Shown here: positions 1 through 64,000 of the stretch, piece after piece
Position numbering within the stretch: the stretch's first letter is position 1
Layout: the number at the start of each line of letters is the position of its first letter
Source: a virus
DNA: 64,000 bases
Direction: 5' to 3' (one strand)
Virus record (IMG/VR): IMGVR_UViG_3300028581_000001
Span: 1 to 64,000 of that record
Notes under the pieces: model-generated
The model's database searches: none
What the model was told of the DNA's origin: nothing
What the model saw: only the letters and a program-made list of their open reading frames with translations
Made by a program: the position numbers and the translations under genes

Positions 1-510
1 TTCTGCACTTCATCAATTAATATTCATAGAAATACTTGCTCTTCAAGAACTATCTCAACTAATAACTGCAAATACCCAATTTCAAGAATTTACAGTAGAT
101 GTGGATTGGTAGACATTAATTCAATAAACTGTAGTTAAATAGAGTGTAATTTTTCAATTACTATCTGTTAGTAATTCAAAAGGATAAGATAATCAGCTGG
201 ATTCTTTATCTATCATAAATTGTCTTGTTGTCCCTGTAGCTTTAAACCATACAAAACAAGTCCGAGCAGTTAATCAAGCATCAAGAAAGGTTGGGTGTGA
301 AAAATAATTAGCTGTACTAAATCAACTAAATCAAGCACTATTTCATAGCCTATCAGTTCATATTGTAGGAGTTCAAGTCTTAGTTAGATTATATGTTCAA
401 GTGTATTCTGTTGTATCAGCTCAATTAGCAAACTTCCAATAAGCTATTAGTCAGGTTATTGGTGGAGTTCAAGTTGATTTTCCAGTTCATATAAATAAAG
501 GTAGCATCAT
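1..510 (-). CDS. Tail-fibre-like protein with LamG/ConA-like lectin domain (partial, cut by left edge)
   Basis: First 170 codons of a gene whose 3' end lies outside the window. Read with TGA=Gly it begins MMLPLF and runs into a pattern typical of laminin-G/concanavalin-A-like lectin folds: LIAYWKFANGAD near residue 24, then TARTCFVWFKATG, and later a GNWVFAVISGD strand. Such domains bind sugars and are common on phage fibres, so a receptor-binding role is inferred. It starts 2 bases after the stop of the beta-propeller fibre gene and belongs to the same fibre operon. The family is a pattern match by eye; a different jelly-roll fold is possible. Confidence 0.75.
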
Positions 511-512
511 AA

Positions 513-2093
513 TTAGAAATTGTTAAGTGCTCATACTAAGTCCCATTTTGAGTCAGTAGTATTCCATATAAACTGCATATAAAGAGTTTTACTTAAAATT
601 GTAGTTGTAGGAAGTGCTAAATCAGATGATGCTCTAAATTGACTACCATAAGTTAAAGCTCTTGCAGTTCAATTGTCTTTTATTCTAATAACCATAACTT
701 GTCAATTCACAGGACTTCAAGATGGATTATTAAATAATAAAGCTCAGGCTTGTGCAGTTATACAGAAGAAATCTTGTCCTGTTGAACCTACATTAATTGA
801 AGTTCAAGTATCTGTTGTAAAACTTGTAAAAGTATTATCTCTAGGAACTATCCTTTTATATAATAAATCATTAGTAGAAGTTTCTGTTACAAGTCAAGTT
901 CATCAAGTAGTTAAATCAGTATTTACTTGTACTCCTGTCAATATTTTTCAAAGTGTTTCTCAAAATGTAACTACATATAAATATGTTCAGTCTGATACAC
1001 TAGAAAGTCATCAGTCTGTAAGTCAAACTAAACTATATATAGTCTCTACTCAAGCAAGAGTAAATTTTGTTAAGTCGGCAGTATAGTGAGTAATCCATAA
1101 AACCGTTCAGTCAAAATATAATGAAGACTGTGAACCTGTGGTTATTGGATATGTATTAAGTTCGGTTCAAGTAGTATCTATTTGCGAAAGTATATCAGTA
1201 TATAAAATCCATAAATCAGTTCAGTCAAAAGTAATTGAAGTTCCATTTGACTGTGAAACTGTATATGGAGTTTCTACTCAAACTGTTGTTATTTTTGAAA
1301 CTGTATTATCTTTATTTACTGTCCATAAATCAGTTCAGTCAAAAGTTATAGCATTTGATGATTTTGTTATTGGATAGTGAGTAAATGTTCAAGCAGGAGA
1401 AATCTTTGTGATATATCACTGCATTCATATCCAGTCAAATCAGCAAGTCCACATATTAACTCAGTCAAATACAATACTTATAGGAATGTAAGTCATTCAG
1501 GCATATTCTGTTATAGTTCAGGTAGGTGCTACTTTGGCAATTGCTTGGCCAAATATTCATGTAACCCACATATTCGTTCAGTCAAAAGCTATTTTCTGTG
1601 GTCAAAATCAAGGAGAGAAAGTATAAGTGGTAACTACTCAAGCTGTTGTAACTTTTGCGATAAGTTCTCATCATATTTCACATACTACCCATAAATCAGT
1701 TCAGTCAAAAGCCACTGACACTGCTCATAATAAACTTCAGGATCATAAATCAGTGTAACTTTTTACAGTATCCACTATACTTAATCATTCTCAATTTACT
1801 CAAAGATTTTGTAGTGCAGTTTTGTAATCAGTTAATCAAGAAAGATTTTCTGATTTAAGCATATCTCATGATCATCAAACTACTGTATATGTACTTCAAC
1901 TCCATCTATAACTAAGTGAAGTGTCAATTGCTACATATATCTTTCCTGATTCTCATGTAACAGGAAAAGCTGCTAAATCTGCATATTCAAGAACATCATC
2001 AATGTAACTAGGTAGATTAGCTTCTGGAACTAATCAATTAACTAGTCAATCATTTTTAACTTCTCATAATATTGCATCGTATATAACTCACAT
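513..2093 (-). CDS. Tail fibre with internal beta-propeller (Vgb/NHL/SMP-30-like repeats)
   Basis: 526 residues. After a head of about 120 residues comes a series of at least six repeats of about 40-45 residues, each with the core FDGTDLWVV or a close variant (FDGTNMWVT, FDGVNMWTC, FDGTVLWIT) and a ...SKITTTG... strand. This is the spacing of a beta-propeller of the virginiamycin-B-lyase/NHL type. In DNA the repeat is the antisense of a ccataaatcagttcagtc unit seen from 1090 to 1700. The last 120 residues (FRASSDLALPTTTI, LYMQFIWNTTDSKWDLVG) look like a phage fibre C-terminal domain. The GT/GV glycines are TGA. Probably an adhesion or glycan-binding fibre; enzymatic activity cannot be judged. 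Confidence 0.85.
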
Positions 2094-2117
2094 TGTTTTA
2101 AAAGGTTATTAATAAAA

Positions 2118-2369
2118 TTATACTGTAGATAAATAAGTATATGAAGCTCTATTATCCCATTCAAATTTCATATCTCATGATTCTTTTCAGTTTACTATTG
2201 GAAATTCTTCTGATGTTGTGTCTCAAGCTATTACTATAGCTTTAATACTCCAACCTGCTTCTGATGGTAGAGTTCAAATTAAAGCTGTTCAAACATATAC
2301 TAATGCAGGATCTGTAGAATCTGTATATGTTTTAATATTTGTAAGATTTTTTCAATATGCATTATCCAT
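2118..2369 (-). CDS. Small fibre-associated virion protein
   Basis: 83 residues starting MDNAYGKNL. It contains YVGTALIGTLPSEAGWSIK, the pattern of small proteins found beside phage tail fibres (a YxG.A..GT...GW.I.. core). It ends 24 bases before the propeller fibre starts, in the same operon, just after the terminator that follows the preceding gene. A structural or chaperone role for the fibre is inferred from position and composition. Confidence 0.7.
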
Positions 2370-2443
2370 ATTTTAAGTTTGTTAATAATAATAAAATAAT
2401 TATATTTAATTATTTATAGTATGCAAGAATTTTTCACATAAAA

Positions 2444-2472
2444 TAAAAATCCCTGCGTATAACAGGGATCAG
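2444..2472 (-). terminator. Rho-independent terminator (minus strand)
   Basis: Inverted repeat ATCCCTG / CAGGGAT with a 7-base loop. On the minus strand it is followed by TTTTTATTTT. It lies between the genes at 2490-2801 and 2118-2369, so it separates or attenuates transcription into the fibre genes. Confidence 0.8.
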
Positions 2473-2489
2473 TATTTTTTGTATTTATA

Positions 2490-2801
2490 TTAGGCCCAAG
2501 CAGCGATATCAACTCAAGTAGCATCAGTAGCAAGTTTAGCAGTAGTAATAGAAAGATCTGGAATATTAACTGCATTGGATTCTAGAACCCAAGCTGAACC
2601 ACTCCATTTATAAAATCTCCCTGACTGAACATCCTCTCTTATCTCATAAAGCACATTTCCTACTGTAGGAAAACTAGATGAACTAGGAGTAACATCACCA
2701 TCAAGAACCCATGTTAGGGTAGAATCAAATCTATAAGTTAATCCATCAGCAGGATCGACCCTTGTTTCTCATACGAGAACATTATGTGTAGGTAACGACA
2801 T
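2490..2801 (-). CDS. Short fibre/decoration protein
   Basis: 103 residues, start MSLPTHNVLVGETR. The middle has the phage-fibre signature GRFYKWSGSAWVLES, common in short tail-fibre or capsid-decoration proteins, and the C-terminus is ITTAKLATDATGVDIAAWA. Terminator-like hairpins stand on both sides, so it may be transcribed as its own unit. Function inferred from motif and neighbours only. Confidence 0.7.
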
Positions 2802-2821
2802 AAAAATAAATTTTAAAATAT

Positions 2822-2848
2822 AAAGCGTAACAAATAAGTTACGCCTAT
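2822..2848 (-). terminator. Terminator-like hairpin (minus strand)
   Basis: GCGTAAC / GTTACGC inverted repeat with a 6-base loop, followed on the minus strand by TTTATATTTT. It sits between the gene ending at 2889 and the gene starting at 2801. Confidence 0.7.
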
Positions 2849-2888
2849 AGTATATATATATATTCAAATAAAAAGAAAATTTATTTTC

Positions 2889-3143
2889 TTAAATGGTAGT
2901 TTTTTTTAGATTATCAGTAGTGTTTGGAATTGTCTGTCCACATGTAGGGCACACATTCTTAGTTAATCTAGGATCTTTTGGTTTACCTAAATTTCATTCA
3001 TCTATTATAAACTTCATTCAATCACTAACTGTATCAGGTGTAAATCTAGGATTAATTCTTTTGACATTAGGATCAATTCCCTGATTAGGGAATGCAAGCT
3101 TGATCTTTTTCTGCATTGGAGTGTAAGGTGGTAGTGTTACCAT
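2889..3143 (-). CDS. Small protein with a CPTCG knuckle
   Basis: 84 residues, start MVTLPPYTPMQKKIK. One Cys pair near the C-terminus (NVCPTCGQTIP) resembles half of a zinc ribbon; a second pair is absent, so dimerisation or a non-metal role is possible. It is the first gene of the fibre block, after the large non-coding region on its upstream side. No family recognised. Confidence 0.7.
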
Positions 3144-3354
3144 AATTCTTTTGTTAATAATAATGTTATTACATTATATTTTTTTATATGTGTATGTAAA
3201 TATTTTTTTCTGTAATCTTCTGTAATTTTTTGTAATAATATTTATTGTAGTAGTATACTTTATTTTTTTATGTGCAGTCAGATTATGTTTAGACGACATA
3301 ATACATATAAATATACATAGGACATAATAGCCCCATGAAAATACAAAAATAAAT
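3144..3354. other. AT-rich intergenic stretch, nothing recognised
   Basis: T-rich and A-rich runs with several copies of tgtaat/ctgtaa. No code-25 ORF with a convincing product was found on either strand. It may hold the promoter of the fibre block, but no consensus stands out. Confidence 0.5.
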
Positions 3355-3482
3355 ATAGACAAGAAAAAAAGAAGAAGAAAAAATAAAGAATAAGAAAAAT
3401 AAAAAATAAAATAATAATAATAAGAGAGACAATAGAAGAAAAGAATAAAGAAGGAATAAATAAAAAGGAATAATAAACACAC
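3355..3482. other. Purine-rich (A/G) tract of about 125 bases
   Basis: The plus strand here is almost free of pyrimidines except scattered T: runs such as agaaaaaaagaagaagaaaa and ataataataataagagaga. On the minus strand it gives a pyrimidine tract that the standard code reads as a Phe/Leu/Ser-rich ORF, judged an artefact. Such asymmetric tracts can form triplexes or mark origins; no function is shown. Confidence 0.6.
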
Positions 3483-3660
3483 ACAGTAAATAGGTAAAGG
3501 GGTCACTAGAAAAAACACGAAAGGGGTCAGAGTAAATTAGTAATAGTAATAGTAATAGTAATAATATATATAGTAAATATAATATAATAATATATATATA
3601 AATATATATATTATATATTAGTATATATAGATATATACTATATATTAATGTTGACTATCG
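3483..3660. repeat. Direct decamer repeat, TAATAG repeats and a TA-rich run
   Basis: The decamer AAAGGGGTCA occurs at 3496-3505 and 3520-3529. A taatag hexamer is repeated three to four times from about 3538, followed by roughly 80 bases that are nearly pure A/T with alternating TATATA blocks and self-complementary segments. An easily melted segment such as an origin would look like this, but no initiator sites are recognised. Confidence 0.6.
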
Positions 3661-3689
3661 TCAATAACTCTTTATAAAAGATTTAACAG

Positions 3690-4195
3690 AAATAACAATA
3701 ACCCCTGCTTAAGGACTAGTCCTTATGAACCTAATAAGCTGTATGCTTATAAACTACATTCCTTTCTAAAGGAAGCGAAGTTGCATTGTTCTGTGCCGTA
3801 TGCTGTACGCATTTAGCACGCTGTCGGTTCCCAAACTTTATAACATCAAATCTCGAACTGAAGTGGGAAGTAAAGCCTTGCCTGAAAGGTACCAATCTGC
3901 TAGGGGATACGTTATGCTTCCACAAATGGCAAAGCTCTTTGGGGCAATAGAAATCTCCATGCAATAAGATGTTGGGGAGATATCTTATTAACTAGAAAAT
4001 TATTAGGGTGGTGGTCGGTGGAAGGTGGTGGCTCTTATTGTAAACAAGTGGCGAGCGACAGCGAGCCACATCTTTCGAAGAAAGATAATACAGCCATGAG
4101 GATTGAGAAAAAAAAGACCATCAATGAAGGCGTTGCCTTCATGTATTATATCAATAGATTTTATACCATACGCAAATAAAACCAAAGTGTATTTG
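3690..4195. other. GC-richer structured island without a recognisable gene
   Basis: This segment stands out from its surroundings in base composition and inverted repeats. Visible structures: palindrome AAGGACTAGTCCTT (about 3711-3724); CCTTT/AAAGG pair; ATCTCC/GGGGAGAT pair around 3948-3983; G-rich block gggtggtggtcggtgg (about 4005-4031); GTGGC/GCCAC pair; ATCTTTC-GAA-GAAAGAT hairpin; and ATGAAGGC-GTT-GCCTTCAT (4124-4142), an 8-bp stem with a 3-base loop. Two short minus-strand ORFs cross it but look like chance. It may be a structured RNA or a horizontally acquired remnant. Confidence 0.55.
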
Positions 4196-4692
4196 GCTAA
4201 TAATTATTTATAAGTTCTTAGTTAATTTCTATCGGCTTGTCTTTGTCTGACAGTCTGCATTTAAATTTACTTTGATATGTTAAGTCTTGGCTTCTACTTC
4301 TTATCAGTCGTCTTCTTCGGCTTACCATTTGGCAGTCTGCAACTTCTTACTGATGTGAACATTATATATTTATCAGATAATAAGTCAAATTAAAATTAAT
4401 AATTGGCATAACAATGCTATTATTTTAATAAGTAATTAAAAAATAACTGTAAAAAAGTTAGTACAACCAAACTAATCCAGACAAGCACAAGAGATGACGA
4501 ATTACTGTCATATAACTGGTAGTATTTAGACATTAAAATTAACTGTTTCTTGAAACATATGATAAGAAAAGATATAGTCCTATGTTATGTTAGTATTTAT
4601 TTATGTGATTGTTTATTATATATAGTACATAGTACTTAGTTAGAGGTTATATATAATACATTATAGTAATACACAATCGCCGACAAAAATGA
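4196..4692. other. Intergenic region, no gene recognised
   Basis: Mostly AT-rich. The nonamer CAGTCTGCA occurs twice (about 4252 and 4333). A short run aagatatagtcc near 4568 recalls a group I intron element, but the matching partner segments are not visible. No convincing code-25 ORF was found on either strand. Confidence 0.5.
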
Positions 4693-4740
4693 TCTACAAA
4701 AAAGAACCTAGTTCAAGAAAGATGTTAGGTTCTTTTAGAT
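4693..4740. terminator. Bidirectional terminator
   Basis: AAAGAACCTA and TAGGTTCTTT arms around a loop of about 14 bases, with T runs on both strands. It closes the small gene at 4756-4842 on the minus strand. Confidence 0.75.
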
Positions 4741-4755
4741 ATATGTAGGGAAGTA

Positions 4756-4842
4756 TTATTTACAACCTTTCTTTCAAGGTTTACATGCTCATCATTTCTT
4801 TCATGGAACAGGCATAGATTTCTTTGGTGCACATTTTGCCAT
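4756..4842 (-). CDS. Tiny Lys/Gly/Cys-rich peptide
   Basis: 28 residues: MAKCAPKKSMPVPGKKGG followed by ACKPGKKGCK. Three Cys, nine Lys and four to five Gly, most of the glycines coded by TGA. It lies alone between two terminators, which supports independent expression. No family recognised; nucleic-acid or metal binding are both compatible with its composition. Because it is short it could also be a chance ORF. Confidence 0.5.
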
Positions 4843-4910
4843 AGCAATATAATTAATAATTAATGTAATTATTATATTATTATTATATGATAATGCAAAT
4901 GTTTTTTGAA

Positions 4911-4936
4911 AAAAAAGATAGCCTAAGCTATCTATA
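4911..4936 (-). terminator. Rho-independent terminator (minus strand)
   Basis: GATAGC-CTAA-GCTATC hairpin followed on the minus strand by TTTTTTTT. It follows the stop of the small gene at 4941-5039. Confidence 0.8.
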
Positions 4937-4940
4937 AAAC

Positions 4941-5039
4941 TTATTTTATCTTAAAGAAATTTTTCTTATGTACATATCTATTGACTTCAGTATCAGTTGC
5001 CTGAACTTCAACTCAATCAATCTCTCCTGTTCTATACAT
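4941..5039 (-). CDS. Small hypothetical protein
   Basis: 32 residues, start MYRTGEIDGVEVQA, end YVHKKNFFKIK. Charged, no motif recognised. It is flanked by a terminator on each side, which favours a real small gene over chance. Confidence 0.5.
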
Positions 5040-5040
5040 T

Positions 5041-5069
5041 TAAAACAGTAAAACAGTAAAACAGTAAAA
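5041..5069. repeat. Tandem 9-base repeat AAAACAGTA x3
   Basis: Three head-to-tail copies directly beside a terminator. Possibly a slippage product or a protein-binding array. Confidence 0.8.
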
Positions 5070-5070
5070 G

Positions 5071-5108
5071 AAAAAAAAGACCTGCAAATTTAGCAGGTCT
5101 TTTTATTT
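5071..5108. terminator. Bidirectional terminator
   Basis: GACCTGC / GCAGGTC stem flanked by A8 on one side and T5 on the other, so it can act on both strands. It follows the gene at 5118-5546. Confidence 0.85.
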
Positions 5109-5117
5109 ATCAGAATA

Positions 5118-5546
5118 TTATTTAAATGAATCTAGTAAAACTTGATTAACAATAGTAAAAGTATTATCAGTATTAACAGTAGCTATTGGAAAGAAATTAC
5201 TTACACGATTATCTTTACTTCAAGTGCGAGTAACCTGAGATATATTACCATTATCATAACAGGTAAGATATCAATCTTTCTTTGTCAATTTACAAGAAGC
5301 ATTTCAGACTTTTGTTTTAACAGATTCGATTACTCAATCAGCATTAACTTTATCTTCGAATTTAGCTTCCATAATTTCAGGTTCTGTATTAGCAACAGGA
5401 ACAGAGAACTTATTAATAAAAGCTTGAAGAAGAATTTTAGGATTAGCAAAAGAAAACTTTTCAATTGCCTGTTGAAGACTTTCCATTATAGGTTCATCAG
5501 CAAGAGTAACTTCTACTGGAACAATCTTAAGTTGTAATAGTGCCAT
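5118..5546 (-). CDS. Hypothetical protein
   Basis: 142 residues. The ATG at 5546 (MALLQLKIVPVEV) is preferred over the one 10 codons upstream because the sequence ahead is low complexity. Two-part protein: a helical N-terminal half (MESLQQAIEKFSFANPK) and a beta-rich C-terminal half with VGNASCKLTKKDGYLTCYD and SKDNRVSNFF. No family recognised. It is a single-gene unit ending in the terminator at 5071-5108. Confidence 0.75.
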
Positions 5547-6252
5547 ATATTTATAAAGGTTAAAAGATAAAGGCAACAGTATACATAAAAAGTATACAAA
5601 GAATTTTATACATATATAATATTATTTTATTAAACACATAGTGTTTTATAAAACAGTTCTTTGTAAACAGACAGATATAATAATCTGCTAGATATAAACC
5701 ATTTCATTTTCTACAAAGTCCATATAGTTTTATACTATTAAACACCCAAGTTGCACTTGTATTAATTTGTATACAGTAAACAACTTATTAATTTAATAGC
5801 AACAGCATCAATAAGATACTATAGTCTTATATATTATTTGATCGCATTTAACTAGCGAGTTCTAGCTTCTCCCTATAGGGTGCTTGAACATAATATATAA
5901 GATACAGTATCTTATAATAATATAGGCAGCTTAACGCCAATAAACAAACATAGCATATATTGTAAGCTAATATATGTGTTTGTTTATCTTTTTATATTAT
6001 TATAAGATAGTATTTACTAATTTGATCCCATCTAGATTTTTCTTCAGTTTATCCAATTAGTAGAATAAACTATAAATAAGAATTAGTCGCGGCTCTTATT
6101 AGCCCGAACATAAGCCCCTCAGCTTGACTTATGTTCTTCTGTTTGGTTCGTTGTATTTTTTATCCTGCCCAACCCCTTTGGCAGTTTTTACATTATACAT
6201 AAGCTGTTCGTGTATAAAAGGTTTTATAGTCTTTACTGACTTAAAATATATC
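5547..6252. other. Non-coding region rich in inverted repeats
   Basis: No code-25 gene seen. Structures in order: GTATAC pair at 5579-5597; ATAAGATAC/GTATCTTAT at 5897-5915; a two-tier hairpin at 5941-5986 (TAAACAAACA/TGTTTGTTTA outside, CATATATT/AATATATG inside, 7-base loop); AATAAGA/TCTTATT near 6076-6100; GAACATAAG/CTTATGTTC at 6106-6136. A partial copy of the early promoter-like element (ctttgtaaacag) lies near 5662. Probably regulatory or small RNAs. Confidence 0.6.
5941..5986. ncRNA. Long two-tier hairpin
   Basis: Outer arms TAAACAAACA and TGTTTGTTTA pair perfectly over 10 bp. A 3-base bulge (tag) on one side is followed by an 8-bp inner stem CATATATT/AATATATG and loop gtaagct. The sequence is AT-rich but the pairing is too long for chance. 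No open reading frame is near, so an RNA or cruciform role is inferred. Confidence 0.55.
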
Positions 6253-6294
6253 AATAGGTTTTATACCTCTAAATAAAACTTACCTTTGTAAACA
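6253..6294 (-). promoter_or_regulatory. Hairpin-flanked TATAAAA promoter-like element, copy 1
   Basis: Plus-strand order: AGG, ttttata, CCT, 18 bases from the core to ctttgtaaacaa. On the minus strand this is TTGTTTACAAAG, spacer, then TATAAAA inside an inverted repeat. Here the arms pair only 3-4 bp. It lies just downstream of the stop at 6296, so it would drive leftward transcription into the structured region. Confidence 0.65.
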
Positions 6295-6295
6295 A

Positions 6296-6505
6296 CTAAT
6301 AATCTAAACCCCTACTAATGAGTTCTTCTTTCAATGCAGATACAAATGGACAAAGCCATTCTATGTATCTATCATCAAAATCAAATTCAAATTCTTTATC
6401 AATCTTTTCAGATAGATAAAGTCTATATGAATTAAGTAAGTGTTTATTAGAGTAGGTCTCAATATATTTAATATTGATATCTACTCATTGTAATGTTTGA
6501 GACAT
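6296..6505 (-). CDS. Hypothetical protein
   Basis: 69 residues, start MSQTLQGVDINIKYIETYS, end ALKEELISRGLDY. Acidic with FEFDFDDRYIEWLCPF in the middle. No family recognised. It is followed by promoter-like copy 1 and preceded by the branched RNA element at 6775-6892. Confidence 0.7.
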
Positions 6506-6594
6506 AATTTTTTAAATTATATATTATTGGTGGACTGGCTTACCAAAGATCAGGTAAGACTAACATAAAATAATTTATGTACGCAGCCCATAAA

Positions 6595-6637
6595 AAGATT
6601 AAGGCTGTACACAGCTGTACTAAAACTCCTTAATCTT
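6595..6637. ncRNA. Perfect 10-bp hairpin with inner repeat
   Basis: AAGATTAAGG (6595-6604) pairs with CCTTAATCTT (6628-6637). The 23-base loop contains gctgtac twice (ctgtacacagctgtac), which can itself fold. Non-coding context. Confidence 0.6.
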
Positions 6638-6774
6638 ATATGATATATTATACTGCTATCAACAGTTGAATACTTTAGAGATAATATATATCCCATTCGC
6701 AAAAGTATTTCTCAAGCTACATTTTTTAATTAAGCTTTATTGACTGAGTATACTACGTATAGTTTACCACTGCA

Positions 6775-6892
6775 GTCTCAAGTATCAGGCGAGTCTCTCT
6801 CTCGCATGAGACCTATGAATGCAGGCATAGGTTGCTCGTATAGTATTGAAATTCTGCAGTTCAATACTACGCAAACAACCTACGCCTGAGAC
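6775..6892. ncRNA. Branched structured element with alternative pairing
   Basis: GTCTCA (6775-6780) can pair with TGAGAC at 6807-6812, enclosing GCGAG/CTCGC, or with TGAGAC at 6887-6892. CAGGCATAGGTTG (6822-6834) pairs with CAACCTACGCCTG (6876-6888) with one wobble, enclosing TAGTATTGAA/TTCAATACTA (6841-6869). CCTATG/CATAGG is a competing local hairpin. Mutually exclusive folds are the hallmark of switch-like leaders. It lies in the 392-base gap 6506-6897 between the genes at 6898 and 6505, so a cis-acting leader or a separate RNA are both possible. Confidence 0.6.
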
Positions 6893-6897
6893 ATAGT

Positions 6898-7128
6898 CTA
6901 TTTACAATTTTGATTTTGTTCTTGAATAAGTTCAGAAAGAATAATATCATTAGAACTTCTTTCGATTTTATTTTGAAGATCAAAACAATAAACATTTTTA
7001 TTAACATTATGAAACCATAATGCTAAACAAATAAATATAGTAATGATTCAAACTATCAATCATTGAACACAGCCTTTTATAAAAGCTGTTTTACGAGAAC
7101 ATACTCTCGTCTTATTAAATTGATTCAT
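6898..7128 (-). CDS. Small membrane protein with one TM helix
   Basis: 76 residues: basic N-terminus MNQFNKTRVCSRK, one hydrophobic helix at about residues 21-40 (GLIVGIITIFICLALWF), and a polar C-terminal tail. Ends with TAG. Type II topology and a spanin- or lysis-accessory role are possible; no family recognised. It is the last gene of a run from 8477. Confidence 0.7.
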
Positions 7129-7134
7129 TTGTAT

Positions 7135-7542
7135 TTATTTATTATTATTAAATACATTTCAAGAGTTAGATGAATACATCTTAATCTCATTTAAGAGTTT
7201 AAGATTATATTCTCTAACTTCAAGAAGTTCTTTTTCTTTTGCATTAAGTTCTCTGTCTCTTACAGCTTTATATTCTGTAAAAGTATCAGAGAATCATTCA
7301 GCAATATTAATAGATTTATGCCGAGTATCTCTCATAGATTTATTATCATTGATCACCACTTTAGTATCAGCTTCTTTACTTTTAATTTTTAATTTCAAAG
7401 TAATATTGGCTGACCTTAAAGTAGGATGTTCAATTATAAACATAGCATCATCTGATATTTGAACTACTGTTTTAACTACAGTAGCTATGGTTATGTTATC
7501 TGCAACAGATTCAACAATACCATATGCTTCTTGTTTATTCAT
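7135..7542 (-). CDS. Hypothetical coiled-coil protein
   Basis: 135 residues, start MNKQEAYGIVESVADNI. Beta-rich first half, then a charged helical second half (TEYKAVRDRELNAKEKELLE) likely to form a coiled coil. One in-frame TGA near residue 83 (NIAEGFSDTF) would truncate it in the standard code. 6 bases separate it from the downstream membrane-protein gene. Confidence 0.75.
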
Positions 7543-7550
7543 AATTAATT

Positions 7551-8477
7551 TTATTTAATACGAAATATAAAGTTCTCGTCAATAGTTTGACGTAGAACAA
7601 CTGACATGCAATTCAATACATTATTATTCCATCTCTCTAATGAAGTTGCATAGTAACTAGGATCACCTCAACCTCAAGGACTAAGACTTCAAACAGATTG
7701 CTTATGTCAAAGCAAATCATTATTTAAAGTTTTAAAAATCGCACGAACTCAAGATTCAAGAGTAGGAAATGAAACTTTATTTCATCTATCATTGTTGCCT
7801 ACATTACCTATATTATTTTTTGTTTTAGTATGTCTTCAGATTGTAGTGTCAGCCCGAGATATACATAACCCAAGTTCTTTCTTTATCTTAAAATCTTTTT
7901 CTGCACGAATCCAGTACTCAACTGGAACCTTAGCATTCAAAGTAATTTCTTCAAAAGAAGAACCATATAATTCAGACCTAGGTTTTGTTTCTCAAAAACT
8001 TGTGTAACCCCATCAATCTTTAAATACTCTTTTAGGAATTATCTTTTTGATGGAGGGTACTGGACTTATAGCCCCTGTTGCAACTCATGAATTAATGAAA
8101 CCAGTAAGTGTAGATCAAGTAGAAACTATATTAAAGTTAATTCTTATTGTATTAGAATTAATCTTATAAAAAGAATCAATAGATTTCACAATTCATGTTT
8201 GACTATTTCATTTAATTATTGCTTCTATATATATTTGATCAGCAATAACAGATTGTAATTTAGCTTCTAATTCTGTTCTTGTATTTAAAGTAACAGATAA
8301 ATCAGCAGAAGCTTGATTAATAATATTAGCTCTTATGTATTCAGGATTGCTAATCCTATTTATATAAGAAGTTATTGTAACAAAAGTATAAACAAAAACA
8401 AAAAGAACAATAGTAATTATAGATTTTATCTTGGCTCATGCGAGTAAGTCTATAATTTTAATTTTAAAATTTTCCAT
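7551..8477 (-). CDS. Membrane-anchored lysozyme-like protein (putative peptidoglycan hydrolase)
   Basis: 308 residues. One TM helix at about residues 19-38 (IITIVLFVFVYTFVTI), a coiled-coil-like segment to about 110, then an extracytoplasmic domain. The last 90 residues carry KNNIGNVGNNDRG, LESGVRAIFKTLNN, SPGGGGDPSYYATS and ERWNNNVLNCM, a pattern I associate with lysozyme-like/glucosaminidase-type muralytic domains (NNxGNVG...G...). The family call is by recall of this pattern and is not certain. It heads a minus-strand run with two small genes downstream; a lysis or cell-entry role is inferred. Confidence 0.6.
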
Positions 8478-8559
8478 GTTTATATAAAAGTTAAATAATA
8501 AAATATGGAACTTACGATACTATTTTACATTCGTATACTTACGAACTATAAAATAATAT

Positions 8560-8603
8560 CAAAGGGTTTTATACCCTTGAATTAAATCAATCTTTGTACA
8601 CAG
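8560..8603 (-). promoter_or_regulatory. Hairpin-flanked TATAAAA promoter-like element, copy 2
   Basis: Arms AAGGG and CCCTT around ttttata, then 18 bases to ctttgtacacag. It lies between the holin-like gene and the lysozyme-like gene and points leftward toward the latter. Confidence 0.75.
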
Positions 8604-8756
8604 TTAAAGTGTCTGGAATTTCCAAACTGTTAATAACCAACCTACCATGAGTGCTATAATAATTCAAGACTTATCTCATGTAAAAATACTAAACACTAAC
8701 ACAATCAAATCTAATATGATTGCTAATGTTAGTAACCACGATTGTATCTTCTTCAT
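8604..8756 (-). CDS. Holin-like small membrane protein
   Basis: 50 residues with two hydrophobic helices (SWLLTLAIILDLIVLVFSIF and IIIALMVGWLLTVW) separated by a short TGDKSG turn, basic N-terminus MKKIQ. Size and topology fit a class II holin or antiholin; the neighbouring lysozyme-like gene supports that. No sequence family recognised. Confidence 0.6.
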
Positions 8757-8795
8757 AAATGAATTAGATTAATAAATAAAATATAAGATAGATCT

Positions 8796-8912
8796 CTATC
8801 TTTTCTTAGCAATAAGAATTGCCTGCTTAACAGCATAAACAAATCTTTCTTTACTAGCAGAAATATCTGCTCAATAAAGATATGCTAATACTAATAATTT
8901 AATTAACTTCAT
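8796..8912 (-). CDS. Small hypothetical protein
   Basis: 38 residues, start MKLIKLLVLAYLYGADISAS, end AVKQAILIAKKR. Hydrophobic start, basic end; possibly a membrane-associated peptide. Short, so moderate doubt remains. Confidence 0.5.
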
Positions 8913-8957
8913 AACAAATAAGATTAAATAATAAAATACTTACGATACAAAGATATA

Positions 8958-9001
8958 TCAAGAGGTTTTATACCTCTATTAAATCAATCTTTGTACACAG
9001 A
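8958..9001 (-). promoter_or_regulatory. Hairpin-flanked TATAAAA promoter-like element, copy 3
   Basis: Arms AGAGG and CCTCT around ttttata, 18 bases to ctttgtacacag. Upstream (minus strand) of the small genes at 8912 and 8756. Confidence 0.8.
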
Positions 9002-9054
9002 ACCATAACAACTAATCCAAGCACAGGAGATATACTCCTGTACTAAATTAATCT

Positions 9055-9213
9055 TTATGATGGATATGCTATAGGTAGATTCCTTTCTATACAAAACTTA
9101 TTAATCAATCTTGCTTCATAAGGTTTAATCTTATCAGCTCACCTTACTCATAACAATTGATGTCTACAGTATGAACCTCTTGCAGCTCATACATCCTGTC
9201 AGTTTATTATCAT
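9055..9213 (-). CDS. Small hypothetical protein
   Basis: 52 residues, start MIINGQDVGAARGSYCRHQL, end ERNLPIAYPS. Basic with two Cys; no family recognised. Confidence 0.55.
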
Positions 9214-9223
9214 AGATATATTA

Positions 9224-9790
9224 TTAAGAAATATTAATATGATCATCTTCCCATTTTCAATATGAATCAATATACTTAATGGTAGATTTAATGTCTTTAT
9301 TTTGAACTGCATTATTAAGTGGAACAAATATATTCTTAAGATCAGCATTCTCTTTTGTTAATCAATTGATAACTTCTTCATTGTGTTCAATGATTCATTC
9401 TATCTCTTGACATATAGTAACTATCTCATTTATTTTCTTATCAGTAAAGAATTCATTATTGATTCTTTCTGTAACAATGTCTGCTTTATACATAGTATTA
9501 ATTTGGTTAGTGTTAATTAAAGGTTCGTTATAGTCTCAATCAGCACTACCTCAAAGAGTTTTCCTTGTATCATTAGTCTTATTACCATATATATCATAGT
9601 CTCTGAATAATGAAAAAGGATAAGATCATGTAGTTCATTTATCATTAGTTATTTCATAGCCATAATCATAAACATATCTAACCTTATAATGTTTACCAAC
9701 AGTAAAATAATATTGATAGTTATCAATTTTATTCTTAATACACATTACATACTTATCTTTCTTATAAGAAGTACGAGTATAATTTCACAT
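9224..9790 (-). CDS. Hypothetical protein
   Basis: 188 residues. N-terminal beta-rich part (YYFTVGKHYKVRYVYDYG), then a predicted coiled coil (INEIVTICQEIEGIIEHN, EEVINGLTKENADLK). No catalytic motif. First gene after promoter-like copy 4. Confidence 0.7.
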
Positions 9791-9809
9791 ATTAATTAAG
9801 TTAAAAAAT

Positions 9810-9855
9810 ATCAGGGGATTTTATACCCCTGAATTAAATCATTCTTTGTAAACAA
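9810..9855 (-). promoter_or_regulatory. Hairpin-flanked TATAAAA promoter-like element, copy 4
   Basis: Arms TCAGGGG and CCCCTGA (7 bp) around attttata, then ctttgtaaacaa. Located 20-60 bases upstream (minus strand) of the gene starting at 9790. Confidence 0.85.
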
Positions 9856-9857
9856 AA

Positions 9858-10142
9858 CTAATCAATAGATGATGTGATTATACTAATGATATCTTCTTTG
9901 CTTCTTTTAGCAGTAAGCCGACATCATCAGTAAGCAAATCAATCTGATTCTTCTAATAAAATATATGAATAACCATCAAAGAAATCAAACCGAACATATG
10001 ATTTCTTTCAGAACCGAATGTATTCAGAAGTCTTATTAATCTTTGCATCCTTAATCATATGCTTAACAATTTCTGGTAGTGACTTCTTTAATAATTCATT
10101 ATCGAAATCAGCTATCAAAGTAACTTTACGCTTTACTTTCAT
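9858..10142 (-). CDS. Hypothetical protein
   Basis: 94 residues, start MKVKRKVTLIADFDNELL, end SKEDIISIITSSID (stop TAG). Contains RFGKKSYVRFDFFDGYSYIL. Start overlaps the stop of the upstream gene by 10 bases, so it is translationally coupled. No family recognised. Confidence 0.7.
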
Positions 10143-10792
10143 GTTTGTTCAAGGTTACATTCTAAATTAATCTCATCAATAGGAGACTGCAAATCTTGAG
10201 GTTTAAAGTTATATCAAGAGCAGTCGGCTATATACATAGCCTGTTCCCATATATCTGCATTGTCAGGAGCATGTTCATATGCTTCTATAACTCAACCATC
10301 AATCTCTAAATCATCAAGATTACTTTCTCTATTAGAAAATATTTCATACACAGTAGCATTGATAGCTTTCTCTGATGTAGATTCTTCTAATACAAAATAC
10401 TTTCAATCTTCATTGTATCATTTGAACTCAAATGATTTATCATTACAATAATAATCTTTGAGTTTAGAATACACAATCTCGCAGAACTCTTGAGCTTGAT
10501 ACATAACAATTTCATCTTCTGAAATATCATCTTCCATAATCATTTCAACATACTTCATAATAGTAGATTCATTCTGTTCTTCTTCTAAACAAAATTGTTC
10601 CCATTGTGTCTTAAGATTATTAAGTAGATCTTCATTATCAATTTCATTTCATTGCATATCACAAACTTGAAATTCATCAAAAGATCAACCTCAATAATAA
10701 TAAGTATTGTTATGTGTTACATAACCTACATATCAAGTGAAATCTAATACTAGATCACACTTGTATGTTTTAGTTTCACTTCTTAAAATCAT
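10133..10792 (-). CDS. Hypothetical acidic protein
   Basis: 219 residues, start MILRSETKTYKCDLVLDF. Strongly acidic (DDISEDEIVMYQAQEF, SNLDDLEIDGGVIEAYEH). Overlaps both neighbours by 10 bases. No recognised domain; the acidity would suit a DNA-mimic or an inhibitor, but that is speculation. Confidence 0.7.
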
Positions 10793-11292
10793 AAATTTTC
10801 TGGAAAATTAAAAGATAAATGTGCTCATATAGATATAACAATAATAAATGTTGCTATTGCCCATATGATTAATACTCATTCATATTGACTATCTGTCATA
10901 GTAGTATCATATCTTATTGGTTCTTCAGATGTACTTCAAGTAAAATCAAACATATCTAGTAATCATATTCAATCATTATGATATACATGAACAGTAGTTA
11001 TTATTGGAGTATATCATTCATAATCTCTACTACTATAAGATTCAGATGGTTTAGTTTTAGTAGTAGATTTAGAATAACTATTACTAGAACTAGATTGTTT
11101 AGTATAATTACTAGACTTATATGTATTATTAGTACTAGTAGACTCTACGGCTTTACTCCGAGTAGTATTACTTCTTGTTGCATTTGAAGAGCTAGATGTT
11201 TCTATTGTAGCAGTTCATCATCATGCTCTTGCATTTACAGTAGCTATTCATATAAATAAAATAAACAGCATTAAAATTAATCTTAACTTCAT
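10783..11292 (-). CDS. Secreted or membrane Ser/Thr-rich protein
   Basis: 169 residues. Signal-peptide-like start MKLRLILMLFILFIGIA with a possible cleavage site at VNARA, then about 70 residues very rich in Ser, Thr and Asn, and a C-terminal TM helix (VLIIWAIATFIIVISIGA). Suggests an envelope-exposed phage protein, for example superinfection exclusion; not a recognised family. Confidence 0.7.
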
Positions 11293-11915
11293 AATTGAAT
11301 TGATTTAAGAAGTAAATTATTCATAACAGTTTCCTTATTAACTTGAGCTTGTTTATTTCTATGCTCAATAATAGAATCTATCTCTGACTTAGCATCATCA
11401 ATACAATCGTCCTTATCAAAATAATCACACATCCATTCATTATCTTCATCTTCTGATTCTTTAATACAAGCCATCCGAACATCTCATCTTAAGTATGCAT
11501 CAAACTCTTTGACTTCTTCTCTAAGATGTTGAATAGCTTTTAATCTTTGAGTAGACTTAATACTTGCTACTCAATATTCCTCACGTAGTTTCTTTTTAGA
11601 TACATATATATATCATACCTGACCACTATCCCAAGGACAACTGAATGGTTGAGTTGCTATAGTTACTCAGCTATGTTGATACATATATACTGGTAGATAA
11701 ACTACTTCTTTAACTAACAATCATTTTTCTTTTAAATGCATAGCGAAATCATCTGCAAATGAAACTCAATAACATTTCATTCGCTCATCTCATACATCAA
11801 TATTCCTATGATTATATATCATAGTTCATAAATGATCATAGTTATCTCTAGGATTATCTGGATTATCACAATTCATATAATTAATAATCCAACCTCTATG
11901 TTCCAATGTTTCCAT
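11283..11915 (-). CDS. Conserved phage hypothetical protein
   Basis: 210 residues. The N-terminal half (DNPDNPRDNYDHLGTMIYNH, CPWDSGQVGYIYVSKKKL) follows a pattern I recall from many phage hypothetical proteins (NPR..DNLGTM...; DSGQ.G.I...). C-terminal third is acidic and helical. Function unknown in the family. Overlaps its downstream neighbour by 10 bases. Confidence 0.75.
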
Positions 11916-11916
11916 T

Positions 11917-12357
11917 TTAATATTTATTAAGAAGTAAAGTAAGTTTATCAATAGAGTCACTAAGTAAATTAATAGACTCTTGACATCACAATTCTAATCA
12001 TCTTAGTAATCATTGCTCGAAACATATCTCTTCAGTAGTAGACATAGCTTCAAAGTTTTCAAGCATGTCTTCTGCATTTTTAAATCACCAATCCTTAGGA
12101 TTAGTTCTTCAAAGAATATTCTTACAATAATTTTTCTTATCATTCTTAACAGAAAGTTCTTGTAACAATCTTAAGTCTTCTAATAGTTTAGGCAATAAAG
12201 TATTTATTAATATCTTATTTGACATAAGAGATCAACATACGAATTGCTCATCACTATCATTCTTCATAGCTTTATCATAAGTATATCAATAATCTTTAAT
12301 TGCTTTAAGATCTTCATTGATATTTTCTGATAATGATTTAACAAATTTATTTATCAT
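11917..12357 (-). CDS. Hypothetical helical protein
   Basis: 146 residues, start MINKFVKSLSENINEDLK. Mostly helical and charged with four Cys (FVCGSLM, NYCKNIL, EICFEQG, LGCQES). No family recognised. One base separates it from the next gene. Confidence 0.7.
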
Positions 12358-12595
12358 AGCTCACTTGATTAATAATACAATGATCTGCAGACATGGTTAA
12401 TACTGCAGGCTTATCACAATGATTCACTCTTATTGAATCTTTATCTATCATCATCCATTCAATAGAATAATTATCATACTTATTTGATATCCTTTCACAA
12501 AGACATCATTCTTCATCTTGAAGATTAAATTCTTCTTTAGTATTAGAATATAAATCTATCTCTCAAGACTGAAAATTTAAAACAACTGTAATCAT
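12347..12595 (-). CDS. Hypothetical protein
   Basis: 82 residues, start MITVVLNFQSGEIDLYS. Several Cys/His (EEGCLCERI, RVNHCDKPAVL, SADHCII) could bind a metal, without a classical finger spacing. First gene of the 12595-to-9858 run, downstream of promoter-like copy 5. Confidence 0.65.
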
Positions 12596-12618
12596 GATAT
12601 ATGATTGTTAAGAAATAA

Positions 12619-12666
12619 ATACAGGGGATTTTATACCCCTGTAATAATTCAGACTTTGTAAACAAA
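12619..12666 (-). promoter_or_regulatory. Hairpin-flanked TATAAAA promoter-like element, copy 5
   Basis: Arms ACAGGGG and CCCCTGT (7 bp) around attttata, then ctttgtaaacaa. Drives the gene run beginning at 12595. Confidence 0.85.
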
Positions 12667-12668
12667 TC

Positions 12669-12824
12669 TTATTCAAATTCTTTAACGAACCTAGAATTAC
12701 AAGAACATCATTCTGTAAAATAAGTTCTAGAATAATATTCTGATTTTTTCCCTGCATTGAATTGCGATACTGGTCTATGGTATCACATAACACGAGTATA
12801 TACTTCACATCTTTGTCTCTCCAT
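12669..12824 (-). CDS. Stand-alone NrdD C-terminal (glycyl-radical loop) protein
   Basis: 51 residues. CEVYTRVMGYHRPVSQFNAG closely follows the C-terminal tail of anaerobic ribonucleotide reductase NrdD, whose RVxGY glycine carries the catalytic radical, and FNAGK...R is the conserved following segment. The radical-site Gly is itself a TGA codon here. No catalytic NrdD subunit is in the window, so this may complement a host or distant phage NrdD, much as YfiD-type spare glycyl-radical domains repair pyruvate formate-lyase; that role is inferred. An SCNSR near the end gives only a weak Cys pair. Confidence 0.75.
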
Positions 12825-12885
12825 ATAATATAAAATTAGTAAATAAATGGTACTAATAATTATATCAAATAAATATAGAAAGCAA

Positions 12886-14292
12886 CTACTTCTTAGTTTT
12901 CGTCTTGACCTTTATTTCTTTTGTTACATCACTAGATTTAGTGGCAACAAAAGGTGTAGCCCTTGCCATTATAACCTGAAGTCAATCACATTCATTATCA
13001 ATTATATCATAGTTCTTTTGACTAATCAATCATGCTTCATCAATTAATATGAAATCTAATCATAATTGTTTGACGAATGCTAATGATAATCTTATCTGAC
13101 ATAGTAATCTATTACCTCAAGATAACTCAGTATATGGTTGTCTATTCAGCATTATCTGAAATGATTCAACTACATCTCAATTAGCTTGTGTCTTGAATAA
13201 TTCTATATCAAGTCAAAGACCTTTCACTTTATCTTCAAGATCTTTAGTGAATTGTATCTTATACTTCTTAATGAATGTAAGAATTTCTTTATCATTAAGT
13301 TCACCTAAAGCTTTGAGTTGTGCTTCCTTAATACCAAGTTCTCTCTTAGCAGATTGATATTCATTAACCATATCTTTATCCACTTGATTAGATTGTCTAA
13401 GTATCATCTGTAAGAATCATGCCTTCTGATCTATAGTCATAGGATTCAAAGGTTCAGGAACAATGTTAGTAGGTAACAATGGAATTGATTCAAGATCAGC
13501 TAACTGTCTTTTTAATTCTTTACCTTTAGCATTGATTCATTCTACAACTTTAGTATATTTATCTGAAGATAACTCAGCTCAACAAGCAGGACAATTCTTT
13601 TTAACATTCTTAAACTCTTCACGAAGATCTTCTATCTTTGTTTTAAGATTAGTAATGTTAATCTGATTCCTATTGTTAGTAGCAACAGCTTCATTGTTTG
13701 CTAACTGAATAGCTATACGATTACCATTGTATTTACTTTCGTACTCTCTATACTTAGATTCTATCTCTGAAGAATTATCTTCTATTGATACAGGATTCTT
13801 TTCAAACTTAGTAACTATAGATTTGAATCTAATTATATCATCTAAGATAATATCTTCTTTACCTTTATTCTCTTTCAACCTAGCATTCAATTCTTTCTCC
13901 AGAGTTGGTGTCCATCATGGAACATTATCTTTCATGTATCATTCAAAGTCTACACCTAACAGTTTAACTAATGTTAATCTTTGTTCAGGTGTTGACAAAT
14001 TAAAGAATTCTCATGGTAGTATATATTTAATTAATGCATTAGGTTCTTGATCTAATCATATCCATAATGCTTTACTTAACATATATACTTTATCTGGAGT
14101 ATGAATCTTAGCAGATCATGACGGAAGAGTTCTAAGTCAAGGATACTTCTTAGAATACAAACTCAATAATGTATTAAGTATTGTTGACTTACCATATCCA
14201 TTTGGTTCTTCTATTAGATTAATTCATGGTCAGAATTCTCTTTCCAATTTTAATCAGAAGTCTGGATAGTTTATCTCTATCTTATTAAACAT
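12886..14292 (-). CDS. SMC/Rad50/SbcC-like ATPase (phage recombination family)
   Basis: 468 residues. Walker A EEPNGYGKST near residue 30, a long coiled coil of about residues 145-385 interrupted by a CPACG zinc hook, the ABC signature ELSGGNRLLC, and Walker B LDFILIDEAG. This is the layout of SbcC/Rad50 and T4 gp46. Such proteins work with a metallophosphatase nuclease (SbcD/Mre11/gp47) in DNA end processing; a calcineurin-like phosphoesterase sits at 60548-62041 but is far away. One glycine of the signature and that of ILIDEAG are TGA. The protein is shorter than bacterial SbcC, as is common in phages. Confidence 0.85.
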
Positions 14293-14310
14293 AGTTCATA
14301 AGGGTTAGTA

Positions 14311-14580
14311 TTAAAATGGAATATCTTCTGTCTCTGGTAGTAACAGATTAGCAATATCTTTCCTAGTCATCTCGAATACATCTGATCTCCATTTTCATTG
14401 CCATACAAACAATACGAGATCTTCTTCAACAGTAGCTCTAAGTGCATTTTGTTTATCATCAGCTTTATTATAATAAGTAGTAAATGCATCTCTACTTACT
14501 ATTATCAAAGGATTAACAGGATTATTAAATACCTCAAGTGTAAATCACTTATCAGGTATTGACCTAAATATCTTGTCCAT
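14311..14580 (-). CDS. Small protein with SSB-like acidic tip
   Basis: 89 residues, start MDKIFRSIPDKGFTLEVF. The C-terminus ends ETEDIPF, matching the conserved DDDIPF tip by which bacterial SSB proteins recruit partners. No OB-fold is obvious in 80 residues. It lies between the SbcC-like ATPase and promoter-like copy 6, so a replication or repair accessory role is inferred. Confidence 0.65.
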
Positions 14581-14601
14581 AATAAATTGGGTTAAAGAAT
14601 A

Positions 14602-14646
14602 CAAGAGGTTTTATACCTCTTTAGTATTTCAGTCTTTGTAAACAGA
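14602..14646 (-). promoter_or_regulatory. Hairpin-flanked TATAAAA promoter-like element, copy 6
   Basis: Arms AAGAGG and CCTCTT (6 bp) around ttttata, 18 bases to ctttgtaaacag. The stop codon of the upstream gene (14611) lies inside the element. Confidence 0.8.
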
Positions 14647-14934
14647 CAAGTCTATTCACTTAGATTTAAATATCATTCATATAACTAATAGATCAGGTAG
14701 AATAATATCTAACTTGATCCAGTAAGTTCAATGTGTTCAGTTATATCCATAACTGCTTCACTCATTGGAGATAGCACAATCAATCTCTACACCATTATCT
14801 ATTGTTATAGTCAATGGTTTATCAATAAACTTCCTTGCATCAAATGATTCAGGAACATTGAATGTAGCAGATATGTTTCAATCTGCTATACTCTTTGTGC
14901 TAATACCTTTTCATGGAATAAACTCTATGTTCAT
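14611..14934 (-). CDS. Hypothetical protein
   Basis: 107 residues, start MNIEFIPGKGISTKSIAD. Beta-rich middle (NISATFNVPESFDARKF, PLTITIDNGVEIDCAI) and a hydrophobic LPDLLVIGMIF near the end. With TGA=Gly the frame runs into the promoter-like element before its TAA, so the last residues are less certain. No family recognised. Confidence 0.6.
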
Positions 14935-15080
14935 AGTTCTATTATTATTTTAGTAGATTTCATATCATCCCATAATATTGGACGAACATACTTATGAACA
15001 TATTTTCTTAATAAGTTTTGTCTTCCAGTTAATAATCTTATTAACTTAGAAGTTCTAGGTCAATGTACATATATTACCAT
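14925..15080 (-). CDS. Small basic protein
   Basis: 51 residues, start MVIYVHGPRTSKLIRLLTG. Very basic; may bind nucleic acid. Its TAG stop overlaps the start of the next gene by 10 bases. Confidence 0.6.
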
Positions 15081-15083
15081 ATA

Positions 15084-15362
15084 TTAATTATTATCGCTTT
15101 CAAATAAATCTTTTATAAATTGATTACATGCTTCAACAGAAAATCAATATTGACTATCAAAATAATCTTCTATGTATTCCATTATTTCATATAATTCTCA
15201 ACATTCTCATATATGATTACGAATAAAAGATTCTATTTCATTAGTAGTTTTAACAAATGTATTAGCATTTTCTAAAGAATTATTACTATCTTCATAATAT
15301 ATTGTATATCAATCTTTTTCTTTAGTTAAATATAATTTAATAAATTCAAATTCTTTAATCAT
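15084..15362 (-). CDS. Hypothetical acidic protein
   Basis: 92 residues, start MIKEFEFIKLYLTKEKDG. Acidic with ending KDLFESDNN. No family recognised. Its stop is 3 bases from the next start. Confidence 0.65.
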
Positions 15363-15363
15363 A

Positions 15364-16266
15364 TTAACATTGTTTATATAAATAAAAGTTCTCACCATTT
15401 ACTTTGACTTCATCTTCATCTCAGTTCCGTCTATTAAGAAAATGTCATCTTCAGTCAGCTGTAATAGCATCTTCAACGAATTCATCAAAATCATCTATTA
15501 ATCTAATGACTGCTGCATTTCATCATTCACATTTTTCTTGTATAGCTTTAAGTATATCATAAGATCAATCATCATGATCTAATGCTTTACTATGATCTAT
15601 AATAAAATCTGGATTAAAAGCCCAAGCAGATTCTTTTATTTCATCAGCACATTCTTTATCTGCTTCTTTATCTGTGCATACTAGATATTCATTTCATTCT
15701 ATATAGAATATATTATCTTTATATCATTTATCTATGTAACTTAATCATGATGTTGACACATCACAATTAATACACATAGCTAAAAGCTTGTTAACTCATA
15801 TTCAAAGTTCTTCAGCTTTAACTAATATAAAAGATTCATTTTTCATATCTTCTGTAATTTTTACAGGATAATTCTCTGCATCTTCTTGTTCTATATTGGA
15901 ACATAATGCTTCGATAGTCTTATCAAAATCACTAGGTAGATCATTGATAGTCCAACCATGTCCATATATATAAGGTTTATCTTTATATATATCAATATAT
16001 GCTGTACAGAATCTTGGATCAAATGAATCTACTTTACGTTGTATCTCTTTAGTTCCTGCATTCATACCATTCAAATGATATTCTTGCCATACACTTAATA
16101 GTTCCTCTTGATATTCTCATAGAGGTTCTATACTATCCTGACATTGACCACTATCTCACGACATAGTAAATTCAGGATATCAATTCCTGTAAGTAATTTC
16201 AGCTTTGATATTCCATAGCTTTCAATTCTTATCATGGAATTTAACTTTTCGAATTAGTTCTTTCAT
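15364..16266 (-). CDS. Phage hypothetical protein
   Basis: 300 residues. The first 170 residues (KLWNIKAEITYRNGYPEFTM, SGDSGQCQDSI, WQEYHLNGMNAGT, YIYGHGWTIND) match a pattern I recall from phage proteins of unknown role sharing WHLND/HLNGM...GT...Q; the rest is acidic (RLIDDFDEFVEDAI). No catalytic motif recognised. Confidence 0.7.
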
Positions 16267-16376
16267 TTTAATTGTGGATTATTTAAATAAAGTATTTCTT
16301 TTTGTATAGCAATAACTCTCTCACTTAATGTTGCCCATTCCTGCAATAATTTATTAATCTAATCTTGATTATTCAT
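16254..16376 (-). pseudogene. Small ORF interrupted by an in-frame TAG
   Basis: ATG at 16376 reads MNNQD, then TAG at 16359-16361, then INKLLQEWATLSERVIAIQK and ends NPQLKGKN with TAA at 16254. Elsewhere TAG is a normal stop. Either translation starts at a non-ATG codon after the TAG, or the gene is broken, or the stop is suppressed. Overlaps the start of the 300-residue gene. Confidence 0.4.
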
Positions 16377-16378
16377 AG

Positions 16379-18793
16379 TTAATGTTTAACATATAAATTT
16401 TCAAATGTAGTACAACGAGAAAGTCATACATACAAAAGTTCTTTTGACATTCACTTAATATATGTTAAGCATACATTATCTAGTGAAAGTCATTGACTAT
16501 TATGTGAAACAAATCATTGACATACAAATGAATGATCTCATTCAATTTCTATATCATATGTATTTCTAATTCATATATTTTCTATAGAAACTATTTTATC
16601 ATAATAGAAATTATTATCTAATGTTTTATTTAATACTTTTAATATAAATCATTTTGATCTAGCAAATGAATCTAAATATATACATTGTTTATAAGAAAGA
16701 TTTTTATATCTTAAAATAGCTTTAAGTTTTTTATCTTTATTATATCACAATCATTTAATACATTCTTTAAATTCATCTATTATTTTATTTCTATTAATAA
16801 CAAAATCAATACTAGATTTTCATTTAGATATAAAATTAATTAATCTATCTTGTTTATATCAAACATTAAATCATAAATATTTATTGAATAACATAACATT
16901 TATTCAAGTTATATTTAATACATATGCTTGATTATGTTTATCTGAATATTTATTTAATTTATTAATATAACTTACTATTCAGAAATCTAATAATAAAAGT
17001 TTAATCTTATTAATTAAATCTTTTGAAATAGATACATATCTAATATTTCAATTCTTAGAAATAGATCAATCAGTATCAAATAATCATTTAAGTACATTAG
17101 ATTTTATTAATCAATTAGATTTGAAAATTCAATCTGGTATTGTTTTATCTTTTCATGTACAATAATCTAATCATATTGTATATAATAAATCTCTAAACAT
17201 TTTAGAAGTAAATATAATTGACTTCGCTTTATTATCTTTTTTTCATTTTAATAAATAATTAATTCAAAAATTAGATAATAATTCACAACTACTATTTAAT
17301 ATATGTTCATCCATAGAAGTTATATCAATTCTTCAATCATCTTTATAATTATAAGATCAATCTCAAATTAAAACTCAAATGAAATATGCGAAATTACTAT
17401 CTATATATTTTGTTATATATATATCTTTAGATCTATTTCATAAATCTGGTTTGTGTAATTCAATATCATTTCAATCTAAATTAATAGTTCTATTCATTAT
17501 AAGATAATCTCATATATTTAATTTTCAAGATTCAATATATTCGTTTGTATGATTTAATACTGATAATAATCTATGTTCTTTAGTAGTAATAATTTCTCAT
17601 CATGATTGTGTAGTTATTTTAATAACTTCTTTTTCTCATGTAAATTCTTTTCATATTACTTTCTTAAAAGAAAATCAAGTATCAACAGTTTGTCATAGTT
17701 GTATATCTTTAATTGCAAATAATCAATCAGTTGTTTTTACTAATTGATTTTCTTCAATACATTTATGGATTGTCATAGCCCATGAAAGTTTCAATGGTAT
17801 CTGATTATAAGTACCAATAGTTATTTCTGTAGTTCAATCATACTGAACTTCTTTCCATTCTTCATAACCTATCTCAAAGTTACAATCGAATCTATCAGAA
17901 TGAATCTCAACTGTATTGGAATTACATTTAACTACAGTTCAAAGATCACCATTGACTAATCAATTCTGTAAGTTCTTAGTAACCATAATTCTACATCATT
18001 CTTTTAAATATAGTTCTTCTGGTGTAATACAGTTCTTAGAATTGAACTTACCATATATATATCATTTGTAAATATATTCTTTTGCTTTAACAGTTTCAAA
18101 TCTTTTCTTATTAAAAGCATCTACCATATTATTAAATGGCATTAAGTGAACACTATGCTCATCTCAATATCATCTATTGAAATCATATATTGAACCCATT
18201 TTATTATCTCTAATATTATTAAGTAGTTCAACAAAAGTATTATCTTTTTGTCTACGTACTTTAATTAGATTAAGTTCTTTGAATCAACTATAACAAAATG
18301 CATGATCGAATGTCAGCTTTCAATACTTAGTAACAAGATCTTCTATCTCATTCTTATCCTGTTCTGTGAAACTACCATACACAGGTGGCAATTGATTTGG
18401 ATCTCATACTAATATCATCTGTATTCAACCAAAAGCTTTCTTATTTCATCTCATTTTCTGAAGTAAGTAATTAATATAATCCAGATAGTCTGGTCCAACC
18501 ATTGAGATTTCATCAATTACTATTGTATCTATCTCTGGCCAATCAACACTCTGTTGTTTGATGGGCTTATTATGTAAGTAGTTACCGAACATCTTAAATG
18601 TAGAATGAATAGTAGCTCATCATATATTTATTGCTGCAATTCAAGTAGGTGCAACTACTATTACATTCTTTCATTTAGCTCTACTTTGTTTAATGAATTC
18701 CTGAGTTGTATATGTTTTACCAGTTCATGCTTTCCCTGTAAGAAAACAATTAACTCAACTTAACATATGTTCAAGTGCTTTATCTTGTGTCAT
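16379..18793 (-). CDS. Pif1/RecD/Dda-like helicase precursor with an intein
   Basis: 804 residues. Extein: P-loop GKAGTGKT (20-27), APTGIAA, ATIHSTF, Walker B DTIVIDEISM (Asp94-Glu95), VGDPNQLPP, then motif-V region LSWAMTIHK. After that Lys the sequence becomes an intein (residues 345-765) and resumes with SQGLSLDNVCLTY and LSRCTT at the C-terminus. Spliced product about 383 residues, the size of Dda-type 5'-3' helicases used in phage replication and recombination. Neighbours (HslV-like peptidase, PD-(D/E)XK nuclease) are within 11 bases or overlapping. Many motif glycines are TGA. Confidence 0.9.
16499..17761 (-). mobile_element. Intein with LAGLIDADG homing endonuclease
   Basis: 421 residues in-frame inside the helicase. 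It starts with Cys (CIEENQLVKTTDG), has an N-terminal block B-like EIITTKEHRLL, two dodecapeptide motifs FIGVLIGDGS and LKGLFDTDGS, and C-terminal blocks NTYDIEIEGDHSFVCQGFVS ending in His-Asn before a Ser extein residue. These are the residues needed for splicing and for a two-motif LAGLIDADG nuclease. Insertion is exactly at the helicase motif IHK/SQG, a conserved site. Confidence 0.9.
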
Positions 18794-18801
18794 AATGTTA
18801 T

Positions 18802-19329
18802 TTAGGTTAAATCAATTAAATCAAATTCTTTACTTGTATAAACATCTTTACTAGATACTAATTCAAATACTTGTTTTAAATCTAGATTTGGATTAAGTAA
18901 ATGCATTCAATCAACATAATAAGATCAACTACCAACTGAACAGAAGTCAGCTATCAATGAAACTTCAGTAGGTATAAATCTATATCATTGTTCTTTAATA
19001 ATGAAAGCTGTATCTTTCTTATAATGAATAAAGATAATAATAAATTCAAAATCAGTTGGACATATTTGTTTTAGTCTTGATTGTATCTCATATAACTTCT
19101 CATCATGAGTAAACTCAGGATTAGAAATTATCTTACCTATTGATGTCTTAAGCATTCAAGGTATTATCTTAGGTCCTGATGTTACTATATATATAGCTTC
19201 ATCATAGTCTGTAAGTTCTCTAAATATTTTTAGAATCTTTACATTAGTATCATCAATTCAAACATGTCATCATGTTCATCTTTTATCGGCAGCTATATAC
19301 TTGCCTTTCTTATATATCCCTGTTGTCAT
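18802..19329 (-). CDS. HslV/proteasome-beta-like Ntn hydrolase
   Basis: 175 residues. Starts MTTGIY so that removal of Met exposes an N-terminal Thr, followed by KYIAADKRGTGG (the AAD..T motif of proteasome beta/HslV) and NVKILKIF with the expected Lys. The end FCSVGSGSYYVDGMHLL and SSKDVYTSKEFDLIDL matches the ..GSG..yA.ga... and ..DvyT....id motifs of the family. Phage homologues lacking an ATPase partner are known to me as a group; substrate unknown. It overlaps the nuclease gene by 20 bases and lies 8 bases before the helicase gene. Confidence 0.8.
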
Positions 19330-19891
19330 TGTTAAGCAATGTTAGAAAGTAATCTTTTAATTCAATAAACAATTCTAAGTATCAAGTAGTAACAACTTCA
19401 AATTTGTAATCGTTCTTATCAAGATATAAGATTCCAGATTTAAGTCAGTTCAAATATTCATATCATCATCATTGTATGAAATATTTTTTACTCTTAGTCT
19501 TAGGTTTATAGTCTATGTTCATATCAGTATCAATAATCGATCCTATGTGTGCCATAAGATCAATGGTTCATTGTATATCTTTTTTAAAGTTCACCTCTTG
19601 TCCAATGATTGTTACATCATAAAGAGTGTGGAACTTCATAATCTGTTTATGTACTGTGTCAGATTCTCAATTAAAAAAGTCCTCAGATTCTTTATGTGTT
19701 ATTGTTCATCTTATGCGAGCTGTCTCTAAAGCACCTGCATGATTCCTTTTAACATATTCAAATCAAGGATCTTGTATTAATTTAAGAATAGTAGTTACTG
19801 ATGGCAATCAATCTTGATACCTATCCCAATTACTAGGTAAGGTATCAAGTAGTGAATAACCATTGTCTTCACACCATTGCTTTAATCTCAT
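19310..19891 (-). CDS. PD-(D/E)XK exonuclease-like protein
   Basis: 193 residues. LPSVTTILKLIQDP at about 29-42, RGTITHKESEDFF, then IQGTIDLMAH and MNIDYKPKTKSKKYF followed by a conserved-looking IQGGGYEYL. This is the order of motifs (..GxxxH/E..., GtiDl, iDyKt, QxxxY) in Cas4/RecB/lambda-exo-like nucleases; the Asp of GTID and Asp-x-Lys of IDYK are the metal-site candidates. It fits single-strand-annealing recombination with the neighbouring gene 19894-20958. Confidence 0.75.
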
Positions 19892-19893
19892 TG

Positions 19894-20958
19894 TTAAAAG
19901 TCAGGAGTAGATAAGTCAACTTCAAATACTTCCTTAGCAGTATCTTCGAATGGAATATCTGGCATAGCTTCAAGATCTGCTTTCGTCAATTCTCAAGTAG
20001 ATAATGCAGGTTGACTAATAACTGTAGTAGCATCAGATCAATTAAGAAGAACTTGATTAGGAGAACCCATTCATCAGAATACAGATTTGAAATGTTCAAA
20101 TTGTAATTCTTCAATGAATTTCTTATCTTCTCTGTTATCACCTCATCTAAGAACTACTAGTCAACTATACTCAAACTTAGGCATGAAGTTCTTTTTCTCA
20201 TTCTGTTCAATAGTAAGTTTCAGATCTACCTGCGAATCATCAACTTTATTAACAGTTCTCTTACCATTATATGTTAGAACTTCATTAAGAGGAATAAGTC
20301 ATTCACTTACTGCATACTCAAATGTGCCTGCATCAGGTTCACATACTGATCAATCTCTGAATGTAACTCATAGATTTCTAGTAGCAGTAAAGAATCTAAA
20401 GAACTCTCAATCATATGTTCATCATACAAACTGACCATAGACTACAGCTCATTCAGATAGAAGTGAACCATCAAATGGTTTTCATTCTCTATCTTTCTTC
20501 CTATCATAGAATTGATTATCTCTACCATTTAGAGTTCTAGCTTTAATCATAGCTTTGAAATCTTCTTTACTGAAGAATCATAATGATTTTCCTTTTGCTG
20601 CTAAACCAATTGTATCTGTCTTCTTAAGATACTTTCCATACTCATTCGTATAAAAAGTAATCTTCTCGTTAGCAACAGTACCATTATCCAAAATAGGATA
20701 GATATGTCAGCTATAGAAATAACGAACAGATAAAGGATTAAACACAATAGGACCATCAATGAATTCTTCAACTCAAGTATTAGCTACTTTGAGTTTAAAC
20801 TTTCAAGCTTTATCTTCCTCGATAGGATCACCTATTCTTGGATTATAAATCTTAAGTGTATGAATACCATCCATAACTGAGGAGAATCCTTTCTTATCAA
20901 ATTCGACAGCTTGGTCAAGCATGCCTGTACTAACATTGGCAACAGCCTTATCATTCAT
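19894..20958 (-). CDS. Putative ssDNA-binding/recombination protein
   Basis: 354 residues, start MNDKAVANVSTGML. Beta-rich with many charged loops (LKIYNPRIGDPIEEDK, FRFFTATRNLGVTFRDG) and an acidic C-terminal region containing MPDIPFEDTAKEV. Its place 2 bases upstream of the PD-(D/E)XK nuclease is where phages often encode an annealing protein or an SSB. No OB-fold signature could be confirmed by eye, so the call rests on context and the acidic DIPF-containing tail. The highly expressed gene uses more GGT glycines than its neighbours. Confidence 0.5.
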
Positions 20959-21038
20959 AAAAATGTAAGTTAATAAATAAAATACTTAACTCTATTAAGA
21001 GCTAACGAATGCCATCAATAGATAGCAAACGTCAGATA

Positions 21039-21413
21039 TTAATCTCACATAAGAAAGTTTATCCGAACATCCATTTCAACATCATAATTATTTTTTGATT
21101 TCCAATATAAATCATTTATTTCATCCCGATAAATATCCCATATTTTTCTTGTTACTTTATATTCTAATGAAATATCAGCATGATATATTTTCATTTGAAT
21201 TAATCAATCAGATAGACATTCAGGATCAGAATATTGATTTATATTATTTTCTTTACAATATTTTCTTAACCCTTTCCAATCAATAGAATCTCTAAACATT
21301 TTATATTCTATTTCTGGAATAATTTTTAATGGTACAACATTAGCAATAAAACATTCTGTTTCGTCAAAATATTTTTCTTGTAATAAAACATACTTATCTA
21401 TTAATTCTTGCAT
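21039..21413 (-). CDS. Hypothetical protein
   Basis: 124 residues, start MQELIDKYVLLQEKYF. Helical, with CFIANVVPLKIIPEIEYKMF and KVTRKIWDIYRDEINDLYW. No family recognised. Confidence 0.7.
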
Positions 21414-21433
21414 ATAAATATAGTTAAATAATA

Positions 21434-21476
21434 CAAGAGGTTTTATACACTTTATTAAAGAAAACTTTGTAAACAG
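21434..21476 (-). promoter_or_regulatory. Promoter-like element, copy 7 (degenerate right arm)
   Basis: Left arm AAGAGG and core ttttata are kept, but the right arm reads CACTTT, so the stem is lost, while actttgtaaacag is intact. It stands upstream of the gene starting at 21413. Confidence 0.6.
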
Positions 21477-21478
21477 AA

Positions 21479-21715
21479 CTAAAGCTCCAACTTTGTATAA
21501 TCAATTCAAGCTTCTTTTCATTTCTGAAATCTATCTAGAAGTAATGAATTGATATGATTGTAAATAATATCTTTACTTGCTCATACATAAATTAATTGTA
21601 TTTGAGCATTAATATAAAATTGTTCTTCTTCTGTTAGAACTATTTTATGTTCTTCCATTTCTTCTTGTGTGAAGGAACATCTGTTACCTTCATCATCTAC
21701 TTCTCTACATCACAT
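21479..21715 (-). CDS. Small protein with N-terminal Cys pair
   Basis: 78 residues, start MGCREVDDEGNRCSFTQEE; the two Cys may form half of a zinc knuckle. The rest is helical (QFYINAQIQLIYVGASKDII). No family recognised. Confidence 0.6.
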
Positions 21716-21727
21716 AGTTTTATATAG

Positions 21728-22546
21728 TTAATAAAATAATTTAATTAATTTTCTTTCTTCAACTATTGGATCTCTAATTGATTTTTGTTTATGAAATAAA
21801 TTATGACAATTTATACAAAGATGAATTATATTATTTATATGATGTAAATTTTCATGTTTAGGTTTTTCACTTCTAAAAATAATATGATGATGTTCCCATC
21901 TTAATGAATTATTAGTTCAACAATATTGACAAAATCTATATCAATATTTTGATTCCATTTCTTCATTTTGAATTTTACAATTTTTAATAAACTCATTTCT
22001 TTTATAATGATGATCAAAATTATTATTTCATTTTTTATACATTCAATTTCTATATGCAGGATTATTTTCTCAAATCCTTTGTTCTTTTAATAATATTAAC
22101 TGACATTCTTTTGAACATGTTTTAAGTTTTGTTCTATATCACTTAAATTCTTTTCAACATTTTATACAAATTAAATTATATCTTAATTTTTTTGAATTTA
22201 ATATATATCTTTCTTTATGTTTTTCATAATCAATCTTGGCAAATTCTTTTTTCTTTTTATATAAATTTTCTTTATATATAGGATCATTTAATTTTTCTTT
22301 TAAAAGATTTCTTCATCTTGCTAATTTACATATATGAAAAGAACAAGTTAATTGATTATGTACTTTTTTTATAAACTCTTCTCAACATATAATACATTTG
22401 TGTCAATCTCTTTCATATACTTTACGTATAGTATCTGCATCTAACTTACGTACAGTATTATGTCAAGAGGTTTTATACCTCTTGATTTTGATTGACTTTG
22501 TAGGCTTGGCGAATTTAAAGTCAACGTATGAATCTGTATTGTTCAT
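21728..22546 (-). CDS. HNH homing endonuclease with zinc fingers
   Basis: 272 residues. HKCIICGEEF and ICIKCGKEFKGYR...CSKEC zinc knuckles, then a C-terminal HNH domain: YRFCQYCGTNNSLRWEHHHI, ENLHHINNIIHLCINCHNLF. The pattern of EHHH, N and H fits the beta-beta-alpha-metal fold of free-standing homing nucleases. The only upstream in-frame ATG (22546) makes the ORF pass through promoter-like copy 8 (22460-22506), so the true start could be a later non-ATG codon. Part of an endonuclease-rich segment (21.7-24.3 kb). Confidence 0.8.
22460..22506 (-). promoter_or_regulatory. Hairpin-flanked TATAAAA promoter-like element, copy 8
   Basis: Arms TCAAGAGG and CCTCTTGA (8 bp, the longest) around ttttata, then actttgtaggc. 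It lies inside the 5' part of the HNH reading frame, upstream of the HNH catalytic domain. Confidence 0.75.
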
Positions 22547-22658
22547 ATACTTTATGAAAGTTAATTCTATTATGTCTATATGCTAGGTAACAATCGAATG
22601 AGCAACATACATCTCAATCCATTCTTACAAACTTTTTATTACAAGTTTTACACTTCAT
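22515..22658 (-). CDS. Small four-Cys zinc-finger protein
   Basis: 47 residues: KCKTCNKKFVRMDGDVCCSF followed by DCYLAYR. CxxC...CxxxxC spacing resembles the small FCS/treble-clef-like finger seen at the ends of homing endonucleases (compare the CSKEC finger in its neighbours). Overlaps the HNH gene start by 32 bases in another frame. Confidence 0.65.
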
Positions 22659-22660
22659 TG

Positions 22661-23278
22661 TTATTTATTATTAATAGATATTCAAATATAATCTTTGTAT
22701 GCATTATGTTTAATCCAATAATCAATGCATGCCATTGTAGTTTTTTCTTTAAATTCATCAATATATTTTTGTACTATTTCTATTGCTTCATCACTTCAAT
22801 GTGCGAACTCATGAAATGAGCATATAGTATTAGTTAAGTTTTTGGCCCATGAGAGTTGTTCTCAGGAAATCTCCGAACCATTTAGGCCACCATTAACTCA
22901 ACGTGCTTTCTTGAGCTCAATATATAATGTTATGTGTGAATTTAATGTTGGTATGTATATAACATAATCAGGAAATCATTTAGAAACTCATAGAGCTTTC
23001 TTCTTTGCCATCATGATTATTACTGATCTTGATCAAGATAATCAGGCTTCATTAGGAGTATGTGTAAATTCTATATTTGGATAATTTTCTCTTATAAATT
23101 TAACAAGTAATTTTCAATGATCTGATTCTTTTAATTTTCTATACTCTTTATCTGTAAGTTCTTTTTTTGGTTTTAACTTTCTTCATTGTGTAATATTTTT
23201 TATTCATAACTTATCAAAAATTTCTTTAGATTTTTTTTCTCAAAAAATTTCTTTAGTTTGTTTAAAGCTTAATCACAT
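22661..23278 (-). CDS. VRR-NUC domain protein
   Basis: 205 residues. After a helical N-terminus comes a VRR-NUC-like core: EFTHTPNEAGLSGSR, KGFPDYVIYIPT, TLYIELKKARGVNGG, SGEQLSWAKNLT. PD...ExK is the catalytic signature of this PD-(D/E)XK subgroup of structure-specific nucleases (phage Holliday junction or flap endonucleases). It abuts the HNH gene (stop/start within 1 base). Confidence 0.8.
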
Positions 23279-23799
23279 TATGCAGTTTTAATTAATGAAT
23301 AAAGATTCTTTCTTGAATGTCATGTAAATACTGAAAGTAATGCACTATATTTAATTCAAAACATTCTTGCTATATCACATGGTCTTCTTCATTGATTGAA
23401 TAAATCTATAGCTTTTATAAAATCTTCTTCTTTATATTTAGCTTTAGAATGAGTATCTCATTTCTGAGTTCTTCATTTAATATCTCTATCACGAACATTA
23501 TCTGCATTTGTTCATAAAAAAAGATTATTAATATTATTATTAAATGGATTATCATCTATATGAAGTACATGTCTTGAATCTTTTTCTTCTAATCATAAGA
23601 ATAAATATGCAATAAGTCTTGATACTTTATGTGGATGACCTTTTCAATCATACCGAAGTACTACTCTTGGTTGAGTATATCATCATTCATTAGTAAATCA
23701 TTGTGGAATATATATGTTTCATGTTCTATTATTTCTGATTCTTCAGAATGTAGATCATGAATAATTTTTACAAAAATCAAACTCTTTCCATTGTTCCAT
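23278..23799 (-). CDS. NUMOD/HNH homing endonuclease
   Basis: 173 residues. YTQPRVVLRYDGKGHPHKVS, SRLIAYLFLG, RHVLHIDDNPFNNNINNLFL, GTNADNVRD: this is the H(V)LHIDDNPxNNxIxNL HNH_3 signature with flanking NUMOD-type elements. The C-terminus (AIDLFNQGRRPCDIARMFGI) is a helix-turn-helix likely used for target recognition. Confidence 0.85.
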
Positions 23800-23863
23800 A
23801 AATAGTTAGTTAATAAATAAAAAATTAGTTGTAACTATAGTATATACATTTTTTTTTAAATGC

Positions 23864-23925
23864 AAAAGATTTTATACAAAATCCCCTCGGAATACGAAGG
23901 GATTATCTTTGTAGGCTGTTATATA
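23864..23925 (-). promoter_or_regulatory. Degenerate promoter-like element plus hairpin
   Basis: attttatac core and tctttgtaggct are present but separated by a longer segment holding AATCCC(C)/(A)GGGATT. On the minus strand that hairpin is followed by TTTTG and could terminate transcription from the HNH remnant upstream. Resembles copy 8 in ending with taggct. Confidence 0.5.
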
Positions 23926-24008
23926 GCGTACATTATGTTATAATTTGTCACGAATATTATTAATAATAATATTGTTTTAATTACCATATAGTAAGTTAAA
24001 TAATAAAA

Positions 24009-24306
24009 TTAAATTAAATAATTTTTACTTCATTTTTTCATATTGCAAATATGACAAATAAAATGTATATTATCTAAAGTATGTTCTCATCAATTATTTA
24101 AACTAATTTTATGATCCATATCAAAATTTATTAATTCTTTTTTACATATTTTTACTTGTAGATCTTCTTATTTTATCGTATTCATATTTTTGTTTTTTAA
24201 ATTCTTCTGTATTTTTATAAATATTTATACATTCTTTAGAACAACAGAATACTCTATTGAAATTTGTTATAAATATTAATCAGCATAATTTACAAATCTT
24301 TTCCAT
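24009..24306 (-). pseudogene. Frameshifted HNH endonuclease
   Basis: The ATG at 24306 gives MEKICKLCGLIF, VFCCSKECINIYK, then KIRRSTSKNM and TAA at 24142. Directly after, another frame continues with KKELINFDMDHKISLNNGGE, HTLDNIHFICHICNMKKGS and TAA at 24009, which holds the H-N-H core. Removing one A from the A5 run just before the shift joins both parts. Either a decayed gene, a programmed slip or an assembly error. Confidence 0.75.
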
Positions 24307-24367
24307 ATAATATAATTAAATATTAATATTTAAATTATATATTTATTTTCAAAATGTCAATTTTACT

Positions 24368-24769
24368 TTAATCCTCGAAGTGTGCTAACTCAAGTGGAGC
24401 AAGATTTCTGATTCAATACTTTTTTGCTATTGCTATTAGCAAAGTATAGTTTCAGTTCCAACTAGGAGCTTTTACTTTTGGATCTTTATTTAAATCGAAA
24501 ACAATATCAATTGCTTTTCATTCCAAGTGTTTGCTTTGTATTGTCCGAGTAACTATCTTAGCTGTAGGATTAGCATATTGTACAGGTACTCATGCTTTCT
24601 TAAGAGTTACTACTGATCTTCATTTACCAAATAGTTCATATTGTCTTTGAAGAGTTCTTCTTCATTCAAATATAAAGCAATCTAATCATGCTGCTCTTAT
24701 TTCTTTCCACATATTCTCTACCTTTGTTTTGAATACTTGATCTAATGTAGCTGTTGAATTATCAATCAT
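24368..24769 (-). CDS. M15-family peptidase (endolysin, L-Ala-D-Glu/D-Ala-D-Ala type)
   Basis: 133 residues. FEGRRTLQRQYELFGKGRS, then SKHLEGKAIDIVFDL (SxHxxGxAxD zinc motif), WNGNYTLLIAIAKKYGIR and ELAHFED (final His ligand with the preceding Glu). This is the full motif set of VanY/endolysin T5-like peptidases, at normal length for a phage endolysin without a cell-wall-binding domain. It is the first gene of the late block's downstream end, 6 bases from a fibre gene. Cuts peptide cross-links of peptidoglycan at lysis. Confidence 0.9.
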
Positions 24770-24775
24770 AGTATT

Positions 24776-26410
24776 TTAGTTAACGATTAATTTAGATTCT
24801 CATCAATATGAAATATGAACTGCAGTACTAAATGCTTCACATACAAATAAATGTGTTCATACTCATATAGTATTATTAGTAGTTCATCAATTTATTTTAG
24901 TTCATCCAAGAGAATATATATTAGATAGTGTTGAGCTATTATATATTGTTCACGCATTTATTGTTATGTCTCATCAAGAATTATTATTAATAACAAATGA
25001 ATATGTTTCTCATGGAACAAGTCTATAGAAATCTAAATGGAATACTCATCATGCTGTTACTGACATTCAATTAGTTATATTTTTATATTGTTTAGATCAA
25101 AAGTATGCATCAAATTTTAATCAATCTCATCATGCTAATATTATTTCTGCATAAGGAAATGATACATTTGATTTAAATGCAACTGGTTTATTAAATACAT
25201 TTGCATTTTTGAATTCATTTGTGTCTCATTCTAGATATGCAGGTTTACCTGTAAAAGTTACTCATCATGTCTCATCAACAAATAAATTATCTGTTAATGT
25301 TTCTCATCCAATTGAAGTATATGAAATTGTTCATCAATCTACATATGTTCATGTAGCTTCTTGTTCCATATATATTTCATCTGCATCTGTATATTTTTTA
25401 ATACTAGATTCTCAATATAATGTATAGTATCAAGATGATTCAGTTATTGTTACTGTTTGATCTATATCACTAAATGTTTTAGTAGAAGTTCATATAGGTT
25501 TAATATCTGCTATTGTTTGTCAATTTAATCATGGATTTCATATGTCTCATGGATTTCATTGTTGACCCTTAAGAGATTGTGTTGTTATAAGATTAGTCCA
25601 AGCTATATCTGTTATAAGTTTCCATTGAATCCAAGTGCCAGATTGATCAACTTGCATTTCAATTTCAGCTCAATCAGCTCAAGTTATTTCTGCTACTGTA
25701 TATAGATTGGCCCATTCAGATCATTCTGCATCTACTTTCCATTGAATTTGTCATCATGAATTTCTAAGTATCAATTGATCTCATTGAGGTCATTGAATTC
25801 ATTCATCTCAAGTTTCTCATTGTATTCATTGTGTTCATACTGAATATGTGTTCATCTTAGTTATATTTTGTATAGAAGGTCATGACATTGTTACTACTGC
25901 TATTCTATAAAGAGTTGGTAGAATATCAGTACTAATAAAATAATCATAGTCTTTTATATAAATATAATTAGTTGCTCATGATATCAATGTTTTATTTGGT
26001 AATCATGATGATGTATCAAGATCATCTATAACTACATAGTTACTTGATATAAAAAAGTTTCATCATTTAACTATAAGATCAGTTGCACTTTTTTTGAATG
26101 TATAGGTTTGTTCTTGTGATTGACCTATACAATAATTAAGATAATCAATTGAATTGCTCAATACAACTCTAGCATTATCTAAATGTAACTGTGCTACATC
26201 TCTGTTTACTCAATAAACATATGCTATATTTCAAACAACCCTGTGATGAAATATGCTTTCTTGTGTAACTAATCACGGATCGATTAAAAGAAATCACATT
26301 TGACTACTAGGTGGAGATGATAGATAAACTGCTATCTCTCATGTAGTTTCATTTCACATTGGTTCTGTGAGTGATGATTCGAAATTTCTTTTTAAAGTTA
26401 TATTAGCCAT
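24776..26410 (-). CDS. Collagen-like tail fibre protein 1
   Basis: 544 residues. N-terminal 190 residues form a globular tail-attachment part (MANITLKRNFESSL, DIDYLNYC region), then two collagen-like segments, TQGIQGETGDEGIQGPQG (about 25768-25841) and KGQQGNPGDIGNPGLNGQ, separated by IQWK strands, and a beta-rich C-terminal domain ending GGESKLIVN. In the first segment every third codon is TGA, giving the Gly of Gly-X-Y. Trimeric fibre or baseplate-attached appendage. Confidence 0.85.
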
Positions 26411-26431
26411 AGTATTATTAATTATAAAATA

Positions 26432-27280
26432 TTATTTTGTTATTATTCAATGACTTCCTATACTATCTATTTCATAATGGTATCATATAGTAGATACTCA
26501 TAAAACTCCAGTATAAGTATCGTTTATATTTGCTCAATCTCTAAAAAATCTTCAATGGAATTGTGAGCCTAATTCTTCTGGAACTGGAATATTTGCAAAA
26601 GCCACTGAATGTTTAGCCCAAGCCGTTCATCTTGTTGCGAATTCATTATATATAGTAGTACTCGTGGTAACTGCGACACCTTCTTGAGTAAAAAAATATT
26701 CTAATCAAAGTCTAACCACTCAAACATTTGTTGTTGTAGGATAAGTATGAGCATGAAAAGATAAAACTACAGAGGTTTCTCAAACTGCATTTAATTTTGC
26801 TTTATGTGGTATTTCTCTACAAAATTCTACTACGTCTAATTGACTTGCACTAAATCAAGCTATATGAGTAGTAGTACTTGCAAATGTTGTTAAAGCAGGT
26901 AAATTTCATCATCAAGTTAAGATTGTAGGGTCTACATTATCATCCTCCCAAACTGTTGCTCATCATTCAAATTTAAGAGTTCAATCAGATTCAAATTCTG
27001 TATAATCTCATCAAACTACATCTCAAAGTTTATTATTCCATTCAGTATCATAATCAGTTAAAGATGTTTTTATTAAAATAAATCAGATAGCTCAACCAGA
27101 TGAAACTCATGGTCATGTTGGTCAAGTTGGTCAAGTTGGTCAAATGAAATCTCAGATAGTTCAAGTATCATCTTTATAATTAAGTTTTTTAGTAACCCAA
27201 TCTACGAACATATTTATGTATCCAGATGATGGAGTTGGTACTAATGTTGGGTCTACTGTTTTTTGCTTCCAGAATGACAT
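26432..27280 (-). CDS. Collagen-like tail fibre protein 2
   Basis: 282 residues, start MSFWKQKTVDPTLVPTP. A short collagen run GPTGPTGPTGPG follows at about residue 46, with Gly as TGA (27110-27143). The rest is a beta-rich globular head (TTTHIAGFSASQLDVVEF, GSQFHGRFFRDG). Sits between two other virion genes with spacings of 11-21 bases. Confidence 0.85.
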
Positions 27281-27291
27281 AGTTATTTCGG

Positions 27292-27648
27292 TTAAAGAAT
27301 AGTTATAGTTCAATCATTAATTATTATTCAATCATTAACTAATGGATTTGATACTATATAGTTTTCATATTGATTTATTTGTAGTGTTTCAGTTGATCAT
27401 ATATAGTCTTTTGGATAATATCTTATTTCAGGAACTATATATAATGTATCAAAATATGTTTTAAGTAATGCTTTAATATTAGCCCATGAAATCTTTGAAA
27501 GTAATCAAGACGAATTTTCTATTACAGATATTTCGTCTGCATTATCTAATGAAGTCTTAGTTCATCATGATCATATTATTGATGATGATGAACTAAGGTC
27601 TTCAACTGATTCTAAGTCTCATGTATATTTATTAAGTTCAAATCACAT
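27292..27648 (-). CDS. Small virion protein
   Basis: 118 residues, start MGFELNKYTGDLESVEDL. SGLLSKISWANIKALLKTYF is a common phage fibre phrase (LSKISWANIKALL). Likely a fibre or adaptor subunit. Confidence 0.75.
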
Positions 27649-27687
27649 ATTATATTTTAATTATCTTTATTATAAAGTTAATCATGC

Positions 27688-29700
27688 TTATGTATTAATA
27701 TTACCATTGGTATTTATATTAGTACCAGAATTTATTTTACCTTTATTTTTATCTGCTAGTTTCTTTCTAAAAAATTCAGCTTCATTATTATTCATTGGTT
27801 TTGTAACTGGATTCTTTCAAGAATCTAATTCCCATTTAACTAAATTTCAATCTTTCATTCAATATATTACATTATTAATCATCATAATGTTTCTATATTT
27901 ATATCTATTATCTGCATTTTTAGCATTAGATGATTCTCATTTTTGAAGTAATGTTAATAAGTCTTCTACTTTAGATCATCTCATTTTAAAATCCTGAATA
28001 TTTTTAACTACATCTGGAATATTTTTTCCTAGTTCTATTTCTGAGCTATCATTGTATTTATATTTTTTATTTCATAAAAATTCTATTTTTCATCATCATG
28101 GATATATAACAGTTCACTTCTCATTTGGATGTTCATTAAAATAATCTGCAGCTAATTTAGCATTTTCATTATTAGTAAACTTAATTCAATTCTTAGCATG
28201 TTGTACTGCAGTATTAATATCTACTACTGGAGATACTCATGAATTATTTGTTAGTGCTGTTTGTGATTTAGTAGTTGAAGTTGTAGTATTTCATGTTGAT
28301 GTTATTTTTGGTGTAGGTGTAGGAGTAGGAGTAGGTGTACTTCATTGTCATGAATTCTGATCGGTTACTGGTGCTACATATCATCAAGTAACTCATCATG
28401 AAGCCTGTATTCTTCATGTGTCTAATCAAAACCATTCCTTCTTTTCTGTTCTAGCAGTTGAAAATCATTGTACTGCAGATCTTAATTCTCAATAAGTTGG
28501 CCATTTAGTTTTCCGATCTGGATTGCTAACTTTAAAATCTGACCAATCTTTAGCGATCTCAGGATTCTTTCTTATAAAGAATTGATCTTTATCAGTAACT
28601 GGATTCTTCCATTCCTCTGAATTCTTTGCATCCATAGCTGCAAAGTTAGCATCTTGAACTGATTGATCTAAGAATGTCTTTTGAACTCATGCTAACATTT
28701 CTGCTATCTGCCTATTCATTTCTTTATTAGAAAGTCATTTAGCTTTAATAGCTTCAATTCTATTCTGAACAAGTTTATAATCTTCTGCTTTCATTACATT
28801 AGCATATGTTTGTATTGCTGCAAGATTATCTTTATTAGCCTGATCCATATCTTTATCTAAAGCTATGTTCTGAGTTAATGCATCTGCAGCAGCTTTAGCT
28901 TCTGAGGTGATATATGCATTTCTATCATTAATATCTTCAGCTTCTAATACATCTCATCATTTCATTGAAGCATCTCATCTTTTTCATTTTGATTTTGCTA
29001 TTCATAATGAAGCATTATATGTTTGTAATTGTTGATTTTTTAATACATCTGTTCTTCTTGCTTCAATATCTTTTTGTCTAGATTGAAAATCTAAATAAGC
29101 CTGTTTTTTAATTTCTTCTGCTTCACTTAATGTTTGTGTTTTAGATTTTTCTAAAATCTCATTAATCTGATTTGATGTTTCAGCTGCTACTACTCAATCC
29201 TTTGCTACTTGATCTTCATAAAATTTTCTCATTTGATCAATAGCATCCTGCATATTTTTTGTATATGGATTATTTTTAGTATTAACTGTTGATGTTGTTT
29301 CATTAATAGTTGGAGTACTCATATCATCATATGTTGCATTAGGCTTTCCAGATAATGTAGATCAATTAGATGTAGTAGTATTTGTATTAACAGGTGGAGT
29401 ATTAATATTTGATTTATTAGTAGTAGATCATGTTCATGTATTTATCTGTGGTATTACTGCAGGTTTAACTACTGTATTTTCATTTATTGGTTTTATTGTG
29501 TTATTAACAATCCCACTATTTCATATAGTTGGTAATGTTGTTTTTGGAACTGTATATGATGATTTTAATTTATCATATACTCATGCTGTCTGTAGGGTTC
29601 ATTTAACTTGTGCAACTGCATCTGCCCTGCTCATTCATCAATCTGTAAGTTTCTTTATCTGAGCTTTCAGTATAGCTTCTTGCTCTGTTGTAATAGCCAT
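27688..29700 (-). CDS. Large virion protein with coiled coil and Pro-Thr linker
   Basis: 670 residues. N-terminus MAITTEQEAILKAQIKKL with a short helical motif, a Thr/Asn-rich spacer, a long coiled coil (about 150-300: QINEILEKSKTQTLSEAEEI and following), a TPTPTPTPTP linker near residue 450, and a C-terminal domain with EHPNEKGTVIYPGGGKIEF. In podovirus-like phages such proteins sit in the internal core or tail and are ejected with DNA. No family recognised. Confidence 0.75.
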
Positions 29701-29718
29701 ATAAAGTATAGTTAAATA

Positions 29719-31632
29719 TTAATTAATTATTTTTCTATTTAAAGGATTCAAATCTAAATTCGATGGAAGTTTATATTCTCATGTACCATGAGACTGTTGT
29801 AATTCTTGTAGTCTCTTCATTAATAAATCATTATCAAATTTATTTAATCATAAGATTTCAGATAATGTTTTTAATCACATAGGTCATTGAGCAACATATT
29901 GTCTTCATGTTGGAGATGTTTTTAGCATTTCAATTAATTGACGAGTAGGATGATAAAAATCATCAGCAGCAGGAAGCATATCATCTTCACTATATGACCA
30001 TTCATATGGTATAACAAAATTTACCTTATTTGTTCATAATCAACTTTTAGTATATCATGTTTCAGTATCATTTTGTCATTTATCGAAATTATCCTGAGCA
30101 GTTCTTGTTACTTCTGTATTAAGAATAAATTGTTCTCAATCTTTATTCTGAACTATAAGATCTCAATTCTGATATTTTCAAATAATATCTAATCATTTAG
30201 GAACATTTTTTGTTGTTATAGGATTAGATAATTCATTTTCCATATATTGATCTTTATACTTAGCTCTATTAGATTCATCATTCTTAGCTAACGTATATCT
30301 TCTATCTCATATATTAAATACTAAATTTCAACTATCATCAAATCATTGTACATCTGCTCACTCTGGAATATAATTTTCTTCAGCATACTTAGATAACTCA
30401 TCTTTTCAAACCTTAGGGAAAGTAACTGGTTTTCAGTTCATTCTAGTTTGAATATTTTTCTTATCATTTAGAGTAACTGTAAAATCTTTTCATTCTACAT
30501 ATCAAGTAGAGTTTTGTATATTCTTTTTATTATTTGGAATAACAGTTCATGTATCTGATGACTTATTGGGATTATTAAGTTTATTTTCTATATCCTTAGC
30601 TTCATTAATTATATCATCCTGTCATTCATCAATTGATATTCATGATGTATCTGTAGATAAATATTCATCTTGAGATCATGTGTATTCATATTCATCAGGT
30701 TGTGCTCATGCTACTCATAATCATATTCATAATTTTGTAGCAGGTCATGCAGCTTTTTTTACTCATGATTTAACTCAATCATTCAAAGCTTTTCTAGCTG
30801 CTTGAAACTTAGCCCATAGTCATGGACTGTTTTTTGCAACTTCTTCAGCAACATTTGGATCTTTCTTAATTGCTATTGCTAATTTATCATAAAATAATAT
30901 TTCTTCATTTGTTAATTTTAATCATGAATCAAGTCATTTTTTAATTGTATCTTTTAAAGTTCATTGAGCTTCTTCAGTAAATTTTCATAAAGTTTCATTA
31001 ATCATTTTAACACGATCATCTTTTCATGCAGCTCATTTAGCTATAGCTTTATATTCTGGACTTTTTACTAAATTAGAAATAGCATCTTTTATTTCTGATG
31101 CTTCCTTTCATCATTGTTTTAATGCAACTGCTGCACCCTTTGATAAATTAATAGTTTCATCAGCTCATTTTCAGAATCTTAATAAATTCTTTCAAGCTTT
31201 TAATAATTTAGCTCATCAGAATCATGGAGAAAATACTTCTCATGCAAATCATAATGTATCTAAAGTTCATTTTCATATTCATGTATTTCACCATTTACTA
31301 TTAATCCAATCATTTGCAGGATCATCTAGGTATTCATTTTCTGCTGCTTGTATTTCATCAAGTATTCATGGTTTATCCATAAAACTTGTTCACTTAAGAT
31401 TATCAGCTCAAAAAGTATTTCATATTCATGCTCAAATTCATGTAATTGCATCTGTTCAATATGCTCATATTTCTCATAATGCTGAAGCAGTATTAACTGC
31501 TCACTTAGTTAATCATTTTGCTACTTTTTCTACACCCTCTGCGGCAAACTCTCAAAAATCTTTAAGCCAGTCTCCTGCTCATTCTAATCATATTTGTGTT
31601 CATGCACTGAACTGATCTGAAACTTTTCCCAT
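29719..31632 (-). CDS. Glycine-rich internal virion protein
   Basis: 637 residues. The first 330 residues are rich in Gly/Ala with amphipathic and hydrophobic stretches (GEIGAYGTDAITGIGAGIG, GPATKLGIGLGVAGA), as in membrane-active ejection proteins; the remainder is hydrophilic. By hand count some 75 glycines are TGA and only about five are GGN. Paired with the coiled-coil virion protein downstream. Role in DNA ejection is inferred. Confidence 0.7.
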
Positions 31633-31658
31633 AGTATTTAAAAATAATAAAATAAAAA

Positions 31659-33461
31659 TTAATTGTTACAATTTATCTCATTGATAAAAGGTTTGGTAAA
31701 ATCTGTAAAGACATAGCTAGGTCATATACAGAATCTATTAAAACTATTATATTTAAATCTTATAAATCTTCAAGTTTTTAATATAGTAGTTTGTAAACTT
31801 ACAACATTTCAATCATATTCAGATACTTCATATACTCAAGTATCATATCATATTAATTCATCTCATGTTATAGATTCATTTAATCTAAGATCAAAATTAT
31901 AATTATTAAGTCTTCTTTGCATAACTGTTCTCTTTCATCACATATCAAAATCAATTGAAAGATTAACATCTATTTCTGGCATTGGTTCTTCAAATTGTTT
32001 TATTCAGAACATAGTACGCATAGCAATAGGCATATACATTTTTTGTCCTCATATAATATAGAAATTTACTTCTTGTTTATATGGTACATCTAAATCTGTA
32101 TATGCTGTATTTGTTTCTTTTAATATTCATCAGTCAGTTAATACATCTCATCAATCTTCTATTTTATATATAAGTTGATTTGGATATTCATTTATGATCC
32201 AATGTTGATATTGTTTATTGAATTGATAATTTGTAGTACTTCAATCTTTTTGATAAAGAAAATTTAAATAATTTTGTGAAGCAGTAAGATAAAATTCTCA
32301 TCATGATAATGCATCAAATATTCATCTAGTATTAAGTAATGCATTCTTTACATTTAATTCATATGTTGTAAGATTAACTTTCTTTACATCAACTTGCATT
32401 AATTGTTTATCTTTTTGTAATATATATATTGTTTGATCTGAAAATATTGTAGAATATTTAGATAAAGTATCTCAATTATAATTTAAATTATATTGAATAT
32501 ATGTGTTATAAGTTTTATCAGTATCTGGAACTGCTGCATATATTTTATTTTGATTAGCAAATACTAATAATGAATCTCATATAGCAAATAATTGTGTTCA
32601 ATTATCTATTTTAAAAAAATTATTTTTATAAAAATTAGAATTTGTATATGCATATGCTTTTGTAAAATATGTAAAATATTTTGTAATAGCAAATATATTT
32701 GTATCATAATTTACTATATCAATTATTTCGTGTTCTGTATCAGTTTTAATTATATGTACTTCTCATTCATTAATTCAATCTACCATTACTTCAGATATTA
32801 CTCAATGTCAACTAGAATTAGTATGTCATATACATAATGTATATCATATAGAAGTTGTAGCTGCAGGATATATTGTAGCAGTTACTCATACTACTGGAAA
32901 TGTTGCTAAATCATTTGTTACTATATGAACATATCATAATGGATCTATGATATCAATCTTTGTTGTAAATCAAGATAAATCTCATGTTGTAAACATTATA
33001 TAATCTCATACTGCTAATGAAGTTCATGTATACTTAAATGTAATATCTCAATTAAGTGATGTTGATTCTGTTATTGTTATTGTTCATCATGTAGGTCAAT
33101 TTGGTCATCTTCAATATACTATTCTTTTTGGAGAATTTGCTGATAATATAAATCAATATGGAGTAATGCATTCCCATGAATTATTTTCATATGTACCTAT
33201 ATATCATTTAGTTACTGCAGGATCTCATGACGTTTCTGTATAATAATAATAATATACTATACCACCAATTTCTTTAGAGTCAAGAAAGCATTTATATTCA
33301 TCTAAATATTTTTCTACGAGTCAATCTCTTTTATCAAGATAAAATTCACCTGAATAAAAACCATCTATATCATATGGTGGTGGAACAACTTTACAGTTTA
33401 TTATTTTTTCATAAGTTTGATTCAGCTGTCACGCTGTCATTTCATAAGGTAGTATTTCCAT
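31659..33461 (-). CDS. Tail tube/tubular protein B-like (T7 gp12-type)
   Basis: 600 residues. Beta-propeller-like body with repeats around short hydrophobic strands (QLFAIGDSLLVFANQNKIYA, SGGEFYLTASQNYLNFLYQK, YQFNKQYQHWIINEYPNQ) and a C-terminal part with RLNNYNFDLRLNES. This architecture and its position directly next to the gp11-like gene match the tubular tail protein of T7-like and crAss-like phages. Family assigned by overall pattern. Confidence 0.65.
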
Positions 33462-33462
33462 A

Positions 33463-34074
33463 TTACATATTTAAGTGATACATATCTGTTAATCAATCTT
33501 CCTCTGATAGTTTATTAAAGCGAGTCATAGCATGACTAAAGAAGTCTGATGTTGCTGATTCTCAACTCATTAGATTAATTGGTGCTGCCCAATCCATCAT
33601 CATTTTAATTACTGCAGGAATATATCTATTTGGTAATTGTATTGCTTTATTAAAATCCTGTGGATATGAAGCCCATTCATAATCCATTGTATAAAGTACA
33701 TCTATTCTAACTATATCTGTACTTGTAAGTATTTCACTATTTCATGTTGTGAATTGACACCATTGATTACATACATCTTTAGGAATGAATAATGTTGGAA
33801 CAAGTTCTATTGAAGATCAACTTGCAAGATATCCTATACATTCTTGAACTTTTCTAATTGAATTAGAAGTTATAAATTTATTCTTAGTTCAATTTAATAC
33901 TCATACTATATCTTTATCTATCTTATATGTAAATGTAGATTGATCTATATTGTATGCATCTTGTATTGCACAATTCGCATAAAATAAAATTCTATCTGCA
34001 GAAGCTAATGCATCTCATCATCTAGATAGAAAGTATGGTTGTACATGTGAAACTAATGCTGAATAAGTTATCAT
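33463..34074 (-). CDS. Head-tail adaptor / tail tubular protein A-like (T7 gp11-type)
   Basis: 203 residues, start MITYSALVSHVQPYFLS. Helical with ILFYANCAIQDAYNIDQSTF, IRIDVLYTMDYEWASYPQ and a late LPNRYIPAVIKMMMDWA; helical gatekeeper proteins of T7 type have this size and sit between the head and gp12-like genes, as here. Its stop is 2 bases from the next start. Confidence 0.65.
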
Positions 34075-34135
34075 ATTATTATGTTAAAATATAATTTATT
34101 TAATTATATATAAACTATAAATAATTACAAATAAA

Positions 34136-34166
34136 AAAGAGTACCAATTTAATTGATACTCTTTAA
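34136..34166 (-). terminator. Terminator after the capsid gene (minus strand)
   Basis: AAAGAGTA and TACTCTTT arms with a loop of about 12 bases, T-run TTTTTTATTTG on the minus strand. It follows the major capsid gene by about 12 bases and limits read-through into the tail genes. Confidence 0.85.
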
Positions 34167-34178
34167 TATTTTTAACTA

Positions 34179-35528
34179 TTAAAAGTTGTCTATTCTAACA
34201 TATGTATTTTCGTAAGTTTGACCTGCGAATATATTAGCAATAGTCATCTGAGCTGTATACTTAACATAGTCTACTGATGTTTGTGGCATCTTAAGAACTG
34301 TATATCCAGTACCAGAAGTTTTTACTAGTGCACCTGCATCAGTTACTGATTGATATTCTGGAGTTCTGAAAGTAACTAAATGTTTTGGGAAACCGAAAGC
34401 TTTTGAAGCATTAGGATATAGAGTATTTAGAGTATGAGATACAATCCATTTAACATTTTTGAAATATGGAGAACTATATTCAGTTATTCCAAAATCAATT
34501 GTCTTTTCTTGAAGTGTAAAAAAGTTACTCATATCATACATAATCTCAGAAAGATTAGTAATGAACTCATAGTTACAATAAAATGTAGGAACTTCAGATC
34601 AAGTATAAACTGGAGCTGAACACATTCTATTAATAACTTCTACTAGTTTCTTAGCCTTAGCTTTACCTGCAACAACTCATGTAAAATCAATTATTGCTGT
34701 ACCAAGATTACCTTCTCTAGCTTCCTTCTCTTCAATCAAAGTATTAAGACCTTGAGTTTCTGATTTAGGTCCAGAAATATTTCTACCAATATACCATGCT
34801 TTTGCGAAAGCGTTGTTAGATCTATTAATAACTATAGCAAATTTAGATTTAATATATTCCTGTGCATCAACGAATAGTCTAGTTTGATTGATTTCTTGAG
34901 AATCAAATTCCATTGATCAACCAAATTTTTGGAAATATACTTTAACTGGAGTGTAATCTGAATCAACTCAACCTCTAGTGATCTCAGTACCATGAATAAT
35001 CTGATTATATGCAAACATTACATAGTCATCAGTAAGACAAGTTACTGCAGAATCTAGAGTTACTACTGTTGGATTTCATAGATTTGGAGTAATAACAGTT
35101 ATTACTCTTTGCTGATCAGTTGTTACTGAACCAATTCATGGTTTAATAACTACAACGTCACCTACTGCAAGATATTTAGCTGTAGCTTCTGAAACTAATA
35201 TAGTAGTATCTGCAGTATTATCTGCTGTGATAATAGCTTTATCAGTAAAAGCTTGAGCTTCATTCCATACAACTTCGTTCTTGTTGATAGTCATATCAGT
35301 TTCAAGAGCACCAATTGATTTAAAGTTTAGAGCTTTTTGTTCCATATAAGTAAGGCCACCTCTTTTAAGTTTACCTCAATCCTTATATACATTTGGTAGG
35401 TAAAGACCTACATACATTAGTTCAGGGAAATCTCTTATCCAAGAGTTCATAACCTGAAGACCTTTTGCTGTAACATTATCTAATATAGATTGAGCATCTG
35501 TTACAGTAGTTTGTACTGCGTTTGACAT
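34179..35528 (-). CDS. Major capsid protein
   Basis: 449 residues. Position (scaffold and portal upstream, neck genes downstream), length, an own terminator and codon choice all point to the major capsid protein. Features: N-terminal helix SNAVQTTVTDAQSILDNVTA, beta strands around LAVGDVVVIKPGIGSVT, long stretch AYNQIIHGTEITRGGVD, and a final domain ending ENTYVRIDNF. About 30 glycines by hand count: roughly 19 GGT, 3 GGA, 1 GGC and only 7 TGA, the reverse of its neighbours. No direct HK97 motif seen, as is usual. Confidence 0.8.
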
Positions 35529-35559
35529 AGTTTAATTTTTTAATTATAATTTAAAGTTT

Positions 35560-36243
35560 TTAAAGAGTTAAGAAGTTATCTTCCTCTAACTCTTTGGATT
35601 TCAGATTTGGATTTGAAGATGTGTTGTAAGATTCAGCTGCTGCTAGAATATCTGCCTGACTATCTACTTTCTTTTGATCGTAATCCTCTCATGTGATTCA
35701 AGATAGCATATCTTTTAATATGGATACTACTTTGGTCTTTGATTTTTCATCTCAAGACTGTGCTTTTTCTAGATTCCTAGATAGCATTAACATTTGTGGA
35801 TTAGAAAATTCTCATCAGAATGCTTCAAGTTCAGCATTTTTAAACATAAGATCAGATTTTTCTCATGCCATTTTCTTAAGTTGATCTCACATTCTCTTAA
35901 GTCAATCCTTAAGAGTAGCATTCTCATCTTTTAAAATAGCAATATCTTCTGCTGACGCAGTTCATGTTTTTTCTATGTTTTCAATAGCATCATTTGATTT
36001 GTCTAATGAATCATTAGATTCATCTATATCAGCAAATAATTCTGATAAATCAAATTCTTCTCAATCACTTTCTTCTGTTGTCGTATCTTCTACAGTTTCA
36101 GAAGTAGTTTCTTCACCTGTAATTTCTTCAGCTGTAGATTCAGTATCGGTTTCTTCTTCATCTGCTTCTGGTAATGATATATCAAGCTCTGTATTATCTT
36201 GATCCATAGTTTCCTCTTCAGGAGGTAGTGTAAAATCATCCAT
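35560..36243 (-). CDS. Scaffold / capsid assembly protein
   Basis: 227 residues. N-terminal 65 residues highly acidic (TLPPEEETMDQDNTELDI, EEITGEETTSETVEDTTTEE), then helical coiled-coil region (AILKDENATLKDGLKRMGDQ), charged C-terminus. The composition and location just before the capsid gene are typical of scaffolding proteins. Confidence 0.75.
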
Positions 36244-36245
36244 AT

Positions 36246-36581
36246 TTATTTTATGTTTAAATTATAAAGTTCATTAATATAATCTTTTACAGATTGGCAG
36301 AAATCAAGTAAACCTTTCATTTCTCTAATAGCTGTTGTGTTGTTTGCTTCGGCATGTCTCGCAACCTCTCACCAATAGTAAGACATTAGAGTCTTAAGTA
36401 ATTGATCTAAATCGGATAGCGACTTATCTTTTAAGAATAGATTAAGCGTTTCGTATTCTCAAACTTTGTTGATTCATGGAAACATTTGTCTAATTAATGT
36501 TTCACGTTCTCAAAGATTATATTTATTATAATATAGTTTGTCAACAAAATTTTTCAAATATCTAATTATTGTAATTATCAT
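36246..36581 (-). CDS. Small head-associated protein
   Basis: 111 residues, helical, start MIITIIRYLKNFVDKLYYN, with ETLIRQMFPGINKVGEYETL. Located between portal and scaffold; could be a minor head protein or head-completion factor. No family recognised. Confidence 0.65.
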
Positions 36582-36591
36582 ATATTTTTAA

Positions 36592-38637
36592 TTAAGAAAT
36601 ATTTCCTGCAGTTGATAGTAATTGTTCATCAGTATAGTCTTGATATGTTGGAATAGGAGAACTATATTGTTGTTGACCTGACTTCATATCGTAAGATGAT
36701 TCATATCATCATGATGTTGGTCATGATTCATTACTAGGATAATTTCATCATCATCAAGTATATCATGCTCAAGGTCATCATTGTCATTGTCATTGTCCTG
36801 CAAATTGTTTTCTCTGAGTTTGTTCTTTATCAGAGTAAATAATTTTTTCTGGATCAAAATCTTGTCATACAAGAAGTTTTATTATCTCTTGCATATTAAC
36901 TGATTCACCTGCATACTGAAGCATTGCAGGTAATGCTTCTTTAACTGCAGCCCTACTATTTTCTTTTGTAAGTTTATTTAAACTATTATATGTGAAAGTT
37001 ATATTCCTTTCATCTATAATAGATCTAATATCAATTCCATTTACATTGAATGTATCAAACTTTTGTTTTCAATCTTTATCTGTAACGAAAACTTCTTCAA
37101 CTTTAATTCACATTTTAAGAAGTTCATCTTTAGTATAAAATTTAAAATACATTAGTATCCAAGATCTCATTATATTTCACATCATCTGATCAATAGAATC
37201 TGTAATTGGTGTAAGTTTAGATTTATATTGATTAAACTTCATATCTATACCTCATGATACACGTTCAATAGAACCTTGTCATCACATTATATAATTAGAT
37301 ACTCATGATCTTTGTTCTGCAAATGATTGTACTATTTGCATAAAGTTTACTGGTGCAAAATCTGTAGCACCTAACTGGATCTTTTCAATGTTATTGTTAC
37401 CATTAGTTCTAAAAGCTTTAAACTTTTTGAAATCAAGAGTTCAGTTTTTACCTATTGGTATATTACCTGATACCCTAAACATAGGCCCCATAACTAATTT
37501 AATGTTATCAAGAAAAGCATTCCATAACATATTGTTTATGTCTTGAAGTCATCAAAGATTATCAGCTACACCATTTGCATTACCTGTTCATGGTACTAAT
37601 GAGAAGTTTGCTTCTCTTATTTCACCTAGATTATATTGCTTCTTACCTGTATATATAAGATTACCATTTATGAATATAACTTTCTGATCGTTTACTGTTG
37701 TATATTCTACAAGTTCATATGTAGATTTATCTACATTAAGAAAGTAGTTATTTTTAAATTCATCATGAACTCATCATCAAATCTGATCTCATGAAATTCA
37801 TCATACAAGATCTGATTTTTTAATACATACAGGTAGATCAAAATTAAATGAGCTATCTGCATTTATAAATTGAGTAGTTGATGTTAAAGATTTTACAGGA
37901 TTGTAATCATATATAGAAAATCTTGAACCATAATCTTCTTTGTATGCTTTAAGAAGTTTATCTAATTTATCAGGTACAGATTTTTTAGTTTCTTCTGGAT
38001 AAGCTTCTTGAAGAGTTGGTATTAATTTAGCTTTAATAGCATCTCATGTTTGAAATGTTCTTACTATCTTATAAGAAGATTTAGTTAATCATTTGGTTCT
38101 ATCATACATTACATCAAATATTGATATGTATTGCATAGATGGAGTCTTAACTATTTGATTTATATCTTTACCAAAGAACTTATTTTTAATTTCTTCTTTA
38201 AGAAATATATCTTTAACATATGCTTTACCACAAATTAGAATTTCTTTTGTTGCTTCCTTGAATGTAGCTTTACCAATTCATCTAAAATCAAATGCTTCAG
38301 TACATATTCTTTTAAGTTTTGATTCATTGATTCATACTTCATATCAGAAGTCAAAAAGATTTCAGAACATAGTATCTACTACAGAAGCTACAAGTGGATA
38401 ATCTACATTAGATTGCCATTCATCTATTGAAGATAAACGATCAGCTACAAATCATAAATACTTTTTATAATTTGCTATATACTTTGGAAATTCATAGTTA
38501 TGAAATTCCATTGTAGTATCATCTATAATTCTCTTGATATCATCAATATCTTTTTTTGTATCAGGATCTAATTTATATTCCTGCTTTTCTTCAATAATTT
38601 TATCATTCATAATTAAAGTATTATTTAGTAAAGTCAT
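36592..38637 (-). CDS. Portal protein
   Basis: 681 residues. Long helical-barrel architecture: N-terminal MTLLNNTLIMNDKIIEE, middle blocks SKLKRICTEAFDFRGIGKAT, LPVCIKKSDLVGGISGDQI, ADNLGGLQDINNMLWNAFLD, YIMGGQGSIERVSGGIDMKF, and a Gly/Gln-rich tail GQGQGQGGPGAGYTGGGGN mostly coded by TGA. Position next to TerL and size fit crAss-like/T7-like portals. Its start overlaps the terminase stop by 13 bases. Confidence 0.8.
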
Positions 38638-40697
38638 CTGTGATATCAAGATTTATTATCATCAACAGATTTATCTGAATCATTATATAAATAAGTTTCA
38701 TAAGTTCAAGCTTCAGTTACAAAATTCTCTATATCTTTTACAGACTTTAATTCTAGAATTAAGTACATATACATAATTGCATACGCACATGCTAATACTA
38801 AATCATCTTTCTTAGTTCATTTACCTTTATATAATATAACTTCTCAATGTCCAGATTTTAATTTAATAAAATTATTCATCTGTTCTAATAGATCATTGAG
38901 ATCTCAATTAATCTTAAGTAGATTTGTATTAAATACTGTAGCCATTGTTGTAACAATGGTTCATTTTCTACAATTATAATATCAGTATTTTTTATTATAT
39001 GAAAGTTCTCATTGTCATGTAGACTTTATCCGAGCATCTACAACTCATTTAACATCTTGTTCTGATACTGATTCTCATACTCATGAGCGATCTCATATAA
39101 CTAATAAATTTTTATATTTCTTTTTGTAATCTTCTGCATAAACTAATTGTGTTCAATAAGTTGCATTCAATACTTTTGTTGCAGATTCTATTTCTCTATG
39201 TTTTAAATTAATTAAAACTAATCAACATGTATCTGTCAACTTACCAAGATCAAATCAAAGTATTCTAGGATCACTATCTGTATATTTACTATGATTAGCA
39301 TTTACTATATAAGTTCAAGTATTGAATACATTAGATTCTTCTAATATTATACAGTATCATTTAGAATAGAATTCTTTTTCTCATTTAATTCTTAATGCAT
39401 CCTTAGCAAGTTCTACTTGCTTCTTAAATTCATCTATAGTTTTTCATTGCATCATAGCTTCATTTTCGTCTATAGTTAAACGATATGAAACTATATCATC
39501 ATTATCTATTTCTCAATCTACTAATAATTTATAGAACCAATGGTCAACTGGAGTTTCTTCATTGATTGTAGATACTATAAAAAAATCAGAAGTTTCGAAT
39601 GCTGCTCTTTGATGAAAACTTGCCCAGAATGAATTTGTAATACGAGCTGCTTCATCTATTATAGCAAAGTCACATGCAATACCTTCTCACGTTGAATTAC
39701 CTAGTTCATTATTACCTCTATCCATATTGAATAGAGATATAACTTTGAATGTATTTCATGTAAGATTACATTTAATTTCTTGCTTTGCTCTACTTATATC
39801 AAATAGTCTTTTACCATTATCAAGCTTCTTGAATAATAAATCTCATAAAAGAGATTCAATATACTGCATAGCCTGATCTCAAATGTTTGATTTCTCAGGT
39901 ACAAAATATTTAATCTCTCTATAAGGTCTACCACCAAATCATGGTTTAGTTGATAGCAATTCTCTTGCTGCTATTAATGCAGCAAAATATGTTTTTCATT
40001 GTGATCTTGAAGCTCATACAATATTGTATTTCTTCCAATTCATTATTACTTTCTTTGCCCAATTAAATAATTTAAATCAAGCATGTTTACGAAGTAGGTG
40101 TCAATATGCATATCATCTATCAGGATCACCTATAACTTTATTTGTATATCATTGTTCTATTTCAGAATCTAATACTCATTCTAATGAAACATCTTTAATA
40201 TTTATTCATACAACTGATCAGGACATAACTCTTTTTTGTTTTTGTTTTCATCAAAATCAAACAAGTTTTTTTTCTGAATCATAATATACTCATAATAAAT
40301 TAAATAGATTTTTAATTATAGTATAAGTAAGATCATCTAATATTCTCTCTTTTGCCATTACTGACAAATAGAATTGAGTAACATTTCTTGTAATATCTTT
40401 TCATTCAACTATAGGTAAATTTAAAGTAAATGGTTTATTATTAAAAAATTCTTTTATTACTCATCACTCTGGATCAAATCTAATATCTTTAATAACATCT
40501 GGTTTATATTTTTTGAACCGAACTTCATCTACTACTCTAAATATATCTTCAGTATGTTTATCAACTTCAGAATAGAATAATTTTTGTTTTGATTGTATTA
40601 CTGATCTATCACTAATCATAGATCATAAAAAAGATCTAATAGCATCATTTACTTCTTTTGATGAAAACGAATTATTTACATCTGATAATGTTATCAT
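38625..40697 (-). CDS. terL: Terminase large subunit
   Basis: 690 residues. Walker A VGASRSQGKTY (about 227-237; both motif glycines TGA), Walker B CDFAIIDEAARI, coupling motif FFIVSTINEE, then nuclease-domain motifs RILGFDLGKLTDTCGL, LLVIGDRSGVG and KKDDLVLACAYAI. Full ATPase plus RNase-H-like nuclease layout. ATG 40697 is used because the 113 residues ahead of the next Met (MAKERIL) are in frame and protein-like (SVIQSKQKLFYSEV). Overlaps the HU-like gene by 7 bases. Confidence 0.92.
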
Positions 40698-40954
40698 TTT
40701 ATTTTAACTGAATTATTTAATAAGTCTGAAGCTATTATTTTTACTTTCTTGAATTTCTTTCATGGTACGAAAGTTGTAGTAGTTATTCTAACTTGAAATT
40801 TTGCTATTCAAGTTAATGTAAATGTTTTATTATTTGCCATGCTAGAATAAATATATTCTCTTAGTAATTTAAGTGTATCTTTAATGTCTTGTCTTTTTAT
40901 TCAATGACTATTAGCATAGTCAACAAAGTCTTCATTAGTATTCGAGTTTTTCAT
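40691..40954 (-). CDS. HU/IHF-like DNA-binding protein
   Basis: 87 residues: DIKDTLKLLREYIYSSMANN helices, then FTLTGIAKFQVRITTTT and KKFKKVKIIASDLL, matching HU's ...V.L.GFGtF.vr... and K.v.i.as... segments. The beta-arm tip is altered. It sits between TerS-like and TerL genes, so it may bend DNA for packaging, like IHF at lambda cos. A second HU-like gene is at 58569. Confidence 0.7.
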
Positions 40955-41216
40955 CTTTTCAAATTTTATTAAATATAGCAATCTGAGTTTGGTTTCATAT
41001 TCATTTAACTCAGTTTAGTTGTAAAACTAATTTAAGTGTATCTAGTTGAACTTTATTATCGCACATCTCATCTCATTTATTATTTAGAGTTTTTGCATCT
41101 AATAAATCTCAAATCTTTTCTGCTAACTTAGTTCAATCAATATTGATATTTGCAAGAGCCTGTTTCATCTCTTGCAATATATCTTTTGATTCTGGAACTA
41201 TTAAGTCTGTTGTCAT
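40935..41216 (-). CDS. Putative terminase small subunit
   Basis: 93 residues, start MTTDLIVPESKDILQEMKQA. All-helical with KLAEKIGDLLDAKTLNN and LQLNGVKGIGNQTQIAIF. Assigned from position just upstream of TerL and size; sequence alone does not prove it. Confidence 0.5.
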
Positions 41217-41217
41217 T

Positions 41218-44200
41218 TTACTCTGGGCTAAATGGTAATCATTTTGTTAATCATTTACTAGTACGTACTGGATCTTCAAATCATGTACCTAAAAACTTTT
41301 GTCTTATTTTTTTGTATGGTGCTTTAAGATTTATATATTTTTTTTCTGTTTCGTCAACTTTTTTCTTAACGACATACATAGGTATTATTCATTTAGATTG
41401 ATAACCTTGATAAATATTTGTAATAATTATTCAAGCATACTCTTGATTCATTTCAAATTTAGCAGGATTAAATCAGAATCATTGTGGCCTAAAATCTTGT
41501 TTAGCATTTAGATATTCTTGTGGATCTCTAGATAAATTTCATTCTTTTCATGGAATAAATTTTCTTATAGGATCAAATTGTTTTGAAAAATTTGGTCTAG
41601 CTCAAGAAAAAGCATTGCTTTTAAATGGAGATTTATAATCTCATGTAGCAGTTCTTTTTCATGCTGTTGCATTTAAATCATTAAGATAAGATTTAGAATC
41701 ATAATCCATAGATTCTGTAGAAACTTTAAACATCCAATTAGTTATTTGTTTCTGTGCATCTTGTGTTAATGTTTTGAATCTTTCATTATCATTAAATAAA
41801 TCATATTGAGATTTACTCATTCACATAATTACTGCAGCTTGATTAGCTAGTTTTGATTTCTTTTCCATGAAAGGATTATTTTCAATTTGATTTAAGAATT
41901 TTAATCAAACTTCTATTCATGTCTCATTTCATTTCAATCATTTAAATGCTAATGCGTATTTAGATTGCAATGTTGCTACCTTAGTATCTCAATTCTTCAT
42001 TACATTATTAACTAGATATTCTGTTGATACCAATTTCATTATATCATTCTTTGCATATTTAAAATTTTCTGCTTCTTCAAACTTAGTAAATAGATCTCAA
42101 TAATTTTTTTGTACATCTTTCTCTATAATATTCATTACAGAATTATTATCTAAATTAAGATACTCTTGATATTTTAATAATGCATCTCTAGTTATTTGAT
42201 TTTCCTTTTCAGAAGTCAATGCTAATGTTTGCTTTCAAAAATATTGTTTACCAGTTATAATTCAATCTGTTTTTTTAGCTTCTTCCAACTTTAATTGTTT
42301 TTCCTTATTGATTATCATATAAAGAAATAACGGTGTCTTAAGATGAGTATTCATATCCATTAATGCTAATGATTTTAATAATCATTTATCTACTCAATTT
42401 ACTGAAACTATTTGCTCTAAAGTTTTTCAAGTTTGTTTTTCTAATTCTTTATTAATTTGTCACTCAAGAATACTCATAACTTTTTCTGGAGTAAATTGTT
42501 TACCAGATTTATCAGTTAATATTCTTTTTCATTTTTCATCTAATCTATCATATCAGCTATAATATAATTGATTCAAAATATCTTTTGCATTAGCTTCTTG
42601 ATCTAATGTCATTGAAGTTCATTGCATTCATAGTAATGATGAAAGATTATAATCTTTATCAGTAAATCAAATTTGTCATCACTTTAAAAGTTTTCAAAGA
42701 TTTGGATCTTTTTGTATTCTTGTTTGTATATCTTTAGAAAGATCTGTTAATACTGAATATGCAATGTTATCATTATCTCATTTTACTAATGAGGTAAAAC
42801 CAGATAATACTGATTTTATAAATCATTTATCTTTATAACTTGCAAAATTTTTTCATTCACTTAGTTCTTTAAACATTTCATCTCAATATGTATTTCATCA
42901 TAATCATAATATTCAAAGATTAGAATCTTGAGATATTGAATTAAAATAATCATCTGATTCTTTCATTCAATTAAATCTTATTGAAGCAGTATAATGTTGT
43001 TTGGTTGCATATTGTAATGCTTCAAACATATCTCATTTTCATAATACAGATTGTGCTACATATCTATCGTATGCTGTATTAATAAATGCTCATTGTTTAA
43101 ATAATCTAGTCATTCTATCTAATAATGTTTTAGTTGTATACGCAACTTGATCAGATTTAGTTCAATATTCTCAAGCTGTATTCCATGCATTTAATTGTTT
43201 ATCATAAATAATTCTTACAGATACAAATGCATTATTAAATATTTTTTGAAATTCTCATATACTTAATCTATCTTCATTATCTTTTTCATATTTTTGAAAC
43301 TTAAGATATATTCAAGTTGTATATAGTATTTGTTTAGCTAGCATTGAATTATACATTGCCCAATCATGAAAGTGTGCTATAAATCATGCAGTATTTCATA
43401 GATATAATTGTTTCATTCAAGTTAATAGAGCTGATTCTTTTTCTATTAATGTTGCAGCTTTATGAAAAGACCATCACATAAGATATGAAAAAGACTTGAC
43501 TGCGAATTGTGTAACAAAATTATCAAACATTAAATATGAATCTTCAAATATTGTTCATGAAGCTATTGCAGAAGATGATACAACTCATCATCATGAGTTT
43601 GCAAAGTTTCTTCTTACTGCAGATTGAAATACATTTTTAAATTCTTGTCATCAGTTTTCAAATGCAAGATTAATAGCTTTCATATCTTTAAATTTAAACT
43701 GTTCCATTGTTTGTAATACGGCTGTAATCTTACGAAGATTCTCTAGTGGCCGATCATTAAATCATAACATATTATTTATAAATGAATCTACCATTTCACC
43801 TGCTCTTTTAGCAGAATCTTTTCACACAACCTTTCAGGCTGCATTTGTAGCTAATTCTTTTGTAAATTTAGATATAGCTTGTTGTAAGAATGATTGATTT
43901 AAATTTTTTCAAAATCATGTACCCATCATTAATACATCTTCAAAATCCATAAGTCATTGTGTCTTTATTAATCTATATGCATCATCTAGTTTATCAGAAT
44001 TTTTTGCTGCATATGCTCTTAGTTCTATATAATTTGGCAATATTTGTGACATTCATGCTATAATACTATTCTGAGTTAAGAAAGTTGAAGCAGTTCAGTA
44101 TGTCATATTATAATGGAATCATTTAGCAAATCATAATACTTTATCTAACATAGATAATCAGTTTTTAAAAACTGCTTTACTCATTACTTTAATTTCAAAA

Positions 44201-47200
44201 TCACTTATATCATAACTCATCATTTCTCAATTTCTATTATATGCCATATTTTTGGCATTGTTTTTTAAATATTCATGAAAATCAGCTTCATCTTTTATTC
44301 ATATTAATTTCAATGCAAATTGTGCATCTCATTTATGAGCTTCTAATAAATCAGTTACTAATGTAAATGGTGCTTCTAATTTTGAATAAATAGAATAAAC
44401 ATCTTTTTTAAATAAAGAATTTATTTCATTTAATGCAATTATAATTGGATCAATAACATTAGTTTGATAATCAGTTAATATAGTTTTAAATTTTGCATCA
44501 TCTAATAATTTTAATATTGATCATTTAGAACTTATTCATTTATCACTTTTCATTTTATCAATAGCTATATCTAGATTTGGTCTAGAGAATACTCAATCTT
44601 TTGATTCTATTAAATAATATGAAAACTTTTTTTCTATATCTGAAATATCTTTAGCAGATAATCAAGTTTTTTTCATTTCTCTATATATAGTATCTCATGT
44701 ATTAAACCAATTATGTGAGAACTGTCTTACATGTTCATCACTAGCATTTGATATTATTCTTTTAGATCATAAAGAAATTTCTTTTTCAACTCAATTTTCT
44801 GTAATAGTTCTAAAAGTTTGTCTTTCTCTATTTAATAATCATTGAATAGTATCAAATGTTGTTAATAATCTTGGTGCAAATTTATTGAATAGAGATTGTT
44901 TAGTTAATTTAATTCAATCTTTTGCTAATGAAACTGCATCAGTAAACTCTGACATAATTTCATTTACTGCCTGAGTTGATCTATCTACTGTATTAAAACT
45001 AAATTCTGGAAATACATAGTTATCTATATCTTGTATTTCTACTTTATTTGAAATTATAGAAGAATCTATAATCGGATCTTCAAGTAATTTATTATTTTCA
45101 ATTTCATATATTGTTTTTTTAGTACTTTCAATTGACGTCATTACTTTTTCAGCTCATTCTGTATCTCATGATTTTTGTAATAATTCTAAATCTGCTTCCA
45201 TTTCTTTTAATAGTTTTGGAAAATATTCATTATCAAATTTATCAATTCACATATGTTCTTCAAAATTGACATCTAATCATATATTTTTTAATCTATCTCA
45301 TTTTATATTATCAGAATCTCATAGGAATTTTAATTGTAAATTATTATTTATAAAATTAAATATTCTATTCTCTCATAATGTAATAGCATAAGCTGCTCAA
45401 ATTCATTGGTATTCTTCTGGTAATACTTTAATATATTCTATTAAATCTTTTTTAATTAATTTTTGAGCTTCTTTATTTCATTTCTCATCATATATATTTT
45501 TAATCTTTTTAAGATAATCTAATATAGTAAATTTTCACATAGATCATGTAAATTCTTGTTTAAGTATATCTTCATAATCTTTTACAAAAATATTATTATC
45601 TTTAATAAAACTATTTAATCTATCTTCTCTTTTAACTAATCATGCTATTTTTGTTTTATTATTTTCAATTTGCATTTCAATAGTTCATGTATTCCATTTT
45701 TTTATTTTATAATTTAATAATTTACTTTCATTGCTTTTTAAGAAAAATTTTTCATTATTTAATAATTTTTGAGTATCTATTAAGCTGCTTCTGGCAGTTG
45801 CAGTATCTAATAATCATAATTTAATTAAAATATTTTCTTGTAATTCATCTTTAGAAAAATTATATATTCAATTATATGATCATATATCTTTTGATATATA
45901 TCACATAGAATATCAATTTACATTTTCTAAATCATTAAGTATATCAGTTAATAATTTATTACTTTTATTATCTTTAAAATTTTTACATAAAAATATTATA
46001 TCATTAGAAGTATTGATTGCTTCTATATATTCTCATATAGTTGTTTTTCAATTAAACATTTCTTTATCATTGAAAAATGATTCTATTATTTCTCATTTAT
46101 GTCAAAGAGTTCATAATAATAATAAATAATTTTGTTCATCTTTATTAAATACTGCATGAGTATATCAATTTTCTTCAGTAACTATTTTTCATATTTTATA
46201 ATCTGGACTTTTTTCTAATAATTTAGTTATTTTAATATAAGACCTTTTTAATTGAGATAATTTTTTCTCATCCATTTTTATTAACTTATATCATTTTGCT
46301 AATGGAGAAATTAGATCATGATAATAAATTCATATATTATTATCTATTCATGCATATTCTAATAAATCTTTAAACCAATTTTTATCGAATTCTGTTTTTC
46401 CTGAATTACCAAAGTCTAATGTTAATTGTAATATAGAAGCAGCAGAAGCATTATATTTTCTTAAATCTCATGTAAGAAGTTTTTGTCATATATTTTTATA
46501 TAAATCTTCTATTGTAATTGTATCAAGTAAGTTTGGATTTTTTAAATTAGATGGATTTAATTCTGATCTAATTTTTCTTTTTCAGAATTTAATTTTATCA
46601 TCTCATGTTAATGATTCATATTTATCAAATACTTGTCTTAGTATAGATATTGTTCTAAGAGTAGCAGAAACTATTCATACTGATTGTTTTGCTTCAAGTG
46701 CTACTGCTCTTGATTCCCATAATGAAACTTCTTTAGGAAATAATTTATCTAATTCATTTTTTAAATAATTAAATAATTTTGGTGCTTTAGTTTCTAGCAT
46801 TGCTTTATCAGTTCATATTCATCACTCAGATACAACAATTACTTTTCAACTTGCTTTTGCATTGATAATTGCTTCATCTACTTGTTTTTTAAATATATCA
46901 AAATCTGCATCTGTAAAATATGAACTAGCATCTGTTCATCTATTCTTTTTTGTATCAATTCAAATTGCATTTGGTAATCATCTTATAACTGCTTGTGTTG
47001 AAGTTGGTACATGTTTAGTATTTAATCTATCGTCAGTATTATCTCAGAATAAAAATACTTTATCTTCTATATTCTCAATATCAGATCTTTTCCAATGTCA
47101 TTTATATTTTTCATTTCTTAATCATTTATCTACTTGATCAGCAATTATATAATTATTAAGATGTTCTCAATTTTTAAATTCATCTATAAGATTTCTATTC

Positions 47201-50200
47201 TCTGATAACTTTATTCAGAAAATAGATTTTCAAACTATATCTCAAAACTCTGATTCTGCATTAATAAAGAATACGTGATCTCAATCATTATCTCATTCAA
47301 GTTTTAGATATGTTGTGATTGGATTTGTTACTACTTGATCTCATCACATATTTTCATATTCTTGCCATAATTTTTTTCAATTATTATCTACTTCATCTGA
47401 AAATCTAATTCTGTACATACCAAGATTATATTCTGATGGTACAGGATATCTATATCAGATTGTAAATAATGGTTCTTTAAAATTTTTAATTGCTTCAATT
47501 TTATCTTTATCTGCAACTGTATCTAACTTAGAAAGTTTATCTTCTATTATTCATTTAACTAATTGTGAATCTTTAGATACTATAATTTCTTCAGCTGTAA
47601 TTTTATTAGTAGATTCTCTAATAAATACAGAGGTTCATTTATCTTGTGGTTTATTTAATATCTCATCTACTTCTGATAAGAACTGTTTTAATCTTCATCA
47701 TGCAACTGAATCTGTTAATGTTCATCTTTTTACCAATCAAACAACTCTAGATATTATATTATCAATATCAGAAATATTATTAAAATTAATATTAAAATCT
47801 CATAATGAATTAATATTATTTTGAAATGATTTTTGAATTGCTTTTAATTGAAGTTCTGTCAATGCTTTTGAATATTCATATCATAATCTTGACTTAATAG
47901 AATCTGACAATGTAGTCATATCATCATCTGATGTTGATTCAGAAGATGCATTTCTAAAGAATGATGTATCTGTTCATTCTACTTCTCATAAAACTTTGTA
48001 TAGTTTTCAATCAATTATTATATCTTTAGGTGTATCGAATGTAACATATCATCATTCTAATTTTAATGATGATTTTCAAATAACTACTGCGTTATCAAGT
48101 TTGCTTCATTCATATACTATTTCTGCAGAATTAAATAATGTTTTTCAAAGCACTCTACCATTATCTCATACATCTCAATAGAAGTGATCCTTGAATTGGA
48201 ATACATCTTCTCAATCTCATCATTGAATTCTATCTCTAAGTCTTGCCATATGTCAAGAAATAAATGATGTTCAATCTTGATTATCCTTATTAAATGCTGA
48301 ATCTAAGAAACTTACTTGTTCATCTGGATCTGTTATAGATACTAATCTTTTTCTAATATATTCTGGAGTATCTTTATTTGCAATAGTTCTATCTACGTTA
48401 ATTGTTTTATCATCATTGTATTTAATCCAACTATTATCAAATTGTTTTGCTAATACTAATGTTTTAAGTGGAATCTTAATATCATCAAATGTTGAAAAAT
48501 TTGACATGTTAGCAGACTCTCTTTTACGAATGTTATTAGTTTCTAAAATAATTCATCTTCATTCTCTTTTAATTCAGTTAGATTCTTTAAATTTATTTTC
48601 AATAATGTTAAGATCTTTTTTAAAAGCTTCATACGTAGAATACTTTATATTCTTAAATTCAGATGAAAATTTATCCCAATCTATTTTAACTTTTAATCCT
48701 GTATGATTAAAGTATCAATTCTTTAAAGCATATTCGTATTCGAATAAATCTAATTCTATTCTAGATTTTTCTATATCTTTTATTTTACTATCATATATAG
48801 AAAGATCTGATCTATATAACGTAAATACTGAATCCTTGTCTCAGAAGTTTCAAGCAAATACATCTCATTTTCTAATATGTAACTGTTCAATTACTCTAGC
48901 TCTAAGATCTTTTAAAATAATTTTTTTCTTATTTAAATAACTTATTAAATCTACTGAAATAAGATTTGTTTGATTATTTATTAATGCTGTTATGAATTTA
49001 TAAATTTCTCATTGAGTAACATATGCATAATTTATATAATTTTGTTCTATTATTCAATATTGACTTTTAAAAAAGTTATCAAATATATTTTTTAATGTAA
49101 GTTCTGATCAGTATTTATCAATCTTTCATGACTTAATTATTCAGAATTTTCATCAATCAATTCATCTTAAGAAATTTACATTCATTCATTTTTCAACCAT
49201 TTGTTGAAGCTGTATAATGTTTTCTGTATATTTATCTGGCTCTACTTCATCTTTTAATGCATAAGTAAAATCATCTACTTCTTCAATGGATACGTTAATA
49301 TCTGCTTTAACTCTTTCTCATTTAGCATTAGTATAGTCATTTGATTTATTTCATAATGCTCTAATCTTTTTGAAAAGATCTTTACCTTGTCATCTTTTGG
49401 TATTATTAATATCCTTAAGTAATACTTCCATAATATTATCAGCATCATTAATAGATACTTTATATCATGATATATCTAGTATTTCTTTTATAAATGCTTT
49501 ATATCAATCAAGTTTTCTTTTGTTAATATATTCTCATTTAGCATCTTTAAAATATTCTTTACTATTAAGATCTTTTATTAAATCTGAGAATTTATTATCT
49601 CATAAATTAAATAGATCAGAAGCTGATAAATCATAGTTAATATCTTTTTTAATTAATTTTGGATCTATTAAATATTTTTTTCATTCTAACCAATCTTTTA
49701 ATATAAATGGTCATCATAATATATCATTAAATGATTTATTAGATTTATTTATTAATTTATTATAAATATCAATTGATTCTTTTATTTCTAATCAGTATTC
49801 TTTTATTAAATTGTCTATAGTAAATTCTATTTTTCTTGGTTCATAATTTTTTATTACTTTTACATTTTTTCAATTATGTTCTAAAAATTCATTTTGTGGC
49901 ATATCATAAATAAATATTTTTCAATCTTCTTTTAATAATGCTACTTTATGATATATTGATTCTCAAAATAAATTTCATTTAATTCATACATCTATTGGAT
50001 ATACATCCATTCATTCTATTAATAATTTATTAATATTAAATTTTGATGTATAACTACATGGTAAATTATTATATGAATATTCTTTTCCTATCGTTATTAA
50101 TGATTCATTATCTTTTCAAGAATATGCCCAGTCTATAATTGCTTTGTTAATCTTTGGCTCTTGTCATGTCTTTGTATTATTAAAGAATGCTACAAGCTTC

Positions 50201-53200
50201 TTAATTATAGGATTATTCTTTTTAGCGAACTCAGCAGTCATTGTATCGTTTATAATATCTTCCATTTCTTTTAAAATGAAATTCTCATCAACAACATTTA
50301 ATGATTGACATTTACTATTAAATTTTTGAAATATATATTCTAATACTTCTTTATATACTTTTGATCATCATAATGCTATTGCTTTATTAAATATATCTAT
50401 TTTTTCTAATAATCATTTAGAATTTCTTAAATCAGAAATTAGTCTTGTAATTCATTTTAAATCTTCTGTTGTTAATTGTCAGAATTTTCATTTCATTTCT
50501 ATATCTTTTTCAATTGATTTGGTTAAATCTTCAACTTTTAAATCTATTGAATCTTTAAGTTTTGGTTTTAATTGTGAAAATGTTGCAAAATTATCTGAAG
50601 TATTTTTAATATAATCAACTGTAAAATTATTTATAATTGAATCTGTATAATTTGTTTTAAATTTATATTTTTTTAAATTTCATAACAATTCTTTTTTTAA
50701 TCACTTTTCAATTAAAATTAATTCTTCAATCTTTTTTTGTAAGTTTTCTTTAATTATTTTATCTGGAATAGCTTTCTTTTGTTCTTTTAAAGTATTAATT
50801 CAATTTTGATTTTTCTTAATCAAATTATTAATATTTATTACATATCTCTTCCATTCTTTTTCTACTTGTGGTTCTAATGTTTTTGCTAAAGAAGATTTAA
50901 ATACTTTATCTCATAATAGAGTTTTAGATAATGGTTCTATTAATTTAGGACTAAGTAATAAATCTGAGAATGCTTTTATGTATTGATCATCCATTTTTGG
51001 ATCTACTCAAATCTTTTTTATAATTGCATCTATTAATGGTTTATGTTCTGCATATTTATATGCAATATTATAAATCATTGGCTTAACTAATATTCATATA
51101 TTTTCATTTGCATTTACAAAAATATTATAAATAAAATTATTTAGAACTTCAAATTCTTTTGTATCTGGTTTTATATCTAATATATGTCTAAGTGTAGCAG
51201 TAATATAATCTTTATCTAATACTCAATCAGTAAACATTCAAGTTACTTTAGAACTTGCATGTATTATCCTAGAATTTTTTATTCAAGTTTCTAGATCAAA
51301 TACTCAATCTTTTTCTCAATATTCATAAATAGATCTCATTAATGCTCATACACTCTTAGCATAATTAGAAACTTTATAAATCATTTTTCATTCTTGAACT
51401 ATTTTTCAAGAAAGCATATCTTCAAACTCTGATTGTTCAGATAATTCTTTACCTGCTGTTAAATACATTATGAAATTTCTTCATCATTTTTTATCTTCAA
51501 TATATCAATATGTAAGATTTAATAATCATTCTTCTCTTGAAAAATAATTAATAAGATCTTCTCATGGTACTACAAAATTATTATCTTTAGCAGCTTGAAA
51601 CTCTTTCATTTCATTTATGAAATTTACTTTTCAAAAATTATTTTCTCAATAAATTTCATCTACAACTCATTTAATTAATTTTCATATTTCATTCATTAAT
51701 CAAATCTGTTTATCAATTGGAACTTTACTAACAAATCACATAACTTGAGATCAAGATTTTTTATCTAATGTTCAATTCTTTCAAACTATTGTTCTAATTG
51801 TTTGTTGTATATTATTTTCAGGTACTCAATATGCTTCTCATAATTTAGTTATTGTTTGTTTTCTTGATATCATTACGTTCTTTATTTTCTCTACAAATAA
51901 ATCTGTTCATTTATAAATATCAAATGCTGTTCATTTTTTAAATTTATGTCATTCAATAATCATATCATCTTTAATTTTAACTTGTCAGTTTTTAATTAAA
52001 TCAACATAATTTTTTTTAAAATCTTCTATATCATTAAACTTAATATTAATAACTCTTCAAGTATCTCATGGAAAACTAACTTGTATAGATCTTACATATT
52101 CTACATTAGAATATGCATCCTGTATTGCTAGAGTATTTTCTCTTATAATATCTAGATATTCTGTTGCTTCATCTTTACTAGGTGCTAATTTAATTTGTTG
52201 TATAGCTTGTTTAATTTCTATAACTTTAGTTTCATAATATGAATCATTTTTTGGTGGTGTAACCTTTCTATCATAAGTTCATTTTCATGTTGCAACATTT
52301 AATGCATCATTTAAATATTTATCTTGCAATAATTTATTTACTTCATATTCTTTACTTCATGATTTTAAATCATATCATTTTAATACAGCATCATCCATTG
52401 CATCAAATTGTCTTCATGTAATTCATGTAACATCTTCCAGATGTAATCATATTCATTCTGCAGTTACTATTTCTTTTAGTCTTCATTCTTCCATTCATAG
52501 AATATTTTTAGACATAAAGTTAAATAGTTCAGCAGGTTTATCAAAAATTTCTTTTACTTTTGCAGGTGAAAAAACTGTATATGCAATTTCTTTTCATTTC
52601 TCCATTAATTTAATTGCACTATTTCTATCTAGTTTAATATTATTTTGTGTGTCTAGAGCCTTAACAAAATCATCTACTGCAGCTCAGTCTTCCTTATAAA
52701 TATAATTATACATTATACTATTCTTTGCTTTTTGTGCAGTTTCATAACCAAGTGATCAAACCTGAATTATTCATTTTCCTGCTCAATATATTGCTGTATC
52801 AAATACCAATCATGTTATCATATTAAAGTTTTCTGATACATCTGATGGTGCTTGCATCATTGTATTATCTATAATTGCATCTCATGGTGCTCATTGTAAT
52901 AAACTATTAGTAGCTCATTTCATTCATTTAGTTATTTTAGAATCCATTACTTTTGGAAATACTTTTAATATGCTTTCTCAAAATCAAATATTTGTTTTAA
53001 TTAAAAGTCATATTCATTTATCTGCTACTAATGCTGCTCATTTTGTAATTCACTTTGTTACTAATCAGGTTCATGCTGTTGCTGTCGCTAATGATAATAA
53101 TGCATCTGGATTATATGCTATTACCGATAGAAACTTATCTAGGTTTCATTTGTCTGCAGTTATTAAGCTTCTATATTCTTGTCTAATATAATGTGGAACT

Positions 53201-54603
53201 TCATCTTTATCATTATCATAAACCTTATCAAAAATTCTTTCAACTGTTGCAGCAGAATATGAATATGCATCCATTAATGATTTAAAAGTATCAATAGGTC
53301 AAGATAGAAATCTATCTTTCATTTGTTTTAAATTTGTTGCTTGAGATATAGATGTTATTAATGATTCTTTAGATCTTAATTTATCTTTATCTTCTTCGGA
53401 TAAAGATTGATATGCCTGCTTAATTGCTTTCTGTCTAACTTCTTCATCATTTTCTTTATTATAAGATGGATCATTTTTTAATATAGCATATCTTCTAACC
53501 ATTTCAAGATCCATATTATATCATACATCTGATATTTCTTTAAACTTTGCAGCAATTTTTTCATTATCTGGAAGATCTTCCATTCATAAAAGTTCTAGAT
53601 AATATTGTTTATCAGTTGTCGCCTTTTCTACAATCTGATCTTTAAGATTCATAAAAGTTGTTCATCATATTCATACAATATTTTTTGCATCCTTAGCAAA
53701 ATCTTCATCAAACTTTTCTGACATCTTATTATTTAATTCTCATATAAGAGTAAAAGTATCATTTCATTTTACTAATGCATCTTGTTTTATTTGTATTTCA
53801 TTATAAACTTCTTCTCATGTTTTTTCTCAATTTGCTTTAATAGAATTATTTAAATAATTCTTAAGCTCATTTTGTTTTTCAGTATATTCTGTTTGATATC
53901 ATCAAATGGATTCTTGTAATGTTGCAGCTTGACTTAATATATTTGATTGTGCAAATGGATCTAATAAATCTAATTGCATTTTTTGAAAATTAGAAAAATC
54001 TTCTTGATCAGTAATTGTTGTAATTCATTTTTCTGATAGATATTGTTTTTCAACTTGTTTACTAAAATCTCTATATTCTGTAAATCTAGGATCTACACTT
54101 GATATATCATGAATTTTTTTCTGTCTATCTCTTAATAAACTTTCATATTCTTTAACTTTAGCTTCAAAATCTTTTTGAACTATTCATTCATTTAAAGAAT
54201 TTTTAAGTCATGTTCAATTTAATACATCACTTCATTTACTAATTCACATTCAAGTTAAACCTTTTACTAAATCCCATGCCATTCATAATCATCATAGATT
54301 TTTAAATCTATTTGAAAGTGATCTATCTTCATCTGATATCTTAGGCTTTTCTCAATATTTATCTTGAAGATCATAATATTCTATTGGATTAACAATTCAA
54401 TCCCATAATCATGCAATTCACTTTTGTTCAATTTTATTTTCAACTCATTCAATTGCATCCTTTCCCCAGTTAATAACTGAAGAAGCAGTATCTGCTACTG
54501 CATCTACTGCTTGTGTTCATAGCTCAACTGCTCAACTAGCTACATTTGAAATTCATTCTCATACAGCTTCAGCTGCATTTATAATACCTTCTAGTGGTGT
54601 CAT
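41218..54603 (-). CDS. Giant polyprotein with DPBB RNA polymerase core (putative virion RNA polymerase)
   Basis: 4,461 residues in one frame; I read every line of 41218-54603 and saw no in-frame TAA or TAG. Around residues 2382-2450: IGYRYPVPSEYNLGMYRI, VTNPITTYLKLEGDNDGDHV. DNDGD (Asp2438, Asp2440, Asp2442) matches the catalytic DxDGD of double-psi beta-barrel RNA polymerases, preceded by the expected R.P segment. Upstream, DGTSFISGHMARLRDRIQGG (about 2110) resembles another conserved block of phage RNAPs. Residues about 2515-2625 resemble a phage-associated FGDN...GIGT...APK module. Segments near 502-545 are hydrophobic. crAss-like phages carry similar giant RNAP-containing proteins beside the terminase; packaging in the virion is inferred. 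Confidence 0.8.
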
Positions 54604-54666
54604 ATTTAAATAATTATGTAAATAATATAAAACTTACTATTCTATGTTAAGTTTATAACTTATAGA

Positions 54667-55365
54667 TTAGTCTATTGTTTTTTCTTCTGTGTCTCATAGT
54701 TCAATATACTGAACTACATCTCATTTCATTTCTGGATCAATTTCATATTTAACATATGCCATCAATGCATTCCTATGAGATTTAAATTTAGATTTCATTA
54801 ACTTAGAATCTAAAAGAATTTCTTTTTGTTTTGATTTCATTTTTAATCATTGCACTATATCAACATAGTCTTCTGTTTTAAACTTCATTAAATCTTGTAA
54901 TCATTTTCAATTGTATGATACTCAAGATTTTCATTTAAAAGAAAATACTTTATTGTTTACATTTACTTTCTCTGGAGCTTCTAAAAATTTTGTAATTGTT
55001 TTTCTTCAGTTTATAACATCTCAAATTATTTGAAAGTTTGGTTTTCAGTTTGTTGCAAGAATTATTTCATATGATAATTCTTGTGCAATAATTTTTAATT
55101 TACCTCAAACAATTACATTATTATGTACAAACGATCAGCATTCAGATAATAATTTCTGAACTAATCATAAATTTGGAACATCATTAGTTCAATCTCTTGC
55201 GCTTCATATTCCTATACTATTCCAAAATTGCATTATTGTTATGAGTAATTTAAATCTTCACTCTATATCTGATGTATCAATTCAAATCAATTCTGATATT
55301 GAAGCTCTACCATGATATGCTCTTTCATTTCAAACTAATGATTGTTTAAGTTCTTCTAAAAACAT
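54667..55365 (-). CDS. Hypothetical protein upstream of the giant polymerase gene
   Basis: 232 residues, start MFLEELKQSLVGNERAYHG. Mixed helix/strand with GRASISELIGIDTSDIEG, IIAQELSYEIILATNGKPNF and KHRNALMAYVKYEIDPEM-like C-terminal helices. No family recognised. It starts the late transcript after the terminator at 55424-55451 and is 64 bases from the giant gene, so it may be a virion or polymerase-partner protein. Confidence 0.7.
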
Positions 55366-55423
55366 ATTTATATTGTTAAAAATTAATGAATCTAGTATAT
55401 TTATTTAAAAATAAAAATCAAAT

Positions 55424-55451
55424 AAAAAGTCCTGATATACAGGACTTCATT
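55424..55451. terminator. Bidirectional terminator
   Basis: AAGTCCTG / CAGGACTT stem with a 5-base loop, A-run on one side and TTTTTAT on the other. Marks the boundary between the replication operon (ends 55453) and the late block. Confidence 0.85.
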
Positions 55452-55452
55452 T

Positions 55453-57159
55453 TTATATAAATCATTGAACAGAATTTTTAGTTAATTTTATGTCTCAAGT
55501 TGAAAAATCTATTTTAACAAAGAACTCTTGTCATTTCTTTCAGAATTTATTCTTTGCTATTGAAAGTTTTATTTCATTTGAATCCTCATATAAAATAAAT
55601 ATCACATCACTAGATTGAAATAAATCTCAAGATCATTTCAACATAACTTTATTTCATTCTTTCTCTCTAGAGTCGTTGTTAACTTGTGATAGACTGAAGA
55701 CTACACAGTTATTTCTAATGGCCATCTTCTGTATTTCTCCTGCAAGAGTTGACATCTTCTCGTAAGATGATACTGCAGGACAAGTAAATCATTGTATGAA
55801 GTCTATAAATACTATATCAAACTTTTCCATTTCAGTTGTTTTAATAATTCAATCTAGTGTAGAAATATTATCATACAGATATAAATTTTTAAAATCATCT
55901 CTGTTAATCTTGATCTCTCATTTAAGAATTGAATTGAAATGTTTTTTGTAATATGCCTTAGCAATATATCAAAGAAGCAATCATGTGTCAACTTCTATTG
56001 AGAAGTATCAAACTTTTTTTCCTGCTTTAACAAAATGATTTACATATTCATAACTGAATTGTGATTTTCATGTGTTAGAGAATCATCCGATAGTATAAAC
56101 CTTTCATTCAATAATTCATTGAGTTTCTTTATCAAGTAATTCAAATGGGCCTTTCTGTCACATTTGTCATCTAGCTTGAAAAATACTTTTAATACTTTCA
56201 AACTTTGCAAATGCAAGATCAATGTTCTTTGGTTCTTTGGTTCTATCTTGCTCAATACATTCTAGAACTTCTGCTCATATTCAACTAGATACAATTAGTT
56301 CATTGATATCTTTAACTTCATATGGTGCAAGATCGAATACAGAAAACTTAATGTCTTTAAGATTTTCTAATATAGCTTTACCTGCTTCATCATTATCAGG
56401 TATAAGAATAATCTCATATCACTTTTTATAGAATGCTCTCACTACATCTTGTCATTCATTTGCTGACTTAAGGCCAATAACATTTACTCAAAATTGAGCA
56501 AGTGATAAGAAATCAAACATTCATTCTACTACATAAACCTTTTTAACTTCCTTATTCATTGTAGTTAGAAAGCATCACTTAGAGTTTGTTCACTTTTCTA
56601 TCATGAATTTTTTCTCTGTAATGGATCTATTCTGAATTGATATTATTCAATTTACATCATATAATGAGCAAGAAACGTATCATTGATTATTTTTGATATA
56701 AGTATCGACTTTCGTATAATCTATTCACCTACCCCTACAGAATTCAATCTGGTCATCATTTAAATTTGGAAGTGAATTCCATTTATCAAAAACTTTTTTC
56801 TTGACATCTAAAGGAATTTCCATATTATGTTGTTTGTTAGTTAGTAAATTAGTTTGAAGATCCCTTTTGGTCAGGGGATCTTTTTGTTCATCTTGAAGAT
56901 TGAACGTGTCCTTAAACCGAATTACTGCTTCTCATTTGTCTAATCCATTGTACTTCATGATGAATGATAGTCTGTCTCAGAATGCTCTCTTACCAGAGAA
57001 ATCAGATATAATATTAAGATTTGTATCTGCTTTCCATCAATCAGTTGGTTGTCAATGCTCGAATAAATTTAAAGTGTGTCCTGATACAGAGTATCTAATT
57101 CATACTGATCTCAGTATGTCTTCTAGTTTTATAGAATTGATTTGTTCAAAAATATTCAT
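55453..57159 (-). CDS. Primase-helicase (Toprim + DnaB-like RecA domain)
   Basis: 568 residues. N-terminal primase-like domain (LEDILRSVGIRYSVSG, GWKADTNLNIISDFSGKRAF) without the usual zinc cysteines; Toprim motifs KVYVVEGMFDFLSL (Glu about 212) and ILIPDNDEAGKA (about 255); helicase Walker A IGGFSNTGKSQ (358-365), FSIEVD, Walker B FDIVFIDFIQGF (Asp about 453), LSQVNN. T7 gp4 / Twinkle-like architecture. ATG 57159 chosen because the frame is open and domain-like from there. Central replisome protein. Confidence 0.9.
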
Positions 57160-57184
57160 TAGTTTTCTCAAATAAAAAAATAAA

Positions 57185-58030
57185 TTAATTAGGACTATAT
57201 GGTTCTGTAGATCTTGTAATCCATTTACGAAGTCTAGCTTTTAGATTATAAATTTCATTATCTTTTTTCTCTCAATAGTATGCAATGAATTTATCTAGTT
57301 CATTCATAACAACTTCAGTTCAAGTAAAATTTCAATCTCTATCTTTTTTAAATCTATCAGGATATTTTTCTAAAAAAAAGTCTATCATCCAATCATATAT
57401 GTTTTTTAACTGTTGTAATGTAAATGATTGTTTTATATTTGCTTCTTCTAAAATGTCGCAAAGTTTCTTTGTTCATCTTTTTTCTCACATAAAAGAATAA
57501 ATTTCTTCTCTTGTTGGTATAATTAAAACTTCTAGCACATCACTTTTCTTTTTTTTCTTAGCCCTTATAGGTAGCATGTTACCAGTAGTATTATAGTCAT
57601 GTATATTATTATTTATATGAGATATATTATTATATATATCTGTAGTATTATTACTGTCGTTCTCACCGACTACGTCGTTCACATCGACTTCACTCACAAC
57701 TTCTCACTCAGTATCGTCTATGTAATCAAGAATTTGTACTTGATATAAATTTACAAAACATTCAGTTTTACTCTTCCATCTTTTATATTTTTTAATTATT
57801 TTTAAAGATTCTAATTCTTTTATTCATTTCATTATAGAATCTCTTCAACATTTATTTTTTTCTGCTAAATCCTGAATTGCTATTTCAGCTACTCAATTTT
57901 TATTTGCATAAAAACATAATGTTATGTAAACGCATTTTGCATATATATTCATATCTTCTAAAAAATCTTTATTAGGAACTGTCATAAAAGTAGTTGGTGC
58001 AAATTTAATTTGCGATTTATTATTATTCAT
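57185..58030 (-). CDS. Winged-helix replication initiator-like protein
   Basis: 281 residues. Residues about 30-95 form a wHTH typical of phage replication organisers: YITLCFYANKNGVAEIAIQD, LAEKNKCGRDSIMKGIKELE, SLKIIKKYKRW. Then an acidic Asn-rich linker (GENDSNNTTDIYNNISHIN), a basic KKKKKSD patch and a C-terminal helical domain (LQQLKNIYDWMIDFFLEK). Directly upstream of the primase-helicase in the same operon, as DnaD/RepO-type loaders often are. Confidence 0.7.
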
Positions 58031-58047
58031 AATATATTTAATTAATA

Positions 58048-58260
58048 TTAAAGCTGAACTCATTCATAATTTATTTCTTCTCAATCATTATCTACCATTT
58101 TTTTTGTAATCATATATATGTCATCTATTTTTATTATAAATGGTCATATATCTAAAAACTTTTTAGTTTCTAGTTTTTTAAGTATAGTCTCTGTATCTTC
58201 ATGATTCATCTCTAATGGAGAATCATATCATCTTACATGTAAGATTAATTCTAATTTCAT
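58048..58260 (-). CDS. Small hypothetical protein
   Basis: 70 residues, start MKLELILHVRGYDSPLEM, acidic. First gene behind the structured leader at 58290-58394. No family recognised. Confidence 0.7.
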
Positions 58261-58289
58261 AATATAAAAAGTTAAAATAAATAAAATAA

Positions 58290-58394
58290 AAAACCACCTT
58301 CTCTAATGTCGTGTTGAGCAAGTGGTTTTGTATGTTCTTTTTTATCTGGTATATTCTGACCTGAAAACACGACTAATCAAATCAGAATATACCA
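58290..58394 (-). ncRNA. Kissing-loop leader with terminator-like hairpin (attenuator candidate)
   Basis: Hairpin A: AAAACCAC (58290-58297) with GTGGTTTT (58322-58329). Hairpin B: TGGTATATTCTGA (58347-58359) with TCAGAATATACCA (58382-58394), 13 bp. Loop A contains GTCGTGTT (58308-58315) and loop B contains AACACGAC (58366-58373): perfectly complementary over 8 bases. In the minus transcript hairpin A is followed by a U-rich run and lies about 30 bases upstream of the first replication gene. Loop-loop pairing could decide whether hairpin A terminates. Confidence 0.7.
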
Positions 58395-58425
58395 AAACAT
58401 ATAACAAATATTAAAGAACAATTTC

Positions 58426-58453
58426 ATTGTATTCATTTTTTAAATCCTGTCAA
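58426..58453 (-). promoter_or_regulatory. Sigma70-like promoter, leftward
   Basis: On the minus strand TTGACA (58448-58453), 16-base spacer, TACAAT (58426-58431). It would place the start just upstream of the kissing-loop leader and drive the operon 58260-55453. Confidence 0.65.
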
Positions 58454-58487
58454 AACTTTTTTTTAAAAAAGAAAGTTATAATTAAAT

Positions 58488-58517
58488 TTGACAATGTTAA
58501 TTAAATTAATATATTAA
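58488..58517 (+). promoter_or_regulatory. Sigma70-like promoter, rightward
   Basis: TTGACA (58488-58493), 17-18-base spacer, ATATTA/TATTAA. Followed by an AACTTATA/TATAAGTT inverted repeat near 58522-58541 that may be an operator. Drives the only plus-strand operon. Confidence 0.6.
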
Positions 58518-58568
58518 GATCAACTTATATAGTTATAAGTTATATTTTATTTAATAACCATATTTCTA

Positions 58569-58850
58569 ATGCTTAGAAAGAATGATATTGCAGAACTCAT
58601 TGCAGGTGAGTTTAGCATGAAAAAATCAGAAGCAAACAAAGTATTGGACTTCGTCATATGATCAATTAAACTTGAATTGATCAAATGAAATGATGTCATT
58701 ATACCTACTTTGTTTACTTTGTCTGTTAAGAATGCAATAGGTAGAACTGTTATAGTTCCATCTACATGAGAAGTATCTGATGCTAAAATATATAAAAAGC
58801 TCAGATGTAAATTCTCTACGAAGTTTAAGAATCAAGTTAAGAATATTTAA
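58569..58850 (+). CDS. HU-like DNA-binding protein
   Basis: 93 residues: RKNDIAELIAGEFSMKKSEA, NKVLDFVIGSIKLELIKGND, VIIPTLFTLSVKNAIGRTVI, then GEVSDAKIYKKLRCKFS. Follows the HU/IHF pattern (helices, arm, final helix). Three TGA codons (ViG, iKG, STG) fall where Gly is expected, notably the KG-ND turn before the arm strand. First gene of the plus operon; may organise phage DNA. Confidence 0.8.
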
Positions 58851-58875
58851 TTTTATTTATTTACTATAATCATTT

Positions 58876-59190
58876 ATGAATGAAGATTTTCAAACATCAC
58901 AGGTACGCAAATATGCTGATGTGATTTACTCATGACTAGAGTCTAAATTGTCTGAAGCAATAATTGATAAGCTTTGACTTCAAGAAACTTATACTGATGA
59001 AGAATGAAAAGAAATGCCAGTTGAGTTCGAATACGCATTTAAAGTATTGAAAGATCAATGATATACTTTGAACCACATCATCAAAGAAGAATGATGAACT
59101 GCTACACTAGTAATAAGATTCTTTAAGATAGATACTGAAGTTACTTATGATATTAAAACTACTTATTCTATTTCTGTAACCAAATCCTAA
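58876..59190 (+). CDS. Hypothetical protein
   Basis: 104 residues, start MNEDFQTSQVRKYADVIYS. Helical first half, beta-rich second half (TATLVIRFFKIDTEVTYDI). TGA glycines throughout. Stop is 1 base from the next start. No family recognised. Confidence 0.7.
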
Positions 59191-59191
59191 T

Positions 59192-59419
59192 ATGTTATAC
59201 TTTATTATTATAGTTATATTTTGATTAGTAATTGGATTACTAATCAAAGTTAATCTAGATTTACAATTAGAAATCAATAGGCTTGAAGATAAGGTATTAG
59301 ACATGTTAGATGAATCAGATGAAATAAATAGAGAACTTAAAAGTAAGACTACTCTACTATATCAAGCTCGTGAGTCAAGAGACTCATGGAAGTCTAAATA
59401 TGAAGAGTTTAAAAAATAA
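59192..59419 (+). CDS. Membrane-anchored coiled-coil protein
   Basis: 75 residues. One N-terminal TM helix (FIIIVIFGLVIGLLI) followed by a charged coiled coil (LEINRLEDKVLDMLDESDE). Topology like an i-spanin or a small membrane scaffold; its location in the DNA-binding operon argues against a pure lysis role. Confidence 0.7.
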
Positions 59420-59442
59420 TTTATTAACTAACCTAACTAACA

Positions 59443-59952
59443 ATGTACGAAGAAACCGTAAATACAGATACGCTATTACTAGACTTATCTGAAATTAAAT
59501 TAAATAGATCTTGAATCATGCAGAGTTTCAAGTTCTGAAAACTAAATCTTACTAAGGATCTTTATTGGGAATTAGTCATAGATATCTTTGATGATATGGA
59601 TCAAATCAATATGGATTATAATTGTGTGTTTGTAAAAGATCCATCGTGATATAATAGATCTCTTAGATGAATTTTAAATGAATTTAGATCACCACAGAAA
59701 TCTTTAGATCCAGATTTATACTATATAGCAAGAGCTAATAAACTTCATAAAGAATATGAAGAAGAATCAAAGCAAATGGAAACAATAGATTTTGTAACTA
59801 AAGTTTCTAAGTATGAAACTAAAGCTAAAACAAATCAAATCAAACTATTTGTATCTAAGGATGTTGCAGAGTTCATTACAAATCATATCCAAGATATGAA
59901 AGATTCTGAATGAAAATCTAAGTATGCATTAATATTCCTTAATAATAATTAA
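59443..59952 (+). CDS. Hypothetical protein
   Basis: 169 residues, start MYEETVNTDTLLLDLSEI. LTKDLYWELVIDIFDDMDQI and a KLHKEYEEESKQMETIDFVT helix. No family recognised. 1 base from the next start. Confidence 0.7.
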
Positions 59953-59953
59953 T

Positions 59954-60145
59954 ATGACTGACATGATTATAGATGATCCATCTATTGATATGAAACCAAC
60001 ACATTCATTTAATGGTCCAACTAATAGACAGGAACGCAGACATCCACATCCATGAATTTCTAAATATAAAATAAATAGATTCCCAAATTCATTCTACGCT
60101 ATGGCCAAACTAATAAGAAAACGAAGAAAGGCTAAGTGATACTAA
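59954..60145 (+). CDS. Small basic protein
   Basis: 63 residues, start MTDMIIDDPSIDMKPTHS, then RQERRHPHPG and C-terminal LIRKRRKAKGY. Strongly basic second half suggests nucleic-acid binding. Last gene of the plus operon. Confidence 0.65.
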
Positions 60146-60149
60146 AATA

Positions 60150-60176
60150 AAACCCCGTAATAATTTACGGGGTTAT
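60150..60176. terminator. Bidirectional terminator between converging operons
   Basis: CCCCGTAA-TAAT-TTACGGGG with A-run on the left and TTATTTTTATT on the right. Ends the plus operon and the minus gene at 60179. Confidence 0.9.
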
Positions 60177-60178
60177 TT

Positions 60179-60505
60179 TTATTCTAAAGTATCTAGATAT
60201 ATTTTGAGTAGAATACAATAGTTTGCTAAGTCAACTAATGAATCTGTAATGGACTCATCTTTTACTTGATTAGCAACTCCTTGAAATTTTCGCTGTAGCA
60301 GGTTTGTAATTCTACTTACCTTATCAGACTGCCTTACAAGTAATCAAGTGGCTACATCCGTAATTCCTAGTACCTCTACGAGCTCAAAATTTTTAAATGC
60401 TACGTCTCAAGAATAGTCTGCATTCTTTTTAACTGCAGTTTCATACATATCATTTGTAATATCTCTAAAGATTTTCAACATTTCTGTTGATTGTAAACTG
60501 TTCAT
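60179..60505 (-). CDS. Nucleotide-modification-associated domain 1 (DUF1599)-like protein
   Basis: 108 residues. NADYSGDVAFKNFELVEVLG, LLVRQSDKVSRITNLL and DESITDSLVDLANYCILL match the family pattern (KNxDYg....F.Nf, r..DKisRl..L, ES..Dtl.DlanY). These small all-alpha proteins occur beside phage base-modification genes. Two ATGs are possible; 60505 keeps the frame. Biochemical role unknown. Confidence 0.7.
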
Positions 60506-60547
60506 AGTTCATAGTTAATAGTAAACTGTAAATTTTTACAGGATGGC

Positions 60548-62041
60548 TTAGAAATCATTCTGAAGTCTTTTAATTTGCATGTCAGCAGTCTTAAATTGAT
60601 TCTCCTGTATTATAACATATCATGGTTCTGATCTGTATCAATTAGTTTTATCGTAAAGACCTTGTCATCAAAGTCAAGTAGTCTTGAACCATATGCACTT
60701 TGGATACTCTTTAAAGTTAAGATGATGTTTATCTCAACTAAAAATAATATTATATCTGGTAAGATCTCAATATAGAACCAGAATCTTCTCTGGTGATAAC
60801 TTATCGAAACTACCATCACCATGTGCTATTATATAATGTATATTTCCTATATCCATTATAGAAATTGTATCACGAAGATACTGAATTTCAATTTCAGATT
60901 TAGAAAGACCACGTTTAATCATTTCATATATCACAAGTCATCATGTCTTTTGTACATCCATGTCCTTTGCTTGTGTCATCCTATCATGATTTCATGGGAT
61001 TCCTGTAAAGTATACCATCTTTCCTGCTTTCTTGATGGCCAATAAGAATTTTTCTAGAATAACTACAATATTCATCATCAAATCAAATCCATATCACCAT
61101 TCCTGCTCTGTACCATAGGCTAATTGTCATGGATGCATTCAATCTTGTGTAAGAGTTTCAGCAAGATCTCCAAAACAATTTATATAAATTAGATCTTCCT
61201 CTGATTTTATGATATCATGTAGTATATAGTCTAGTCTTTCTATGATTTTCTTAGTTCATATCTTACCTATGTGTAGGTCTGATAGGTTATACTGCTTTGA
61301 TTCATAGTTCTTAGGTGGTTCTATCTTGAAATCTATCTCTAATGGCTTATGATTATCTATATATTTCTGTACGAATTCTAGAAACGCCTGATTGCTAGAT
61401 ACAACTTGTAGTGCACTCTTAACTTTAGCTTCATGTGCCTTTTTTAATTTCTGTTTATATTTATTTGAGATATGATCTGAAGTCATCTCATCAATAGTTC
61501 AGTCAAGTTCTTCCTCTCATAAAGAATTAAGTGTAATATCTGACACTACATTTGATCACTTGTTAAGATTCAGTTGATTTTTTAATACTCACCATGCCTT
61601 TCAACTCAATCAATACTTATCCATTATGTTCTGTCCAGTAAGATTATGACCATGATGTGCATAGTCTTTGTAGATTGCATCTATTGTTGATAGTTTGAAT
61701 GGTATTGGCTCGAAGTAATCCTCACCTGTAACTGATTCTGTTACTTTAATTCTAAGAATAACATAAGTTTCTCACTTAACTTTCTTAGTTTCTGGTAATT
61801 CATCTGTGAATAACTCATTCATTCTAGTTATAGAATCTTTTACCTCTGAAATATTTTCTTTTATAAGATCAACTTTCTTTTCAAGTTGTTTTATTATCTG
61901 ATATATCTGAGGTGATTCTAATGTTATCTTAAATTTTTCTTTTACTTTTTGTTTAATGATTTTATTTCTTTCTTGATTTGAGATTTCTCATAAAGAATAA
62001 TACTGCTCTTTGATATAATCTCTGATTGACTTATTGATCAT
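60548..62041 (-). CDS. Calcineurin-like metallophosphoesterase
   Basis: 497 residues. N-terminal 60 residues basic/helical (QERNKIIKQKVKEKFKI), a middle domain, then the phosphoesterase: LSDLHIGKIG (about 253), INCFGDLAE, FTGIPGNHDRMTQ, YIIAHGDGSF and SGDKHHLN. All metal ligands of the family (DxH, GD, GNHD, H, GHxH-like) are present; the Gly of GNHD is TGA. Could be an SbcD/Mre11-like nuclease partner of the ATPase at 12886-14292, or a phage DNA-repair phosphoesterase. Confidence 0.85.
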
Positions 62042-62054
62042 ATGTGTTGTTAGT

Positions 62055-62082
62055 TAAAAAAAACTAGGCTATGCTAGTTTTC
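62055..62082 (-). terminator. Terminator (minus strand)
   Basis: AAACTAG / CTAGTTT stem with a 6-base loop and TTTTTTTT on the minus strand. It overlaps the last codons of the gene at 62074-62250 and separates it from the phosphoesterase gene. Confidence 0.75.
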
Positions 62083-62250
62083 AAGAAATAAATTACTACT
62101 GAGTATTTTGCGTACTCAGCCTTTAACAGAAATAATAACATCAATTACTTGTCATCTATCTTTAGCGATAAGTAATTGTTTATATTTATCTGGATATGTT
62201 GAAAAATTTATAATAAAATTTTCATTATCATCATGGTACATTACTCTCAT
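62074..62250 (-). CDS. Small hypothetical protein
   Basis: 58 residues, start MRVMYHDDNENFIINFST, stop TAG. The DNA near its 3' end also forms CTGAGTA/TACTCAG (62098-62121). No family recognised. Confidence 0.6.
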
Positions 62251-62390
62251 AGAATGATAAGTTTAATTTTATTTTGGATTTCGTTTACTTTTTTATTAAA
62301 TTCTGCCCTTAGTTTTTTGTTAGTAGGAGATCTAAATTTAAATCTTAGCTCCTCTAATTCATTGTTTAGCTCTAATAAGTTTTTGGTCAT
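62241..62390 (-). CDS. Small coiled-coil protein
   Basis: 49 residues, start MTKNLLELNNELEELRFK. Charged and helical. Overlaps downstream start by 10 bases and upstream gene by 53 bases in another frame. Confidence 0.6.
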
Positions 62391-62520
62391 TATTAATTAG
62401 GTTAATAATATTATCTTGTATAATTCTTATTTGCTTTTCAATTTGTTCATTTGTAACATGATCCATTTTAATATCAAATCTAAGATCTTCTATTGAATTG
62501 AATATATGTACTAGAGTCAT
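62338..62520 (-). CDS. Small hypothetical protein
   Basis: 60 residues, start MTLVHIFNSIEDLRFDIK. Helical. One TGA (KQGIRG) near the end extends it into the next gene. The overlap length is unusual, so the end may be an artefact. Confidence 0.5.
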
Positions 62521-62530
62521 AATAATAAAG

Positions 62531-62674
62531 TTATTTATATCTTTGATTTAATTCTTGAATTAAATATGTAATAACAAATGATTTGTTTTTAATAGTGTCA
62601 GTATTCAATACATAACACAAAGATAATACTAAAATTATCGTATAAAGCAAGAATATATTCGTTAAAATTTTCAT
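62531..62674 (-). CDS. Small membrane protein
   Basis: 47 residues with one N-terminal TM helix (LTNIFLLYTIILVLSLCYVL) and a polar tail. Signal-anchor or lipoprotein-like; a spanin-type role is possible next to the holin-like gene at 63696. Confidence 0.6.
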   Translation of the reverse strand: MKILTNIFLLYTIILVLSLCYVLNTDTIKNKSFVITYLIQELNQRYK

Positions 62675-62675
62675 A

Positions 62676-62843
62676 TTATTTATTAAGTTTAGTGATACAT
62701 TTATTATAATATTCCGAAGTTATACATCAGTTAATCAAATCTCTAATTAATAACTTTCTAAATAACATTTCATTCTCCATGTCTATTAAAGCTTTATTAG
62801 TTTTATTTTCAAGCTCAATATATTCTAATTCTTTTTGGTTCAT
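62676..62843 (-). CDS. Small coiled-coil protein
   Basis: 55 residues, start MNQKELEYIELENKTNKA. Helical, two Cys in NGCITSEYYNKCITK. No family recognised. Confidence 0.6.
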
Positions 62844-62995
62844 ACTACTGATGTTAAGATTCTATTATATTCTCTCATAACTGAAACCATAAGCTTTACA
62901 TATTCTTCTTGATTTAAACTTCAATCTCTAAGTCTATTTCTTAATTGAAGTCTTTCAGCTTCAAATAATCTAGAAGCTTCATCATAATATTGCAT
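62825..62995 (-). CDS. Small helical protein
   Basis: 56 residues, start MQYYDEASRLFEAERLQL, stop TAG inside the next gene (19-base overlap). No family recognised. Confidence 0.6.
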
Positions 62996-63005
62996 AGTAA
63001 ATAAG

Positions 63006-63188
63006 TTAAGATCTTTGTTTATATTTTTTTCATTCCATTATCTGTACAAGTTTGCATTGAAATCTTTCAATACACATTAAGCATCATTGAGATTCAATAA
63101 GATCTCATATAGTATAAAACTTCTTTCAAGTCTCTTTATGTATTATAGAGTAGCCATTAAATGTTGGCTCAAGTTTTTTACACATCAT
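63006..63188 (-). CDS. Small Cys-containing protein
   Basis: 60 residues, MMCKKLEPTFNGYSIIHKE, then SQGCLMCIERFQCK. CxxC plus further Cys could bind zinc. Either of two adjacent ATGs may be used. Confidence 0.6.
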
Positions 63189-63199
63189 ATTATTTTAAG

Positions 63200-63688
63200 T
63201 TATAATATAGTTATTGCTCATGAATCTCATTCGTTTGTATAAAAATTTACATCTCAAATTAATCATAAAGCATAATAGTCAAAATTATTAGAGAAAACTC
63301 TAGTAGAATATTTTCAATATTCCCACTTGAATATATCTCAACTTTGCACTGTTGCATTTATATCTAATGATTGTCATACACTATTTCAATTATTTAAATT
63401 ATTAGTAATTCACCAAGACTGTATTAAAGTAGCTCATCTATATTGTCTTATTAAACTACATAGAGGTCAAGGATATGTAACTGGTCAAGATATATTAGTA
63501 TATCAATCAGTATAAACATAAAATGTCATTCTTATTTCTCAAGTAGTATTTATTTGTGCCACATTAATAAGTCATCATCAAGTTCGTGGATTAGTTAATC
63601 AAGACTTAGTTCATATCAACAATGTTCATGGAGTTATTGGTGTCGAATTATTAGATGATGTCATCATCATTGCTATTGGGAATGTCAT
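63200..63688 (-). CDS. Beta-rich, virion-like hypothetical protein
   Basis: 162 residues, start MTFPIAMMMTSSNNSTPI. Many short strands with Gly turns (TNPRTGGGLINVAQINTTG, GEIRMTFYVYTDGYTNISG, LDINATVQSGDIFKWEY). Jelly-roll-like, typical of fibre tips or decoration proteins. The window's left edge also holds fibre genes. Confidence 0.65.
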
Positions 63689-63695
63689 ATTTAAT

Positions 63696-63971
63696 TTATC
63701 ATTTAAATAAAGGGTGTATATAGTTGATTGCAGTTACTATAACTCATACAGTTGCAACAGAAGTTCATATTATCCGAGCTGCTAACTTAAGAGAATCTTT
63801 TTTAACAAATGCTTTCTCTGCATAAGTTCTCCGTTCTTTACTATCTGCATCATGTTTTATCTGCCAGTCTGTAATAAGTTTAGAAATCTTTTCTATTTGG
63901 TGATCTTCATCTATCATGTGTCTATCTAATTTTGCATCAATTTTTTCAAATCATTTGTTTAAAAATTCCAT
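63696..63971 (-). CDS. Holin-like (XhlA/hemolysin-type topology) protein
   Basis: 91 residues: helical charged first two thirds (GFEKIDAKLDRHMIDEDHQI, KHDADSKERRTYAEKAF) and a C-terminal TM helix (LAARIIGTSVATVGVIVTAI). This layout is shared by XhlA-like holin-associated proteins. No enzyme nearby in the window; lysis role inferred. Confidence 0.6.
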
Positions 63972-64000
63972 AGTTATAGATAGTTCAGTAATAAGTTCTG

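Follow-up and report, generated by a model that had tools for sequence, protein, structure and literature searches.

Translation of the minus strand with genetic code 25, in which TGA is read as glycine, identified a gene for a 51-residue protein, MERQRCEVYTRVMGYHRPVSQFNAGKKSEYYSRTYFTEGCSCNSRFVKEFE, in the window, which is the whole 64,000-nucleotide stretch of DNA analysed (Table 1). The original prediction had placed an NrdD radical-loop mini-protein here, and this is borne out by the code 25 reading frame and by a match to the Pfam family NRDD; the strand, absent from that prediction, is minus. The match (E 1e-7, above the gathering score) covers only positions 531-562 of the 562-position model, and NRDD was the sole Pfam family found for this protein at E up to 10. 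Likeness to the PFL radical domain of the GrcA/YfiD/Y06I type was absent in the same search. The protein contains the R-V-x-G-Y loop located at the known radical glycine in the NrdD radical domain, the C-terminal end of PF13597, and is a stand-alone ORF with only NRDD positions ~530-562, limits shared by the tails encoded in host-type genomes. The published radical glycine of Thermotoga maritima NrdD is Gly621 (PMC4493059). Alignment to NrdD, which had been proposed as a check, placed Gly14 of the 51-residue protein at this residue: the family profile aligned with residues 612-645 of T. maritima NrdD, with the GY motif on Y-x-R-I-V-G-Y at 616-622, a match that is weak alone (E 0.056) yet in register with Gly621. 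The 51-residue protein and other phage tails also match positions ~110-160 of 179 of PHROG 4132, a phage family with no assigned function; this family appears to comprise NrdD-type radical subunits, a role suggested by the present analysis.

Table 1. Features at and around the radical-loop gene in the window
Feature	Position	Strand	Basis
82-residue ORF, downstream beyond the terminator	12347..12595	minus	ORF reading
Terminator-like hairpin just after the tail gene, TACAGGGG TATAAAAT CCCCTGTA then TTTATTTCTT	12620..12643	minus	2 found vs 0.4 expected from shuffles; both are one structure
Glycyl-radical subunit (NrdD tail) gene, code 25, 51 residues	12669..12824	minus	Translation; Pfam NRDD 531-562; 34/36 core identity to the L039 chromosomal tail
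Gly39, also an in-frame TGA codon, not in the radical loop	12708..12710	minus	Codon list
TGA codon, Gly14, predicted radical glycine	12783..12785 (plus-strand bases)	minus	Codon list; alignment to T. maritima NrdD (Gly621)
SbcC-like ATPase, upstream gene	12886..14292	minus	phrog_77, 2.4e-15

Judged from its sequence this is a real gene, because it has 34 of 36 core residues in common with a chromosomal homologue, its dN is well below its dS, and a hairpin resembling a terminator lies just past its stop codon. A chance match was ruled out by the Pfam score, the conservation and the dN/dS comparison.

The virus record to which the window belongs (64,895 bases) contains a terminase, a Dda/PIF1-like helicase, a primase-helicase and an endolysin. 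An NRDD profile search of this entire record found the tail only, and no body with a finger-loop cysteine barrel and zinc ribbon; a fused NrdD with a hidden body was therefore rejected. The earlier statement that no catalytic NrdD lies nearby thus holds across the whole record, and a full-length NrdD encoded by the phage itself, named beforehand as counter-evidence, was looked for there and not found. NrdG was not present among the ORFs read and the families scanned in the window. Two other genes of this phage were noted: an intein that contains a LAGLIDADG domain interrupts the Dda/PIF1-like helicase (window 16379-18793, minus strand), and a single 4461-residue ORF (window 41218-54603, minus strand), with a sole match to DUF7831 at residues 2500-2616, occupies about one fifth of the phage genome. 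Searches of viral contigs for relatives via the SbcC-like protein or a capsid-region protein found none, with back-translated patterns that are possibly ill-suited to code 25.

Codon 14 is TGA, as the original prediction stated, and it is also true that a standard-code host would stop at the catalytic residue, giving a 13-residue stub. However, the emphasis placed on TGA at this position was overstated. TGA accounts for 922 of 1119 glycine codons (82%) in 27 large phage genes, and its presence at the radical position is therefore expected. The third glycine of the protein is encoded by GGG. The radical glycine is likewise TGA in two chromosomal tails of code-25 Gracilibacteria (L201 and L202), and GGN in the others read. 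A special meaning of, or control by, TGA at the radical glycine was rejected on these grounds. Code 25 is the right code for the virus record, as the P-loop of the helicase comes out as GKAGTGKT only if TGA is translated as glycine, and the large genes are open throughout. A search for tRNA genes found none in the window, so the TGA-reading tRNA is presumably supplied by the host. Since the radical residue is written as a reassigned stop, the phage tail gene might work only in a recoded host.

The closest relative of the 51-residue protein is the tail of Candidatus Gracilibacteria STC_113 (L039), with 80% identity over the whole protein. The gene order at that chromosomal locus is a 733-residue body, a separate 75-residue tail and a radical-SAM protein of the NrdG type. 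The body comprises an ATP-cone and NRDD positions 2-529 and ends after the zinc ribbon CPKHGY..CPKCD, the tail covers NRDD 530-562, and the two are in different frames with stops between them. Further code-25 genomes (L054, L201-L210, L212 and L213) have a split body and tail. L054 gave a first impression of an in-frame fusion, which was ruled out by TAA stops separating body and tail. The finger-loop motif RSMCCRL is present in the body of each of L201-L210, L212 and L213 (12 regions from the class of L039, with TGA used in the body), and an MCCR-type finger loop has been described for class III enzymes (PMC9669993). In code-25 Gracilibacteria the NrdD body thus stops past the zinc ribbon, and a gene of its own encodes the tail of 50-90 residues. 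The suggestion that the mini-protein is half of a split enzyme therefore fits the likely host group, where body and tail genes are separate, with NrdG next in L039. The proposed check for an NrdD body without its tail gave a negative result in the virus record and a positive one in code-25 host-type genomes. The other suggestion, a spare radical domain, is a second version of the same idea, and the two merge if the host enzyme is split.

We infer from the genetic code and the tail similarity that the phage host is likely a code-25 Gracilibacteria bacterium. Tail-less bodies were found in the nearest relatives with the same code. No prophage or spacer link to a host was found, and a terminase search of 288 genomes gave a single distant match. 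Of 117 genomes sampled from the L039 class, 46 had an NRDD match, nearly all of them split, with the body extending to ~530 and the tail as a separate nearby match; clearly fused NrdD was present in two (G453 and G385). NRDD was undetected in the remaining 71, and some code-25 hosts may lack a partner body. In the wider samples described below, three genomes (G097, G115 and G329) have an NRDD body and tail sharing one frame with an in-frame TAA or TAG between them, and are probably split genes.

Split class III RNR appears to be common. A wider sample of the phylum to which L039 belongs contained both fused and split forms. Among 249 Pseudomonadota fused NrdD was commoner than split, and in one alphaproteobacterial order the body ends at ~530-538 in nearly all of 123 positive genomes. 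Body, tail and NrdG occurred together in 74 of 80 genome loci, a set chosen by tail similarity and hence uninformative on the overall frequency of the split; of the other six, one lies on a short contig that holds a body with its tail, and five have an orphan tail. Extra orphan tails were present in three genomes (RGIG4780, RUG13901 and RUG560), all of which have a split body. The alphaproteobacterial MAG RGIG4780 carries three of them (L056, L057 and L113) in addition to a body and the tail next to it. In Cupriavidus necator H16, Sulfuricurvum and Bradyrhizobium the split enzyme is annotated by NCBI as three genes, and NrdDG of C. necator (eutrophus) H16 has been reported to be essential for complete denitrification (PMC2864759).

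We propose, with a probability of about 0.68, that the phage infects code-25 Gracilibacteria and carries, with no body of its own, the gene for the small glycyl-radical subunit of a split class III RNR, with which it supplies the host enzyme. In class III enzymes NrdG makes the radical on the loop glycine, from which it is passed to a barrel cysteine, and oxygen cleaves the protein at that glycine (PMC4493059, PMC3019208). In the proposed host the body (ATP-cone, barrel, finger-loop cysteines and zinc ribbon) and the radical loop would be separate proteins from neighbouring genes, and a separate radical-loop subunit is therefore exchangeable in principle. The phage tail would bind the barrel of the host body, either replacing the host tail or acting alongside it, and its Gly14 would receive the radical from host NrdG. 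The radical would then move to the finger-loop cysteine, leading to NTP reduction. By providing the cheapest and most easily destroyed part, the phage may sustain the oxygen-sensitive dNTP supply of its host. We regard the tail as a candidate fresh radical piece because the enzyme is split in the relatives, the glycine is kept, and phage T4 Y06I, a phage spare radical part for PFL, offers a precedent (PMC8683613).

A narrower possibility is oxygen repair in the manner of YfiD, in which the tail would replace the radical piece after oxygen has cut the enzyme, in hosts with fused NrdD as well. PFL is known to be repaired in this way by YfiD and by Y06I of phage T4, the only validated spare parts, and other glycyl radical enzymes have been suggested as candidates that may have them (PMC8683613). 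The virus ANMV-1 (L190, KP703175.1) encodes at 7686-8120 a longer radical domain, in which CxxC pairs precede the loop, and has no body in its 38.5-kb record; such a version could replace the whole radical domain of a fused enzyme. However, the hosts of the closest relatives have the tail as a separate subunit, for which ordinary supply suffices without oxygen damage, and no extra tail was found in any fused-NrdD genome among the 249 Pseudomonadota, a small sample. We therefore consider oxygen repair of this restricted kind unlikely. A scan for further longer viral tails like that of ANMV-1 found none. Four viral tails (L140, L154, L180 and L182) have a Cys-rich N-terminal stretch before the radical loop, which may give these tails their own metal site.

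Less probable still is a decoy or inhibitor, which would tie up NrdG or the host body and so block the enzyme, redirect it or keep out competing phages. Many phage copies lie in late or lysis regions, as is usual for accessory (moron) genes; their neighbours include endolysin and other late genes, and some were labelled portal and morphogenesis genes from a reading of the sequence. Against this, a pure blocker need not keep the radical glycine, although a close mimic might. When viral contigs were searched with the DNA pattern TRVM-x-YHRP with x open, glycine was present in 99 of 100 distinct hits among the matches listed, a test of the glycine residue only, since the pattern fixes its neighbours. 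The exception has lysine and is an unrelated sequence, not a family member, so the glycine is kept in every family member listed. The flanking loop is equally conserved in viral and chromosomal copies, which also argues against a decoy.

It is very improbable that the tail serves an NrdD body from a part of the phage genome absent from the record. The record is linear and without end repeats, and may therefore be incomplete, but its 64.9 kb hold structural, replication and lysis genes, and the tail-only pattern recurs in ANMV-1 and in 48 of 50 other whole virus records of up to 211 kb. An NRDD match was obtained in 49 of these 50; L037 also has a body, and in the 50th record the known tail was below threshold and no body was seen. 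Body and NrdG were found in the sequence around the tail in one of 107 viral loci (L037). This record is 6.8 kb long and is perhaps a cellular fragment.

Least probable of all is a recently captured passenger gene decaying without function in the phage, as its nearness to host sequence and its single small ORF might suggest, because synonymous change in the core exceeds amino-acid change (dS 0.32 and dN 0.08 against L039, dS 0.80 and dN 0.12 against L205, 36 codons each) and tails are present in many unrelated phages. The phage tail is under purifying selection.

In a tree of tails, which is built on 36 columns only, the window sequence falls among code-25 chromosomal tails (86/81 support), nearest to L039 and not to other viral tails. 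The tree requires at least five changes between viral and chromosomal labels on well-supported branches, which gives an indication of repeated exchange of tails between viruses and chromosomes, most simply by capture from hosts. In Prevotella copri NrdD, binding of dATP makes the radical domain more mobile (PMC11226230). A broader proposal, which we regard as evenly balanced between right and wrong, is that class III RNR consists in many bacteria of two pieces, one of them an exchangeable radical "cartridge", and that phages have repeatedly taken the cartridge to control or sustain host dNTP synthesis, perhaps in versions that stay bound when dATP would loosen the radical domain.

We found no account in the open-access literature of a class III RNR whose radical subunit is a separate protein, nor of a phage carrying such a subunit alone; in passages from a survey of RNR genes in phages, split nrdD refers to intron, intein or fragmented cases (PMC3653736). 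The NrdD enzymes of T. maritima and phage T4 have the same radical loop sequence and glycine position as the phage tail. However, in these enzymes a single polypeptide contains the loop, the zinc ribbon and the barrel, and the T4 genome has the whole enzyme. The YfiD/GrcA protein of E. coli and its phage T4 counterpart Y06I are likewise small stand-alone radical domains, and that of T4 is phage-borne and acts on a host enzyme. In contrast to the phage 51-residue protein, which matches NrdD only, they resemble and repair PFL, and they act on a fused enzyme that oxygen has cleaved, whereas the likely host partner of the phage tail is encoded without a tail. On this analysis the phage tail may be an autonomous glycyl radical part of the phage-borne type already known for PFL, but one that serves NrdD. 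This would name a concrete NrdD counterpart of the spare radical parts, one found in many phages.

The ANMV-1 protein AJP62049.1 is likewise a virus-borne NrdD radical domain without a body, but differs in its length of 144 residues and in its CxxC...CxxC before the loop. The ANMV-1 paper took this protein as evidence for an oxygen-sensitive RNR (PMC4372165). A viral "nrdD" annotation may thus mean a radical tail only, which would change inferences on viral nucleotide metabolism. The split class III RNR operons of C. necator H16 (pHG1), Sulfuricurvum kujiense (pSULKU01) and a Bradyrhizobium ottawaense plasmid likewise encode a stand-alone tail of 50-70 residues with TRVMGYHRPV..FN.GK. In these operons the tail lies between the body and NrdG genes, whereas in the phage record it stands alone. 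The presence of the matching split enzyme in cultivable bacteria (Cupriavidus, Pseudomonas and Sulfuricurvum) makes the proposed role of the phage tail directly testable.

Follow-up and report, generated by a model that had tools for sequence, protein, structure and literature searches.

Can the leader of a phage replication operon switch its own terminator by pairing one hairpin loop with another? The question arises at a change of coding strand, adjoining a replication initiator gene, in a virus genome whose initial annotation described two hairpins with perfectly complementary loops in a divergent promoter region. Both hairpins lie where they had been placed, their loops are complementary over exactly 8 bases, and promoter-like sites with 11/12 consensus matches point away from each other beside them (Table 1).

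The phage and its replication operon

The window (the whole stretch analyzed, 64,000 nucleotides) covers most of a 64,895-base virus record. Its genes, for example those for the HU-like protein and the primase-helicase, are open only if TGA is read as glycine (code 25), which on sequence grounds identifies it as a code-25 phage. Absconditabacteria and Gracilibacteria use code 25, as do some of their phages (PMC10746230). The terminase gene contains 44 TGA-glycine codons here and 43 in a relative. The codon is sparse in the major capsid gene (34179-35528, 7 codons) and missing from the relative's capsid gene (L004:8128-9477, 0 codons), and highly expressed genes may avoid the recoded TGA codon.

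The leftward replication operon encodes, in order, a 70-residue protein of no known family, an O-like/DnaD-like initiator and a primase-helicase, and an intrinsic-terminator-like hairpin directly after the last gene marks its end. Rightward of the hairpins lies the gene for the HU-like protein, with its own operon.

Table 1. Features of the hairpin region and adjoining genes, in window positions.
Feature	Position	Strand	Remarks
Intrinsic-terminator-like hairpin	55426..55448	-	directly after primase-helicase gene; operon end
Primase-helicase (Toprim + DnaB_C)	55453..57171	-	TTG start uncertain
Replication initiator (HTH_36; O-like / DnaD-like PHROGs)	57185..58084	-	TTG start uncertain
First operon gene, 70 aa	58048..58260	-	no known family
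U-rich tract UUUUUUAUUUUAUUUAUUU after stem A	58275..58293	-	expected end of short RNA of ~136 nt
Hairpin A, terminator-like, 13 bp	58286..58333	-	12-nt loop AACACGACAUUA (58315-58304); -13.9 kcal/mol
Loop A kissing segment AACACGAC	58308..58315	-	on leftward RNA
P1 3' strand AAAGAAC	58334..58340	-	leader fold; directly 5' of hairpin A
Hairpin B, 18-20 bp	58345..58396	-	12-nt loop UUAGUCGUGUUU (58376-58365); -23.9 kcal/mol
Loop B kissing segment GUCGUGUU	58366..58373	-	on leftward RNA
P1 5' strand GUUCUUU	58413..58419	-	leader fold; at predicted RNA 5' end
Leftward sigma70-like promoter TTGACA-16-TACAAT	58426..58453	-	11/12; likely start near 58419
Rightward promoter TTGACA-16-TATATT	58488..58515	+	11/12; leads away from hairpins to HU-like gene
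HU-like DNA-binding protein	58569..58850	+	TGA read as Gly

Conserved fragments and alignments led to three syntenic code-25 phages (IMGVR_UViG_3300031403_000011, 3300027996_000026 and 3300000216_000001), with terminase identities of 54%, 37% and about 36%, and primase-helicase identities of 25-35%. Scans of IMG/VR with the primase-helicase, terminase and initiator revealed no close relatives. GenBank phages yielded no match at the DNA level, nor any protein match to the terminase or capsid; a terminase alignment against GTDB genomes gave none either. DNA patterns for the loop pair and for stem B had no match in IMG/VR. GTDB gave a single hit, in the haloarchaeon Halorussus, which was GC-rich and was judged by eye to be a chance match. 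No Rfam family reached its gathering score in the window, the best weak match being Phe_leader (25.6 of 55 bits). A tRNA or T-box reading of the locus was dismissed, since the window contains no tRNA and Rfam gave no match of that kind. In the nearest relative, the place to the right of the primase-helicase operon that the hairpin leader occupies in this phage is taken by genes for tRNA-Met and tRNA-Pro (L005:11796-11949).

Other parts of the genome have features of their own. The Dda-like helicase (16379-18793) contains an apparent intein with a homing-endonuclease-like part at about residues 345-765; a relative's homologue (G1 50458-51621) is without it and matches in two blocks on either side. 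A single protein of 4,461 residues is encoded at 41218-54603, with counterparts of 4.0-4.7 thousand residues in all three relatives. It carries DUF7831 and a DNDGD motif (GDNDGDHVFF), which we take to resemble the active-site motif of RNA polymerase, and is possibly a virion polymerase. The stretch 3150-5110, about 1.9 kb, lacks convincing genes and any Rfam family; it has very AT-rich repeats and a strong terminator (5104-5074).

A leader predicted to fold, with complementary loops

The predicted transcript of the leftward promoter, and of the two divergent promoters only this one, crosses both hairpins. Along the leftward strand the order is promoter, start at 58419, helix P1 with hairpin B, hairpin A with its U-tract, and then the replication genes. 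Sites matching at least 11/12 consensus positions number 7 per strand in the window against 4 expected from shuffles, and promoter-like sites as a whole are no commoner than background in DNA this AT-rich (26% GC), so the two divergent promoters are supported mainly by position. The sigma70 consensus is itself weak evidence here, because promoters and termination in the host group are little studied and the DNA is 26% GC. A consensus scan detected no second strong promoter between hairpin A and the operon.

It had also been suggested that the two loops might belong to plus- and minus-strand transcripts and act in trans. The same kind of scan, which covers consensus sites only, gives that arrangement no support: it showed no plus-strand promoter-like site above background on the left side of the hairpins, and the promoter for rightward transcription points away from them.

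The stem lengths of 8 and 13 bp first given for A and B hold for the plus strand, but on the leftward RNA the stems extend to 13 and 18-20 bp, because three positions form G-U pairs there and are A-C on the plus strand. Stem A on the leftward RNA includes one G-U pair and one G.A mismatch. The predicted energies on the plus strand are weaker (A, -11.5 kcal/mol; B, -18.3 kcal/mol) than those of the leftward RNA, and the z-scores of the fold against shuffles are -7.0 for the minus strand and -4.6 for the plus strand. Stronger stems on the leftward RNA through G-U pairs are as expected if the RNA is selected.

The U-run previously noted behind stem A in the leftward direction, ahead of the replication operon, is present: hairpin A is followed by UUUUUUAUUUU (U6AU4), and this terminator-like element stands 25 nt before the first operon gene. 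Hairpin A thus has the features of an intrinsic (Rho-independent) terminator, a G+C-containing stem with a U-tract directly after it. A strict terminator scan for loops of 3-8 nt missed it, its loop being 12 nt long. The loops of this phage's clear intrinsic terminators (60151+, 55448- and 5104-) measure 4-7 nt, and this difference suggests that the sequence of loop A matters and makes the loop look purpose-made. Termination in the U-rich tract would yield a short RNA of about 136 nt.

Folding from position 58419 indicates that the leader is structured almost completely, from its first base to the U-tract. Its first seven bases pair with the linker before A in a 7-bp helix, P1, which encloses B; the chance that a random 7-mer matches the linker is 0.7%. 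In minimum-energy folding of transcripts of increasing length, B and P1 form earlier than A. B could fold back beside P1-A, judging from lengths of about 20 bp for helix B and about 20 bp for P1 and A together.

The complementary plus-strand 8-mers are GTCGTGTT at 58308-58315 and AACACGAC at 58366-58373. Their predicted pairing comprises 8 Watson-Crick pairs, 4 of them G-C (-9.8 kcal/mol). The whole 64 kb has exactly two copies of the loop 8-mer, one in each loop, and the kissing segments have no further exact partner in the window. Of the 623 pairs of neighbouring hairpins in the window, no other has at least 7 complementary loop bases. Among 2,398 neighbouring hairpin pairs from four related phage genomes, the loop match ranks first (-11.3, against -7.0 for the runner-up). 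When other loops of the window were paired at random, 11 of 600,000 pairs reached -9.8, corresponding to about 0.01 expected among 623 pairs; on run length alone, 36 of 200,000 had a run of at least 8, or about 0.1 expected in the window. Shuffles of the two loops themselves retained at least 8 complementary bases in 0.43% of cases, and 12-mers drawn at random from the window matched over 8 bases in 0.12%. The loop match is therefore unlikely to have arisen by chance, but it is a single case that was chosen by eye, and it does not exceed chance overwhelmingly once the whole window is counted as searched.

A candidate attenuator and its alternatives

We tentatively favour the reading that the folded leader is a conditional attenuator of the leftward replication operon, in which contact between loop B and loop A acts on terminator A; as a sequence-based proposal it falls somewhat short of an even chance. 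RNA polymerase would make hairpin B first, and loop B could catch the emerging AACACGAC while the 3' arm of A has yet to be transcribed. The contact would alter the speed or completeness with which A closes, and thereby the share of transcripts that end at about 136 nt rather than running on into the initiator and primase-helicase genes. We lean slightly toward a contact that delays closure of A and favours read-through. A competitor for loop B or loop A, either a protein or released copies of the short RNA accumulating as genomes multiply, would then determine how much of the replication proteins is made. The fuller proposal is unlikely, namely an attenuator in a phage of a UGA-glycine host in which the upstream hairpin reads the terminator loop and the released leader also serves in trans as a signal of genome count or superinfection.

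The same structures could form an ordinary leader with a terminator, in which A lets a fixed share of transcripts through, B only shields the 5' end or provides spacing for the terminator, and the loop complementarity is a coincidence or by-product. This is possible, though we consider it rather unlikely. The loop pair is a single case found by reading the whole window, the match rates of random 12-mers and shuffled loops leave some room for chance, and no conservation is seen, as none of the three relatives, all too distant for the leader to be aligned, has a comparable loop pair. That absence neither supports nor refutes a function, because an untranslated leader is not alignable at such distance. 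Against coincidence stand the window-wide expectation of about 0.01, the four G-C pairs among eight in a 26% GC genome, and the unusually long loop of hairpin A. By analogy with the CI RNA of phage P4, the released leader of about 136 nt might instead act in trans, its loops pairing with nascent leaders and stopping transcription of the replication genes in proportion to the number of genomes or when the cell is superinfected. Any two copies could pair twice, since each leader carries both complementary loops; P4 CI RNA itself pairs with leader sequences upstream of replication genes (PMC4825925); and the loops have no exact target elsewhere in the phage, where the longest complement of 14 nt is AT-only and within the control range. 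We nevertheless judge this improbable, since pairing in cis should outcompete pairing in trans unless it is strained, and the ORFs scanned include no integrase or repressor, so that lysogenic immunity is not an obvious need.

Two further readings have very little probability in our view. In one, an ORF starting at AUG 58400 (MFWYILIG..., 58272-58400, 42 codons in code 25) would be translated through B and A, opening the terminator. Its frame begins 19 nt past the predicted start and stays open until 12 nt short of the first gene, its eighth codon is a TGA that encodes glycine only in a code-25 host, and its lack of a Shine-Dalgarno sequence does not exclude it, since the genes of this phage are also without a clear one. 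Yet a frame of 42 codons, with only TAA and TAG as stops, has a roughly 5% chance of being open, it contains no run of regulatory codons, and RNA pairing explains the sequence. In the other, equally doubtful, the inverted repeats would act as DNA, as protein-binding sites or a replication-origin structure, with the RNA incidental. The position beside the initiator gene at the change of coding strand fits such a role, but the stems pair better in the leftward RNA than they do in DNA or in plus-strand RNA, the intergenic stretch has no iteron-like repeats, and the loop 8-mer is not repeated elsewhere, unlike operator copies; an operator reading was rejected for want of further copies of AACACGAC in the window.

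Relation to known RNA regulators

The usual role of kissing loops is to connect two RNAs, or a pair of hairpins within a ligand-binding domain. In the pT181-type attenuator, leader hairpins precede a replication gene and a kissing contact controls an intrinsic terminator (PMC3753616). The present leader likewise couples loops able to kiss with a terminator ahead of a replication gene, but in pT181 a separate antisense RNA, made from the opposite strand, supplies the partner, whereas here the partner loop lies in the same leader; no opposite-strand promoter was seen in the consensus scan, the one approach used. The P4 CI RNA with its seqA-seqC segments resembles it as a phage leader before replication genes, with complementary segments in one leader and premature termination (PMC4825925). 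Of the features of P4-type immunity, complementarity to leader segments is present here at the sequence level. P4 uses a processed RNA, two targets and a lysogenic state, whereas the present leader has a single 8-bp loop-loop pair and a terminator of the intrinsic type, and the ORFs scanned give no sign of lysogeny. The purine riboswitch also combines two hairpins in one leader, a kissing loop and coupling to a terminator (PMC9756952); its hairpins lie inside a purine-binding three-way junction, whereas here P1 encloses B only, the second hairpin is the terminator itself, and there is no Rfam match.

The put RNA of phage HK022 likewise places two hairpins that govern termination at the beginning of an early phage transcript; it binds RNA polymerase and lacks kissing loops, a comparison made by description only.

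A defining feature separates the element from each of the pT181 attenuator, the P4 CI RNA and the purine riboswitch, and it belongs to none of them. We regard it as a real and well-placed RNA structure, for which a role as attenuator is credible from its sequence, and as new in the sense of a variant. Regulation in phages of code-25 bacteria is, to our knowledge, essentially unstudied, and this leader, if the proposal is true, would be one of few candidate regulatory RNAs in them. A terminator whose loop pairs with a hairpin further upstream in its own leader would then constitute a compact RNA switch for phage replication genes.
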